A model generated the notes under the pieces. It searched no databases and had not been told where the DNA came from. It worked only from the letters and a program-made list of their open reading frames with translations. From positions 186,001 through 250,000 of the forward strand of contig NZ_JAUSNR010000002.1 of assembly GCF_030656345.1 (NCBI RefSeq): a DNA stretch of 64,000 bases, in the 5' to 3' direction. Origin of the DNA: Pseudotabrizicola sp. (lineage in GTDB: Bacteria > Pseudomonadota > Alphaproteobacteria > Rhodobacterales > Rhodobacteraceae). Positions 1 through 64,000 of this stretch are shown piece by piece. The first letter of the stretch is position 1, and each line of letters opens with the position of its first letter. The position numbers were made by a program, and so were the translations under genes.

Positions 1-1
1 G

Positions 2-52
2 AAGGCTTTGACGATGTTCTGGGCGGTGATGGCCACCTTCTGGGTCAAGTGA
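2..52 (+). CDS. C-terminal fragment of an unidentified (probably membrane) protein, truncated by the window start
   Basis: Frame 2 reads ...KALTMFWAVMATFWVK* and stops at 50-52. Too short to assign a family. Confidence 0.4.
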   Translation, partial: KALTMFWAVMATFWVK

Positions 53-287
53 CTCGCTCCCTTGTATTTTGATCATATTGGGCGAGGCATTCGCCGCGGG
101 GCAAGCAAAACCTTTCGCGCGCCGGGTGCAATGTGAAAGACTGGTCACAGATCGGGCAGGTTGCCTGCGGCCTCTTCCGGCTTTGTGCGGATGGTCCGGA
201 TGCTTCGGACAGAATCCGCCCCTTCCCACGTTGGTGGGACAGAGTGACCCGTTGCGTTGCGTCGCAATTTGCGGCATCCCGAAACGT

Positions 288-668
288 ATGGTTCGGTCCC
301 TGATCATAAGGCTGCGTGGTGTTGCGCTGTTCGCGTTTCTGGCGATCAGCCTTGCCATTGCCAGCCTGGGCCATCACGCGCCCACGCATCAGGATGCGCG
401 CGCCGAGGCGTTTTTGCTGTCCGGCTTTGCCATCGCCGACCTGTGCGCCCCGTCCGGTTCGGGGAAAGTGGCATCGGCTGTTCGTTGCCTTGCCTGTACT
501 CCGCCCGGCCCGGTGCTGATTCCTGCCGTCGCCTGCGTCCTGCGCCCGGCAGATGTCCGGGTGGTTGCCGCCATTTTTGCGCCGCGTGCGCGCAAGACCG
601 TGGCCGCCGTCCATGACCCCGCCCGCGCACCGCGTGCGCCGCCCTTTGATGTGATCCTGTCTGTCTGA
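288..668 (+). CDS. DUF2946-like small protein
   Basis: Internal ATG at 288 in ORF 69..668: MVRSLIIRLRGVALFAFLAISLAIASLGHH... N-terminal hydrophobic segment, then a CLAC motif. Sits just upstream of a copper chaperone gene. Confidence 0.5.
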   Translation: MVRSLIIRLRGVALFAFLAISLAIASLGHHAPTHQDARAEAFLLSGFAIADLCAPSGSGKVASAVRCLACTPPGPVLIPAVACVLRPADVRVVAAIFAPRARKTVAAVHDPARAPRAPPFDVILSV

Positions 669-725
669 GCCCTTTCCAGTCCTGACAGCCGGCAAATGCC
701 GTGCTCACGCCAAAAGGCAAACATC

Positions 726-1223
726 ATGAAGTTTTCTGTCTCTCTGACCTGCATCAAAACCCCGGTTCTGGCCCTGTGCGCGGCCTTTCTGCTGGCCAGC
801 CATGCCCAGGCCCATGGCGTCACCGCCGGTGATCTGGAGGTGATCCATCCCCACATCCTTGCGCCGGCGGCTTCGGCCAAATCGGCAGCGGGCTATGTGG
901 GCATCGCCAATGAGGGCACGACCGCCGACCGGCTGATCGGCATCGAAGTGCCTTCGGTCCACCACTCCGAACTGCACACCACCGAACACAGCGCCGATGG
1001 CGTTGCGCGGATGATGCATGTCGATGCCATCGACATTCCGGCGGGCGAGACTGTTCTGCTGGAACGCGGCGGCATGCACATCATGCTGATGGGCCTGACC
1101 GAACCGCTGACCGAAGGCCAGATGGTGCCCGCCACGCTGATCTTTGAACGCGCGGGCCGGGTCGAGGTGGAGTTCAGCGTCGATCCGTCGGACGGTGACG
1201 ATCATTCCCACATGGGACACTGA
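726..1223 (+). CDS. Copper chaperone PCu(A)C family protein
   Basis: Signal peptide MKFSVSLTCIKTPVLALCAAFLLASHAQAHG. Contains VHHSELHTTEHSADGVARMMHVDAIDIPAGETVLLERGGMHIMLMGL, a PCuAC-type His/Met copper-binding pattern, and a His-rich C-terminus. Confidence 0.88.
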   Translation: MKFSVSLTCIKTPVLALCAAFLLASHAQAHGVTAGDLEVIHPHILAPAASAKSAAGYVGIANEGTTADRLIGIEVPSVHHSELHTTEHSADGVARMMHVDAIDIPAGETVLLERGGMHIMLMGLTEPLTEGQMVPATLIFERAGRVEVEFSVDPSDGDDHSHMGH

Positions 1224-1232
1224 TCCCGAAAG

Positions 1233-1256
1233 CCCGTGGCGTTTGCGCGCCACGGG
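1233..1256. terminator. Bidirectional hairpin terminator between convergent PCuAC and rpiR genes
   Basis: CCCGTGGCG-TTTGCG-CGCCACGGG, a perfect 9-bp stem between two convergent stop codons. Confidence 0.65.
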
Positions 1257-1260
1257 TTCG

Positions 1261-2130
1261 TCAGCGATAACGCCGGAAGAACCGCGACCGATCATACAGG
1301 GTTTCCAGCCGCTTCATCCGGCCTTCGGTTTCCGCCCATGTCCGGCTTTGCACACTTGCCAGCAGTGTTTCGACCAGCACGAGGATCGACACGGTGGAGT
1401 CCCAGGCCGAGGGGGCCTCGATATGCGCGGTCAGCGTGTGGCGGGCGTGGGCGGCGGCGGGGCTGACCCAGCGGTCGGTGATCACCACCACCTCGGCCCC
1501 CTGTTCCACCGCCAGTTCCACCAGTTGCAGGACCGAGTTTTCATAGCGGCGGATATCAAAGGCCACCAGCACATCACCCGGTTTCATGTCCAGCAGGGCC
1601 GGGGGCCAGGTGTTTGACATGTCGGACAGCAGCGTCACCTCGGGCCGGACCACCTTCATCAGCGACACCAGATAATCGGCATGGGCATGGGTGATCCGCC
1701 CGCCCATGGCAAAGATCCGGCGCGACGGATCGGCCAGCAGATTGGCCACCGCATCAAAATCATCATGGTCGATCTGGCTGAGGGTGGCCTGAAGGTTTGC
1801 CACCACCGCATCGGCAAAACGATTGAGGATATGGGTATCGGGTGCCCCCCCGGCCCAGCGGTCATGCTTGACCAGCGGCGATTCGAGCATCGCCCCCACC
1901 TCGCCGCGCAGGGCCGACTGGTAATCGGGGTAGCCGCGATAGCCCAGCTTCTGGCACAGGCGCACCACGGTGGGGGTGGAAACCTCTGCCGCCTTGGCCA
2001 AAGCGGTGATCGAGCCAAGCGCCGCCACCGGATAATGCCGCAGGATATGCGTTGCCACCTGCCGTTCGGCCCGTGTCAGTTCGGGCAGCGCGGCGCGCAT
2101 CCTGTCTTCGACGCCAAGGGGAAGGTCCAT
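1261..2130 (-). CDS. MurR/RpiR family transcriptional regulator (HTH plus SIS domain)
   Basis: N-terminal HTH ...LTRAERQVATHILRHYPVAALGSITALAKAAEVSTPTVVRLCQKLGYRGYPDYQ, followed by an SIS-like domain. Start taken at the internal ATG (MDLPLG). Confidence 0.88.
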   Translation of the reverse strand: MDLPLGVEDRMRAALPELTRAERQVATHILRHYPVAALGSITALAKAAEVSTPTVVRLCQKLGYRGYPDYQSALRGEVGAMLESPLVKHDRWAGGAPDTHILNRFADAVVANLQATLSQIDHDDFDAVANLLADPSRRIFAMGGRITHAHADYLVSLMKVVRPEVTLLSDMSNTWPPALLDMKPGDVLVAFDIRRYENSVLQLVELAVEQGAEVVVITDRWVSPAAAHARHTLTAHIEAPSAWDSTVSILVLVETLLASVQSRTWAETEGRMKRLETLYDRSRFFRRYR

Positions 2131-2246
2131 TTCGATGCCTTTCCAGCGAGTTTGCACCGGATGCCCGGGTGCGACGGTGTTGATTGCAAACAACTCTGCC
2201 CGGTTTCCGAAATGATTGTAACAGAAATTGTGCAGAAGAAAAAATC

Positions 2247-2263
2247 TTGACAGAACCGTGTCA
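2247..2263 (+). promoter_or_regulatory. Candidate -35 element (TTGACA) overlapping a TGACA-N6-TGTCA inverted repeat
   Basis: TTGACAGAACCGTGTCA lies in the divergent intergenic region between rpiR and the fgase-TRAP operon. Confidence 0.3.
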
Positions 2264-2306
2264 GATCAGGAACCCTGAGCGCAGCACAAGGGGCACCGAG
2301 TCACTG

Positions 2307-3074
2307 ATGAGCCTGCAATCCATCCAGACAGATTTCGCGGCGAGTGTCGAAAACCCCGATGCTGCAGGGGCTATTCTGCTGGTCTGCGAACATGCAAGCA
2401 ACGCTTTTCCCGCGCCATGGGGATGCCTTGGTTTGACCGATGCGCAATGCCGCGCCCATGTCGCATGGGACCCGGGTGCGCTGGATCTGTCGCGGGCTTT
2501 GGCATCCCGGCTGGATGCAGCACTTGTGCACGCCCCCGTCAGCCGGTTGATCTATGATCTGAACCGTGGGCCGGACCGCGCCGATGCGATGGCCGCCCGG
2601 TCCGAGGTGCATGACATTCCCGGCAATCAGTCTCTGACCGCGCAGGACCGCCTGCACCGGGCGCAGGCACTGTATCTGCCGTTCCACACCGCCCTGCATG
2701 CCGAGATTGTGCGGCGGCTGGCGCTGGGGCGGGCAACGGTACTGGTCACCATTCATTCCTTTACCCCGGTTTACCACGGCCAGCCCCGCGCGGTGGAATT
2801 CGGCGTGATCCATGATGCCGATCCGCGTCTGGCACAGGAGATTGTGACGACAGCGCAAGCGATGACCGGCCTGAGTTGCGCGCTGAACGAACCCTATTCC
2901 GCCGCCGATGGCGTCACCCATACCCTGCGTCTGCAGGCCACGCCTTACGGGCTGGCCAATGCGATGCTGGAAATCCGCAATGACCTGATTGCCACGCCGC
3001 AGCAGGCCGAGGCGATGGCCGCCCAGCTGGCCCCGGTACTGCAACGCGCCCTTATCGCAATGGCGGAGGGTTAG
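2307..3074 (+). CDS. N-formylglutamate amidohydrolase family protein
   Basis: ILLVCEHASNAFPAPWGCLGLTDAQCRAHVAWDPGALDLSRALASRLDAALVHAPVSRLIYDLNR and VTIHSFTPVYHGQPRAVEFGVI are FGase family motifs. Confidence 0.88.
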   Translation: MSLQSIQTDFAASVENPDAAGAILLVCEHASNAFPAPWGCLGLTDAQCRAHVAWDPGALDLSRALASRLDAALVHAPVSRLIYDLNRGPDRADAMAARSEVHDIPGNQSLTAQDRLHRAQALYLPFHTALHAEIVRRLALGRATVLVTIHSFTPVYHGQPRAVEFGVIHDADPRLAQEIVTTAQAMTGLSCALNEPYSAADGVTHTLRLQATPYGLANAMLEIRNDLIATPQQAEAMAAQLAPVLQRALIAMAEG

Positions 3075-3077
3075 GCG

Positions 3078-3584
3078 ATGCCACGGATTGCCATAGGTCT
3101 CGTGCGATTGATCGACCGGCTGAATTACGGCGTGGGCCGGATGGCGATGTATCTGCTGTTCGTGCTGATGGGCATCCTGATGTGGTCCACCATCAGCAAG
3201 GCCGCCTTTACCCCGTCGCTGTGGACGCTGGAGATGGCGCAGTTTGTGATGGTGGCCTATTTCGTGCTGGGTGGGCCTTACGCCATGCAGATGGGCAGCC
3301 ATGTGCGGATGGATCTGTTTTACGCCCAGCAAAGCCCGGTGCGCCGTGCGTGGTGGGATGCAATCACCGTGCTGGCGCTGATCTTCTATCTTGGGGTCAT
3401 GCTGTGGGGGGCTGTCGATTCCACCCTGTATTCACTGCAATATAATGAGCGCAGCCCGACCGCATGGCGGCCCTATCTGTGGCCGATCAAGGTGATCCTG
3501 TGCATCGGCTTTGCCCTGATGCTGTTGCAGGCGCTTGCCGCCCTTATCCGTGACATCGCGACCATCCGTGGGGAAACCATCTGA
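3078..3584 (+). CDS. TRAP transporter small permease (DctQ family)
   Basis: 168 aa, about four hydrophobic segments, FTPSLWTLEMAQFVMVAYFVLGGPYAMQMGSHVRMDL. Immediately upstream of a DctM gene. Confidence 0.9.
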   Translation: MPRIAIGLVRLIDRLNYGVGRMAMYLLFVLMGILMWSTISKAAFTPSLWTLEMAQFVMVAYFVLGGPYAMQMGSHVRMDLFYAQQSPVRRAWWDAITVLALIFYLGVMLWGAVDSTLYSLQYNERSPTAWRPYLWPIKVILCIGFALMLLQALAALIRDIATIRGETI

Positions 3585-4927
3585 TGCCCTATGAGATGAT
3601 CGCGGCCCTGATGTTCTCCACCATGCTCTTGATGATGATGACCGGGCAACGGGTGTTCGGCATCATCGGCTTTGTCGCCGTGGTGGCGGCCATCGCGCTG
3701 TGGGGGCAGGGGGGCGAGCAGATGGGCTTTTCCGCCACCATGAAGCTGATGCGCTGGTATCCGCTGCTGAGCCTGCCGATGTTCGTGTTCATGGGTTATG
3801 TGATGTCGGAATCGCGGCTGGCCGATGATCTGTACCGCATGTTTTACCTGTGGTTCGGTCGGGTGCGGGGCGGGCTGGCGGTGGGAACCATTCTGCTGAT
3901 GGTGCTGATTTCCGCGATGAACGGGCTGTCGGTCGCGGGCATGGCGATTGGATCGACTATTGCGCTGCCCGAATTGCTCAAGCGCGGCTATGACAAGCGC
4001 ATGGTCACCGGCGTCATTCAGGCCGGGTCGAGCCTTGGCATCCTGATCCCGCCGTCGGTGGTGCTGGTGCTGTACGCCATGATCGCCCGCGCGCCGGTGT
4101 CTGAACTCTGGCTTGCCGGGCTGATGCCGGGCCTGCTGATGGCGTCGATGTTCATCCTGTACATAACCCTGCGCTGCCGTTTTCAGCCGCACCTTGGCCC
4201 GGCGCTGAGTGCCGAGGAACGTGCGCAGATCACCTTTGCCGAAAAGCTGCGCAGCCTGCGGGCCGGGCTTTTGCCCTTCATCATCTTTGGCGCGATGATG
4301 CTGCCTTTCATCTACGGCTGGACCAGTCTTGTTGAAAGCAGCGTGATCGGGGTGGCCGCCACTGTGATCGGTGCCGTGATCAAGGGCACTTTCACCCGGA
4401 ATGTCTTCGAAGTCGCCACCCGCAGCACGCTTGGCATCACCTGCATGTTCATGTGGGTGATCCTTGCTGCGCTGTCCTTTGGCGCGGTGTTTGACGGCCT
4501 TGGCGCGGTCAAGGCGGTTGAGGCGTTGTTCGTCGACCGGCTGCACATGGGGCCATGGACCATCCTGATCCTGATGCAGCTGTCGTTCCTGCTAATGGGG
4601 ATGTTTCTGGATGATACGGCGATGCTGGTCATCGTGGCCCCGCTCTATGTGCCGCTGGTCGCCACGCTGGACCTTGGCCTGCCGCGTCAGGATGTGCTGA
4701 TCTGGTATGGTGTGCTTTATACCATCACCTGCCAGATTGCTTACCTGACGCCGCCGTTTGGTTATAACCTGTTCCTGATGCGGGCCTTTGCGCCAAAGGA
4801 AATCACCATGGGCGACATCTATCGCTCGGTCACACCCTTTGTCGGGGTAATGGTTGTGACCCTTGGCCTGATCATGGCCTTTCCGCAGATCGCGCTTTGG
4901 CTGCCGCATCTGATCTATCGAAACTGA
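3584..4927 (+). CDS. TRAP transporter large permease (DctM family)
   Basis: 447 aa polytopic protein. Motifs GMAIGSTIALPELLKRGYDKRMVTGVIQAGSSLGILIPPSVVLVLYAMIA and LTPPFGYNLFLMRAFAP. Confidence 0.93.
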   Translation: MPYEMIAALMFSTMLLMMMTGQRVFGIIGFVAVVAAIALWGQGGEQMGFSATMKLMRWYPLLSLPMFVFMGYVMSESRLADDLYRMFYLWFGRVRGGLAVGTILLMVLISAMNGLSVAGMAIGSTIALPELLKRGYDKRMVTGVIQAGSSLGILIPPSVVLVLYAMIARAPVSELWLAGLMPGLLMASMFILYITLRCRFQPHLGPALSAEERAQITFAEKLRSLRAGLLPFIIFGAMMLPFIYGWTSLVESSVIGVAATVIGAVIKGTFTRNVFEVATRSTLGITCMFMWVILAALSFGAVFDGLGAVKAVEALFVDRLHMGPWTILILMQLSFLLMGMFLDDTAMLVIVAPLYVPLVATLDLGLPRQDVLIWYGVLYTITCQIAYLTPPFGYNLFLMRAFAPKEITMGDIYRSVTPFVGVMVVTLGLIMAFPQIALWLPHLIYRN

Positions 4928-4976
4928 GGTACGGAGAAACCGCGCCCGTCCATCCCACCAACAAGAGGTAACACCG

Positions 4977-6029
4977 ATGACAACATCCAGACGTTCCTTC
5001 CTGACCAAAACCGCCACCCTTGCCGTCGGGGCCGGGGCGGCCACGCTTGCCACGCCCGCCGTCACCCGCGCGCAGGACGTGATCAAATGGCGCATGCAGA
5101 CCTATGCCGGGGCGGCCTTGGGTGAAGAGGTGGTGAAACCCGCCATCGACGCCTTCAACCGCATGGCGGCTGGCCAGATGGAGATTGAACTGTTCTACGC
5201 CGACCAGCTTGTCCCCACCGGAGAGCTGTTTCAGGCCATGCAGCGCGGCACCATCGACTGCGTGCAGTCGGACGACGATTCCATGGCCTCGCCCACCGAA
5301 GTCACCGTGTTCGGCGGCTACTTCCCGATGGCGCTGCGCTACAGCCTCGACGTGCCCGCGCTGTTCAACAAATACGGGCTCAAGGCGATCTGGGAAGAGG
5401 AATATGCCAAGGTCGGCGTCAAGCACATCTCGGCCGGGGCATGGGACCCGTGCCACTTCGCCACCAAAGATCCGATCAACAGCCTTGCCGATCTGCAAGG
5501 CAAACGCATCTTCACCTTCCCGACCGCGGGCCGCTTCCTGACCCAGTTCGGCGTGGTGCCGGTGACGCTGCCATGGGAAGACATTGAAGTCGCAGTGCAG
5601 ACCGGCGAGCTGGATGGCATCGCATGGTCCGGCATCACCGAGGTGTATACCGTGGGCTGGTCGAACGTGACCAACTACTTCCTGACCAACAATATCTCGG
5701 GCGCGTGGATCGGCCACTTCTTTGCCAATATGGACAAGTGGAACGCCCTGCCGCCGCATCTGCAGGAAATGCTGGCCACCTGCTTCGAGCAGTCGCACTA
5801 CTATCGCCAGCACTGGTACTGGGCCGGTGAGGCCGACCTGCGCCTGAACGGCGGCAAGCTGCAACTGACCACGATTCCCGATGAGGAATGGGCCACGGTT
5901 GAGGCCGCCGCCGTGACGTTCTGGGATGAAATCGCCGCTGAATCCGAGGTGAAGGCCAAGGTTGTGGCGATCTTCAAGGAGTACAACGACGTACAGAACA
6001 AGGCTGGCCGCCCCTATCGTTACGGTTGA
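4977..6029 (+). CDS. TRAP transporter substrate-binding protein (DctP family), probable Tat-exported
   Basis: Twin-arginine leader MTTSRRSFLTKTATLAVGAGAATLATPAVTRA. DctP-type fold signature, e.g. LADLQGKRIFTFPTAGRFLTQFGVVPVTLPWEDIEVAVQTGELDGIAWSG. Confidence 0.92.
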   Translation: MTTSRRSFLTKTATLAVGAGAATLATPAVTRAQDVIKWRMQTYAGAALGEEVVKPAIDAFNRMAAGQMEIELFYADQLVPTGELFQAMQRGTIDCVQSDDDSMASPTEVTVFGGYFPMALRYSLDVPALFNKYGLKAIWEEEYAKVGVKHISAGAWDPCHFATKDPINSLADLQGKRIFTFPTAGRFLTQFGVVPVTLPWEDIEVAVQTGELDGIAWSGITEVYTVGWSNVTNYFLTNNISGAWIGHFFANMDKWNALPPHLQEMLATCFEQSHYYRQHWYWAGEADLRLNGGKLQLTTIPDEEWATVEAAAVTFWDEIAAESEVKAKVVAIFKEYNDVQNKAGRPYRYG

Positions 6030-6051
6030 ACCTGCCGCTTGCAAATTTCGG

Positions 6052-6072
6052 GGGGCGCATCCGTTGCGCCCC
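6052..6072 (+). terminator. Intercistronic stem-loop after dctP
   Basis: GGGGCGCA-TCCGT-TGCGCCCC followed by TTT. Perfect 8-bp stem between dctP and the GS-like gene. Confidence 0.55.
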
Positions 6073-6119
6073 TTTCCACACAATAATATGATCAAAAAAC
6101 TGACAGACGAGGATAAGTG

Positions 6120-7487
6120 ATGCCGGGCAATCTGACGCTGGACGCTTTGCGCGAATTGGTGGACGCGGGCACTGTTGATACGGTTCTGGTGGCCGCTGTC
6201 GACATGCAGGGCCGCCTGATGGGTAAACGCTTTCACGCCGCGTTTTTCCTCGATGGCGGATACAAGGAAACCCATTGCTGCAACTACCTGCTGGCCGTCG
6301 ATATGGAGATGACCACGGTGCCGGGCTACAAATCCGCCGGGTGGGAGCAGGGCTACGGCGATTACATGATGAAGCCGGACCTGGAGACGATGCGTCTGGT
6401 TCCGTGGCTGCCCGGTACAGCGCTGGTGCTGGCCGATCTGATGGATCATTCGGGCAAAGAAGACATCACCGTCAGCCCCCGGGCCATTCTGAAACGTCAG
6501 GTCGCCCGCGCCCGCGCGCTGGGGTTTGAACCGATGATGGCAACCGAGCTGGAGTTCTACATTTTCGAGAACGCCTATGACGATCTGCGCGATGGCGGCC
6601 TTGCCCGGCTGAAGCCGATTTCCGGCTATAATGAAGATTACCACATTTTCCAGACCACCAAGGAAGAGGGCATGATGCGCGACCTGCGCAACGGCCTTTA
6701 TGCCGCCGGTATCCCGGTGGAAAACACCAAGGGTGAGGCAGATGCCGGCCAGCACGAGGTGAACTACCGCTATTCCGACGCGCTGGATACGGCGGACAAC
6801 CACATCATCGTCAAACAGGCGGTCAAGGATATCGCCTATGCCAAGGGCAAGTCGGTGACCTTCATGGCGAAGTATGATCACCGCAAGGCCGGTTCCTCCA
6901 GCCACGTGCACCAAAGCCTGTGGACCAAAGACGGCAAGCCGGTGTTCTATGACCACGACGACGCCAATGGCATGTCAGCCACCATGAAGCATTTCGTGGC
7001 CGGGCAGCTGGCCCATGCGCAGGAAATCACTGCCTTTCTGGCGCCTTACGTTAACAGCTACAAGCGCTTCACCATCGGTATGTTCGCCCCCACCAAGGCC
7101 GTGTGGAGCGCGGACAACCGCACCGCAGGCTTCCGCGTTTGCGGCGCGCATACCAAAGCCGTGCGCGTCGAATGCCGCATCCCGGGCAGTGACGTGAACC
7201 CCTACCTTGCCTGCGCCGCCTTGCTGGCTGCCGGGCTGGCCGGGATTGAGGGCAAGATGGAGCTGGAGCCTGAAATGAAAGGCGATATGTACACTGCCAA
7301 GGGCCTGCGGGAGATTCCGCACAACCTTCGCGAGGCGGCAGATCTGCTGGAGGCTTCGGCCATGCTGCGCGCGGCCTTTGGTGATGATGTGGTGGACCAC
7401 TACACTCACGCAGCCCGCTGGGAGATCGCCGAGACCGACCGCGTGGTGACAGATTTTGAATTGCAGCGCCTGCTGGAGCGGGCCTGA
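6120..7487 (+). CDS. Glutamine synthetase family protein (GS-like gamma-glutamyl-amide ligase)
   Basis: GS catalytic domain: FEPMMATELEFYIFE, EADAGQHEVNYRY, VTFMAKYDHRKAGSSSHVHQSLW, NRTAGFRVCG..VRVECRIPGSDVNPYLACAALLAAGLAGI. Linked to ALDH and ADH genes. Confidence 0.9.
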   Translation: MPGNLTLDALRELVDAGTVDTVLVAAVDMQGRLMGKRFHAAFFLDGGYKETHCCNYLLAVDMEMTTVPGYKSAGWEQGYGDYMMKPDLETMRLVPWLPGTALVLADLMDHSGKEDITVSPRAILKRQVARARALGFEPMMATELEFYIFENAYDDLRDGGLARLKPISGYNEDYHIFQTTKEEGMMRDLRNGLYAAGIPVENTKGEADAGQHEVNYRYSDALDTADNHIIVKQAVKDIAYAKGKSVTFMAKYDHRKAGSSSHVHQSLWTKDGKPVFYDHDDANGMSATMKHFVAGQLAHAQEITAFLAPYVNSYKRFTIGMFAPTKAVWSADNRTAGFRVCGAHTKAVRVECRIPGSDVNPYLACAALLAAGLAGIEGKMELEPEMKGDMYTAKGLREIPHNLREAADLLEASAMLRAAFGDDVVDHYTHAARWEIAETDRVVTDFELQRLLERA

Positions 7488-7514
7488 AAGCAGGGGTGAG
7501 CCCCGGACAAATGA

Positions 7515-7575
7515 GGTGGGGCGGGGGTCTCCCCGCCTGTGGTGCAAGGGATTGGCGGGGTAAACCCCGCCCTAC
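7515..7575. repeat. REP-like intergenic palindrome pair
   Basis: GGTGGGGCGGGGGTCTCCCCGCC (7515-7537) and GGCGGGGTAAACCCCGCCCTAC (7554-7575). Near-inverse copies of the units at 10141-10217. Confidence 0.65.
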
Positions 7576-7584
7576 GGAGATGAC

Positions 7585-8964
7585 ATGAAGCCCATCCAAC
7601 TGATTTCCCCGGTCGATGGCCGGGTCTATGCCGAGCGGATGCCGCTGACGCCTGACGCCGCGCAAGCCGCGGTCGCCCGCGCCCGCGCCGCGCAAAAGCC
7701 ATGGGCGGCACGGCCACTGGAAGAGCGTATCGCGCTGGTCAGGGCGGGCGTCGCCCGGCTCAACGAGATGAAAGACGTGATCGTCGAGGAACTCGCCTGG
7801 CAGATGGGCCGCCCGACCCGGTTCGGCGGCGAATTCGGCGGCGTGAACGCCCGCACCGATTACATGGCCGAAATCGCTGCCGAAACACTGGCCCCGAAGG
7901 TGGTCGAAGACAGCGACACCTTCCGCCGGTACCTCGCGCGTGAAGCTCTGGGCGTGGTGTTCATCATCGCGCCTTGGAACTACCCGTACCTGACCACCAT
8001 CAACACGCTGGTTCCCGCGCTGATCGCCGGGAACACCGTGGTGCTGAAACATGCCAGCCAGACCCTGCTGGTCGGCGAACGGCTGGCCGAGGCGTTCCAT
8101 GCTGCAGGCATCCCCGAAGATGTGTTCCAGAACATCGTGCTGGACCACGCCACGACGGAAGCCCTGATCAAGGGCCGCGCGTTTGATTTCATCAACTTCA
8201 CCGGCTCGGTCGCGGGCGGGCAGGCGATGGAACGGGCGGCGGCGGGCACGTTCACGCCCTTGGGGCTGGAATTGGGCGGCAAGGACCCCGGTTATGTGCG
8301 GGCCGATGCCAACCTCGATGCCGCTGTCGATACGCTGATGGACGGCGCGCTGTTCAACGCAGGCCAGTGCTGCTGCGGGATCGAGCGGATTTATGTGCAC
8401 GAGTCGCTCTATGATGCCTTCGTCGAAAAGGCCATCGCATGGACAAACACGCTGAAACTTGGCAATCCGTTTGAGGCGGACAGCACCATGGGGCCAATGG
8501 CCCACGCGCGCTTTGCCAAAGTCGTGCGCGATCAGGTGGCTGAGGCCATCGCCGCCGGGGCGAAACCACTGATCGACCCGGCGCATTTCCCCGCCGATGA
8601 TGGCGGTGCCTATCTGGCGCCGCAGGTGCTGGTGAACGTCGACCATTCGATGCGGGTGATGACGGAGGAATCCTTTGGCCCCGTCGTCGGCATCATGAAG
8701 GTCAAGGACGATGCCGAAGCCATCGCCCTGATGAACGACAGCCAATACGGCCTGACCGCCAGCATCTGGACCGAAGACTATGACACCGCCGCCGCCATTG
8801 GCGCGCAGATCGAAACCGGCACCATTTTCATGAACCGCGCCGATTACCTTGACCCGGCGCTGTGCTGGACCGGCTGCAAGAACACCGGGCGCGGCAGCTC
8901 GCTGTCCTATCTGGGTTTCCATTCGGTGACCCGCCCGAAATCCTATCACCTCAAGAAAGCTTGA
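7585..8964 (+). CDS. NAD(P)-dependent aldehyde dehydrogenase
   Basis: APWNYPY, FTGSVAGGQAMERAA, LELGGKDPGYV, FNAGQCCCGIERIYV, EESFGPVVGIMKV are ALDH superfamily motifs. Confidence 0.94.
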   Translation: MKPIQLISPVDGRVYAERMPLTPDAAQAAVARARAAQKPWAARPLEERIALVRAGVARLNEMKDVIVEELAWQMGRPTRFGGEFGGVNARTDYMAEIAAETLAPKVVEDSDTFRRYLAREALGVVFIIAPWNYPYLTTINTLVPALIAGNTVVLKHASQTLLVGERLAEAFHAAGIPEDVFQNIVLDHATTEALIKGRAFDFINFTGSVAGGQAMERAAAGTFTPLGLELGGKDPGYVRADANLDAAVDTLMDGALFNAGQCCCGIERIYVHESLYDAFVEKAIAWTNTLKLGNPFEADSTMGPMAHARFAKVVRDQVAEAIAAGAKPLIDPAHFPADDGGAYLAPQVLVNVDHSMRVMTEESFGPVVGIMKVKDDAEAIALMNDSQYGLTASIWTEDYDTAAAIGAQIETGTIFMNRADYLDPALCWTGCKNTGRGSSLSYLGFHSVTRPKSYHLKKA

Positions 8965-8968
8965 CCCC

Positions 8969-10129
8969 ATGTCGCACGGCGTGCCCAACCGCAACTGGTC
9001 CTACCCCACCGCCATCAAATTCGGCGTTGGCCGGATTTCCGAACTGGCCGATCATGCCAAAAGCATCGGCCTGAAAAAGCCGCTGCTGGTGACCGACAAG
9101 GCACTGGCCAGCCTGCCGATCACGTCCGAGGCGCTGTCGGTCCTGGATGCCGCCGGGCTGGGCCGCGCGGTGTTTTCCGAGGTGGACCCCAACCCGAATG
9201 AGAAGAACATGACAGACGGCATCGCCGTCTATCTGGCGGGCGGCCATGATGGGGTGATCTGCTTTGGCGGCGGGTCTGCGCTGGATCTGGGCAAGATGAT
9301 CGCGCTGATGGCACATCAGCGGGCGGATCTGTCGGTCTGGGATCTGGAGGATGTGGACGACTGGTACACCCGCGCCGATGGCGACCAGATTGCGCCCATT
9401 CTGGCGGTGCCCACCACAGCTGGCACCGGGTCCGAAGTGGGGCGTGCAGGCGTTCTGACAAATTCGGAAACGCATAAGAAAAAGATCATCTTCCACCCCA
9501 AACTGATGCCCGCCGTCACGCTCTGTGACCCGGCCCTTACCGTGGGGATGCCGAAGTTCATCACGGCAGGCACCGGGATGGATGCCCTCGCGCATTGTCT
9601 GGAGGCGTATTGCAGCCCGTTCTACCACCCGATGTCGCAAGGCATCGCGCTGGAGGGCATGCGGCTGGTGTTTGAAAACCTGCCGGTCGTCTACAAAGAC
9701 CCGACCAACCTGATGGCGCGCGGCCATATGATGTCTGCGGCGGCCATGGGGGCCGTGGCCTTCCAGAAGGGGCTGGGTGCTATTCACTCGCTCAGCCACC
9801 CGGTGGGCGCTGTGTATGGCACCCATCATGGCACCACCAATGCCGTGGTCATGCCAATGGTGCTGGATTTCAACCGCCCGGCAATTGAAGACCGGATCAA
9901 CGCAGCGGCGGCCTATCTGGGCATTGGGGGAGGGTTCGATGGCTTCCGTTCTAAGGTCATGGATCTGCGGGCAGAACTGTCCATCCCGGCCGACCTGACC
10001 GCCATGGGCGTGAAGGCGGCGGATCTGGACATGCTGACCGATATGGCACTGGAAGATCCGTCCTGTGGCGGCAATCCCATTGCGATGACGAAGGAAAACA
10101 CCCGCGCGTTGTTTGACGCCTGCATGTGA
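8969..10129 (+). CDS. Iron-containing (group III) alcohol dehydrogenase
   Basis: FGGGSALDLGKMIALMA, PTTAGTGSEVGRAGVLTN, GTGMDALAHCLEAYCS, GAIHSLSHPVGAVYGTHHGTTNAVVMP are Fe-ADH motifs including metal-ligand histidines. Confidence 0.95.
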   Translation: MSHGVPNRNWSYPTAIKFGVGRISELADHAKSIGLKKPLLVTDKALASLPITSEALSVLDAAGLGRAVFSEVDPNPNEKNMTDGIAVYLAGGHDGVICFGGGSALDLGKMIALMAHQRADLSVWDLEDVDDWYTRADGDQIAPILAVPTTAGTGSEVGRAGVLTNSETHKKKIIFHPKLMPAVTLCDPALTVGMPKFITAGTGMDALAHCLEAYCSPFYHPMSQGIALEGMRLVFENLPVVYKDPTNLMARGHMMSAAAMGAVAFQKGLGAIHSLSHPVGAVYGTHHGTTNAVVMPMVLDFNRPAIEDRINAAAAYLGIGGGFDGFRSKVMDLRAELSIPADLTAMGVKAADLDMLTDMALEDPSCGGNPIAMTKENTRALFDACM

Positions 10130-10140
10130 CCGGAGGGGGC

Positions 10141-10217
10141 GGCGGGGTGAACCCCGCCCTACCCCGAACTCTGCGCGCCCGTTTCCTCCAAAGAGGTAGG
10201 GCGGGGTTCACCCCGCC
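10141..10217. repeat. Perfect 23-nt inverted repeat (REP-like; probable bidirectional terminator)
   Basis: GGCGGGGTGAACCCCGCCCTACC (10141-10163) and its exact reverse complement GGTAGGGCGGGGTTCACCCCGCC (10195-10217), between convergent genes. Confidence 0.75.
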
Positions 10218-10253
10218 TTTGTTCTGGCAACGGGCGACGAAAAGACCTGCGCC

Positions 10254-11315
10254 CTACGCCTGCAACAGAATGAAATCGCGGCCCGACAGGCTGACCTCAA
10301 CACTGCTGCCCACCACGGGCGGCGGTGTATCCGGGCGGTTGAAGGTGTCCAGCGACACCGCAGCGCCCGCCAGATCGGCTTTCAGCCGGATCACCGACCC
10401 CATGAAATGCACATCCGTCACCTTGGCCGTCAGCAGCGCTTCGGCATCAGGCAGGCGGCCCAGCCGCAGCGCCTCGGGGCGCAGCGCCACCGACAGCGTG
10501 TCCCCCGCGCGCGCTGCCAGCGGCGCACCCGGCAGTGTCAGCGTCTGACCGGCCAGCATCACCCGGCCTGCCGCTGCATCGGCGACCTCTACCTCAAATG
10601 TGTTCAGCGTGCCGACGAAGTTGGCCACAAACTTGGTGCGGGGCCGGTTGTAGATTTCGAACGGTGCGCCGACCTGATCGGCCACGCCGCCGTTCATCAC
10701 CACGATGCGGTCCGAAATGCTCATCGCCTCTTCCTGATCATGGGTCACGAAGATGGTTGTGATCCCAAGATCCTGCTGGATCTGCCGGATCTGGTTGCGC
10801 AAGGAAACCCGCACCTTGGCGTCCAGCGCCGACAACGGCTCATCCAGCAGCAGAACCGATGGGCGCGGCGCAAGCGCGCGCGCCAAGGCCACCCGCTGTT
10901 GCTGCCCGCCCGACAGCTGAAACGGGAACCGCCCGCCCAGATCGGACAGCCCGATCAGCGCCAGCATTTCGGCCACCCGCGCCTCGCGCTCGGCCCGCGG
11001 GGCGCCCTTGACCTTCAGGCCAAAGGCGACGTTATCGGCCACGGTCATGTTCGGAAACAGCGCATAGGCCTGAAACATCATGCCGATGTTGCGCGAATTG
11101 GCCTTCAGCCCGGTGACGTCCTTGCCATCGATCGTGATGTCGCCCGCTGTGGGGGATTCGAACCCCGCCACCATGCGCAGCACCGTGGTCTTGCCACAGC
11201 CCGAAGGGCCAAGCAGCGAAATGAACTCGCCCTTTTCAACCGACAGGCTGAAATCCTTGACCACGCGGTTCTGGCCGAAGGATTTTTCAAGATGGGTCAT
11301 GGTCAGGAAGGACAT
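10254..11315 (-). CDS. ABC transporter ATP-binding protein, PotA-like (spermidine/putrescine type)
   Basis: Walker A LLGPSGCGKTTVLRMVAG, signature LSGGQQQRVALARALAPRPSVLLLDEPLSALD, C-terminal TOBE-like region (SVALRPEALRL). Confidence 0.93.
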   Translation of the reverse strand: MSFLTMTHLEKSFGQNRVVKDFSLSVEKGEFISLLGPSGCGKTTVLRMVAGFESPTAGDITIDGKDVTGLKANSRNIGMMFQAYALFPNMTVADNVAFGLKVKGAPRAEREARVAEMLALIGLSDLGGRFPFQLSGGQQQRVALARALAPRPSVLLLDEPLSALDAKVRVSLRNQIRQIQQDLGITTIFVTHDQEEAMSISDRIVVMNGGVADQVGAPFEIYNRPRTKFVANFVGTLNTFEVEVADAAAGRVMLAGQTLTLPGAPLAARAGDTLSVALRPEALRLGRLPDAEALLTAKVTDVHFMGSVIRLKADLAGAAVSLDTFNRPDTPPPVVGSSVEVSLSGRDFILLQA

Positions 11316-12106
11316 CAGGCTTTCGCCCTTTCGTGTTTTGAGAACCGGGTGACAAGCTGCATCAACCCCATGCAGCCCCAGGTGATGGCAAAGGCGATCA
11401 CGGCCAGTGCAGGCGGCTCATAGGCGCGGTTGGCACCCAGCAGTTGCATGAACGGGCCAAAGGCCGGGCGATTGAGCAATGCCGCCATGGTGAATTCCCC
11501 CAGCACGATGGCCAGCGTCAGGAAGGCGCCCGACAGTACCGCCACCATCACATTGGGCAGGATGATCCGCGACAGGATCGTGACCCAGCCCGCGCCAAGG
11601 CTTTGCGCGGCCTCGGTCAGCGTGGTCACATCTATGGTGCGTAAGCCAGTATCGACTGAGCGGTACATGTAGGGCAGGGCCAACGTGGTATAGCCCATGG
11701 TCAGCAGGAAATCGGTGCCAAAGGCAGAGCCGGTCAACGGCAGAAAGCTGGAGGTGTTGTACAGCCGGATATAGCCGAACACGATCACGATCGCCGGAAT
11801 GACCAGCGGCAACAGGGTGATGAATTCAATCACAGGGCGGGCCTGCGGCAGCTTCAGCCGCACCCAATAGGCGGTTGGCACCACCAGCAGCACGCCCACC
11901 ACAATGGTCGCCGCCGACAGGATCAGCGAATAGCTGAACGTATCCCAGAAACGCTGATCCTCGAACACGCGGCGATAGGCGTCAAAGGAATACTCCCCCC
12001 GCCGCATCTTCAGGCTGAATTCAGTCATCCCGATCAGCGGCAACGCAAAGAAGACGCAGCCGAGCAGAAAGGTGCCCCAGGCGAAGAAACGGGTCATTTC
12101 AGCCAC
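11315..12106 (-). CDS. ABC transporter permease, PotC-like
   Basis: 263 aa, ~6 TM. EAA-loop-like TEAAQSLGAGWVTILSRIILPNVM. Confidence 0.9.
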   Translation of the reverse strand: MAEMTRFFAWGTFLLGCVFFALPLIGMTEFSLKMRRGEYSFDAYRRVFEDQRFWDTFSYSLILSAATIVVGVLLVVPTAYWVRLKLPQARPVIEFITLLPLVIPAIVIVFGYIRLYNTSSFLPLTGSAFGTDFLLTMGYTTLALPYMYRSVDTGLRTIDVTTLTEAAQSLGAGWVTILSRIILPNVMVAVLSGAFLTLAIVLGEFTMAALLNRPAFGPFMQLLGANRAYEPPALAVIAFAITWGCMGLMQLVTRFSKHERAKA

Positions 12107-12972
12107 CTTTCAGACCGCACGCGCAGCCAGATGTACAGGAAATTGGCCAGAGCGGTGATGACGATCATCCCGAAGGCAAGGGCATACCCCAGGTTCGGGT
12201 TGCCCAGCACATCGCCGCGGATCTGCGCGAACAGTTTGATCGGCACGATGTTCAGCTGCGGCCCGGTCAGCGCAAAGGCGGTCGCGACCGCGCCGAAGGC
12301 ATTGGCAAACAGCAGGGCGAAGGTGCCCAGCAAGGACGGGAACAGGATGGGCAGCGCCACCATGCGCCAGTATTGCGCGCCCGTCGCCCCCAGCACCGCC
12401 GCCGCCTCGCGCCATTCGCGCTTCAGCCCGTCCAGCGCCGGAATGATGATCAGGATCATCAGCGGGATCTGAAAGAACAGATAGGTGATGACCAGCCCCC
12501 AGAACGACAGCAGGTTGAACCCCATCGCCCGCAGGTTGATGCCGAACTCCGTGCGCAGCCAGACCGTGACCAGGCCGACTGGCCCCAGTGTCGCGATAAA
12601 GGCAAAGGCCAGCGGCACCCCGGCAAAGTTTGACGCAACACCGGAAAAGGTGATCAGCGGGTTTCGCGCGCCCTTCGGCAAGCCGCCAAACACCACGGCT
12701 GCGGCCATGGCAAAGCCGATGGCGCAGCCCAGCAGGGCGGTCACGAAAGACAGTTTGATCGATGTCCAGTAGGCAGACCGGATTGAGGCGTTGTTCAGGT
12801 CAATCAGGTTCTGCAGGGTAAAGCTGCCGTCAGCGGTCTGAAACGCGCCGATCACGATCTTCATTGTCGGCAGGATCAGGAACAGCACGGCGAAAATCAG
12901 AAAGGGCAGGATGCCAAGCCATTCGACAGGAAGTCGAAATCGCGGCCCGGTGTGGGGTCGGTCAGCTGGCAT
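12094..12972 (-). CDS. ABC transporter permease, PotB-like
   Basis: Polytopic. EAA-loop-like REAAAVLGATGAQYWRMVALPILFPSLLGTF. Start placed at the internal ATG (MPADRPHTG). Overlaps the next permease gene. Confidence 0.9.
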   Translation of the reverse strand: MPADRPHTGPRFRLPVEWLGILPFLIFAVLFLILPTMKIVIGAFQTADGSFTLQNLIDLNNASIRSAYWTSIKLSFVTALLGCAIGFAMAAAVVFGGLPKGARNPLITFSGVASNFAGVPLAFAFIATLGPVGLVTVWLRTEFGINLRAMGFNLLSFWGLVITYLFFQIPLMILIIIPALDGLKREWREAAAVLGATGAQYWRMVALPILFPSLLGTFALLFANAFGAVATAFALTGPQLNIVPIKLFAQIRGDVLGNPNLGYALAFGMIVITALANFLYIWLRVRSERWLK

Positions 12973-13033
12973 CGGGTGTCCCTGATCTTTGGTTGGTAAA
13001 CGGGGCACTTTGCGGCCCCTTTTCAAGAGGGTA

Positions 13034-13062
13034 CATCAGCCCGGCGCGATGCCGGGCTGATG
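13034..13062 (-). terminator. Intercistronic stem-loop between substrate-binding-protein and permease genes
   Basis: CATCAGCCCGGC-GCGAT-GCCGGGCTGATG, a perfect 12-bp stem just after the SBP stop on the minus strand. No clear U tract. Confidence 0.55.
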
Positions 13063-13072
13063 TCAGTCTGTC

Positions 13073-14176
13073 TTATTCGACGTTGGCACCGACGGTTGCA
13101 TCCCAGCCACCGACAACGGCGGCCTTGTTTGCGTCCACTTCTTCCAGTGTCGGGAAGTAAGCGGCCTCATAGGATTCTGCCGGTGGCAGGGCTTCCATCA
13201 GATCGGCCGGCAGTTTGTCGGCGGCCGCCATCGCGTTGAAGCGCGCAGGGTGGCAGTAGCCTTTCAGCCAGCCCAGCTGACCTTCGTCCGAATACAGGTA
13301 TTCCATCCACAGCTTGGCGGCATTGGGCTGCGGTGCATAGGCCGAAATCGCTTGCACATAAACCCCGGCCAGAACGCCGGATGCCGGCACAACAACCTCA
13401 ACCGGCGGGTTGCCGGCCAGCGTGTCACGGGCGGCCAGCGCGTTATAGTCCCACATGATGACGATCGGCGTGGTGCCTTGTGCCAGCGTGCCGGTCTTGC
13501 CGATGACCGGAACAAAGTTGTCCGCGTCGTTCAGCGCCTTGAAGAAATCAAGCCCGGCTTTGCCAGCCTCTTCGCCCGCAGCAGCGCCGGTGGACAGACC
13601 TGCCGCCAGCACACCCAGAATTGCCTGGTTCGACGCGCGTGGGTCGCCTGCAAGGGCAACCATGCCCGCATATTCCGGCTTGAGCAGATCGGCCCAGTCC
13701 TGCGGGACATTCTCGACGATGTCGGTGTTCACAAGAAACGACATCACGCCATAATAGTCAGCGTACCAATGGCCTTCGGCATCCTTGATCGCATCGGGGA
13801 TTTCGTCCCAGGTTGCGACTTTGTAGGCCTGGGTCAGGCCCTCGGCCTTGGCTTGCGGGCCAAAGGCCAGACCAACGTCGATCACGTCTGGCGCTTGCGG
13901 GCCCTTGTTGTCTTTGTTGGCCTTGATCGCCTCGATCTCATCGGCCGAACCGGCATCGGGGTTCAGCTCGTTGACGGTGATTTCGGGATACTTGGCCTTG
14001 AAGCCGGCGATCACGTCGCCATAGCCGCACCAGTCATGCGGCAGAGCGATGGTCGACAGCATGCCTTCGGCTTTCGCAGCGGCTTCCAGTTCGGCCATTG
14101 ACTGGGCCGAAGCCAGCGGTGCGCTCAGCACCACGGCGAGGCTGGTCGTCAGCCCAAGCAGTTTCTTTGTCATCAT
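13073..14176 (-). CDS. ABC transporter substrate-binding protein (PotD/iron-type periplasmic fold)
   Basis: Signal peptide MMTKKLLGLTTSLAVVLSAPLASAQS. Periplasmic binding protein fold, first gene of the ABC operon. Confidence 0.88.
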   Translation of the reverse strand: MMTKKLLGLTTSLAVVLSAPLASAQSMAELEAAAKAEGMLSTIALPHDWCGYGDVIAGFKAKYPEITVNELNPDAGSADEIEAIKANKDNKGPQAPDVIDVGLAFGPQAKAEGLTQAYKVATWDEIPDAIKDAEGHWYADYYGVMSFLVNTDIVENVPQDWADLLKPEYAGMVALAGDPRASNQAILGVLAAGLSTGAAAGEEAGKAGLDFFKALNDADNFVPVIGKTGTLAQGTTPIVIMWDYNALAARDTLAGNPPVEVVVPASGVLAGVYVQAISAYAPQPNAAKLWMEYLYSDEGQLGWLKGYCHPARFNAMAAADKLPADLMEALPPAESYEAAYFPTLEEVDANKAAVVGGWDATVGANVE

Positions 14177-14497
14177 TGGAGTCTCTCCCGGTTGATCATT
14201 TCTGTCCCGCTTGCCATGCCGTTCCCTCTGCCCGACCGCCCGGAACGGATTCGCGGTTTATCGGGGAAGGTTAAGGGTGCATCGGCGAGTCAGACAAGTC
14301 GTCTATCGCTGTCGTGTGACAATTTTTTCACAAGAACTCAGGCTGAAACAATTATATCGGGTTTCCAGGACCTTTGTCCTCTCCCCTGCGGCCAGCACCG
14401 CCCATTGCATGGGCAGAGTGACCATACCCCGAGGGCCCGCCATGCCCCGCACTTGGCCTTGACTCCGATGCCAGCAGATCAATAGAAACGCTGATCC

Positions 14498-14657
14498 AAG
14501 TTCCGGCCTGAAACCGGATGAAAAGGGAACACGGAAGGGGCCTGCCCCAGACCGTGGCTGCCCCCGCAACTGTAAGCGGTGAGCGACGTTGAATATACCA
14601 CTGGGGCAACCCGGGAAGGTCAACCGAGCGACGACCCGCGAGCCAGGAGACCTGCTT
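14498..14657 (+). ncRNA. Cobalamin (B12) riboswitch
   Basis: Conserved segments GAAAAGGGAACACGG, GCTGCCCCCGCAACTGTAAGCGG, CCACTGGGGCAACCCGGGAAGG, CGACGACCCGCGAGCCAGGAGACCTGC, directly upstream of a btuB-like gene. Boundaries approximate. Confidence 0.92.
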
Positions 14658-14809
14658 GGATGATCACCCTTTCCGGGCGCGGGGCGCGTCATGGGAGCGG
14701 TTTTTCCGCAGCGGTGACGATCACGCATCGTCTGTGGAAAGTGTCATGCTTTCCCGGATCAAACCGCATTGCGGGTCAGCTGACCCGTCCGGCCAAAGGA
14801 ACGCACAAG

Positions 14810-16693
14810 ATGCACGGCATCTCCAGACTGGCACTGATTTCCGCCCTTGCCACGACCGCACTCGCCACCCCAGCACTGGCGCAGGATACTGACGATATCG
14901 CGCTTGATAAGATTACTGTGACAGCCAATCGCACGGTGACTGACCGCAAACGTACCGGCGTCTCCGCAACTGTGATTTCAGGTTCCGATCTGGGCGCGGC
15001 TCAAGAGCTGGGTATCGCAAGCGCGTTTAGCCGGTTGGCGGGCCTATCGGTCGTGCAACAGGGTGCTTTCGGAAGCCCGGCCAGTGTCCGCATCCGGGGT
15101 GCGGATCAGCGCTACATCGCAGTGTTCATCGATGGCATCCGTGTTTCAGACCCGAGCGGCGTGCAAACAGAGTTCGACTTCGGCAGGCTGCCCACGGCGG
15201 GCATTGACCGGATTGAGATATTGCGCGGCTCTCAATCGGCGCTGTGGGGCGGGTCGGCGGTCGGCGGCGTGATCAACTTTACGACGGCACGGCCAACCGA
15301 AGACGGAACGACACAGCAGGTCCAGACCGAAGCCGGCAGCTTTGGCACTGCCAGCCTGAGCTACAGCCTGACACAGAAAACCACCGATCTTGAAACCGCG
15401 CTGACGCTGACGCACCTGCGAACCGATGGATTTTCGGCGGCGGCGACCGGCACAGAGCGGGACGGGGCCGAAGCCACACGGGCCTCAGCCATCCTCCGCT
15501 ATCATCTGACAGATATGCTCACCTTGGGCGGGGCGGCGTTTCACCAGAAAACAAATGCCGAATTTGATGGGTACATTGATACTGACGGGGATACCTATGG
15601 CGATACATTTGCCGACTTGCCGAACGTCAAATCGGCGCGCGAAACTGGCCTGCGCGCGTTTGCCGAACTGTCACTGGGCAACACCGAACATGTTTTCGAC
15701 GTCACCCGCTATCAGATCGGCCGGAACGTTTCCGACGAAAACGGCGTAGGTGAGTTTAAAGGCAACCGCACCACTGTCAGTTGGCAGGCTACATCCGACA
15801 TCATTGCCAATCTGTCCCTGGTTTACGGCGCGGACACGATGCTGGAAAAGGCCGAGTATACCAACCTGCCGGGTGGCATTGCCGATACCCGGCTGTCGGG
15901 GGCCTTTGCGCAAGCGCTGTGGGCTGTGACTCCTCAGACGGATATTTCGGCAACAGTCCGGGTCGACCATAATTCTACCTTTGGGAATTTTTCAACCGGC
16001 CGCATCGCGCTGGCCTTCCGTCCCGATGATGCCACAACCCTGCGCGCAGCGGTGGCGACGGGCTATCGCGCACCGTCAATTGACGAACGGTTCGGCAACT
16101 ATCCTTCGCTGTTCTTCGTTGGCAATCCCGCTTTGACGCCGGAGGAAAGTCTGTCACTTGAACTGGGAGCGGAACATGAATTTGCGGGCGGTGCAGTGGT
16201 GTCGGCCACCGTATTCCGGCTGGAGGTTGACAACCTGATCACCTCGACTGCCTTCTTTGACTCGCTGGAGAACATCGACGGCACTTCGGTTCGTCAAGGC
16301 GTCGAACTCGGGGCTGAAATTCCGTTGGCAGAGCATTTCCGTTTTGGGGTTGCCTATACCTACACCGATGCGCGCCGCCCTGACCGTACGGTGGGGGAAA
16401 AGCGCATCGGCCTTGTGCCCTATCACGAACTGGCTGCGATGCTGGACAGCGACATTACCGACCGTTTGTCCGCCGGCCTTTCTGTCAAGCATGCTGCGGG
16501 GCGCAAGGATGATTTTGGCAACTCTGATATGCCCGATTATACAGTGGTCAACGCGCAGGCTGCCTATCAGATCTCCGATACCGCCGAGGTTTATATGCGG
16601 ATCGAGAATCTGTTCGACACCGATTACCAAACCTCAGTCGGCTATGCATCGGCTGGCCGTTCAGCCTATGTGGGGCTTCGTGCCAGGTTTTAG
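14810..16693 (+). CDS. btuB: TonB-dependent vitamin B12 outer-membrane receptor (BtuB-like)
   Basis: Signal peptide MHGISRLALISALATTALATPALAQ, TonB box/plug (DKITVTANR...VRIRGADQRYIAVFIDGIRVSDPSG...GIDRIEILRGSQSALWGGSAVGGVINF), C-terminal beta-barrel motif ending YVGLRARF. Downstream of a B12 riboswitch. Confidence 0.92.
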   Translation: MHGISRLALISALATTALATPALAQDTDDIALDKITVTANRTVTDRKRTGVSATVISGSDLGAAQELGIASAFSRLAGLSVVQQGAFGSPASVRIRGADQRYIAVFIDGIRVSDPSGVQTEFDFGRLPTAGIDRIEILRGSQSALWGGSAVGGVINFTTARPTEDGTTQQVQTEAGSFGTASLSYSLTQKTTDLETALTLTHLRTDGFSAAATGTERDGAEATRASAILRYHLTDMLTLGGAAFHQKTNAEFDGYIDTDGDTYGDTFADLPNVKSARETGLRAFAELSLGNTEHVFDVTRYQIGRNVSDENGVGEFKGNRTTVSWQATSDIIANLSLVYGADTMLEKAEYTNLPGGIADTRLSGAFAQALWAVTPQTDISATVRVDHNSTFGNFSTGRIALAFRPDDATTLRAAVATGYRAPSIDERFGNYPSLFFVGNPALTPEESLSLELGAEHEFAGGAVVSATVFRLEVDNLITSTAFFDSLENIDGTSVRQGVELGAEIPLAEHFRFGVAYTYTDARRPDRTVGEKRIGLVPYHELAAMLDSDITDRLSAGLSVKHAAGRKDDFGNSDMPDYTVVNAQAAYQISDTAEVYMRIENLFDTDYQTSVGYASAGRSAYVGLRARF

Positions 16694-17510
16694 GGCCGCC
16701 CTGCTCGCGGCACTTTTTGCAGGGGCTTCGCCTGCCCTTGCCGACGCCCCCCAACGGGTCGTCTCCATCAACCTGTGCACCGATCAGTTGGCCATGCTAC
16801 TGGCCGGGTCGGGCCAGCTGATTTCGGTCTCGTTCCTTGCACAAGACCCACGGTCTTCGGTCATGGTAGATCAGGCCCTGGCCTATCCCGCCAACCGCGC
16901 CCTTGCGGAGGAGGTCTATCTGCTGAAGCCTGATCTGGTTCTGGCCGGTACGTTCACCGCCGGGGCCACCGTGTCGATGCTGGAACGGCTGGGGATTGCG
17001 GTGGCGACCTTCCCGCCCGCATCGTCTTTGGCCGAGGTGCGGCAGGGCATGGTGGATATGGGCGCGGTCCTTGGCCGGCAGGATCAGGCCGCTGCCATGG
17101 TGGCCCGTTTTGACGCGGGTCTGGCGGAGCTGTCCGAGGCTGATGCAACGCAGCACCCCACCGCTGCCACCTATGCCGCCAATGGCTACACGCCGGGCGC
17201 GAACAGTCTGTCGGGCGATATCATCCGCGCCGCCGGGTTCCGCCACCTTGCCGCAGAACTGGGCCTGACCCAAGGCGGGTTCCTGCCGCTTGAGGCGCTT
17301 ATTCTGGCCGCCCCCGATCTGGTCGTGGTGGGGGAGACCTACCCCGGCAACTCGCGCGCCGAAGAGATCCTGTCGCACCCGGCCCTGACGCAACTGCGCG
17401 GGGGGCGCGAAACGCTGGAAGACCGCGACTGGGTCTGCGGGTTGCCCGGCGTGGTCGATGCCGTCACCCGGATGCGCGCGGCCCGTGATGCGATCGGGGA
17501 TGCACCATGA
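16668..17510 (+). CDS. btuF: ABC transporter substrate-binding protein, BtuF-like
   Basis: RVVSINLCTDQLAMLLAGSGQLISVSFLAQDP..., signal-like N-terminus. Start overlaps the btuB 3' end. Part of the riboswitch-led operon. Confidence 0.85.
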   Translation: MWGFVPGFRAALLAALFAGASPALADAPQRVVSINLCTDQLAMLLAGSGQLISVSFLAQDPRSSVMVDQALAYPANRALAEEVYLLKPDLVLAGTFTAGATVSMLERLGIAVATFPPASSLAEVRQGMVDMGAVLGRQDQAAAMVARFDAGLAELSEADATQHPTAATYAANGYTPGANSLSGDIIRAAGFRHLAAELGLTQGGFLPLEALILAAPDLVVVGETYPGNSRAEEILSHPALTQLRGGRETLEDRDWVCGLPGVVDAVTRMRAARDAIGDAP

Positions 17511-18493
17511 GCTTCCGGGGGGTGCTTGCCAGCCTGACGGTGCTTGTCGCGGTGTTGTTCGCGCTGTCGCTGGTGACCGGGGTGGCCCCGGTCGGCCCGG
17601 GCGAAAGCCTGTTGGCCCTGATCAGCGATGATGGCGGGCCGCTGACCATGGTGATGCGCGAAATCCGGCTGCCGCGCGCCATTCTGGCGGTGATGATCGG
17701 GGTCAGCCTTGGCCTGTCGGGCGCAGCGATGCAGGGCTTTCTGCGCAACCCGCTGGCAGAGCCGGGGTTGATCGGCGTGTCCTCCTCGGCTGCCCTTGGC
17801 GCGGTTCTGGCTTTGCAGACCGGGTTTGCGATGGCGTTCACGCTGGCGCTGCCCTTTGCCGCCCTGATGGGGGCGGTTGTCGGGGTGGCGGTGATCCTGT
17901 TTCTGGCCGGGCCGGGGGGCGGGGCCTTTACCCTGATCCTTGCAGGCATCGCCCTGTCCGCGCTGACCGGGGCGATGACATCGCTGGTGCTGAACCTGTC
18001 GCCCAACCCATTTGCCGCGAATGAGATTGTGTTCTGGATGATGGGCTCACTGGCCGACCGGTCATTCGACCATGTCTGGATGGCGCTGCCGATCATGGCG
18101 CTCGGCTGGGTCGCGCTTGCGCGCACCGGGCGGGGCTTGGAGGCGCTGACACTGGGCGAGGATGCGGCGGCGTCGATGGGTTTTGACCTGTCACGCCTGC
18201 AGCTGGTGCTGCTGGGGGGGGTCGCCGCCTCGGTCGGGGCGGCGGTGGCGGTGGCGGGGGCGATCGGCTTTGTCGGGCTGGTGGTGCCGCATATGTTGCG
18301 CCCGCTGGTGGGCGGCAGCCCGTCACGGCTGTTGCCAGCCGCGGCGCTCGGGGGGGCGGCACTGCTGCTGGCGGCGGACATTGCCGTGCGGCTGGTTCTG
18401 CCGGGGCGCGATCTGAAGCTGGGGGTGGTGATGGCACTGGTCGGGGCCCCGATCTTTCTGCACCTGATCTGGCGGATGCGGGGGCAGCCATGA
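17507..18493 (+). CDS. btuC: FecCD/BtuC family ABC transporter permease
   Basis: Polytopic. LPRAILAVMIGVSLGLSGAAMQGFLRNPLAEPGLIGVSSSAALGAVLAL and GAIGFVGLVVPHMLRPLVGG motifs. Confidence 0.92.
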   Translation: MSFRGVLASLTVLVAVLFALSLVTGVAPVGPGESLLALISDDGGPLTMVMREIRLPRAILAVMIGVSLGLSGAAMQGFLRNPLAEPGLIGVSSSAALGAVLALQTGFAMAFTLALPFAALMGAVVGVAVILFLAGPGGGAFTLILAGIALSALTGAMTSLVLNLSPNPFAANEIVFWMMGSLADRSFDHVWMALPIMALGWVALARTGRGLEALTLGEDAAASMGFDLSRLQLVLLGGVAASVGAAVAVAGAIGFVGLVVPHMLRPLVGGSPSRLLPAAALGGAALLLAADIAVRLVLPGRDLKLGVVMALVGAPIFLHLIWRMRGQP

Positions 18494-19233
18494 CCCTGCT
18501 GACGCTGGACAAACTGACCGCCCGTCGTGGGCCATGCGCCGTGCTGTCCGGCATTTCGCTGCAGGTCGGTGCGGGAGAGTGTATCGGGTTGATCGGTCCG
18601 AACGGTGCCGGGAAAACCACGCTGATGCGGGCGGCGCTTGGGCTGATGCGGGCCGAAGGGGTGTCGTCGCTTGCCAGTCTGTCGCCTGCGGCCCGCGCCG
18701 CCCAAGCGGCGTGGCTGCCGCAATCGCCCGAGATTGCCTGGCCGGTCACGGTGCGTCATCTGGTGGCGCTGGGGGCCATGGCGCGGGGGCGTGGCGCGGA
18801 ACATCCGAGCGTGGATCATGCCATCGACCGCATGGGCCTTGGCCCCTTTCGTGACCGCGCCGCGAATGGCCTGTCGGGGGGCGAGCAGGCGCGGGTGCTG
18901 ATTGCCCGCGCGCTCGCGCAGGACACGCCCTTGCTTCTGACCGATGAGCCGATCGCCGGGCTGGACCCGGCCCAGCAGATCCGCACCATGCGGGTGTTCC
19001 GCGATCTGGCGACCGAAGGGCGCTCGGTCATCGTATCCTTGCACGATCTGGGGCTGGCCGCGCGCCATTGCACCCGGATCATTGTGGTGGACAAGGGTGG
19101 CATCGCCGCCGATGGCCCACCCGATAAGGTGCTGACGGATGACCTGATGGGCCAGGTGTTCGGCGTCACCTCATTCCGGGCCGAAACCGCGCAGGGGCCG
19201 GTGTTTCAGCCGATGGAGACGCTGGCCCCATGA
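18490..19233 (+). CDS. btuD: ABC transporter ATP-binding protein, BtuD-like
   Basis: Walker A GPNGAGKTTLMRA, signature LSGGEQARVLIARALAQDTPLLLTDEPIAGLDP. Confidence 0.9.
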   Translation: MTLLTLDKLTARRGPCAVLSGISLQVGAGECIGLIGPNGAGKTTLMRAALGLMRAEGVSSLASLSPAARAAQAAWLPQSPEIAWPVTVRHLVALGAMARGRGAEHPSVDHAIDRMGLGPFRDRAANGLSGGEQARVLIARALAQDTPLLLTDEPIAGLDPAQQIRTMRVFRDLATEGRSVIVSLHDLGLAARHCTRIIVVDKGGIAADGPPDKVLTDDLMGQVFGVTSFRAETAQGPVFQPMETLAP

Positions 19234-19904
19234 TCACGGTCACGCTGGACCGCCCCTGGCTGCGGGCAGACCTGCACCGCCCGCGCCGGATCTTGTCCTT
19301 TGCGCCCTATCGTCCGGGCTTTGTCATGGCGCGGCACATCCTGTGGCGGGAGGTGCGCAATGCCGATCTGACGCCTGATTTTGACGTGTCAGACTGGTTC
19401 GCCCGCGATCTGGCACGCTATGGTCATCAGGATGCGGTCGGGCTGCTGACCTCACGCGATATTGGCCGGTTTGTCCTGACAGAGGCGCGGGTAGAGGGGC
19501 AGGGGGCGGCCTGTCTGGCCACCGTCGGCCTGGGCAATGCCGAGGCTGTCGGATCACGCCTGCCTATCGACCCGCAGGCCGGTTACGGCACAATCAACAT
19601 TCTGGTGATGAGTGAACCCGGCCTGACCGAAACCGCCCAGATCGAGGCGCTGAGCATCGCCACACAGGCCCGCACCGCCGCCGTGATGGACAGCGGGCTG
19701 TGCCTGCCGGATGGCCATCCGGCCACCGGCACAGGCACCGATTGCATTGCCATAGCTGCCGATCCCGGTCCTGTGGCCTATGCCGGATTGCACACGGCAT
19801 TGGGCGAAGCGATTGGCCGCGCCGTCCGCACTGCTGTGGATCAGGGGGCGGCGGAGTGGATGGTGGAAAACGGCCGCAAGGCTCAGACCGACTCTGGCAA
19901 GTAA
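19230..19904 (+). CDS. cbiZ: Adenosylcobinamide amidohydrolase (CbiZ family)
   Basis: ATVGLGNAEAVG, GTINILVMSEPGLTETAQIEALSIATQARTAAVMD, and the family-typical ATGTGTDCIAIAA. Co-transcribed with BtuFCD. Confidence 0.88.
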   Translation: MITVTLDRPWLRADLHRPRRILSFAPYRPGFVMARHILWREVRNADLTPDFDVSDWFARDLARYGHQDAVGLLTSRDIGRFVLTEARVEGQGAACLATVGLGNAEAVGSRLPIDPQAGYGTINILVMSEPGLTETAQIEALSIATQARTAAVMDSGLCLPDGHPATGTGTDCIAIAADPGPVAYAGLHTALGEAIGRAVRTAVDQGAAEWMVENGRKAQTDSGK

Positions 19905-20914
19905 AGATCCTGCGTCAGGAAATGCTGCCCCCCGGTCGCCGCCAGCCCGCTTTGCACCGTTTCAGATGCGATGGTCACCAGATCGGCGCAGAGCTGCGCC
20001 AGCGGCGTCGCGATCACCATCGTCACATGGCGCGAGATCAGGGCGGCCCGGCTTTCCGGCGTCAGCTCATTGACGATCAGCGCCACCTCTCCCGGCGCGC
20101 GGGTTTCGCGCAGGGCGGCAATCGCGCCCTCCATCCCGCCGCCCGCGCAATAGATGCCGCGCAGGTCGCCGTGGCGGCCCAACAGATCCAGCGTCGCCTC
20201 ATAGGTCAGCTGCCGGGTTTCCAGATTGACCAGCGTATCGAGCACATGAAACGCCGACGCATATTCCCGGATGTAGCTGCGAAAGCCGGTTTCCCGCAAT
20301 TCATGCCCATGCCAGCGGGTGCCGCCGATGAACACCGCAATCTTGCCGGGCTGGTGTGAGGCAAGGCTGATCATCTGCGCCGCGATCCGCCCGACCTTCA
20401 TGTTGTTCATGCCGATATACTGCTGCCGCACGCCTTGGGCAAAATCGTTGAGCAGCGCAAAACACGGCACCCCCGCCGCATTGATGCGGCGCACAGCCTC
20501 TGTCACTTCGGGGTGGGCGACGGCAGTGGCGGCAATCGCATCGACCTTGCCTGCCATACCCTCCATCAGCGCCACGAAATCCGCCGGGGTCTGTGAGGTG
20601 GAAAACGCGATCTGCACGCTGGCCCGCACGCCGACAGCGGATGACACCGCCTTTTCAATCTCGGCCCGGAACTGCTGGTAAAAGGCTTGCCGTTCCTTGT
20701 GCAGCACGACGCCCAGACGCAACCGGGGCCGCGCGTCCTGAACGCGTTGCGCAATCAGCGGGGCCGCGTGGTAGCCGATCCGGCGTGCGGCTTCGTAGAC
20801 CCGGTTGGCGGTGTCTTCGCGCACCTTTTCGCGGGCGTTCAGCACCCGGTCGACCGTGGCTGGCGACAGCCCCGCCTCACGCGCGACGTCATGTATGGTG
20901 GGGCGACGGGCCAT
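19883..20914 (-). CDS. LacI family transcriptional regulator
   Basis: MARRPTIHDVAREAGLSPATVDRVLNAREKVREDTANRVYEAARRIGYH (LacI HTH) plus periplasmic-binding-protein-like sensor domain. Confidence 0.92.
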   Translation of the reverse strand: MARRPTIHDVAREAGLSPATVDRVLNAREKVREDTANRVYEAARRIGYHAAPLIAQRVQDARPRLRLGVVLHKERQAFYQQFRAEIEKAVSSAVGVRASVQIAFSTSQTPADFVALMEGMAGKVDAIAATAVAHPEVTEAVRRINAAGVPCFALLNDFAQGVRQQYIGMNNMKVGRIAAQMISLASHQPGKIAVFIGGTRWHGHELRETGFRSYIREYASAFHVLDTLVNLETRQLTYEATLDLLGRHGDLRGIYCAGGGMEGAIAALRETRAPGEVALIVNELTPESRAALISRHVTMVIATPLAQLCADLVTIASETVQSGLAATGGQHFLTQDLYLPESV

Positions 20915-20957
20915 GATCCTCCGGCTCTTTCGTGTCTGCTTAGCCCGTCCGCTGCGG

Positions 20958-21860
20958 CTACGCCAGATGATGCCCCCGCATCGACGACAGCAGCGTTTCT
21001 TTTGACGTGGCCAGATGCCCGCGCGCCCGCGCCTCGGCGGTGGGTGTGTCCCGGGCCTGCAGGGCCGCGATGATGGTCAGGTGTTCGCGGATCGCCGCCT
21101 CATTCCGGTAGCGTTCCATCGTCTTGTCCCACTGATAATGATAGTGAAAGATCAGCGAGATCACCTTCTGGAACTCGGCCACAAAACGATTGCTGACCAC
21201 CGAGTTGAGCAGCGCATGAAACCGCCCGTCCAGCCGTGAAAAGTCGTGAAAGTCGCGATCAATCCGCTGGAGCAGATCCAGATGCTCATCATGGATCGCG
21301 GCCAGTGCCGCCCAGGCCGGATGATCCCCCGGCAGTGCTGCAAACACCCGCACGGCGTTCAGCTCCAGCACCTGCCGGAATTCCGACAGCTCCACCGCAT
21401 AATCGGCGGTGAACCCCAGCAGGCGCCAGCCGCCGCGCACCCGCCGCTCGATCAGCCCCGATTGCCCAAGGCTGGCCAGAAACTCCTGCAAGGCATGTGG
21501 CGGCACGGCAAATTGCCGGGCGAGTTGAGTGATGTTCAGAGCGGTGCCAGCCGGCACGTCAAAGCGCAGCACCCAGTCCAGAAACCGGGCTTCCAGATCT
21601 TCGCGGCCAATGTAGTCTTCGCGCAGCGGCAGCCGGTCATCTTTCCCCGGCACGCGTGCCAGCTGTTTGTTGCGCCCGCTGCCCTGCAAAATGCCATCGG
21701 CGCCCAGTTTCTGCACAACCGCGCGGATCACCGTCCTCGACACCCCAAGTCCCGCCGCCATCTGCACTTCGGATGGCAGGCCCGCCCCCACGGTCAGGAC
21801 TGACAGCATATCCAGCATCGCATTGTGCGACTGGCGAAAGCGGGTGTCGGTGCGTGCCAT
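20958..21860 (-). CDS. GntR family (FCD) transcriptional regulator with an apparent second winged-HTH segment
   Basis: GntR HTH LPSEVQMAAGLGVSRTVIRAVVQKLGADGILQ; second HTH-like stretch AGTALNITQLARQFAVPPHALQEFLASLGQSGLIERR; C-terminal FCD helices (FHALLNSVVSNRF). Confidence 0.85.
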   Translation of the reverse strand: MARTDTRFRQSHNAMLDMLSVLTVGAGLPSEVQMAAGLGVSRTVIRAVVQKLGADGILQGSGRNKQLARVPGKDDRLPLREDYIGREDLEARFLDWVLRFDVPAGTALNITQLARQFAVPPHALQEFLASLGQSGLIERRVRGGWRLLGFTADYAVELSEFRQVLELNAVRVFAALPGDHPAWAALAAIHDEHLDLLQRIDRDFHDFSRLDGRFHALLNSVVSNRFVAEFQKVISLIFHYHYQWDKTMERYRNEAAIREHLTIIAALQARDTPTAEARARGHLATSKETLLSSMRGHHLA

Positions 21861-22026
21861 TGGGTGTTTTCCCCTCAGCCCCTGTTTTGTCCGGGCCCTG
21901 TTTCTATGCATTAAAAAATTAAAAACAGTTGGCAAGGGGAAATCGCCCCTGCATGGTGTCTTTAATGATAAAAATCACTGGCTGAGTCGGTGGTCAGATT
22001 GGTGGCCTTGGGAGGGGTTCTGAATC

Positions 22027-23043
22027 ATGGATGGCCCGGTCGTTCAGACCATGCTTTGTGGCACCTGCGCGGCCCCCGGACAGTTCACGCTGACGACCCA
22101 CCCGCAACCGCAGACTGCGCCTGACGGTTGGGTGCTGGTCGATATTGATGCGGTCGGGTTGTGTGGCACCGATTTCCATATCTTTGAAGGCAAGCATCCG
22201 TTTCTGGCTTACCCCCGGGTGATCGGCCATGAACTGTCCGGCCATGTCGCGCAGGCCACGGGTGATTGGCCGAAGGGCACAGCGGTGGTGATCAATCCCT
22301 ACCTGTCCTGTGGGCGTTGCGTGGCTTGCCGAAAGGGCAAGCCCAACTGCTGCACCGATATCGCCGTGCTGGGCGTGCACCGTGACGGCGGCATGTGCGC
22401 CCGCATCGCGGTGCCATCCGGCAACCTGTATGACGCATCCCGCCTGCCCAAGGGCGCTGCGGTGCTGACCGAGTTTCTGGCCATCGGCGCGCATGCCGTG
22501 CGACGCGCGGCCCCCGGTCCCGGCGATACAGTGCTGGTTACCGGCGCAGGCCCTATCGGCCTTGGCGTTGCGCTGTTTGCACGGGCGCGTGGTGCCGCCG
22601 TACATCTGCGCGATGCCAGCCCCGCCCGGCTGAGCGCCGCCGCCGGGTTCGGCTTTGCCGAACTGCATGGCGTGGCCGACCCGCTGCCCGAAGGCGGCTT
22701 TGACGTGGTGTTCGACGCCACCGGCAACCCTCGCGCCATTCAGGCCGGGTTTGCACATGTTGCCCATGGCGGCACCTATGTGCTGGTGTCAGTCGTCAAG
22801 GATGACATCACCTTTTCTGACCCCGAATTCCACAAGCGCGAAATGACCCTGATGGGCAGCCGCAACGCCACTGCCGAAGACTTTGCCACCGTCATGCAGG
22901 CGCTGAGCGACGGCACCATTGACGCTGCCCGCATCACCTCGGAGACCCTGCCGCTGGCCGATCTGCCCGCGCGGTTCCCTGCGCTGGTTGCCAACCGTGA
23001 GGCGCTGATCAAGATTGTCGTGCAGGTCGGGGGGCAGACATGA
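22027..23043 (+). CDS. Zinc-dependent medium-chain alcohol/sugar-acid dehydrogenase
   Basis: [45 protein letters not shown] (structural Zn cysteines), [22 protein letters not shown]. Confidence 0.9.
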
Positions 23044-24557
23044 CTCTTGTCCGCATGACCGGCATCGACAAGCATTTCCCCGGCGTCCACGCGCTGAAGT
23101 CGGCACAGTTCGATCTGGTGCCGGGGGAGGTGCACGCCCTGATGGGCGAAAACGGCGCGGGCAAGTCGACACTGATGAAGGTGCTGTCCGGCATCTACCA
23201 GCCTGATGGCGGCACGGTCGAGGTGTCGGGCGAACCCGCCACCATCAACGGCCCCCGCGCGGCGCAGGCGCTTGGCATCGGCATCATCCATCAGGAACTG
23301 GCCCTGATGAACGACCTGACCGTGGCGCAGAACATTTTCATCGGCCGCGAGCCCCGCCGCAGTTTTGGCCGACTGGACGAGGCGCAGCTGAACGCCGATG
23401 CGGAAAGCATCTTCGCCCAGATGAAGGTGCGCATCGACCCGAGGACCGAGGTGCGCACCCTGTCGGTCGCCCGCCAGCAGATGGTGGAAATCGCCAAGGC
23501 GCTGTCGTTCCGCTCGCGCATCCTGATCATGGATGAACCCACCGCCGCGCTGAACGATGCCGAAACCAATGAACTGTTTGCCATCATCCGGGGTTTGCGC
23601 ACCGAGGGCGTGGGTGTGGTCTACATCAGCCACAAGATGGACGAAATCCGCCGCATTTCCGACCGCGTCACCATCATGCGCGACGGGGCCTATGTCGGCA
23701 CGGTCCACGCCGCCGATACGCCGATTGAAACCATCATCAGCATGATGGTCGGGCGTGATCTGGAAAGCGTGCATGTCGATATCCCCGACCTGTCCTCTGC
23801 CCCGGTGGCGCTGGAGGTGCGGGGTCTGAACCGGGGTCGCATCATCCGCGATGTGGGGTTCAGTGTGCGGCAGGGCGAGATCTTGGGCTTTGCCGGGCTG
23901 ATGGGGGCCGGGCGCACCGAAGTCGCCCGCGCGATCTTTGGTGCAGACCCGCGCGACAGCGGCGAGATCATCGTGCATGGCAAACCCTCCACCATCCGCA
24001 GCCCGCAGGATGCCGTGGCTGCAGGCATCGGCTATCTGTCGGAGGACCGCAAACACTTCGGCCTCGCCCTCGGCCTTGATGTGCGCGCCAATGTCGGCAT
24101 GACCAGCCTCGCCCGGTTTTCCAACGCAATGGGTGTGCTGGATGAGGCGGGACTGGAAAAGACCGCCCGTACCTACATCACCCAGCTTGCCATCCGCACC
24201 CCGTCTGACCGGCAAGAGGTGCGGTTGCTGTCGGGCGGCAATCAGCAGAAGATCGTCATCGCCAAATGGTTGTTGCGCAACTGCGACATCCTGATCTTTG
24301 ACGAACCGACCCGTGGCATCGACGTGGGGGCCAAGGCGGAAATCTACCGCCTGATGCAGGCGCTTGCGGCGGATGGCAAAGCCATCATCGTCATCAGTTC
24401 CGAACTGCCCGAGGTGCTGCGCCTGTCGCACCGCATTGCCGTGATGTGCGAAGGCCGCCTGACCGGCATTCTGCCCGGCGGCCCCGGCACCAGTCAGGAA
24501 GAAATCATGCGCCTTGCCACCACAAAACACAGCGCACCTGAGGAGGCTATCGCATGA
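23040..24557 (+). CDS. Sugar ABC transporter ATP-binding protein (RbsA-type, two ATPase domains)
   Basis: [23 protein letters not shown] in the N-terminal domain; [42 protein letters not shown] in the C-terminal domain. Confidence 0.95.
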
Positions 24558-25552
24558 CAACCCTGCCCGCCGCCACCCCGGCCCGCAAACCCGCATCCGG
24601 CGCGCAGCAAAAGCTGCTGGCCTTTGCCAGCCTGATCGTTTTGCTGGTGTTCTTCTCGGTGGCGTCGCCGAACTTCCTGCAAACCTCAAACATGCTGGCC
24701 ATTCTGCAGGCGACATCGGTCAACGGGGTGCTGGCGATTGCGGCCACTTTGGTCATCATCACCGGGGGGATTGATCTGTCGGTCGGCACGCTGATGACAT
24801 TCTGTGCCGTCATGGCGGGGGTGATCCTGACCAATGCCGGGTTGCCGCTGCCCTTTGGCATTGTCGGGGCGATTGCTGCGGGTGCTGTCTGCGGCACCAT
24901 TTCCGGCACGCTGGTCGCCAAGATGAAAATCCCTCCGTTTATCGCCACGTTGGGGATGATGCTGATCCTCAAGGGTCTGTCGCTGATTATTTCGGGCACC
25001 AAGCCGATTTACTTCAACGACACGCCGGGGTTCTCGCAAATCTCCACCGGGTCGTTGATCGGCAAGATCATCCCTTCTGTTCCAGTGCCCAATGGCGTGC
25101 TGATCCTGTTCGTTCTGGCGCTGGTCATCGGCTATGTTTTGAACCGCACTGTGCTTGGCCGGTACTGCTTTGCGCTTGGGTCCAATGAAGAGGCGGTGCG
25201 CCTGTCCGGCGTGAATACCGATGCATGGAAGATCGCCATCTACGCCTTGGCAGGCAGCATCTGTGGCATTGCTGGGCTGATCATCGCGTCACGCCTGAAC
25301 TCGGCGCAGCCCGCACTGGGGCTGGGGTATGAGCTGGACGCCATCGCCGCCGTGGTCATCGGGGGCACCTCGCTGGCCGGGGGGCGCGGGTCGATCCTTG
25401 GCACCATGATCGGCGCGCTGATCATGGCCGTGCTGCTGAACGGATTGCGCGTCATGTCGGTGGCGCAGGAATGGCAGACCGTTGTCACCGGCGGAATCAT
25501 CATCGCCGCCGTTTACGCCGACATGCTGCGCCGCCGCCGCGCGGCCAGCTGA
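24554..25552 (+). CDS. Sugar ABC transporter permease (RbsC-type)
   Basis: [18 protein letters not shown] and [44 protein letters not shown] motifs. Confidence 0.94.
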
Positions 25553-25631
25553 CACATCAACCAGAGGGCGACGAACGCCCCAAATACTTTGCCCGCACTC
25601 ATCAACATCGCACACCATGGGAGGATACCCG

Positions 25632-26579
25632 ATGTTCACCAGACGCACCTTGCTTGCCGCCGCATCCGCCACCGCGCTGATGCTGTCCACCAGCCTCGCT
25701 CACGCGCAGGACAAGATCTACATCCCGCTCGTCTCCAAGGGCTTCCAGCATCAGTTCTGGCAGGCCGTGAAGGCCGGTGCCGATCAGGCCGCCGCCGAAT
25801 TCGGGGTCGAGGTCACATTTGAGGGACCCGATACCGAGGCCCAGGTCGATAAACAGATGGACATGCTGTCCGCTGCTCTGGCGAAAAAGCCTGCCGCTTT
25901 GGGCTTTGCCGCGCTTGACAGTCAGGCCGCAACCCCGCTGCTGCGTCAGGCGCAAGAGGCGGGCATCCCGGTCATCGCCTTTGACTCCGGGGTTGACAGC
26001 GATATCCCGGCCACCACCGTCACCACCAACAACCTTGCCGCCGCTGCACTGGCCGCCGATAAGATGGCCGAGCTGATCGGCGGTGCGGGCAAGGTGGCGC
26101 TGGTGGTGCACGACCAGACCTCACGCACCGGGATCGACCGGCGTGATGGCTTTGTGAACCGCATGGCAGAGGCCTATCCGGACATCGAGATCGTCGATAT
26201 CCAGTATGGCGGCGGCGATCAGCTGATGTCGACCGAGATCACCAAGGCGATGCTGACCGCGCATCCCGACATGAAGGGTGTGTTTGGCGCGAACGAAGGG
26301 TCGGCGCTGGGGGTAATCAACGCTGTGCGGGAAACCAACACCCAGGGGCTGATCGTCATCGGCTACGACTCGGGGGCCGCCCAAAAGGCCGCCGTGCGCG
26401 ATGGTCTGATGGCGGGCGCGATCACCCAAAGCCCGGTCGGCATGGGCTATGAAACGGTCAAGGCCGCAATCGCGGCAACCAAGGGCGAGATGCTGCCAAA
26501 GACCATCGACTCGGGCTTTGCATGGTACGACGCCACCAACATGGACGCGCCGGAAATCGCCGCCGTCCTGTACGACTGA
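25632..26579 (+). CDS. Sugar ABC transporter substrate-binding protein (RbsB-type)
   Basis: Signal peptide MFTRRTLLAAASATALMLSTSLAHAQ. KIYIPLVSKGFQHQFWQAVKAGADQAAAEFGVEVTFEGPDTEAQVDKQMDML. Confidence 0.93.
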   Translation: MFTRRTLLAAASATALMLSTSLAHAQDKIYIPLVSKGFQHQFWQAVKAGADQAAAEFGVEVTFEGPDTEAQVDKQMDMLSAALAKKPAALGFAALDSQAATPLLRQAQEAGIPVIAFDSGVDSDIPATTVTTNNLAAAALAADKMAELIGGAGKVALVVHDQTSRTGIDRRDGFVNRMAEAYPDIEIVDIQYGGGDQLMSTEITKAMLTAHPDMKGVFGANEGSALGVINAVRETNTQGLIVIGYDSGAAQKAAVRDGLMAGAITQSPVGMGYETVKAAIAATKGEMLPKTIDSGFAWYDATNMDAPEIAAVLYD

Positions 26580-27446
<867 letters not shown>

Positions 27447-27454
27447 GGCCCAAA

Positions 27455-29756
<2,302 letters not shown>

Positions 29757-29767
29757 AAGGATCTGAT

Positions 29768-30613
29768 ATGAAACTCCTCCGTCATGGCGCTGCGGGCGCT
29801 GAACGTCCCGGTCTGCTGCATTCGGATGGCACCATCCGTGACCTGACCGGCATTGTGCCCGATATTGCCGGCGATGTGCTGTCTGATGCCGGCCTGTCGG
29901 GCTTGCGCGGCGTGGATGTGGGCAGCCTGCCGGTGGTGGCGGCTGACAGCCGGCTTGGGCCCTGCGTTGCAGGCACCGGAAAATTCATCTGCATCGGCCT
30001 GAACTACGCCGACCATGCCGCCGAATCCGGGCTGGCCGTGCCGCCCGAGCCGGTCATCTTCATGAAGGCCACCAGCGCCATCGTCGGCCCGAACGACCCG
30101 ATCATCATCCCCCGCACATCGGAGAAAACCGACTGGGAGGTGGAGCTGGGCGTGATCATCGGGACACGGGCGAAATACGTCTCGGAAGCCGACGCGCTGA
30201 ATTATGTCGCGGGCTATGCCGTGACCAATGATGTCAGTGAACGCGCGTTTCAGGCCGAACGGGCCGGACAATGGACCAAGGGCAAAAGCTGCGACAACTT
30301 CGGTCAGCTTGGCCCCTGGCTGGTAACGCGCGACGAGGTGGCGGACCCGCAGGCCCTGTCAATGTGGCTGAAGGTAAACGGCCAGACCATGCAGGACGGG
30401 TCCACCAAGACCATGGTCTACGGCGTGGCGCATGTGGTCAGCTATCTGTCGCAGTTCATGACCCTGCATCCGGGCGATGTGATTTCTACCGGCACCCCAC
30501 CCGGCGTGGGCATGGGGATGAAGCCGCCGCGCTACCTGAAGGCGGGCGATGTGGTGGAACTGGGCATCGAAGGTCTGGGCCAGCAGCGTCAGGATGTGAT
30601 CGCCGACAGCTGA
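29768..30613 (+). CDS. Fumarylacetoacetate hydrolase family protein (candidate 2,4-diketo-3-deoxy-L-fuconate hydrolase)
   Basis: FICIGLNYADHAAESG..PEPVIFMKATSAIVGPNDPI, DWEVELGVIIG, GYAVTNDVSERAFQ, KSCDNFGQLGPWLV, ISTGTPPGVGMGMKPPRYLKAGD are FAH family motifs. Confidence 0.92.
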   Translation: MKLLRHGAAGAERPGLLHSDGTIRDLTGIVPDIAGDVLSDAGLSGLRGVDVGSLPVVAADSRLGPCVAGTGKFICIGLNYADHAAESGLAVPPEPVIFMKATSAIVGPNDPIIIPRTSEKTDWEVELGVIIGTRAKYVSEADALNYVAGYAVTNDVSERAFQAERAGQWTKGKSCDNFGQLGPWLVTRDEVADPQALSMWLKVNGQTMQDGSTKTMVYGVAHVVSYLSQFMTLHPGDVISTGTPPGVGMGMKPPRYLKAGDVVELGIEGLGQQRQDVIADS

Positions 30614-30623
30614 GGGCGTTGCG

Positions 30624-30655
30624 TAGCCCGGCCCTTTCGGGGCCGGGCCTTTCGG
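30624..30655 (+). terminator. Rho-independent-like terminator at end of the sugar operon
   Basis: GCCCGGCCC-TTTCG-GGGCCGGGC followed by CTTTCGG. Confidence 0.6.
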
Positions 30656-31038
30656 TTGGTTGCCAGCGGAGGCTTCCCCCTGTATCAAAGCTGTGGGAAT
30701 ATATATATATCAAAGTCTTAGCCCGTACGCTCAGCGTTTTCCCGCACATGGACGGGCTGCGTGGTGCCTGTGGCTGCTCGGGCTGGGGGGCCAGCCCCCC
30801 GTCTCTTTGCTCCTCCCCCCGGGATATTTGGGAACAGATGATGGGCCAAAGGGGCAGACGGGCTGCCGGGGCGTTTCGGTTTGACGCGTCTGGGCGGTGG
30901 CGTTAGCTCCATTGTGTGGAAATCGGGGAAAGCGATGCCGGTGTTTTGGGTCCATCCTCCGGGTGTTGGACGCAGCCTCTGCGCGCCGCGTCTTCCCCTG
31001 CCATTTTGATGTTTTTCTGAACTGCAAAGGACTGCGAC

Positions 31039-32439
31039 ATGACGCAAACGCATACCGGCCTGATCGGCCTTGGCACGATGGGGGCGGCGCTGGCGCTGAA
31101 CATTGCCGAGAAGGGGTTTCCGATTGCGGTGTGGAACCGGACCGGATCGGTCACGCAGGCCTTTCACGACGGTGCGGGTGAGCTGGCGTCGCGGATCACA
31201 CCTACCGACACGCTGGAGGCGCTGGTGCAGGCGATTGTGCCGCCGCGCGCTATCATCCTGATGGTACCGGCAGGGCAGGCAGTGGATGACCAGCTGGCGG
31301 CGCTGACCCCGCTGCTTGGGCCGGAGGATCTGGTGATCGACGCGGGCAACGCCAATTTCCGCGACACCAACCGGCGCGACGGGGCGGAGTTGCCGTTCCG
31401 CTTCATGGGCATCGGCGTGTCGGGCGGCGAAGAGGGCGCGCGGCACGGCCCGGCGATCATGGCGGGTGGGCCGCAGGCGGCATGGGGCCAGATGCAAGAC
31501 CTGTTGCAGGCGATAGCGGCGCGGGCCGAGGATGGCAGCGCATGTGCCGACCATATGGGCCCATCGGGTGCGGGTCATTTCGTGAAGGCGGTGCACAATG
31601 GCATTGAATATGCCGATATGCAGATGATTTCCGAGGTTTACGGCGTGATGCGCGACGGGTTGGGACTGGCGGCGGCGGATGTTGCGCCGGTGTTTGCGCG
31701 CTGGAATGAAGGGGTGCTGCAATCCTATCTGATCGAGATTTCGGCGGCAGTGGCGGCGGCGACTGATCCCGAGACCGGCGCGGCAATGCTGGATGTGATC
31801 GTCGACGCGGCGGGGCAAAAGGGCACCGGGCGCTGGACGGCGGTAGAGGCGCAGCATCTGGCGGCGCCGGTGCCGGTGATCGAGGCGGCGGTGATGGCGC
31901 GCAATGTTTCGGCCCGGCGCGACGAGCGGGCGGCGGGTGAGGCCCGCTTTGGCAAGGCGGGGGGGCCGGTCGATCTGTCGCTGGACGATCTGGAAGCCGC
32001 GATGATTGCGGGCAAGATCCTGTGCTATGCCCAAGGTTTCGCGATGATGACTGCGGCGGCCAGGGAGTTCGACTGGGCGCTGGACATGCCTGCGATTGCG
32101 CGGGTCTGGCGGGCGGGCTGCATCATCCGGTCGTCGATGCTGAACGACATGGCGCAGGCCTTGGCCGAAGACTCTGCGCGCAATCTGATACTGGCGCCGT
32201 TCTTTGCCGGGCTGCTGGATGCCAGCCTGCCCGCCCTGCGCCGGGTGGTGGCGGCGGGGACCTTGCACGGGTTGCCTTTGCCCGCGCTGTCGGCGGGGCT
32301 GTCGTGGTTTGATCTTATGCGGCAGGCGCGCGGCACCGCCAATATGGTGCAGGGCCAGCGCGATTTCTTTGGCGCGCATGGCTTTGACCGGCTGGATGGC
32401 AAGGATCTGCGGCACGGGCCCTGGGGGAACGGGGCCTAA
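31039..32439 (+). CDS. gnd: 6-phosphogluconate dehydrogenase (decarboxylating)
   Basis: GLIGLGTMGAALALNIAEKGFPIAVWNRT, FMGIGVSGGEEGARHGPAIMAGG, GPSGAGHFVKAVHNGIEYADMQMISEVYGVM. Confidence 0.95.
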   Translation: MTQTHTGLIGLGTMGAALALNIAEKGFPIAVWNRTGSVTQAFHDGAGELASRITPTDTLEALVQAIVPPRAIILMVPAGQAVDDQLAALTPLLGPEDLVIDAGNANFRDTNRRDGAELPFRFMGIGVSGGEEGARHGPAIMAGGPQAAWGQMQDLLQAIAARAEDGSACADHMGPSGAGHFVKAVHNGIEYADMQMISEVYGVMRDGLGLAAADVAPVFARWNEGVLQSYLIEISAAVAAATDPETGAAMLDVIVDAAGQKGTGRWTAVEAQHLAAPVPVIEAAVMARNVSARRDERAAGEARFGKAGGPVDLSLDDLEAAMIAGKILCYAQGFAMMTAAAREFDWALDMPAIARVWRAGCIIRSSMLNDMAQALAEDSARNLILAPFFAGLLDASLPALRRVVAAGTLHGLPLPALSAGLSWFDLMRQARGTANMVQGQRDFFGAHGFDRLDGKDLRHGPWGNGA

Positions 32440-33368
32440 CCCGCCGGGGTCAGCTGGCCCTGCCTTATGATCTGGTCAATCAGGCGGCTGAGCGCAGGCG
32501 TAATCGCCTGCCCTTTGCGGGTGATCAGCCCGTAAGAGCCGACATCGATCTGCAGCGGTGTGTCGAGCGAGACGTAGCCGCTGCCGGGGGTGCAGAATAC
32601 ATCGGTGACGGCCTGCGCCAATGGCGCGATGGCATTGGTTTGTCGCACCATTGTCAGGGTCAGCAGGAAGGACGCCGTTGTCAGGCTTTGCCGGGGCGGC
32701 GGCAGGCTGTGCTGCTCAAAAGCGCGGGTCATGGCGCGGTTCAGCGGCGAGGGTTCGGCGGGCATCACCCAGTCAAACCGCATCAGATCGGACAGGTCGA
32801 CCGCACCCTGCCCGGCCAGAGGATGATCTTGCCGGACCAGCAGGGCCACAGGTTCGGTGCCCAGGGGGGCGATGGTGAAGTCATTGCTGTCGTCCGGGCC
32901 GGTCGGGCGGCCCAGAACCAGATCGAGCCGCCCGGCCCGCAGCTCCTGACACAGCAGCGCGGAGGGGGCGACAGAGACATCGGCGGTGATGTTGGGGTGG
33001 GTCAGCCGCAGGGTGCGCAGCGCGGGAAGCATCAAGGACAGGGCCGGGGCAGTGACGGACCCCAGTCGCAGATGGCCGCTGTCGCCGGAGGCGAGGCCCG
33101 AAATTTCGGCGGTGGCCTCTTGCAACTCCGTCAGAATACGGCGGGCGCGGGCGGCAAGGGCGGTGCCCACGACGGTCAGGGCGATGCCCCGGCCAGAGCG
33201 TTCGTGGATAGGCTGCCCCAGAATATCCTCAATCTCAACGATCAGGCGTGAGGCGGTCGGCTGCGACACGCCGGTCAGATCGGCGGCGGTTGTGATGCGG
33301 CGGGTGTCGGCCAGATGCGCCAGAAGCCGCAGATGGGTCATTTTCAGGTGGTGCAGGGGCAGGATCAT
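32436..33368 (-). CDS. LysR family transcriptional regulator (GbpR-like by context)
   Basis: LRLLAHLADTRRITTAADLTGVSQPTASRLIVEIEDILGQPIHERSGRGIALTVVG LysR HTH. Divergent from the chvE-like gene. Confidence 0.9.
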   Translation of the reverse strand: MILPLHHLKMTHLRLLAHLADTRRITTAADLTGVSQPTASRLIVEIEDILGQPIHERSGRGIALTVVGTALAARARRILTELQEATAEISGLASGDSGHLRLGSVTAPALSLMLPALRTLRLTHPNITADVSVAPSALLCQELRAGRLDLVLGRPTGPDDSNDFTIAPLGTEPVALLVRQDHPLAGQGAVDLSDLMRFDWVMPAEPSPLNRAMTRAFEQHSLPPPRQSLTTASFLLTLTMVRQTNAIAPLAQAVTDVFCTPGSGYVSLDTPLQIDVGSYGLITRKGQAITPALSRLIDQIIRQGQLTPAG

Positions 33369-33541
33369 GGCGGCGCATCCATATCAATCTTGCAGTATAT
33401 ACTTCATGTAATCTCATTTGACGGGAATGTGTCCTTTGGTCAATGTCCCGCCTGATCGCGGTCCTTGTGCGCGCAGCGCCTGGGGAACGGACAAACCGCC
33501 GCGACATTGCCGTGTTTCATGGCATCTGGGAGGAGAGAGAT

Positions 33542-34609
33542 ATGAAATTCACAAAACGTGCTGTGCTGAAACTGGCGGTTGCCGCCACGCTGCTGGGCAG
33601 CCCTGCCTTTGCGCAGGACAAGGGCACTGTTGGCATCGCCATGCCGACCAAATCTTCGGCGCGCTGGATCTCGGACGGCGAGTCGATGGTGAAGCAGTTC
33701 ACCGAAGCGGGCTACGGCACCGATCTGCAATATGCCGAGGATGACATCCCGAACCAGCTGGCGCAGATCGAGAACATGATCACCAAGGGTGTGAAGGTTC
33801 TGGTCATCGCCGCGATTGACGGCACCACGCTGTCGAACGCGCTGGAAAACGCGGCTGCATCGGACATCAAGGTCATTGCCTATGACCGTCTGATCCGTGA
33901 AAGCGGCGATGTCAGCTATTACGCGACCTTTGACAACTTCAAGGTCGGCGTGCAGCAGGCCGAAAGCCTTGTGAAGGGCCTGAACGAGCGCTTCCCTGAT
34001 GCAAAGCCGCACAATGTGGAGCTGTTCGGCGGCTCGCCCGACGACAACAACGCGTTCTTCTTCTACAACGGCGCGATGTCGGTGCTGCAGCCGCTGATCG
34101 ATTCCGGCGATATCGTGGTGCCATCGGGTCAGATGGGCATGGATGTGGTCGGCACCCTGCGTTGGGATGGCGCTGTGGCGCAGTCGCGGATGGATAACCT
34201 GCTGTCGGCCAATTATGGCGACAAGGTTCTGCACGGCGCTTTGTCGCCCTATGACGGGCTGTCAATCGGCATCCTGTCGTCGCTGAAGGGCGTGGGCTAT
34301 GGCTCGGGTGATCTGGCAATGCCGATCGTGACCGGGCAGGATGCTGAAGTGCCAAGCGTGAAGTCGATGATCGCGGGCGAGCAGTATTCGACCGTGTTCA
34401 AGGACACCCGCGAACTGGCCCGCGTGACCGTGGGCATGGTCGAGGCGCTGCTGACCGGATCAGAGCCGGAAATCAACGACACCGAGACCTATGACAACGG
34501 CGTCAAGGTCATCCCGTCCTATTTGCTGGAGCCGGTATCGGTGGATGCGTCGAACTATGAGGAAATCCTTGTAGGCTCGGGCTATTACACCGCCGACCAG
34601 ATCAAGTAA
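33542..34609 (+). CDS. chvE: Multiple-monosaccharide ABC transporter substrate-binding protein ChvE
   Basis: Signal peptide, then [75 protein letters not shown], characteristic of ChvE. Followed by GguA/B-type genes. Confidence 0.92.
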
Positions 34610-34624
34610 GACCACGCGATCTTT

Positions 34625-34658
34625 CCGGGCCTGTCTGCCGTTTGGCGGGCAGGCCCGG
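34625..34658 (+). terminator. Intercistronic stem-loop between chvE and gguA
   Basis: CCGGGCCTGTCTGCC-GTTT-GGCGGGCAGGCCCGG, a 15-bp stem with two G-U pairs. Confidence 0.6.
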
Positions 34659-34673
34659 TTTGCCTTGGGAGGG

Positions 34674-36206
34674 ATGATGACAACGCTTCTGGAAATGCGC
34701 GGGATCAGCAAGCTGTTCCCCGGCGTGCGGGCGCTGGACCGTGTGAACCTGTCGGTCGAGGCCGGTGAAATCCATGCGATCTGCGGTGAGAACGGCGCGG
34801 GCAAATCGACGCTGATGAAGGTGCTGTCAGGGGTTTACCCGCATGGCAGCTATGAGGGCGACATCGTTTATGACGGTGAGACGCTGGCGATGAAGTCGAT
34901 CACGGATTCGGAAGCCAAAGGCATCATCATCATCCATCAGGAACTGGCGCTGGTGCCCTTGCTGTCGATTGCCGAGAACCTGTTTCTGGGCAACGAGGTG
35001 GCAAAGGCCGGTGTGATCAACTGGCCGCTGGCATTCCAGAAAACCACCGAACTGCTGAAAAAGGTCGGTTTGAATGAGGCACCGACCACCATTGTCGGCA
35101 AGCTGGGCGTGGGCAAGCAACAGCTTATCGAGATTGCCAAGGCATTGGCCAAGGATGTGCGGCTGCTGATCCTTGATGAACCCACCGCCGCGCTTCAGGA
35201 AAACGACAGCCAGAAGCTGCTGGATCTGATGCTGGAGCTGAAGGCGCAGGGCGTCACGCAGATCATTATCAGCCACAAGCTGAACGAGATTGGCCGCGTG
35301 GCGGATCGCACCACGATCATCCGCGATGGCACCACGGTATCGACCCTTAACCGCGAAGACATCACGGAAGACCGCATCATCCGCGACATGGTGGGCCGCG
35401 ACATGGCGCATCGCTATCCCGACCGCACCCCGAACCCCGGCGAGATGCTGCTGGAGGTCAAGGGCTGGAACGTGTTCCACCCCGACCAGAAAGACCGCCA
35501 GACCATCCGCAACGCCGGGTTCACGGTGCGCAAGGGCGAGATTGTGGGTATTGCCGGGCTGATGGGGGCGGGCCGTACCGAACTGGCGATGAGCCTGTTC
35601 GGCCATAGTTATGGCCGCAACATCAGCGGCGAGATTTCGATGGGTGGCAAGCCGGTGGACACATCCACCGTGACCAAGGCCGTCGCGGCGGGTCTGGCCT
35701 ATGTGACCGAAGACCGCAAGGCGCTGGGCCTGATCCTCGAAGAACCGATCCTGCGCAACATCAGCCTTGCCAACCTTGCCGGCATCGCCCGGCGCGGCGT
35801 GCTGAACCAGCGGCGTGAGGCGCAGGTGGCCGAAGATTACCGCCGCGCCATGAACATCCGCACCCCGAATGTGCAGCAAAAGGTGGTGAACCTGTCGGGC
35901 GGCAACCAGCAAAAGGTGGTGCTGTCGAAATGGCTGTTCACTGATCCGCAGGTGCTGATCCTTGATGAACCCACACGCGGCATCGACGTGGGCGCGAAGT
36001 TTGAAATTTACAACATCATGAACCAGCTGGCCGCCGATGGCCGGGGGATCGTGATGATCAGCTCGGAAATGCCCGAGCTGCTGGGCATGTGCGACCGCAT
36101 CTATGTGATGAATGAGGGCCGGATCGTGGGGGAATTGTCCCGCGCCGAGGCGTCGCAGGAACGCATCATGGCCATGATCCTGAATTCAGTTGGGAAGGCG
36201 GCTTAA
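34674..36206 (+). CDS. gguA: Multiple-monosaccharide ABC transporter ATP-binding protein GguA (MmsA-type)
   Basis: [32 protein letters not shown]; second domain [46 protein letters not shown]. Confidence 0.94.
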
Positions 36207-37397
36207 ATGTCGGAAAAGAACTATCTGGGCAGCCATCTGCGGGAATACGGGATGATCATGGCGCTGGTCGCCATCGTGTTTTTCTTTACCGTGATCGTGC
36301 GCGCCAGCATCAACGTCGATTTCCTGTCGGCGCAGAACATCACCAACCTGTTTTTGCAGAATTCCTACGTCATCATCATGGCGCTGGGGATGCTTTTGGT
36401 GATCGTGGCCGGGCATATCGATCTGTCGATCGGGTCGGTCGTGGGCTTTACCGGCGCGGTGGCGGCGGTGCTGACCGTCAATCTGGGCTGGCCGGTGTTT
36501 GCGGTGATCCCGGCCTGTCTGATCGTGGGCGGGCTGATCGGCGCGGCCCAAGGGTACTGGGTGGCCTATTGGAAGATTCCATCCTTTATCGTGACGCTGG
36601 CGGGGATGCTGGTGTTTCGCGGATCGACGCTGTGGTTGTTGAATGGCCAGAACATCGGGCCGTTTCCGCGCAGTTTTCAGTCGCTGTCCACCGGGTTTAT
36701 TCCAGACATCTTTGGCGATGCCGATCAGGCGCTGTTCGGCATGGACCGGCTGAACGGTACCGCGCTGCTGATCGTGGTGGTTGCGGCCTGTTTTGTGGTC
36801 TTTCTTGGCCTGCGCAAGCGGGCGCAGGATGCTGGCTTTGGCGTGACGCCGGAACCGGCGGTGGTGTTCTGGATCCGCAATGCCATTGTCTGCGGCGCGC
36901 TGATCTTTGTCGGCTACAAGCTGGCGATCTTCCGCGGCCTGCCCAATGTGGTGATGGTGCTGGCGGTGCTGACGGTGATCTATGCCTTCTTCACCGAGCA
37001 GACCACCAGCGGCCGGCGCATCTATGCGCTGGGGGGCAATGAAAAGGCGGCGAAGCTCTCGGGGATCAAGACCGAACGGCTGGTGTTTTTCTGCTTTGTC
37101 AACATGGGCGTGCTGGCGGCACTGGCCGGAATGATCGTGGCCGCGCGCCTGAACTCCTCCACCCCCAAGGCCGGGGCCGGGTTCGAGCTTGACGTGATTG
37201 CCGCAGTGTTCATCGGTGGGGCCTCGATGACCGGCGGGTCGGGCAAGATTGTCGGCGTTGTGGTCGGTGCACTGATCATGGGCGTGATGAACAATGGCAT
37301 GTCGATCATGGGCATCGGCATTGACTATCAGCAGGTGATCAAGGGGCTGGTGCTGCTCGCCGCTGTCATCTTTGACGTTTACAACAAGAATAAGTGA
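36207..37397 (+). CDS. gguB: Multiple-monosaccharide ABC transporter permease GguB (MmsB-type)
   Basis: AGHIDLSIGSVVGFTGAVAAVL, GFELDVIAAVFIGGASMTGGSGKIVGVVVGALIMGVMNNGMSIMGIGIDYQQVIKG. Confidence 0.94.
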   Translation: MSEKNYLGSHLREYGMIMALVAIVFFFTVIVRASINVDFLSAQNITNLFLQNSYVIIMALGMLLVIVAGHIDLSIGSVVGFTGAVAAVLTVNLGWPVFAVIPACLIVGGLIGAAQGYWVAYWKIPSFIVTLAGMLVFRGSTLWLLNGQNIGPFPRSFQSLSTGFIPDIFGDADQALFGMDRLNGTALLIVVVAACFVVFLGLRKRAQDAGFGVTPEPAVVFWIRNAIVCGALIFVGYKLAIFRGLPNVVMVLAVLTVIYAFFTEQTTSGRRIYALGGNEKAAKLSGIKTERLVFFCFVNMGVLAALAGMIVAARLNSSTPKAGAGFELDVIAAVFIGGASMTGGSGKIVGVVVGALIMGVMNNGMSIMGIGIDYQQVIKGLVLLAAVIFDVYNKNK

Positions 37398-37405
37398 GGG
37401 CTGCC

Positions 37406-38386
37406 ATGCTGTTGTCGCAAATCAGAACGGATGAAGGCATCGCCGTGATCGCCCGCGAAGGGTCAGAGGCTGCCGTCGTGCAGGGGGCCACCAGCACCTA
37501 TGCGCTGGCGATGGAGGCGACAGAGTCGGGCCGGTCGCTGGCGGCGGTGGTGGCCGCGCACGGGCTTGGCCCGGCGGTTGACCTGTTGCGCGCCGCAGCC
37601 GAGGGGCGGATGCTGGCACCGATCACCCACCCCGACCCGGCGCATCTGCATCTGACCGGCACCGGTCTGACCCATCTGGGCAGTGCATCGACCCGCAACG
37701 CCATGCACGCCAAGGCGAATGCGGATGATGCGACGGATTCGATGAAGATGTTCCGCATGGGGCTGGAAGGCGGCAAGCCTGCCACGGGCCCCGGCGTGCA
37801 GCCCGAATGGTTCTACAAGGGCAACGGCGTGCATCTGGTGGCCCCCGGTGCGGCCCTGACCTCACCCGGGTTTGCGCTGGATGGCGGGGAAGAGCCTGAA
37901 CTGGCGGGGATCTATGTGATCGCGGCCAATGGCACGCCCTGCCGTGTGGGCTGGGCGCTGGCGAATGAGTTTTCCGACCATGTGACCGAGCGGATCAACT
38001 ATCTGTATCTGGCGCATTCCAAGCTGCGGCAGGCGTCGATCGGGCCCGAAATCCTTGTGGGCGAGCTGCCAGCCGATGTGCGCGGCACCAGCCGCATCCG
38101 CCGCGCCGGTGCGGTGATCTGGGAAAAGCCGTTCCTGTCGGGCGAGGCGAACATGTCGCACAGCTTTGCCAATCTGGAACACCACCATTTCAAATACGAT
38201 CTGTTCTGCCAGCCCGGTGATCTGCATGTGCATATGTTCGGCACCGCCACGCTGTCCTTTGCCGATGGCATCAAAGCCGAACCGGGCGATGTGTTTGAGA
38301 TTGAAGTGCCCGGCTTTGGCCTGCCACTGACCAACCCGCTTGCCGTTGCCCCCGACACCGGGATGACAACGGTCCACGCCTTGTGA
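37406..38386 (+). CDS. gguC: AraD1/GguC family protein (FAH superfamily; candidate L-2-keto-3-deoxyarabonate dehydratase)
   Basis: LTGTGLTHLGSASTRNAMHAKA..., MFRMGLEGGKPATGPGVQPEWFYKGNGVHLVAPGAALTSPGFALDGGEEPELAGIYVI. Position after gguAB. Confidence 0.9.
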   Translation: MLLSQIRTDEGIAVIAREGSEAAVVQGATSTYALAMEATESGRSLAAVVAAHGLGPAVDLLRAAAEGRMLAPITHPDPAHLHLTGTGLTHLGSASTRNAMHAKANADDATDSMKMFRMGLEGGKPATGPGVQPEWFYKGNGVHLVAPGAALTSPGFALDGGEEPELAGIYVIAANGTPCRVGWALANEFSDHVTERINYLYLAHSKLRQASIGPEILVGELPADVRGTSRIRRAGAVIWEKPFLSGEANMSHSFANLEHHHFKYDLFCQPGDLHVHMFGTATLSFADGIKAEPGDVFEIEVPGFGLPLTNPLAVAPDTGMTTVHAL

Positions 38387-38393
38387 GGATGAT

Positions 38394-40136
38394 ATGACGT
38401 TCAAACCCGCCCAATGGCCCCGCAAGCTGCGCTCGCAGGAATGGTTCGGCGGCACTGGCCGTGACCAGATCTATCACCGGGGCTGGATGAAAAATCAGGG
38501 CTTCCCGCATGATCTGTTCGATGGCCGCCCGGTCATCGGCATCCTGAACACCTGGTCGGAACTGACGCCGTGCAACGCGCATCTGAACGATCTTGCGCAG
38601 CGGGTGAAGAACGGGATTTATGAGGCGGGGGGCTTCCCGGTCGAAGTGCCGGTGTTTTCGGCCAGCGAGTCCGCCTTCCGCCCTACCGCGATGATGTTCC
38701 GCAATCTGGCGGCTATGGCGGTGGAAGAGGCGATGCGCGGTCAGCCGATGGATGGCTGCGTGCTGCTGGTGGGCTGCGACAAGACCACGCCATCGCTGCT
38801 GATGGCCGCGGCATCGACCGACCTGCCGTCCATTGTGGTGACAGGCGGGCCGATGCTGAACGGCTATTACCGCAACGAACGTGTGGGGTCGGGCACCCAT
38901 CTGTGGAAATTCTCCGAAGCGGTGAAAGCCGGGGAGATGACGCAGGAAGAATTTGCCGAGGCGGAGGCAGGCATGTCGCGCTCTCCGGGGTCGTGCAACA
39001 CCATGGGCACCGCCAGCACGATGGCCTCGATGGCCGAAGCGCTTGGCATGGCGCTGTCGGGCAATGCCGCCATCCCGGCGGTGGACAGCCGCCGCCGGGT
39101 GATGGCGCAGATGACAGGGCGGCGCATTGTGCAGATGGTCAAGGATGATCTGAAGCCATCGGACATCCTGAAAAAGCAGGCGTTCGAAAACGCCATCCGC
39201 ACCAACGCCGCCATCGGTGGCAGCACCAATGCGGTGATCCACCTGCTGGCCATCGCAGGCCGGGTCGGCATCGACCTGACACTGGATGACTGGGACCGTT
39301 GCGGCCGTGATGTACCCACCATCGTCAACCTGATGCCATCGGGCAAATACCTGATGGAGGAGTTCTTCTATGCCGGCGGACTGCCCGTGGTGATCAAACG
39401 GCTGGGTGAGGCGGGCCTTTTGCACAAGGACGCGCTGACCGTATCGGGCACGTCGATGTGGGATCAGGTCAAGGATGTGCGCAACCACAACGAAGACGTG
39501 ATCCTGCCTGCCGAAAAAGCGCTGACCCAGTCGGGCGGCGTGGTGGTGGTGCGGGGCAATCTGGCACCCAAGGGGGCGGTGCTGAAACCTTCGGCCGCCA
39601 GCCCGCATCTGATGGTGCACCGCGGTCGCGCCGTGGTGTTTGAGGATATCGACGACTACAAGGCCAAGATCAACGATGAGGCTTTGGATATCGACGAGAC
39701 CTGCATCATGGTAATGAAGAACTGCGGGCCAAAAGGCTATCCCGGCATGGCCGAGGTTGGCAATATGGGCCTCCCACCCAAGGTGCTGCGCAAGGGCATC
39801 ACCGATATGGTGCGCATATCTGACGCGCGCATGTCGGGCACCGCCTATGGCACAGTCGTGCTGCACACCTCGCCCGAGGCAGCGGCAGGCGGGCCGTTGG
39901 CGGTGGTCCGCAGCGGCGATTTCATCGAGCTGGACGTGCCAAATCGCCGGCTGCATCTGGATATTCCCGATGACGAACTGGCTGCGCGTCTGGCGGCATG
40001 GAAACCCACGCATGACCTGTACCCTTCAGGCTACGGCTGGTTGCACCAGCGCCATGTCGAAGGGGCAGACACCGGGGCCGATCTCGATTTCCTCAAAGGG
40101 GCGCGTGGCGCGCCTGTGGGACGGGATTCGCACTAA
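38394..40136 (+). CDS. IlvD/Edd family dehydratase (candidate L-arabinonate dehydratase)
   Basis: 580 aa. VLLVGCDKTTPSLLMAAASTDLPSIVVTGGPML, GMSRSPGSCNTMGTASTMASMAEALGMALSGNAAIPAVDS, IGGSTNAVIHLLAIAGRVGIDL (Fe-S cysteines and family motifs). Confidence 0.94.
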   Translation: MTFKPAQWPRKLRSQEWFGGTGRDQIYHRGWMKNQGFPHDLFDGRPVIGILNTWSELTPCNAHLNDLAQRVKNGIYEAGGFPVEVPVFSASESAFRPTAMMFRNLAAMAVEEAMRGQPMDGCVLLVGCDKTTPSLLMAAASTDLPSIVVTGGPMLNGYYRNERVGSGTHLWKFSEAVKAGEMTQEEFAEAEAGMSRSPGSCNTMGTASTMASMAEALGMALSGNAAIPAVDSRRRVMAQMTGRRIVQMVKDDLKPSDILKKQAFENAIRTNAAIGGSTNAVIHLLAIAGRVGIDLTLDDWDRCGRDVPTIVNLMPSGKYLMEEFFYAGGLPVVIKRLGEAGLLHKDALTVSGTSMWDQVKDVRNHNEDVILPAEKALTQSGGVVVVRGNLAPKGAVLKPSAASPHLMVHRGRAVVFEDIDDYKAKINDEALDIDETCIMVMKNCGPKGYPGMAEVGNMGLPPKVLRKGITDMVRISDARMSGTAYGTVVLHTSPEAAAGGPLAVVRSGDFIELDVPNRRLHLDIPDDELAARLAAWKPTHDLYPSGYGWLHQRHVEGADTGADLDFLKGARGAPVGRDSH

Positions 40137-41059
40137 TGCCGGAACGCCAGAAAATTGCGCTCGTCGGCATCGGCAAGATCGCGGTTGATCAGCATGTGCC
40201 CGCCCTTGCCGCCAGCCCCGAATGGGAACTGGCCGCCACCGTGTCGCGCGCGGGCACGGTGGATGGTGTGGAAGCCTTCACCGACATCGACACCATGCTG
40301 GCGGCGCGGCCAGATATCGGCATGGTCTCGCTTGCCCTGCCGCCGGTGCCGCGCTTTGCCTATGCGCAGGCCGCGCTGCGGGCCGGGTGCCATGTGATGC
40401 TGGAAAAGCCGCCCGGTGCCACGCTGGCGGAAATCCATGCGCTGGAAGCGCTTGCCGATGCGCAGGGTGTCACGCTGTATACCACATGGCACAGCCGGAT
40501 GGCCCACGCGGTGGCCCCGGCTAAGGCCTGGCTGGCCGACAAAGCCATCACCCGCGCCCATATCACCTGGCGCGAGGATGTGCGCAAATGGCATCCCGGT
40601 CAGGACTGGGTGTTTGAACCGGGCGGCATGGGTGTGTTCGACCCCGGTATCAATGCGCTGTCGATCCTGACCGAGATTCTGCCCGCGCCCGTGCATCTGC
40701 AAAGCGCCGAGCTGGAGTTTCCCGCCAACCGCCAGACACCCATTGCCGCCCGGCTGCAGTTCACCGGCCATGTCACTGCCGATTTCGACTGGCGGCAAAC
40801 CGGTCCGCAGACCTGGGACATCGAGATTGACACCAGCGCAGGCCGCATGGCCCTGCGCATGGGCGGCAATGTGCTGGAGCTTGACGGCCAGTCCGCGCAG
40901 GGCGAAAATACCATCATGGATGAATATCCCGCCCTTTACGCCCGCATGGCCGAGCTGGTGGCCAAGGGGCAGTCCGAGGTTGACCTTGCCCCAATGGTGC
41001 ACGTGGCCGATGCCATGACCCTTGGCCGGCGGATCGAGGCCGGGGCTTTCAATTTCTGA
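40136..41059 (+). CDS. Gfo/Idh/MocA family oxidoreductase (candidate L-arabinose / D-galactose 1-dehydrogenase)
   Basis: IALVGIGKIAVDQHVPALAASPEWELAATVSR N-terminal Rossmann motif; MLEKPPGATLAEI; RKWHPGQDWVFEPGGMGVFDPGINALSILTEIL. Confidence 0.9.
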   Translation: MPERQKIALVGIGKIAVDQHVPALAASPEWELAATVSRAGTVDGVEAFTDIDTMLAARPDIGMVSLALPPVPRFAYAQAALRAGCHVMLEKPPGATLAEIHALEALADAQGVTLYTTWHSRMAHAVAPAKAWLADKAITRAHITWREDVRKWHPGQDWVFEPGGMGVFDPGINALSILTEILPAPVHLQSAELEFPANRQTPIAARLQFTGHVTADFDWRQTGPQTWDIEIDTSAGRMALRMGGNVLELDGQSAQGENTIMDEYPALYARMAELVAKGQSEVDLAPMVHVADAMTLGRRIEAGAFNF

Positions 41060-41136
41060 CTTCATCATTACCTGTTCTTACACATCCCACGGGTGCGACG
41101 TTGTTTTCGCCATTGGTTCAAGAAAGCAAAATCGTG

Positions 41137-41157
41137 CCGGGGGGTAACCCCCCCCGG
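41137..41157 (+). repeat. G/C hairpin in intercistronic gap, core similar to the REP-like units
   Basis: CCGGGGGG-TAA-CCCCCCCCGG between the Gfo/Idh and ALDH genes. Confidence 0.45.
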
Positions 41158-41185
41158 TCCCGCCCTCAAAAAACCGGAGACTGAC

Positions 41186-42691
41186 ATGCTGACTGGCAAG
41201 CACCTTATCGCGGGCGACTGGGTTTCGGGGGCGACGACCTTTGCCTCGACCCCGGCCCATGGCCCCTCGCATGACTTTGGCGTCGGCACGCCTGCATTGG
41301 TTGATCAGGCCTGTGAGGCGGCGGAAGCGGCCTTCCCGTCATTTGCCGCCACCTCGCGCGACGACCGCGCGCGGTTCCTTGAAGCGATTGCCGATGAGAT
41401 TGAGGCGCGCGGCGATGCGATCACCGAGATCGGCACGCAGGAAACCGGCCTTCCGGCTGCGCGTCTGCAAGGCGAGCGGGGGCGGACCACCGGCCAGTTG
41501 CGGCTGTTCGCGTCGCATATCCGTGACGGGGCCTATCTCGACCGCCGCCACGACAAGGCGCTGCCCGACCGTCAGCCGCTGCCGCGCCCGGATCTGAAGA
41601 TGATCCAGCGTCCGATTGGCCCGGTCGCGGTGTTCGGGGCGTCGAACTTCCCGCTGGCGTTCTCGGTCGCCGGGGGCGACACTGCTTCGGCGCTGGCGGC
41701 GGGTTGCCCGGTGGTGGTCAAGGGCCATTCGGCCCATCCGGGCACGGGCGAGATCGTGGCGCAGGCGATTGATGCGGCGCGCAAATCCTGCAACCTGCAT
41801 CCGGGCGTGTTCTCTCTGGTACAGGGCGGCAAGCGCGATGTGGGCGAGGCGCTGGTGCAGCAACCGCTGATCCGCGCGGTGGGATTCACCGGATCACTGG
41901 GTGGGGGGCGTGCGCTCTATGACCTGTGCGCTGCGCGGCCCGATCCGATTCCGTTCTTTGGCGAATTGGGCAGTGTGAACCCGATGTTCCTGCTGCCTGC
42001 CGCGCTGTCAGCGCGCGGAGAGGCGTTGGGCAAGGGCTGGGCTGGCAGCCTGACCATGGGGGCGGGGCAGTTCTGCACCAACCCCGGCATTGCCGTGGTG
42101 ATTGACGGGCCGGATGCCGATGCCTTCGCCATTGCCGCCAAGGCGGCGCTGGAGCCGGTGGCGGCGCAGACCATGCTGACCGATGGTATGGCTGATGCCT
42201 ACCGTTCGGGCCGCGACCGGGTGGCGGCGGGCACCGGGGTGCGCAGCCTGCTGACCACGATGTGCGATGGCCGCGCTGCCACGCCGAACCTGTTCGAGGT
42301 GTCGGGCACCGACTGGCTGGCCGATCATATGCTGGCGGAAGAAGTGTTCGGCCCGCTGGGCCTGATCATCCGCGTGCAGGACGCGGCAGAGATGGAGGCG
42401 ATTGCCGCCAGCCTGCAGGGCCAGCTGACCTGCACCCTGCATCTGGATGATGGCGACACCGATTTGGGCCGCACCCTGCTGCCAATCCTTGACCGCAAGG
42501 CGGGGCGCGTTTTGGCCAACGGCTTCCCCACCGGGGTAGAGGTGGCGGATGCCATGGTGCATGGCGGGCCGTACCCGGCCAGCACCAACTTTGGGGCCAC
42601 GTCGGTCGGCACGCTGTCGATCCGCCGCTGGCTGCGCCCGGTCTGCTATCAGAACCTGCCGGACGCTTTGCTGCCCGAAGATCTGCGCTAA
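41186..42691 (+). CDS. Aldehyde dehydrogenase (candidate alpha-ketoglutarate semialdehyde dehydrogenase)
   Basis: FGASNFPLAFSVAGGDTASALAAGCPVVVKGHSAHPGTGEI, VGFTGSLGGGRALYDL, FFGELGSVNPMFLLPAAL, MGAGQFCTNPGI; KGSADH-type ALDH motifs. Confidence 0.92.
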   Translation: MLTGKHLIAGDWVSGATTFASTPAHGPSHDFGVGTPALVDQACEAAEAAFPSFAATSRDDRARFLEAIADEIEARGDAITEIGTQETGLPAARLQGERGRTTGQLRLFASHIRDGAYLDRRHDKALPDRQPLPRPDLKMIQRPIGPVAVFGASNFPLAFSVAGGDTASALAAGCPVVVKGHSAHPGTGEIVAQAIDAARKSCNLHPGVFSLVQGGKRDVGEALVQQPLIRAVGFTGSLGGGRALYDLCAARPDPIPFFGELGSVNPMFLLPAALSARGEALGKGWAGSLTMGAGQFCTNPGIAVVIDGPDADAFAIAAKAALEPVAAQTMLTDGMADAYRSGRDRVAAGTGVRSLLTTMCDGRAATPNLFEVSGTDWLADHMLAEEVFGPLGLIIRVQDAAEMEAIAASLQGQLTCTLHLDDGDTDLGRTLLPILDRKAGRVLANGFPTGVEVADAMVHGGPYPASTNFGATSVGTLSIRRWLRPVCYQNLPDALLPEDLR

Positions 42692-43572
42692 GCGGTAATC
42701 TCTTCAATATCAACGCTGTGGCTGCCGGACTGACGTCCGTCCAGCCGCAGCCGCCCGGTTACCGGGGCCACATCGTCGTAATCGCGGCCAAAGCCGACGT
42801 CGATGTGGTCGGTGCGGGCAAAGCAGGCGTTTGTGGGGTCGTAATCGACCCAGCCCATTTCCTCACCCGCCCAGGCGCGGACCCATGCGTGCATGGCATC
42901 GGCCCCGACCAGCCGGGGTTTGCCCGGCGGCGGCAGGGTGCGCAGATATCCCCCGACATAGGCGGCAGGTATGCCGATGGCGCGCAACCCTCCCACCATG
43001 ATCTGCGCGAAATCCTGACAGACGCCGCGGCCCTGCACAAAGGCATCTTCGGGCGTGGTGTTGACGCTGGTGGCCTTGGAATCAAAGGTCATGTGGTTGT
43101 GCAGTGCAAAGCCCAGTTTTTCCACCATATCGCGGGCAGTGCTTTGGTCTGACCGCAGATCCTGCGCAAAGGCGGCGATGCGGGGCGTGGCTGCGATGCG
43201 GCGCGAGGGCCGCGTAAAGTGGTGCGGCGCGCGCGGGCCGACAGTGCGATGCGCCGCCAGCTCGACCGCCAGCCCCGACAGGGATGGCGACAGGTCGAGC
43301 AAAGCGTCATCGGCAAGACGTTCGACCACCGAATGCATGGTCAGGTCCAGACTGATCAGGCCGGGGGGCATGGCAGCCTCTATCACCGATGTGCCGAAGA
43401 AATCGCGGAATTCGCCCCGCTCGCCGACCTCGGGCTGAAACGCATAGCCGGATTCGCGCACCTTTTGCCGCCCCGGAATATTGGCGGGCAGGATGCGGAA
43501 CAGCTGCCGCCCCGCGCCGGTGGGGCGGGCGAAATCATAGCGTATGGACTGGCGCACGGCGTACAGCGTCAC
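42688..43572 (-). CDS. Transglutaminase-like domain protein
   Basis: Cys/His/Asp triad context: VQGRGVCQDFAQIMVGGLRAIGIPAAYVGGYL ... DAMHAWVRAWAGEEMGWVDYDPTNACFARTDHIDVGFGRDYDDVAPVTG; N-terminal region typical of bacterial transglutaminase family. Confidence 0.93.
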   Translation of the reverse strand: MTLYAVRQSIRYDFARPTGAGRQLFRILPANIPGRQKVRESGYAFQPEVGERGEFRDFFGTSVIEAAMPPGLISLDLTMHSVVERLADDALLDLSPSLSGLAVELAAHRTVGPRAPHHFTRPSRRIAATPRIAAFAQDLRSDQSTARDMVEKLGFALHNHMTFDSKATSVNTTPEDAFVQGRGVCQDFAQIMVGGLRAIGIPAAYVGGYLRTLPPPGKPRLVGADAMHAWVRAWAGEEMGWVDYDPTNACFARTDHIDVGFGRDYDDVAPVTGRLRLDGRQSGSHSVDIEEITA

Positions 43573-45980
43573 CGCAAGTATGCCTCGGTCAGCTGATCAG
43601 AAATGATGGCGATCTTGCCATGCAGGTCGTTCAGCGCTGCGGTGGTCAGCGTATCGGGCGTGGCGGTGGCGATATCGACCTGACAGCGCAGCAGCGTGCG
43701 GCCCAGATCTGACAGCTGGCCATGGGTGGCCGCACCCGGCAGGGCCTGCACCTGCTCGCTCAGTCCGTCGAACAGATGGCGCAGCGAGCGCGGGTTCATC
43801 GGGTCCAGCGCCAGCAGGTCGATCACGGTTTCCCGGGTCGACCCCACGCTGAAGCGGCGGCGGTGGGTCAGCACGGAATCGCCCAGTTCGATGCACAGAT
43901 CAAGACCCCCGGCTGCCGCCCTGGCATCGGCAAAGGCGACCAGCGCGCCGGTCATGCTAGACGCGCGTTCCAGCTGGCGCCCGATCGACAGAAAGCGCCA
44001 GCCGAAAAAGCGGTACATGTTTTCATGCACCAGACCGGAAAACCCCGCCAGTTTGCGCAACAGCGCCGACAGGGCGCGGGCGGCATCATCGCCGGGGGTG
44101 ACCTTGCCGGCCATGCGGCGGGCGGTCTTGTCCAGATCGTTCAGCGCCGACCAGCCATCGGGGGAAAAGCGGTCGCGCACCTGCCCGGCGGTGGCCACCG
44201 CCGCGCCCAGCGTATCGAGCAAGCCCGGCGACAGGCCGACCGTGCCATCAACGCTGTAACCCTTGAGCACCGCATCCATCTGTTTTTGCAGCGGCAGGGC
44301 GGCGCGCCCGCCTTCGGCCAGCCGGATGTGGCGCGCGCGCAGCAGGCGGATGATGCCTTCGGTGCGTTCGACATAGCGGCCCAGCCAGTACAGATTGTCC
44401 GCCGCCCGCGTCGGCAGCGCCCCGGGGACAGAGCGGCGGTAGATCGTATCTGCCGGGGCCACCATGCTGACCGAGGGGACTTCATCCTTGCTGACGATCC
44501 AGACATCCGCCGCACTGCCGCCGCGCTGCATCGCCAGTGCGGTCGGGTCGGTCGAGGCACCGATGCGGGCAAAGCCGCCCTGCATCACCTGCCAGCCCGA
44601 GGGCGTGCGGGCCAGAAACACCCGCAGGCTCATCGGGCGGGGCACGATCTTGCCGCCGATCAGTGCCGGGGTGGTGGACAGGGTGACAGCCTCTTGCGCG
44701 ACCAGTTCCGGGCCTTCCAGCGCCAGCCGCTCTGCTAGCTCTTCCGGGGTCAGGGTTGCGGCGGGGGTGCTTTCGCCCTGCCGGTCAAAGGGCAGCCCGG
44801 TGCCAAGCGCGGATGACAGCACCAGACGGGCGCGGGCGGTCATCACCTGCGCGCGTTCAGCCGGACTGCCGCACCACCATGTGGCAATATTGGGAATCGC
44901 CAGCTTTGCCCCGGTCAGATGCAGCGAGAGTTTGGGCAAAAACGCCATCAGCGCCCGGGTTTCCAGCACGCCGGACCCCAGCGAATTCACCATGGTCAGC
45001 CCGCCCTGCCGCAGCACATTCACCATGCCGGGCGTGCCGATGCGTGAGGCGGGGTCCAGTTCCAGCGGGTCGGCGTAGCTGCCATCCAGCCGCCGCCACA
45101 GCACATCCAGCGACCGCAGACCTGACACGGTGCGCACCATCAGCCGCCCATCAGATACGGTCAGGTCTTCGCCCTGCACAAGGCTGACGCCCATGTAGCG
45201 CGCGATCCACGCCTGCTCGAAATAGGTTTCGTTCAGCGGGCCGGGGGTCAGGATGGCGACCCGGCCATCGCGTGCGCCGCGCAGTCCCAGCAGGGCATCG
45301 CGGAACTCGCGGAAAAAGGCGGCAAGGCGGTGAATGTTCTGCCCGGAGAACACATCGTTGAAGGCGCGTGAGGTGGCGACCCTGTTTTCCAGCGCATAAC
45401 CCGCACCTGACGGGGCCTGCGTGCGGTCGGCCAGTACCCACCAGCGCCCGTCAGGCCCGCGCCCGATTTCGAACGCCACGAAATGCAGAAAATGGCCAGA
45501 GGCCGGGCGCACCCCGACCAAAGGCCGCAGCCATTCCGGGTTGCCCGCAACCAGCGCTGCGGGCAGATGCCCGTCGGCCACCAGCCGGTTGGCGCCATAA
45601 AGATCCGCCATCACCTGTTCCAGCAGATCGGCGCGCTGGATCAGCGCCGGGGTCAGCTCGGCCCAGTCAGATTCATCGATCAACACCGGCACATGGCTCA
45701 GCGGCCACGGGCGTTCGACCGACTGGCCAGAGCCGTATTGCCGGTAGAACACCCCCGAATCGCGCAGATACTGATCGGCCCGGCCGGTGGCGCGGGTCAG
45801 CCCTTCGTCGGTCAGGCTTTGCAGATGGTCGATCAGCGGCTGCCACAGGGGGCGCAACGTGCCGTCTGCCGTCACCAGCTCATCCGGAACGCCCGGCAAG
45901 GCGCGGTATGCCGACAAGCCGCGATCGCGCGTCTTGCCGGTGCCTGCCGGTTTCTGTTTGTCCGTCCCTGCGCTGTCCAT
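43569..45980 (-). CDS. Fused circularly permuted ATP-grasp + alpha-E domain protein
   Basis: 803 aa. N-terminal CP-ATP-grasp (DSGVFYRQYGSGQSVERPWPLSHVPVLI...VAILTPGPLNETYFEQAWIARYMGVSLVQGEDLTV...RRLDGSYADPLEL). C-terminal alpha-E (RAADNLYWLGRYVERTEGIIRLLRARH...FGWRFLSIGRQLERASSM). Confidence 0.92.
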   Translation of the reverse strand: MDSAGTDKQKPAGTGKTRDRGLSAYRALPGVPDELVTADGTLRPLWQPLIDHLQSLTDEGLTRATGRADQYLRDSGVFYRQYGSGQSVERPWPLSHVPVLIDESDWAELTPALIQRADLLEQVMADLYGANRLVADGHLPAALVAGNPEWLRPLVGVRPASGHFLHFVAFEIGRGPDGRWWVLADRTQAPSGAGYALENRVATSRAFNDVFSGQNIHRLAAFFREFRDALLGLRGARDGRVAILTPGPLNETYFEQAWIARYMGVSLVQGEDLTVSDGRLMVRTVSGLRSLDVLWRRLDGSYADPLELDPASRIGTPGMVNVLRQGGLTMVNSLGSGVLETRALMAFLPKLSLHLTGAKLAIPNIATWWCGSPAERAQVMTARARLVLSSALGTGLPFDRQGESTPAATLTPEELAERLALEGPELVAQEAVTLSTTPALIGGKIVPRPMSLRVFLARTPSGWQVMQGGFARIGASTDPTALAMQRGGSAADVWIVSKDEVPSVSMVAPADTIYRRSVPGALPTRAADNLYWLGRYVERTEGIIRLLRARHIRLAEGGRAALPLQKQMDAVLKGYSVDGTVGLSPGLLDTLGAAVATAGQVRDRFSPDGWSALNDLDKTARRMAGKVTPGDDAARALSALLRKLAGFSGLVHENMYRFFGWRFLSIGRQLERASSMTGALVAFADARAAAGGLDLCIELGDSVLTHRRRFSVGSTRETVIDLLALDPMNPRSLRHLFDGLSEQVQALPGAATHGQLSDLGRTLLRCQVDIATATPDTLTTAALNDLHGKIAIISDQLTEAYLR

Positions 45981-45987
45981 CGGGGGA

Positions 45988-48900
45988 CTAGAGCCCTATG
46001 GGACGCCTCAGGTCAAGCGTCAGCGGGAATTCCCGGTGGGCGCGTTCGGCAACCGGGCGCGGATGATGGCCGGGGCGGTGGCCGCTGGCCTCGAACCGAG
46101 CCAGACGGCGCGCTTCGGCCTCGTTGCCATTCACGGGGAAGGTGTCGTAATTGCGCCCGCCCGGATGCGCGACGTGATAGACGCAGCCGCCAAGCGGGCG
46201 TGCCGACCATGTGTCGTAGATGTCAAAGGTCAGCGGCGCATCGACCGGCAGCACCGGATGAATTGCGGAAGACGGCTGCCACGCCTTATACCGCAGGCCC
46301 GCCACAGCCTCACCAGCGCCGACACCGGTCAACGGCATCATGCGGCCATTGCACAGCACCTGATAGCGGGACGGGTCGGGCGCGGTCAGCTTGACCTGCA
46401 ACCGCTCGGTCGAGCTGTCAGTGTAGCGCACGGTGCCGCCGATGGCCCCGGTCTCCCCCAGCACATGCCAGGGTTCCAGCGCCTGACGCAGTTCCAGATG
46501 CACGCCTTCGTATTCGACCTCGCCGCAGAACGGGAAGCGGAACTCGGCCTGCGCCTTGAACCAGTCTTCATCCAGCGCAAAGCCGTGCTGCGCCAGATCA
46601 GCCAGCACGTCGCGGAAATCCTGCCAGACATGATGCGGCAGCATGAAACGGTCATGCAAAGCGGTGCCCCAGCGGGTCATTTCACCCTGCGCCGGTGTGG
46701 CCCAGAACCGGGCAATCAGCGCGCGGATCAGCAGTTGTTGCGACAGGCTCATGCGCGGGTCCGGCGGCATCTCAAACCCGCGGAACTCGACCAGACCAAG
46801 GCGCCCGGTGGGTCCATCGGGTGAGAACAGCTTGTCGATGCAGATCTCGGCCCGGTGGGTGTTGCCGGTCACGTCGGTCAGCATGTTGCGAAGCAGACGG
46901 TCCACCAGCCATGGCATTGGGGCTGCGCCTTGCCCGGGGGCGGGGATCTGGGCAAGTGCGATTTCCATCTCATACAGCGCGTCATGCCGCGCCTCATCCA
47001 TGCGCGGGGCCTGTGACGTGGGCCCGATGAACAGGCCCGAGAACAGGTAGGACAGCGACGGATGCCGGTTCCAGTGCAGGATCAGACTGCGCAACAGGTC
47101 CGGCCGGCGCAGGAAGGGGCTGTCGTTCGGCGTGGCCCCGCCGACCACCACATGGTTGCCGCCCCCCGTGCCCGCGTGCTTGCCGTCGATCATGAACTTG
47201 TCGGCCCCAAGGCGACATTGCCGCGCCTCTTCATACACCGCGGATGTGATATCCACGCAATCCTGCCAGCTGTGAGCCGGATGCACGTTCACCTCGATCA
47301 CCCCCGGATCGGGGGCGACGCGGATGACGTTCAGGCGCGGGTCATGCGGCGGGGCGTAGCCTTCGATATGGACCTGAAGCCCCAGCTTCTTCGCCGCCTC
47401 TTCCGCCGCGCGGACCAGGTCGAGGTAGTCCTCAACGGAGACCACCGGCGGCATGAACACGCATAGCCGCCCGTCGCGCGGTTCCACTGACAGGGCGGTG
47501 CGGATGTGGCCATCCAGTTCAGCCTCGCCGGTGCCCTGTTCGATCTGAGCGCCCTGCGCCCCGCCAGCGGTAAAGCTGGCTGAGGCCTGCGGGCGCTGTT
47601 CTGTCACCTCCGGGGCATTGGGAACCGGCAGCGGTGCGCGGTCAACAGTGGGATCAGTCGGGTTGATATAGGGGTATTGCGAGGGTGGCAGCCATGGCAG
47701 GCTTTCCAGGGGCAGGCGGTAGCCGACCGGGCTGTCGCCGGGCACCAGGAACATATGTCCGCGCCGCAGCTTCCACTTTTCCGTGCGCCAACGCCGCCCG
47801 GATGCCTGGCTTTGCCAGCTTTGCACCGGCAGCACAAAGCCCGACGGGTTGGTCAGGCCCCGGTTGAACACGGTGGCAAGACGGTGACGTTCTTCGGGGT
47901 CCTTCAGCTTGGAATTGGCGGGCGTCACGTTGTCGGGCAGGTTCGCCTCTTTGACCAGCCATTGCGCCGGGTCTTCATAGGCGGGTACGATGCAATCGGC
48001 CTCCAGCGCCAGATCCTCGGCGATCTGTGCCAGCAAACGCTGGGCATCCTCTGTGGTCACCCCAGTCTGCGCGCCCTCTTCGGCGATCAAGGCGGGGTCG
48101 GACCAGATCGGCTGACCATCGGTGCGCCAGTACAGCGAAAACGTCCAGCGTGGCAGGGTTTCGCCGGGATACCATTTGCCCTGCCCGTAATGCAAAAACC
48201 CGCCCGGCGCAAAACGGTCGCGCAGGCGGCGGATCAACTGGTCGGCCAGCACGCGCTTGGTGGGGCCGACGGCGGCGGTGTTCCACTCTTCGGCCTCGAA
48301 ATCATCAATCGACACAAAGGTCGGCTCGCCGCCCATGGTCAGCCGCACATCGCCTGCGTCCAGCGCGGCATCCACCTTTTGCCCCAGCGCGTTCAGCTGA
48401 TCCCATGCATCATCGCTGAACGGTTTGGTAATGCGCGGATGTTCGGCCACGCGGGCGACCGTCATGTCAAAGGCGAAATCGACCTCTGCGTAACTCGCCA
48501 TGCCGGAAATGGGGGCGGCGTTGCGGTAATGCGGGGTGGCGGCCAGCGGAATATGGCTTTCCCCGGCCAATAGGCCGCTGGTCGGGTCAAGGCCCACCCA
48601 GCCCGCACCGGGCAGATACACCTCGCACCATGCGTGCAGATCGGTGAAGTCCACTTCCGTGCCCGAAGGACCGTCCAGCGCTTTCAGATCCGGTTTCAGC
48701 TGGATCAGATAGCCCGATACAAACCGCGCCGCAAAACCCAGATGCCGCAGTGCCTGCACCAATAGCCAACTGGAATCGCGGCATGACCCGCTTTGCACGC
48801 CCAGCGTTTCCTCGGGCGTCTGCACGCCGGGTTCCATGCGGATGGTGTAGCGCAGGGTGTTCGCCACCATCGCGTTCAGGTTCACCACGAAATCCACGCT

Positions 48901-49320
48901 GCGGATGCGGTCTTTCGGCACCGTTTCCAGAAACGCCTGCAACAATGGCCCCGCCGGTTCCTTGCGGCGGTAGATTTCCAGATCCTCCGTCAGATCTGCC
49001 GGATACTCGAACGGCCATGTTTCCGCCGCTTCTTCTACGAAAAAGTCGAACGGGTTGTAGATCGCCATATCGGCGACCAGATCAACCTCGATCTTGAACT
49101 CGCGCACGGGTTCGGGAAACACGAAGCGCGCCATCCAGTTGCCGAACGGGTCCTGCTGGTGGTTCACGAAATGCCCGCCCGGACTGACCTTCAGCGAATG
49201 CGAGATCACCCGGGTCCGACTGTGCGGGGCAGGACGCAGGCGGATCACCTGCGGCCCCAGCGTGACCGGACGGTCGTATTTGTAATGCGTCAGGTGGTGA
49301 ATCGCGGCCTTGATCGACAT
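45988..49320 (-). CDS. Transglutaminase family protein fused to DUF2126 (putative amidoligase), 1110 aa
   Basis: N-terminal transglutaminase ([33 protein letters not shown]...[41 protein letters not shown]). C-terminal DUF2126 with [66 protein letters not shown]. Confidence 0.94.
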
Positions 49321-49610
49321 GGGATACTTCTCGTGAGGTCAGGTTCTGAATAGCAGCAGGCAGGGCTCAGATGGCAATATAGGACTTTATGGCACGATTG
49401 CCGCATTACTGTTGCACAAAACCCGATCGTTTCCAAAATCACTGCGCGGAGTTTGGGCAAAAGCGGAACCCTAAGGTGTTGAGATCTGTTTCCCTTTTCG
49501 GAACGGTGCATGGGAATTCCCCGGATAGGACGCACATCTGCCGCGATCCTGCCCGATTTCAGGATCAATACCATCTGACACACCCGTATTGCTGCCTGCT
49601 GGGGAATAAA

Positions 49611-50516
49611 ATGGACCGACTGACTGAAATGGAAGCCTTTGCCACGGTCGTAGACCAGGGCGGCTTCACGGATGCGGCAAAAAAGATGGGCATTTCCAAA
49701 TCTGCCGTGTCAAAGCATGTGTCGGCACTGGAGGCGCGGCTTGGCGCGCGGCTGCTGAACCGGACGACCCGGCGCGTCAGCCCGACCGAGATCGGCCTTG
49801 CCTATTATGACCGCGCCCGCCGGGTTCTGAATGATGCCGGAGAGGCGGACGCGCTGGTCACTTCCATGCAGTCGGCCCCGTCAGGATTGTTGCGCATCAG
49901 CGTGGCAACCGATTTCGGGGTCAATCTGTTGTCGCCGATTCTGGGCGACTTCCTGCTGGAATACCCCGATATCACCGTGAACATGGTGCTGAACAACCGC
50001 TATGTGGAACTGATCAGCGAAGGCTTTGACATGGCGATCCGCGTGGGAGAGCTGGAAGACAGCTCCTTACGCGCCCGCAAACTGACCGATACCACCAAGC
50101 GGATGATCGCATCCCCAAGCTATTTCCAGCGCTATGGCCGCCCGCTGAAAATCGATGACCTGAACGAACACAAGCTGCTGCACTATTCCAATCAGGCCAA
50201 CGGCAATGTGTGGAAGATCACGGCACCCTCGGGGGAAAAGCGGCAGGTGCGCACTGCGGGTTGGTTGACGGTGAATGACGGGCAATCGCTGCTGAATGCA
50301 GCGATTTCCGGTCTTGGAATCGCCTATCTGCCCAGCTTTCTGTACGCTGATGCGATGAAGGCCGGCCAGATCGAAGAGGCTTTGCCGGGTCTGCCGACCG
50401 AAGTGCTTGGTATCTATGCCGTGTACCCGCCGGGCCGCTTTACCCAGCCCAAGGTGCGGGCCTTCATCGATTTTCTGGCTCGCCGCTATTCCGACAAGGG
50501 CCCTGATAAGTGGTGA
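49611..50516 (+). CDS. LysR family transcriptional regulator
   Basis: MDRLTEMEAFATVVDQGGFTDAAKKMGISKSAVSKHVSALEARLGARLLNRTTRRVSPTEIG (LysR HTH) and LysR substrate domain. Divergent from the amidoligase cluster. Confidence 0.93.
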   Translation: MDRLTEMEAFATVVDQGGFTDAAKKMGISKSAVSKHVSALEARLGARLLNRTTRRVSPTEIGLAYYDRARRVLNDAGEADALVTSMQSAPSGLLRISVATDFGVNLLSPILGDFLLEYPDITVNMVLNNRYVELISEGFDMAIRVGELEDSSLRARKLTDTTKRMIASPSYFQRYGRPLKIDDLNEHKLLHYSNQANGNVWKITAPSGEKRQVRTAGWLTVNDGQSLLNAAISGLGIAYLPSFLYADAMKAGQIEEALPGLPTEVLGIYAVYPPGRFTQPKVRAFIDFLARRYSDKGPDKW

Positions 50517-50520
50517 TCTG

Positions 50521-51504
50521 TTACTGACCTTGACCCGTTGGCGGGTCCTGGGGCGGCACTGCGGTCGAGGTCATGATGACTTCGACACGTCTGTTTTTCT
50601 CGCGCCCCTCATCTGTCAGATTGGTATCGCGGGGGGACAGATAGCCCACACCCTGTGCCTCCAGCTGTGCAGCGGGGATGCCCTCGGTCGTGATCAGAAC
50701 CTGCCGCACCGCCTCGGCCCGTTTGCGGGACAGGGCGATATTCCCCTCCAGCCCGCCTGACGCATCGGTATGGCCGACCAGCGCCACGGTCAGCGTCGGA
50801 TGCTGCCGCAACCAGTCGGCCAGTGCGCTCAGCGATGCAAACGGCCCTTCGGCAAGGGTTGAGGCACCGGAGGCAAACACCAGATCCTCCAGTGCGACCG
50901 CCCCACCTGACAGCAGGCGTGCGCCAAAAGGGGCCGTTGCGGCAATGGGCTGCGGTGCCGGGTCCGGCGCTTTGGTCGATGTGGTCAGCGACGGCGTGGC
51001 GGTGACCCGCCCGCCGACATGGATCATCTGCACAAAGCCCGCCGCCGCCGTGCGGCTGACGATCAGGCTGACAACCTCAGCCCCGCGCTCGGCCGCGTAA
51101 AAGCGGTAATCGCCCAGATCGACATGCATTTCGGGTTCCGGCAAGATCTGCGTGCCATAGCGAAAATCAAAGCCGCCACAGGTTGCCGCCTCACATTCAA
51201 ACACCGGGGTGAAGCCTGCCGCGTCCAGCTGCCCGCGTAAAGGGGCCAACAGTTCCAGCGTGGTAGCCCCCGCCGCATCGATCCGCCAGGCGGTCTGGTG
51301 CAGCGGGCCTTCGACCGTGCGGGCCGGCACCGCGCCATGCGCAAAGGCGGCGACCGGCAGGGCATAAGAGGTGAGCGTTTCGGTCCTGGCCACACTGGGC
51401 ACCGCCGCAAAAGGCATGTCCAGCACCAGCACCTGTGCCAGCCCCATGGGTGCCACAAGCGTCAGCGCAAGCGCTGAAAGAAGGGTCTTTCCGGTCTTTT
51501 TCAC
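50521..51504 (-). CDS. OmpA family protein
   Basis: C-terminal peptidoglycan-binding motif TLTVALVGHTDASGGLEGNIALSRKRAEAVRQVLITTEGIPAAQLEAQGVGYLSPRDTNLTDEGREKNRRVEVIM. GTG start gives signal peptide VKKTGKTLLSALALTLVAPMGLAQ. Confidence 0.9.
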   Translation of the reverse strand: MKKTGKTLLSALALTLVAPMGLAQVLVLDMPFAAVPSVARTETLTSYALPVAAFAHGAVPARTVEGPLHQTAWRIDAAGATTLELLAPLRGQLDAAGFTPVFECEAATCGGFDFRYGTQILPEPEMHVDLGDYRFYAAERGAEVVSLIVSRTAAAGFVQMIHVGGRVTATPSLTTSTKAPDPAPQPIAATAPFGARLLSGGAVALEDLVFASGASTLAEGPFASLSALADWLRQHPTLTVALVGHTDASGGLEGNIALSRKRAEAVRQVLITTEGIPAAQLEAQGVGYLSPRDTNLTDEGREKNRRVEVIMTSTAVPPQDPPTGQGQ

Positions 51505-51524
51505 CTGCCGTCGCCTCTTCGGGC

Positions 51525-52235
51525 TTATCGCTGCCGATAATGATACTGTCCCACAACCTTCATCCCAAGGGAAGCATAGAGGGCGCGCGCCGGGCTGTTC
51601 AGCACTGTCACCACTAATGACAGGCTGTCTGCCCCGTTCTGTTGCGCCCATTGCGCTGCCGCCCGCATGATATGGTGCGCGGAACCCTGCCGACGGGCGG
51701 CTGTGCGCACCTCCAGCGCGTGCAGCATTGCCACGCCCTGATGGATCGCCACAAAGGCCACGCCGGTGGGCTGGTCATTCGCCCGCCCCAGAATGGCGCA
51801 TTTCGGCCCGGTGGCCCGCTGCATCACCGCCAGCCGCGCCGGGCCGATACCGGCATCGGCCCAGATCTCGGCACAGATCGCCAGCGGCGGCCAATGCGCG
51901 AAAGCCGCCATCGGCGGTGGTTCAGGGTCCGCCAGCGCAGCGCAGGGGGCGGCATATGCTGCCACCGGATCAACCACCCGATAGCCGCGCGATTGCAACG
52001 CCTGATCCAGCAGATCATCGCCCTGCCGGATCAGAAACAGTGGGGCCTGCCCAAGCTCATCCATTGCCGCCTCGGCCAGCGGGATCGCCTCATCACTCCA
52101 GCCCGGCCCGGCGGTGGCCGCACTCACCCGCTTGCCGCCGCCTTGCCCGTCACGGATGCACCATGGCCCGACGGCAAAGGCGCGCGCCGGGGGCCAGGTC
52201 TGCTCCATCACATCGGCCAGCGCCTGCGAGTTCAT
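51525..52235 (-). CDS. GNAT family N-acetyltransferase
   Basis: VAFVAIHQGVAMLHALEVRTAARRQGSAHHIMRAAAQWAQQNGADSLSLVVTVLNSPARALYASLGMKVVGQYHYR. Confidence 0.87.
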   Translation of the reverse strand: MNSQALADVMEQTWPPARAFAVGPWCIRDGQGGGKRVSAATAGPGWSDEAIPLAEAAMDELGQAPLFLIRQGDDLLDQALQSRGYRVVDPVAAYAAPCAALADPEPPPMAAFAHWPPLAICAEIWADAGIGPARLAVMQRATGPKCAILGRANDQPTGVAFVAIHQGVAMLHALEVRTAARRQGSAHHIMRAAAQWAQQNGADSLSLVVTVLNSPARALYASLGMKVVGQYHYRQR

Positions 52236-52963
52236 GGGAACAGCGCCGCCAGCCGGGTCATCGCCCGGCCGATCTGCCCGGCATCGGTGCCCCGGATCAC
52301 CAGATTGGTGCCATGCGCGCCGTTGTGGATAAACGGATAAGACCCCATGCTCAGATCAGGGAATTCGGCCGCCAGTGCGCCGAACGGCCCCGCAACCTCA
52401 CCCTCGCCCCGGTTGACCCGCAGCGATTGGCTCAGCAGTGGTGCGCCGCCGGTCAGGGTCGGCAGCACGCTGGCGACCATTGCCTGAAAGATGTTCGGCA
52501 CACCCGCCATCACATGCACATTGCCAAGGGTGAACCCCGGCGCGGTGCTGACGGGGTTGTCGATCAGGCTCGCGCCATCGGGAATACGGGCCATACGCTT
52601 GCGCGCGTCGTTGAACTCCATCCCAGACCGCTCGTAATGCGCGGCCAGCAGCGCCAGTGCATCCGCGCGTTGGCTGATGCCCACACCGTAAGCCGCGGCA
52701 ATCGCCTCGGCCGTGATGTCATCATGCGTCGGCCCGATGCCGCCGCTGGTGAACAGGTGGTCATGGGCCGCCCGCAACGCATTCACCGCAGAAACAATGG
52801 TGGCGTGGTCATCGGGCACCACCCGCACCTCCATCAGTCGGATGCCGTGGCGGGTCAGTTCCCCCGCCAGATAATGCATGTTCGAGTCGCGGGTGCGGCC
52901 CGACAGGATTTCGTCGCCGATCACCAGCATTGCTGCAGAAGGATTTGCCGCCCGGTCTTCCAT
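52232..52963 (-). CDS. CinA-like/molybdopterin-binding domain protein
   Basis: AAMLVIGDEILSGRTRDSNMHYLAGELTRHGIRLMEVRVVPDDHATIVSAVNALRAAHDHLFTSGGIGPTHDDITAEAIAAAYGV. Confidence 0.92.
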   Translation of the reverse strand: MEDRAANPSAAMLVIGDEILSGRTRDSNMHYLAGELTRHGIRLMEVRVVPDDHATIVSAVNALRAAHDHLFTSGGIGPTHDDITAEAIAAAYGVGISQRADALALLAAHYERSGMEFNDARKRMARIPDGASLIDNPVSTAPGFTLGNVHVMAGVPNIFQAMVASVLPTLTGGAPLLSQSLRVNRGEGEVAGPFGALAAEFPDLSMGSYPFIHNGAHGTNLVIRGTDAGQIGRAMTRLAALFP

Positions 52964-53081
52964 CGTTTTACCCCTTGTTGGTCCTGTCCGGGTATAGGTC
53001 GGACCCGCGCGGTTTCAAACCCTGCTCTGCGGTCTTGTGCCCCTCTGGTCAAGCCGTGCCGATTTGCCTATCTAGGGCAGC

Positions 53082-53909
53082 ATGCAAAGGACATATGACA
53101 TGCACGACACAAGCGGGCGCAGCACCAAAGACGGAATCCGCATATATCAGGATGCGGATTTTGCCGGAATGCGCGCCGCAGGGCAGGTTGCGGCAGAGAT
53201 TCTGGATGCGGTTGCCGGGCTGGTGAAACCGGGGGCCACCACGGCAGAGCTGGACGATTTCATCCGCGAAGACATCGCCCGGCGCGGCGTGACCTCGGCC
53301 ACGATCGGCTACAAGGGTTATAAACACGCGTCGTGTATTTCGGTCAACCATGTGGTCTGCCATGGGATTCCGGGCGGCAAGCTGCTGGCCGATGGCGATA
53401 TCCTGAACATTGACGTGACGGTGATCGTCGACGGCTGGTTCGGCGATACCAGCCGGATGTATGTGGCCGGAAACCTGCCGCGCAAGGCCGAGCGGCTGAT
53501 CGATGTGACCCATGAGGGCCTGATGCGCGGCATTGCCGCCGTGATGCCGGGCAACACCTTTGGCGACATCGGCCATGCGATTCAGACCTACGTCGAGGCG
53601 AACCGCATGTCGGTGGTGCGCGATTTTTGCGGACATGGTCTGGGCCGGGTGTTCCACGCCCCGCCCAATGTGCTGCACTATGGCCGCCCGGGTGGCGGCG
53701 CGGTGCTGGAGGAAGGCATGTTCTTCACCATCGAGCCGATGGTCAATCTGGGCCGCCCCGAGACCAAGGTTCTGGCCGATGACTGGACAGCGGTGACCCG
53801 TGACAGATCGCTGTCGGCGCAGTTTGAACATTCGGTGGGCGTCACCGCGACGGGGTGCGAGATTTTCACCCTGTCCCCCGCCGGCCGTTTTCACCCGACC
53901 TGGGGCTGA
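53082..53909 (+). CDS. map: Type I methionyl aminopeptidase
   Basis: SCISVNHVVCHGIPGGKLLADGDILNIDVTVIVDGWFGDTSRMYVAG, CGHGLGRVFHAPPNVLHYG, EEGMFFTIEPMVNLG, QFEHSVGVTATGCEIFT contain the metal ligands. Confidence 0.95.
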   Translation: MQRTYDMHDTSGRSTKDGIRIYQDADFAGMRAAGQVAAEILDAVAGLVKPGATTAELDDFIREDIARRGVTSATIGYKGYKHASCISVNHVVCHGIPGGKLLADGDILNIDVTVIVDGWFGDTSRMYVAGNLPRKAERLIDVTHEGLMRGIAAVMPGNTFGDIGHAIQTYVEANRMSVVRDFCGHGLGRVFHAPPNVLHYGRPGGGAVLEEGMFFTIEPMVNLGRPETKVLADDWTAVTRDRSLSAQFEHSVGVTATGCEIFTLSPAGRFHPTWG

Positions 53910-54078
53910 CGGTCCGGTCGGGCACGGGAAACGCGCATTATATCGCGCCCGGCAACCTTGGCGGAATAGCGCGCTTGCCTGTCTTGTGACCGGCACGCGG
54001 GACCATCGCCGCCCCGGTCTTGTCGCGCAAAACCAGTCCGCGCGCGCGCCTGCCAACTTATAACCCGACATGGCACAC

Positions 54079-55179
54079 TCAGTTCACCACAAAATCCGCA
54101 TGCAAAGCCCCCGCGGCCTTGATGCTTTTCAGGATGTCGATCATGTCATGCGGGGCGACGCCAAGTGCATTCAGCCCCGCCACAAGCTCTGACAACGATG
54201 TGCCGCCCGACACTTCTGCCAGCCCATTGCCCGGATCGCCTTTGATATTGGCATTGGTGCGCGGCACCACCATCGTTTCGCCTTCGGCAAAGGGGTTGGG
54301 CTGAACCACCATCGGGGCCTCTTCAATCCGCAGCGTCAGATTGCCCTGCGCCACCGCGACCCGGCTGATCCGCACATCCTGCCCGATCACAATGGTGCCC
54401 GACCGTTGATCAACCACAACCCGTGCCCGGGTTTCCGGCGAAATGGTCAGGTTCTCGATCCGCCCGATCACATGCGCGGGTGATCGCATGCCCGCCGCCG
54501 CCACGTTCATCTCTACCGTGCCGGAATCCAGCATCAGCGCGATGCGCTGCCCAAATTCGCGGTTTAGCACGGTTTCAATCCGGGCGGCGGTGGTGAAATC
54601 GGGGTTACGCAAGGCCAGCCGGATGGACCGCAGCATGGTGAAGTCAAAATCAATCTCCCGCTCCACCCGCGCGCCCGCGGGGATGACCCCGGCGGTCGGA
54701 ACCCCCTGCACCACCCGGGCGGCCTCGCCCTCAGCGGCGATGCCACCGGCAATGATCGTGCCCTGCGCCACCGCATAGATCTGGCCATCCGCGCCGTTCA
54801 GTGGGGTCATCACAAGTGTGCCGCCCAGCAGGCTTTTGGAATCGCCGATGGCCGAAACCGTCACATCAATCCGCCCGCCGGCGCGGGCAAAGGGCGGCAG
54901 GCTGGCGGTGACAAAGACGGCGGCCACGTTTCTGGGGCGATACGCCTCACCCGCCACGTTCACGCCCAGCCGTTCCAGCAGGTTCGACATGATTTCTTCG
55001 GTGAAGGGGGCATTGCGGATGCCGTCGCCGGTGCCATTAAGCCCGACAACCAGCCCGTAGCCCACCAGATCATTGCCCCGCACCCCGTCAAATTCGACAA
55101 GATCCTTGATCCGCACCGCATCGGCCGCCGCCGGGCCACAGCACAGCGCGACCAGTGCAATGATCAGCCAGCGGATCAT
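54079..55179 (-). CDS. flgI: Flagellar basal body P-ring protein FlgI
   Basis: VRIKDLVEFDGVRGNDLVGYGLVVGLNGTGDGIRNAPFTEEIMSNLLERLGVNV...RPRNVAAVFVTASLPPFARAGGRIDVTVSAIGDSKSLLGGTLVMTPLNGADGQIYAVAQG. Confidence 0.96.
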   Translation of the reverse strand: MIRWLIIALVALCCGPAAADAVRIKDLVEFDGVRGNDLVGYGLVVGLNGTGDGIRNAPFTEEIMSNLLERLGVNVAGEAYRPRNVAAVFVTASLPPFARAGGRIDVTVSAIGDSKSLLGGTLVMTPLNGADGQIYAVAQGTIIAGGIAAEGEAARVVQGVPTAGVIPAGARVEREIDFDFTMLRSIRLALRNPDFTTAARIETVLNREFGQRIALMLDSGTVEMNVAAAGMRSPAHVIGRIENLTISPETRARVVVDQRSGTIVIGQDVRISRVAVAQGNLTLRIEEAPMVVQPNPFAEGETMVVPRTNANIKGDPGNGLAEVSGGTSLSELVAGLNALGVAPHDMIDILKSIKAAGALHADFVVN

Positions 55180-56180
55180 CGCAGGAAATCCGTCAGCGAC
55201 ATCCGCGACAGCCGTGCGGTGATCGCATAGACCGATTCCAGATTGGTCTGCACCGCCTCCAGCTCGATGGCCAGACGTTCGGGGTCGCTGCGCACCAGAT
55301 CGGCCTGCGCCATTTCCTGCGCCAGCAGATCCACCGCGTTGCGGCTTTGGGCGGCCTCGATCCGGCCTTCCGATATGCCCAACTGTGCGGCAAGGGTGAT
55401 CATGGCTTCGTTTCCGGCCAGCAACGTCTCAGCCGACAGCCGCGCCAGCGTTTTGGTTTCGGTCGCGGGCAGGGGGGTGGCAGGATCGTCCAGCAGCGCC
55501 GCTGCGGTCATCCCCTTGAGCATGGCGCGGAAGGCCGGATCTTCGGCGGTGACGCCCATCCAGACCCGGTCGGTTGACGACACCGCAACAGGCCCCAGCG
55601 GCACGCCGCCCTGATAGGCCAGGGCGCGATAGCCTGCGGGGTCGTCAAACCAGTCGGAAATCCGGTCCATCGCCTGTTGCGCTGTGACGGCACCCACCAG
55701 TTCGGCGCGCAGAGCGGTCAGGATCGTGTCGGCCCCGGCGACCGAGGGCTGGTCAAGCGCCTGGCCGGAAAACAGCGACCGCCCGCCCGCCGAAATGTTC
55801 ATCGTGGCCAGAACAGCGTCAAGCCGGCCCCGCGCATCCACCCCGGTCAGCGCAACGCTGTCTTCAGTGTTCAGCTGCGAGGCGGTCAGCAAGGGACCCA
55901 CCAGCGAACCTGATGTTTCGGCAATCGTTTTCAGTGCCGATTGCATCGCTGCACTGTGCGAAGACGCTTCGCGCGCGGCGGATTGATAGCCTGCGGTCAT
56001 GGTCCGGGCGCGTGAGACCGAGGTCAGCCGGGTCAGGTCGCCGTTCAGCGTTGCCCCGACATCGCTGACGCGCCCGGCGGCGAATTCCTGGGTCAGACGG
56101 CCAAGCTCTCCCTTCAGCCGGGCGGTGTGGGATTTCAGCAAAAGGGACTGGGCCAGATCGCCCGAGGATACCATTGTCAT
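55176..56180 (-). CDS. flgL: Flagellar hook-associated protein FlgL
   Basis: Flagellin-like terminal helices (SGDLAQSLLLKSHTARLKGELGRLTQEFAAGRVSDV; C-terminal LEAVQTNLESVYAITARLSRMSLTDFLR). Between flgI and flgK. Confidence 0.9.
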   Translation of the reverse strand: MTMVSSGDLAQSLLLKSHTARLKGELGRLTQEFAAGRVSDVGATLNGDLTRLTSVSRARTMTAGYQSAAREASSHSAAMQSALKTIAETSGSLVGPLLTASQLNTEDSVALTGVDARGRLDAVLATMNISAGGRSLFSGQALDQPSVAGADTILTALRAELVGAVTAQQAMDRISDWFDDPAGYRALAYQGGVPLGPVAVSSTDRVWMGVTAEDPAFRAMLKGMTAAALLDDPATPLPATETKTLARLSAETLLAGNEAMITLAAQLGISEGRIEAAQSRNAVDLLAQEMAQADLVRSDPERLAIELEAVQTNLESVYAITARLSRMSLTDFLR

Positions 56181-56181
56181 G

Positions 56182-57639
56182 TCACAACCCCAGCAGAATT
56201 TTGATCAGTTGGTCGACGGTCTGGATGACCTTTGCATTCGCGGCATAGGTCTGTTCGATCACCAGCAGGTTCTGCATTTCCTGATCGGTATCGACCCCGT
56301 CGCGCAGCAGCGCGGAGCGCAGGCCTTCGGCACGGGCCGAGGCAAAGGCGGTGCCCGCATCCGCGCTCAGCCGGTTCACCGATTGCGACGAGGCGATGTC
56401 GGAGGCAAAGCCCGACAGGCTGCGCGCACCGGGCGACAGCCCGCCCGAGGCCTGCGCCCGCACCGCGCTCAGCGCGGTGGAAAGCGCGCTCAACTGCCCG
56501 GCATAGCCCGTGGGGCCGGGGGCCGCTGCGCCCAGGCCATCGCGCAGCCGCCACAAGTCGCCGCCTGCATCGGGATCTGCCAGCGCGTTCAGCTGAATGC
56601 GCCCGGCCAGCCCCACCTCGTTCAGCGGGTCAAAGGCGCTGCCGCCATCGGTGAACAGCGCCGCCGTGCCGGGCGCACGGGTAGGGTCAACAGCCGGATC
56701 TGCCAGCCGGTCAATCAGGTCGCGGGCCAGAGCGTCCAGATTGGCCTGCGCTTCGGGGGCCAGCGTGTCGCGCAGTTCGAACAGCGCCGACAACCGCCCT
56801 TCGCCCAGCCGTCCACCCGCAGGCGAGGTGGACAGCGGTGTGCCGTTCACGCTCAGCCCCGACAGGCTGCCGGCGGCGAGCGACATATCGGGCGTGATCA
56901 TCCCGGTCGCGGTATAGCCGATCTGGACCGGCTGCCCTTCCAGCAAAATGGTGCCGCCAGTGGTGTACAGCGCGATCTTGTCATTGTCGCGCAGCACTTC
57001 ACGCACGGGGACGATGGCGGATATGGAATCGATCAGTTGCTGGCGCTGGTCTTTCAATGCACTGGTCTCACGTCCCGATGCTGCAAAAGACTGAATGCGG
57101 GTGTTCAGCTCTGCCACGCCGGCCAGCGCGTCGTTCAACCGCCGGACTTCCACCGCGATCTGGGCATCGGCGGCCTGTCGTTCGGTTTGAATCGCCTCGG
57201 CCATCTGGCCAAAGCCCTGGGTCAGGCTGCGGGCGGCATCGACCACCGAGGCGAGCCTTGCATCCACTTCTGGCCGGGCGGCCGCCTCTATCAGGCTGCG
57301 TTCGAAGGTGACGATCCGCGCCGCCAGAGACCCGTCTTTATCGGCGGTTCCCATCACAGTTTCCATCCGCGACAGAAATTGCGCCGCCGGGGCGCGTGCG
57401 CCCACGGCCGCTGATGCCAGTCGCAGATCCTGCAGCAGCAGACTGTCGATCTGGCGGGCGATGCCGGCGACGGTAACCCCGCCGCCGCCAAGCCCGCGGC
57501 TGCTGGCCGAAAGCTGAACCTCGCGCCGCGCATAGCCTTCGGTCAGCGCGTTCGCGACGTTGTTGGCGGTGACATCGGCCATCCGCGATGTGGCGGACAG
57601 CCCCGAGATCGCCGAGTTCAGCGCGGATGCAATGCTCAT
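56182..57639 (-). CDS. flgK: Flagellar hook-associated protein FlgK
   Basis: MSIASALNSAISGLSATSRMADVTANNVANALTEGYARREVQLSASS N-terminus; C-terminal NLLVIEQTYAANAKVIQTVDQLIKILLGL. Confidence 0.95.
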   Translation of the reverse strand: MSIASALNSAISGLSATSRMADVTANNVANALTEGYARREVQLSASSRGLGGGGVTVAGIARQIDSLLLQDLRLASAAVGARAPAAQFLSRMETVMGTADKDGSLAARIVTFERSLIEAAARPEVDARLASVVDAARSLTQGFGQMAEAIQTERQAADAQIAVEVRRLNDALAGVAELNTRIQSFAASGRETSALKDQRQQLIDSISAIVPVREVLRDNDKIALYTTGGTILLEGQPVQIGYTATGMITPDMSLAAGSLSGLSVNGTPLSTSPAGGRLGEGRLSALFELRDTLAPEAQANLDALARDLIDRLADPAVDPTRAPGTAALFTDGGSAFDPLNEVGLAGRIQLNALADPDAGGDLWRLRDGLGAAAPGPTGYAGQLSALSTALSAVRAQASGGLSPGARSLSGFASDIASSQSVNRLSADAGTAFASARAEGLRSALLRDGVDTDQEMQNLLVIEQTYAANAKVIQTVDQLIKILLGL

Positions 57640-57650
57640 CTTTCAGATCC

Positions 57651-58967
57651 TCAGCGTTTGATATTGGTGGTTTCCTGCAACATCTCATCGACGGTCTGGA
57701 TCACCTTTGCATTCGATGAATAGGCCCGCTGCGTGGTGATCAGCGCGGTCAGTTCGGCGGCGATATCGGTGGTCGACCCTTCGCGGGCGAAGCCCTGAAC
57801 GCTGCCGGTCGGCCCTTCGCCGGCGTTCCACAGGAAGAAGGCACCGGATTTTGAGGAAATCATGAAGGTCTGGGCGCTGAGCGCGGTCAGCCCGTTCAGA
57901 TTGGGCACATCGACCAGCGGGATCTGATACACCCTGCGGATAAAGCCGGTGTCATAGCTGGCCAGCAGATAGCCATTCTCATCAATGGTCAGCCCGGTCA
58001 GCGTGCCGGTGGGCGAGCCGTTCTTGGAGATGTTGCCGGGCACGAACTTGTCGGCCAGCTGCGTCAGCCCGGTCTGATCGCCCGGGCGACCGATGGTCAT
58101 GGCGATCGGGCCACCGGCGACGGTCAGCTCCATTGCGCCGGTGGTGGGGTCATAGGCACCACCCGTCACGGTGGTGACCGATGCCAGCGTGCCCCCGGCC
58201 CCGCGGGTATCATCGAACACCAGCGTGTATTCCCCGACCACCGCCCCGGCCGAGGCGCTGTCGCGGATGACAAGGGTCCAGCTGTTGGACGCAGAGGTGG
58301 CAGGGGCCACCGGCACAACGGGCGTAAAGGTGACATCCAGCGACTGCGCCGTGCCGGTGTTGTTGTAATATTCGATCCGCAGCGGAATACCGCCGCCCGG
58401 CGCGCCGACATTGGTTTCGGTCGCGGGCAGGTTGACGGCAAGGCTGACCTTGGTGGTCGGATCGGCGACGGTCTGGTTGGTGGGAACCACCACAGGCTTC
58501 AGCCCCGATGTTGTATCGCGTGAGAAGTTCGGAATGTTGCCATCGCGGTCGGCCGGCACGCCCATCAGCACCAGCCCGGATTCGGTGCGCAAAATGCCAT
58601 CCTTGTCCAGGCGGAACGATCCGGTGGTGGTCATCAGCATCGGCTGTGCGCCGGTGGCGTTTTCCGACAGCCGTACGGCGGGCATTACCGGCAGCATACC
58701 CCGGCCCGCCACCGCAATATCCAGCGCGTTTGACGTGCCGACAAGACCGCCCTGTTCGTCGATCAGCCGCTGGCTGGTGGCGCGGACGCCGCCCGCCGAG
58801 TATTTGCCGCCACCGCCAGCTGAAAGCACCATGCTTTCAAATTCGGTGGCGGCCCTTTTGTAACCAAAGGTCGAAGCGTTGGAGATATTGTCCGAAATGG
58901 TTGCCAGTCGCATCGCATTCGCGTTCAAACCTGCAACGCCCGCATTCAGCGAGGAAGTAATAGTCAT
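57651..58967 (-). CDS. flgE: Flagellar hook protein FlgE
   Basis: MTITSSLNAGVAGLNANAMRLATISDNISNASTFGYKRAATEFESMV; C-terminal LITTQRAYSSNAKVIQTVDEMLQETTNIKR. Confidence 0.95.
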   Translation of the reverse strand: MTITSSLNAGVAGLNANAMRLATISDNISNASTFGYKRAATEFESMVLSAGGGGKYSAGGVRATSQRLIDEQGGLVGTSNALDIAVAGRGMLPVMPAVRLSENATGAQPMLMTTTGSFRLDKDGILRTESGLVLMGVPADRDGNIPNFSRDTTSGLKPVVVPTNQTVADPTTKVSLAVNLPATETNVGAPGGGIPLRIEYYNNTGTAQSLDVTFTPVVPVAPATSASNSWTLVIRDSASAGAVVGEYTLVFDDTRGAGGTLASVTTVTGGAYDPTTGAMELTVAGGPIAMTIGRPGDQTGLTQLADKFVPGNISKNGSPTGTLTGLTIDENGYLLASYDTGFIRRVYQIPLVDVPNLNGLTALSAQTFMISSKSGAFFLWNAGEGPTGSVQGFAREGSTTDIAAELTALITTQRAYSSNAKVIQTVDEMLQETTNIKR

Positions 58968-59064
58968 CAATTCCGCCTTTCTACAGGTCGATGCCTCTAT
59001 GTGCCTCGCACCCTGCAGCATGGCGATTAACAGCCAGCTAATACCGACAGTTTGACCAAACCGG

Positions 59065-59904
59065 CTAGCGGTTGGTGCGCAGCAAGATCACCTCCAGCCG
59101 GTTGTTCCTGATCACCGAAGGGTCCGGGGTCAGTGGTTTGCGGTCGGCAAAGCCGGTAACGCGGGCAAAGCGGTTGTCCTGCACGCCGTGGCCGCGCAAC
59201 AGCTCGCGCCCGGCCTGGGCCCGTGCCGCTGACAGTGGCCAGACCGGATTATCCCGCATCATCAAAGGGTAGCTGTGCACATGCGCCCCCACCGCCAGCG
59301 GGTTGCGGGTGGCCTGCAGCACATCGGCCAACACCAGTGACAGATCGCGCAGGGTCTTTGTCGGTGTGGCGGTTTCGCCCTCGAACAGCCGGGCCTGTTC
59401 CAGATCGAACAGTTCGATCACCAGCCCTTCGTCGGTCACACGCGTGACCACGTGGCGCAGCAGCCGTTCCATGGTCATGCTTTCGCCGCTGCGCGCCATC
59501 AGGGCCTTTTGCACCTCTGCCAGCCGCTCTTCTTCGGAGGCTGCCGTTTCGCCCTCGGCGGTGGAGTCGCCGCGTGCCTGCCGCTGATCGGACGGAGACT
59601 GCGCCGAGGCCCCGGTGCCGTTCTGCGCCTGCGTATCCTCTGACATCAGAGAATCGCCGCCAAAGGCACCGTCGCCCCCGCCCGAAATCCGGCTCAGGGG
59701 AACGGTCGGACTGAAATAATCCGAAAGCCCCCTGCGTTGTTGTTCTGTCGTCGCGCTCAGCAGCCACATCAGCATGAAGAAGGCCATCATGGCCGTCACG
59801 AAATCAGCATAGGCAACCTTCCACGCCCCCCCGTGGTGGCCACCGCTGATGACTTTTTTCTTCCGCTTGATGATGACTGGCGCGGCATTTGCTTGCCCTG
59901 CCAT
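59065..59904 (-). CDS. motB: Flagellar motor protein MotB
   Basis: IIKRKKKVISGGHHGGAWKVAYADFVTAMMAFFMLMWLLSATTEQQRRGLSDYFSP (MotB TM/plug with Asp) and C-terminal OmpA-like region (PVWPLSAARAQAGRELLRGHGVQDNRFARVTGFADRKPL...RNNRLEVILL). Confidence 0.95.
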   Translation of the reverse strand: MAGQANAAPVIIKRKKKVISGGHHGGAWKVAYADFVTAMMAFFMLMWLLSATTEQQRRGLSDYFSPTVPLSRISGGGDGAFGGDSLMSEDTQAQNGTGASAQSPSDQRQARGDSTAEGETAASEEERLAEVQKALMARSGESMTMERLLRHVVTRVTDEGLVIELFDLEQARLFEGETATPTKTLRDLSLVLADVLQATRNPLAVGAHVHSYPLMMRDNPVWPLSAARAQAGRELLRGHGVQDNRFARVTGFADRKPLTPDPSVIRNNRLEVILLRTNR

Positions 59905-59993
59905 CCACACACCCATGTTTCACACCCATCCCCGGTTTACACGGGCGCGGTAAACCGGGGCTTAAAGAATGGTGTTTTAGGTATTTCCGGGGG

Positions 59994-61022
59994 TTATTCT
60001 GCCGAGGACCGTGCCCACAGGTTGATGTCTTCTTCCGCCGCCACCTGGTCGATCTGCGCCAGTTCTTCGGCGCTAAAGCTCAGATTGCCGATGGCGCCGA
60101 CGCAATCGACCACCTGTTCCGGTTTTGATGCGCCGATCAGTGCGGTGGTGATCTTTTCCTCGCGCAGCACCCAGGCAATCGCCATCTGGGCCAGCGTCTG
60201 GCCACGCGCCTGCGCAATGGCGTCCAGCGCCTTCACGCTTTCAATCGCGGGGGGGGTGATGGTGCCGGGGTTCAGGCTTTTGCCCTGCGCCGCGCGGCTG
60301 CCATCCGGAATTCCGCCCAGATATTTCTTGGTCAGAATCCCCTGCGCCAAAGGTGTAAAGGCAATCGATCCGATTCCCAGCTCCCCCAGCGTTTCGCGCA
60401 GACCGTCTTTTTCCACCCAGCGATTGAGGATGTTATAGCTGGGCTGGTGGATCACACAGGGCGTTCCCAGCGATTTCAGAATCGCCGCCGCCTCGCGCGT
60501 CTTGGCGCTGGAATAGCTGGAGATGCCCACATACAGCGCCCGGCCTGACCGCACGATCTGGTCCAGCGCGCCCATGGTTTCTTCCAGCGGGGTGTCGGGG
60601 TCGAAGCGGTGGGAATAGAAGATATCGACATAATCCAGCCCCATACGCTTGAGGCTCTGATCACAGGACGCGATCAGCGTCTTGCGGCTGCCCCATTCGC
60701 CATAAGGCCCCTGCCACATCAGATAGCCAGCCTTGGAGCTGATGATCAGCTCATCCCGGTGCCCGGCGAAATCAGTGCGCAGAATCTCGCCGAACGCCTC
60801 TTCGGCGCTGCCGGGGGGCGGGCCGTAATTGTTGGCCAGATCAAAATGGGTGATTCCGTGGTCGAATGCCGTGCGGCAGATGTCACGCTTGGTCTGATGC
60901 GGGGTGTCGTGGCCGAAATTGTGCCACAGGCCCAGGCTGATCGCAGGCAGTTTCAGCCCCGATGCGCCACAGCGGCGATAGGTCATGCGGGAATAGCGGT
61001 CGGGATCTGGGGTATAAGTCAT
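59994..61022 (-). CDS. Aldo/keto reductase (L-glyceraldehyde-3-phosphate reductase / YghZ-like)
   Basis: MTYRRCGASGLKLPAISLGLWHNFGHDTP...FDLANNYGPPPGSAEEAFGEIL...ISSKAGYLMWQGPYGEWGSRKTLIASCDQSLKRMGLDYVDIFYSHRFDPDTPLEETMGAL. Confidence 0.94.
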   Translation of the reverse strand: MTYTPDPDRYSRMTYRRCGASGLKLPAISLGLWHNFGHDTPHQTKRDICRTAFDHGITHFDLANNYGPPPGSAEEAFGEILRTDFAGHRDELIISSKAGYLMWQGPYGEWGSRKTLIASCDQSLKRMGLDYVDIFYSHRFDPDTPLEETMGALDQIVRSGRALYVGISSYSSAKTREAAAILKSLGTPCVIHQPSYNILNRWVEKDGLRETLGELGIGSIAFTPLAQGILTKKYLGGIPDGSRAAQGKSLNPGTITPPAIESVKALDAIAQARGQTLAQMAIAWVLREEKITTALIGASKPEQVVDCVGAIGNLSFSAEELAQIDQVAAEEDINLWARSSAE

Positions 61023-61134
61023 GGGAAATCCTTTTGTTGGCGCTATCATTCCACTGGAAAACAGGTTGTGCAAGGTGAACCAAAGGCAGTCCCTGCACGT
61101 TGCACAGGGGCACATAACCGGCGTAGATGGGCAG

Positions 61135-61989
61135 ATGATGCAGCGGCTTTTCAGGCTATTCGATTTTCTTTCGGCGGTCTGGGGCCGGATCAATGATGGT
61201 CACTTCGGCCTTATCGCGGCGGGTGTGGCGTTTTACGCCATGTTTGCGGTGTTCCCCGGCCTTGCCGCCAGCGTCGCGATCTGGGGCCTGATGGCAGACC
61301 CCAAGGTGATTGAGGACTATCTGGATGTGGGCGAGCAGTTCCTGCCCGCCGATGCCGCCCTGCTGATCCATGATCAGGTGATGGGCCTGCTGTCCACGCC
61401 GCGTGCGACGCTGGGGTGGGCCACCTTTGTCTCGCTGATGATCGCGCTGTATTCGGCCCGCGCCGGGGTGTCGGCGCTGATCACCGGGCTGGATGTGGTG
61501 AACCGCGCACCGGCCCGTGGCTGGATCTGGGGCTGGGTGGTCGATATTGCGCTGACGCTGGCGCTGATCTTTGCCATCATCGTCGGGTTGGCGACGATTG
61601 TTCTGGTGCCGCTTATCCTGCAATTCATTGACTTTGGTCCGGCGGAAGAGTGGTTTCTGAGCATTCTGCCATGGGTGGCCATGTTCGTTCTGGTGCTCAG
61701 CTGCCTGTCGATCCTGTATCACTTCGGCCCGAACCTGCCCTCCGGCAACGGTCGGCCATGGGTGTCTGTAGGGGTGGTGGTGGCGGCGCTGACATGGTCG
61801 GCGGTCAGCTTTGCGTTTTCCGCCTATCTGGCGAATTTCGACAGCTACAACCGGATTTACGGGTCTATCGGCGCTGTGGTGGCGCTGCTGATGTGGCTGT
61901 ATCTGGGGGTTTTGGCGGTGCTGCTGGGGGGCGCGGTGAATGCCGAGCTGACCGCGCCGCGCCACCGGCAGGTCAATCCTCTGGACTGA
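61135..61989 (+). CDS. YihY/BrkB family inner-membrane protein
   Basis: GLIAAGVAFYAMFAVFPGLAASVAIWGLMADP..., YHFGPNLPSGNGRPWVSVGVVVAALTWSAVSFAFSAYLANFDSYNRIYGSIGAVVALLMWLYLGVLAVLLGGAVNAEL. Confidence 0.93.
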   Translation: MMQRLFRLFDFLSAVWGRINDGHFGLIAAGVAFYAMFAVFPGLAASVAIWGLMADPKVIEDYLDVGEQFLPADAALLIHDQVMGLLSTPRATLGWATFVSLMIALYSARAGVSALITGLDVVNRAPARGWIWGWVVDIALTLALIFAIIVGLATIVLVPLILQFIDFGPAEEWFLSILPWVAMFVLVLSCLSILYHFGPNLPSGNGRPWVSVGVVVAALTWSAVSFAFSAYLANFDSYNRIYGSIGAVVALLMWLYLGVLAVLLGGAVNAELTAPRHRQVNPLD

Positions 61990-63508
61990 CCGTCACCACC
62001 GTGTTTGCCCGCACCTCTTGCCATTCTGTCACCCGGCCATCGGGCCAGATCACCCGCACTTCGGCGCTTTCCGCTTCGCCAAGCCCGAAATGCTGCGACC
62101 CCCAGATGCCGCTGACATGGCCGCCGCCGGAAGTGATCTCTTGCCGCTGCAGATGATCACCCGTCCGCACCTCGACCCATGAACCAATGCCCGTGGCGTT
62201 CGGCCCCGACTGGCGCAGATCGATGCGGGCCCAGTTGCCGACAGGCCCCGCATTGCGCCAGACCTGCGAGGGTGCGTTGCGGTTGACCACCACCAGATCC
62301 AGCGCGCCATCGCCGTTCAGATCCACCACCGCGCCCCCGCGCGCGGCCAGCGTGCTGGCGACCCCGGCCTTGTCGGCGGCTTCCACAAACACCCCGTCTT
62401 CGCCCTGCAACAGCAGGTTGTTGGGGTCGGCCATGGCAAAATCGGGCATTTCCCAGACATTGCCCTTGGCCACGAACAGATCCGCCCGGCCGTCATTGTT
62501 CACATCGGCAAACTGCGCGTGCCAGCCGGTGGATGGGCGCAGATCTTCGCCCATGAACGGCCGGTGCGCGGTCACACCGCGTGCCCAGGCAATATCGGTG
62601 TAATCGGGTTCCGCATCCGGGGCCGGGGTGACCAGCCGTTGCAGCTTGTTGTCGGCCATGCTGGTCAGGTAGAACTCAGGGTAGCCATCGGCGTCCAGAT
62701 CGGTGCTGGCGATGCCCATCCCCCAGATCCGCAGGCGCTTCCAGCCCTCGGCTTCGGTATACAGGCGCGGGGGCTGACTGGCCTCCAGATGCCACATCTG
62801 CTCCTGCCCGCCCTCGTAATACTCGCGGTCATTCGACACCCGCAGCGACTTTTTGCCTGACCCGTTCCAGTCGGTGAACAGCATCGACAGCGCGCAAAAG
62901 CTGGGCGTCAGCGCCAGCGGTGCGGCGTAGCCGGTGCCTTCGGGCCGGTGCAGCCAGTTGTCGGTGCACGATCCCCAGGGGTAAGCCTCTTCACGCTGGT
63001 TGATGTAATTGCCGATGGCCAGCGTCGGCAGGCTTGCCCCCGTCTCCCACATCGCGGCAAAGGCGGTGGACCATGCGTCGCCGCCGTCAAACCCCCAGGC
63101 CTCATTCGCGCGCTCAAAGCGGCAGTCGCCCAAGCCGCGCATCACCACGTTCTCGCCCACCCGCAACAGCATCAGATCGGTAATGCCGTCACTGTCGATG
63201 TCGATGGGGTAGGTGCCCGTCACCGCCGCCATCTCGATCCCGGACTCAACAGGCGCAAAGGCCAGTGCCCCACCCGCCACGCTTTGATTGACGAACAAAG
63301 CCGCAGGCGCGGTGCCGCCCGACAGCGCCAGATCGGGCAAGGCATCGCCGTTGCAGTCGAACGCCGCCACGCCGCCGCCGACCATGTATTCCCATTCGCC
63401 GCTGAACTGGTGCGCCAGACCCGAGGGCCCCGTTTCTTCGACAAACTGCGGCACATCCTGTGCCGCCGCAGGCCCGGCCAGCACCAGACAGAAAACCCAA
63501 CCCCTCAT
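61973..63508 (-). CDS. CRTAC1 family protein (FG-GAP/VCBS repeats plus ASPIC/UnbV domain)
   Basis: Signal peptide; repeats FDCNGDALPDLALSGG, IDIDSDGITDLMLL, DLDADGYPEFYLTS, DVNNDGRADLFVAKG, DLNGDGALDLVVVN; C-terminal NWARIDLRQSGPNATGIGSWVEVRTGDHLQRQEITSGGGHVSGIWGSQHFGLGEAESAEVRVIWPDGRV. Confidence 0.93.
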   Translation of the reverse strand: MRGWVFCLVLAGPAAAQDVPQFVEETGPSGLAHQFSGEWEYMVGGGVAAFDCNGDALPDLALSGGTAPAALFVNQSVAGGALAFAPVESGIEMAAVTGTYPIDIDSDGITDLMLLRVGENVVMRGLGDCRFERANEAWGFDGGDAWSTAFAAMWETGASLPTLAIGNYINQREEAYPWGSCTDNWLHRPEGTGYAAPLALTPSFCALSMLFTDWNGSGKKSLRVSNDREYYEGGQEQMWHLEASQPPRLYTEAEGWKRLRIWGMGIASTDLDADGYPEFYLTSMADNKLQRLVTPAPDAEPDYTDIAWARGVTAHRPFMGEDLRPSTGWHAQFADVNNDGRADLFVAKGNVWEMPDFAMADPNNLLLQGEDGVFVEAADKAGVASTLAARGGAVVDLNGDGALDLVVVNRNAPSQVWRNAGPVGNWARIDLRQSGPNATGIGSWVEVRTGDHLQRQEITSGGGHVSGIWGSQHFGLGEAESAEVRVIWPDGRVTEWQEVRANTVVTVSPED

Positions 63509-64000
63509 GCCAATGTCCTTAGTGCCACCGTATGGGCCCCGATGCAGCGGCCCTGATCCAGCCCCTGCTCAATCGCGGCGCGGAAATGTATCCCGCCATA
63601 CAGCCGCGAAATCCCGGCCTCATTGGCGGCGTCCCAGAAGCTGGCATAGGGCCGCCCGTCCATCCCCTCGCGCTCATGAGTAAAATCTTCATAGGCGTAG
63701 CCGTCGCCCAAGGCCGCCGTCAGCACCGTCGCCGCTGCTGCCGAAACGGTGGAATGGCCGGATGGGTATTCGGGAAACGGCGGGGTGATCAGCAGCGGTT
63801 TCCACGCCGGGTCGATCACCCGGTTGATATAGGTCACGGGGCGCAGCAGGTTGTATCCGGTCTTTTCATGCCAGCAGCCGATGAAGGCATCGGCCATCGC
63901 AACCCCCAAGCGCGCCATCACATCGACGCTGACAGCCAGCGGCAACTGCCGGCGGGTGATCAGATCATTGGCGACATAAATCCAGTGCCCCGGCGGGGTG
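63505..64000 (-). CDS. Vanadium-dependent haloperoxidase / PAP2-like phosphatase superfamily protein (5' end outside window)
   Basis: ITPPFPEYPSGHSTVSAAAATVLTAALGDG and ISRLYGGIHFRAAIEQGLDQGRCIGAHTVALRTLA match the VHPO/PAP2 active-site motifs. Frame is open to position 64000. Confidence 0.88.
   Translation of the reverse strand, partial: TPPGHWIYVANDLITRRQLPLAVSVDVMARLGVAMADAFIGCWHEKTGYNLLRPVTYINRVIDPAWKPLLITPPFPEYPSGHSTVSAAAATVLTAALGDGYAYEDFTHEREGMDGRPYASFWDAANEAGISRLYGGIHFRAAIEQGLDQGRCIGAHTVALRTLA

Follow-up and report, generated by a model that had tools for sequence, protein, structure and literature searches.

The window analysed here is a 64,000-nt stretch of a Pseudotabrizicola sp. 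contig, and the feature of interest is an operon of three closely spaced minus-strand genes. The first (45988..49320) encodes a 1110-aa protein, TG-DUF2126, in which Pfam recognises Bact_transglu_N, Transglut_core (8e-16) and DUF2126 (PF09899; E=0), the last at 1330 bits against a cut-off of 27 and spanning positions 3-826 of an 826-position profile. After a gap of 7 nt, the second gene (43569..45980) encodes an 803-aa fusion of a circularly permuted ATP-grasp (CP_ATPgrasp_2, PF14403; 3e-126) with Alpha-E (PF04168; 3e-51), both above cut-off, and it overlaps by 4 nt the third (42688..43572, GTG start), which encodes a 294-aa stand-alone transglutaminase-like protein (Bact_transglu_N and Transglut_core, 6e-19, above cut-off). 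NCBIfam returned zero families for all three proteins at E 0.001. The first-pass annotation had described three close minus-strand genes with these domains, and the coordinates, the shared direction and the profile matches all agree with it.

The region upstream of the operon (49321..49610, minus strand) separates it from a divergent LysR regulator gene (49611-50516), which was matched in only 6 of 80 related loci and therefore does not belong to the conserved system. A phage origin for the operon was considered and rejected, the single weak match being confined to the transglutaminase part. Elsewhere in the window (6117-8964), 3' of TRAP transporter genes, a gene for a glutamine-synthetase-like protein is followed by one for an aldehyde dehydrogenase; this pair is possibly involved in amine or polyamine use.

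A common gene set with earlier predictions

A scan of genome contigs recovered at least 596 relatives of TG-DUF2126, and the loci of 80 of these were examined. The full triad (TG-DUF2126, then ATP-grasp/Alpha-E, then transglutaminase) was found in the same order and on one strand in 71 of the 80, all from other genomes, and with the order complete in so many loci the arrangement is not a matter of chance. Four further loci end at a contig edge within the second gene, and five have TG-DUF2126 without a fused gene nearby. DUF2126 is present in 29 of 190 alphaproteobacterial genomes and in 84 of 299 genomes of Pseudomonadota; the operon is a typical representative of a large, common family. Furthermore, a stand-alone Alpha-E and a second, lower-scoring Alpha-E copy are found together in 13 of 16 genomes of the host's genus (10 of 10 high-quality ones), and in almost every genome having both, the reading frame that contains the second copy is about 805-820 aa long. 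The presence of two copies across the genus argues against the window contig belonging to the 7.8% contamination of the assembly.

The gene set has been the subject of earlier predictions. A fusion of a transglutaminase to a GS-like carboxylate-amine ligase, the Rv2566 type of Mycobacterium tuberculosis, was described in 2008 (PMC2588565). Like the window protein, it has a transglutaminase-like domain joined to a putative ligase domain of this kind, and the likeness to this actinobacterial fusion is drawn from the published description (PMC2588565). Genes for Alpha-E, circularly permuted ATP-grasp and transglutaminase, often accompanied by Anbu, form a predicted peptide synthesis/modification system in Iyer et al. 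2009, as cited in PMC3597751, PMC6376114 and PMC5666114. The gene set is widespread in bacteria, and the making or breaking of unusual amide bonds by its products has been predicted since 2008-2009. The first-pass annotation had called the system undescribed; its domains and their association are published predictions (PMC2588565, PMC3597751, PMC6376114, PMC5666114). As presented by the citing papers, the system of Iyer et al. 2009, with its GS-like ligase, is built of identical domain families, whereas the window cluster is without Anbu, is led by the DUF2126 fusion and has an ATP-grasp that is degenerate and fused to Alpha-E. A Burkholderia cenocepacia cluster (I35_5080-5083 / BCAM1233-1236; PMC5491218) likewise combines DUF404/407 (ATP-grasp), DUF403 (Alpha-E), a transglutaminase-like protein and a large transglutaminase-like protein, but there ATP-grasp and Alpha-E are separate proteins. 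What is new, relative to Iyer et al. 2009 as known through those papers, is that the ATP-grasp module of this operon is, by its sequence, a conserved pseudo-enzyme.

The transglutaminase and DUF2126 domains

The first-pass annotation held the transglutaminase triads to be intact, and this was confirmed on a wider scale. The N-terminal transglutaminase-like domain of TG-DUF2126 has C180, H229 and D245, and the Cys-His-Asp motif (PF01841) is present in 72/72 stand-alone transglutaminases and 78/83 TG-DUF2126 proteins. The stand-alone protein has PDB relatives (6g49, 3isr), and PDB sequence searches with TG-DUF2126 gave matches to the transglutaminase part only, none to DUF2126.

Several DUF2126 residues, E332, E653, E676, N722-H723, E845 and R847 among others, are near-invariant in 112 TG-DUF2126 homologues. 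Motifs resembling those of GS are near-invariant in the same set, and three of them are paired with GS motifs in the top-scoring profile alignments, which are not significant against either the GS or the GCS2 profile. In Foldseek searches with a poor structure model of TG-DUF2126 (pLDDT 68.5), transglutaminases ranked first and were followed by many glutamine synthetases at E 0.03-0.4. Taken together with the published assignment (PMC2588565), the motifs and the weak fold matches suggest that DUF2126 is likely to be an active GS-like ligase.

Such a ligase could in principle act on proteins, with DUF2126 attaching a peptide tag and either Anbu or the transglutaminases removing it, in the manner of Pup. 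The Pup ligase and DUF2126 were assigned to one carboxylate-amine ligase superfamily (PMC2588565), and a tagging role has been proposed for the Anbu operon (PMC6376114). We nonetheless consider this distinctly unlikely: a Pup-like small ORF is not reported beside such genes (PMC2588565), and Anbu was inactive on the peptide substrates tried (PMC6376114, PMC5666114). In addition, our search of related loci for further genes conserved next to the triad, which covered ORFs of at least 150 aa and hence a size range above small tags, found none, since the next largest clusters were antisense ORFs over the operon genes and then Rhizobiaceae-only synteny.

The ATP-grasp module of the fused protein

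The 803-aa protein consists of the ATP-grasp (approximately aa 33-496) and Alpha-E (aa 522-802). Its structure model (pLDDT 86.9) has 3n6x as its best fold match (TM 0.84 by target length), which is also the only match to the ATP-grasp part in PDB sequence searches, and further fold matches include glutathione synthetase and E. coli GspS with Mg and ADP (2io8). The fold is therefore one that the N-terminal part has in common with GspS/glutathione synthetase proteins (3n6x, 2io8, 2hgs). Profiles of the fused and the stand-alone ATP-grasp forms aligned over 474 columns in hhalign (probability 100%, E 2e-77). On this basis we could compare 100 unique fused proteins with 38 unique stand-alone ones, in all of which 21 motif positions are intact (one record is gapped at the last three).

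By analogy with GspS, E196 and N198 of the stand-alone form are assigned to a predicted Mg site, and K404 and the Gly-rich loop (SGGYG) to a predicted ATP site. None of the 100 fused proteins keeps the E196 equivalent, and in place of N198 99 of them have Arg and the remaining one has His. K404 is kept in 6 and D183 in 30, nearly every sequence has lost the SGGYG loop, and R311, R312, D314 and R466 are retained. The window protein has lost the equivalents of E196, N198, K404 and SGGYG; at the aligned positions it reads FEIGRGPDGRWWVLADRTQAPSG, compared with IDLVRTGPDEFFVLEDNCRTPSG in the intact paralogue. The same A-D-R-T-Q pattern is seen in a fused protein from the actinobacterium Tsukamurella; the site is intact in stand-alone copies from Deinococcota and Bacillota. 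Among 136 near-invariant stand-alone columns, 0/13 of those assigned to ATP or Mg are kept in the fused proteins as against 62/123 of the others, with a p value (2e-4) that is indicative only because the 13 columns were assigned after the alignment had been seen.

In GspS, the D, E and N of a spaced signature bind Mg. Alignment of the stand-alone ATP-grasp profile with the GSP_synth profile was not significant, and this signature (D-x12-E-x-N-xx-TP[ST]) was used instead, giving a check that is independent of the fused/stand-alone alignment. It was found in 18/18 GSP_synth sequences, 31/39 stand-alone proteins, 0/105 fused hits (including 4 antisense or spurious ORFs left out of the unique set) and 0/2880 shuffles. 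The D-x12-E-x-N metal signature of GspS-type proteins is thus missing from the fused family.

These losses do not look like decay. The fused ATP-grasp part has a dN/dS of approximately 0.10-0.25, indicating maintenance by purifying selection. A quick tree parts the fused from the stand-alone forms along one branch with a support of 100. Within the pocket of the window protein, R296, R297, D299, D304, Q429 and R453 are kept. The ER motifs of Alpha-E are also present (R535, E538, R539, R545, E671, R672, P730 and R731), at positions conserved in 36-38 of 38 stand-alone Alpha-E proteins. The Alpha-E part of the model (m5d46369f4dd3) has a weak fold match, possibly by chance, to the nitrate-responsive helical protein NasR (4akk, E 0.025).

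The fused ATP-grasp is, judged from the sequences, degenerate throughout its family. The first-pass annotation had counted two amide-forming modules in the cluster and had itself named degenerate ATP/metal-binding residues as the observation that would speak against this; the predicted residues are lost both in the window protein and across the fused family. With the ATP-grasp module a predicted pseudo-enzyme, the cluster is left with one likely ligase rather than two, and TG-DUF2126 is likely to be the only plausible candidate. A self-contained pathway, in which the fused ATP-grasp works through an altered site and two amide bonds are formed in succession by it and DUF2126, would account for a domain that is conserved, under selection and folded like 3n6x, glutathione synthetase and GspS, and the D183 and K404 equivalents that persist in 30 and 6 of the 100 sequences fit with it. 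Against this is the loss of the Mg-site Glu and Asn equivalents from all 100 and of the Gly-rich loop from nearly all, and we regard such a pathway as very unlikely. As a point against the pseudo-ligase reading, pseudokinases provide precedent for degenerate sites that can still bind nucleotide. Because the MgATP residues are lost while the remaining pocket and the Alpha-E motifs are kept, we propose a substrate-holding or coupling role for the fused protein.

A second, intact set and a probable link to nitrogen limitation

The window cluster has no Anbu gene. A canonical Anbu operon (CP-ATP-grasp, Alpha-E, transglutaminase and Anbu, minus strand) is located elsewhere in the host genome, on contig C49 (71156-75718; 8154-13046 of locus L006), and its ATP-grasp site is intact. 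A stand-alone ATP-grasp accompanies DUF2126 in 27 of 29 alphaproteobacterial genomes (p 4e-12, a value that, like other co-occurrence p values, overstates the independent evidence because the genomes are not phylogenetically independent). The two genomes without a full copy are 84% complete in one case and 74% complete, with a partial copy, in the other. Stand-alone ATP-grasp was also present in 54/54 genomes with an Anbu-like protein, a set in which some of the weaker matches (E 1e-17 to 1e-31) may be proteasome homologues other than Anbu.

Physical linkage is less frequent, with DUF2126 lying within 20 kb of a stand-alone ATP-grasp or Anbu in 7/29 genomes. At one locus (L013) the Anbu operon adjoins the DUF2126 cluster, and at two others (L045, L087) Anbu-type genes neighbour TG-DUF2126 and no fused gene was found. 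An Enterobacter roggenkampii plasmid (p1_120063, IncFII; L158 5597-14794) carries a five-gene row near arsC and an IS6 transposase, consisting of an intact ATP-grasp, Alpha-E, TG-DUF2126, fused ATP-grasp-Alpha-E and transglutaminase, with no Anbu. The fused protein occurs without DUF2126 in 5/27 genomes, and the two are therefore not obligate partners. On a Tsukamurella plasmid (L231 4995-8377), a fused degenerate ATP-grasp-Alpha-E and a transglutaminase lie between aspS and alaS without DUF2126.

The first-pass annotation had joined the three genes into one dedicated pathway; the genome nearly always holds a second ATP-grasp/Alpha-E set as well, which is intact and in most cases includes Anbu. 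What stands of that interpretation is the domains, the operon and the transglutaminase triads, and what falls is an undescribed system with two ligases in a self-contained three-gene pathway. The window cluster probably cooperates with the intact set of contig C49. Published work on Anbu speaks against such a link, since no complex was detectable among co-expressed Anbu-operon proteins (PMC6376114), and PMC5666114 argues that Anbu is a protease and not part of peptide synthesis.

Precedent for nitrogen control comes from other bacteria. In Burkholderia, paralogous genes respond to nitrogen limitation via NtrC/sigma-54 (PMC5491218), in P. putida PP_2685 and PP_2688 are induced under this condition (log2FC 4.4 and 4.0; PMC8050072), and earlier data on such a response are cited in passages of PMC5666114 and PMC6376114. 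Control by NtrC/sigma-54 was shown for the B. cenocepacia cluster (PMC5491218) and not for the window operon. We recognised no sigma-54 or NtrC site upstream of the window operon (49321..49610), and neither the sigma-54 nor the full NtrC consensus was enriched over shuffles in 86 regions upstream of DUF2126 operons; given this, we infer nitrogen control here by homology.

Two observations from related loci touch on regulation. On an Acidithiobacillus caldus plasmid (L159 843-15435), a DUF2126 cluster with an intact ATP-grasp and an Alpha-E is preceded, a few kb upstream, by ntrC and glnL; TG-DUF2126 is matched there in two segments spread over 4.7 kb, which suggests an interrupted gene. A TGCATTGCACA box is common to approximately 20 Rhizobiaceae loci (L038, L042 and L064, for example), where it precedes the TG-DUF2126 start by about 68 nt, and is found neither in the window nor in most Rhodobacterales. 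It may be a regulator site or may just reflect shared ancestry.

Induction of paralogous genes by nitrogen limitation (PMC8050072, PMC5491218) would also be expected if the system scavenged nitrogen, with the transglutaminase-like domains deamidating or hydrolysing proteins during starvation, Anbu acting as a protease and the ligases recapturing freed amines. The intact Cys-His-Asp motifs are consistent with this, as is the hypothesis, discussed in PMC6376114, that transglutaminase reactions release ammonia. A conserved 830-residue DUF2126 domain and a retained pseudo-ATP-grasp would be left unexplained, and we think scavenging unlikely.

We favor a model, which we put at about an even chance of being correct, in which the operon is an accessory, DUF2126-type arm of the Anbu/Alpha-E amide-ligation system, with TG-DUF2126 its sole active ligase and the fused protein a pseudo-ligase. 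TG-DUF2126 would use ATP in its glutamine-synthetase-like domain to activate a carboxylate, which would then be joined to an amine; cleavage or transfer of the (iso)peptide or amide so formed would fall to the transglutaminases, both the domain within TG-DUF2126 and the stand-alone protein. The fused protein, its use of MgATP lost, would serve as a scaffold or specificity subunit, holding substrate or coupling DUF2126 to the intact ATP-grasp/Alpha-E/Anbu set elsewhere. The pathway would probably serve nitrogen limitation, by turning over amide nitrogen held in peptides or proteins or by storing it there. More tentatively, and falling somewhat short of an even chance, the fused proteins may constitute an ancient, widespread pseudo-ligase family, spanning Pseudomonadota, Acidobacteriota and Actinomycetota, that couples the DUF2126 ligase to the intact ATP-grasp in a regulatory or substrate-holding capacity within one peptide-modification pathway for nitrogen limitation.

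A large share of Proteobacteria carry this system, and a conserved pseudo-enzyme together with an accompanying intact set narrows the biochemical targets. The candidate catalysts would be DUF2126 and the stand-alone ATP-grasp, with the fused protein as their putative partner and nitrogen limitation as the condition under which to look.
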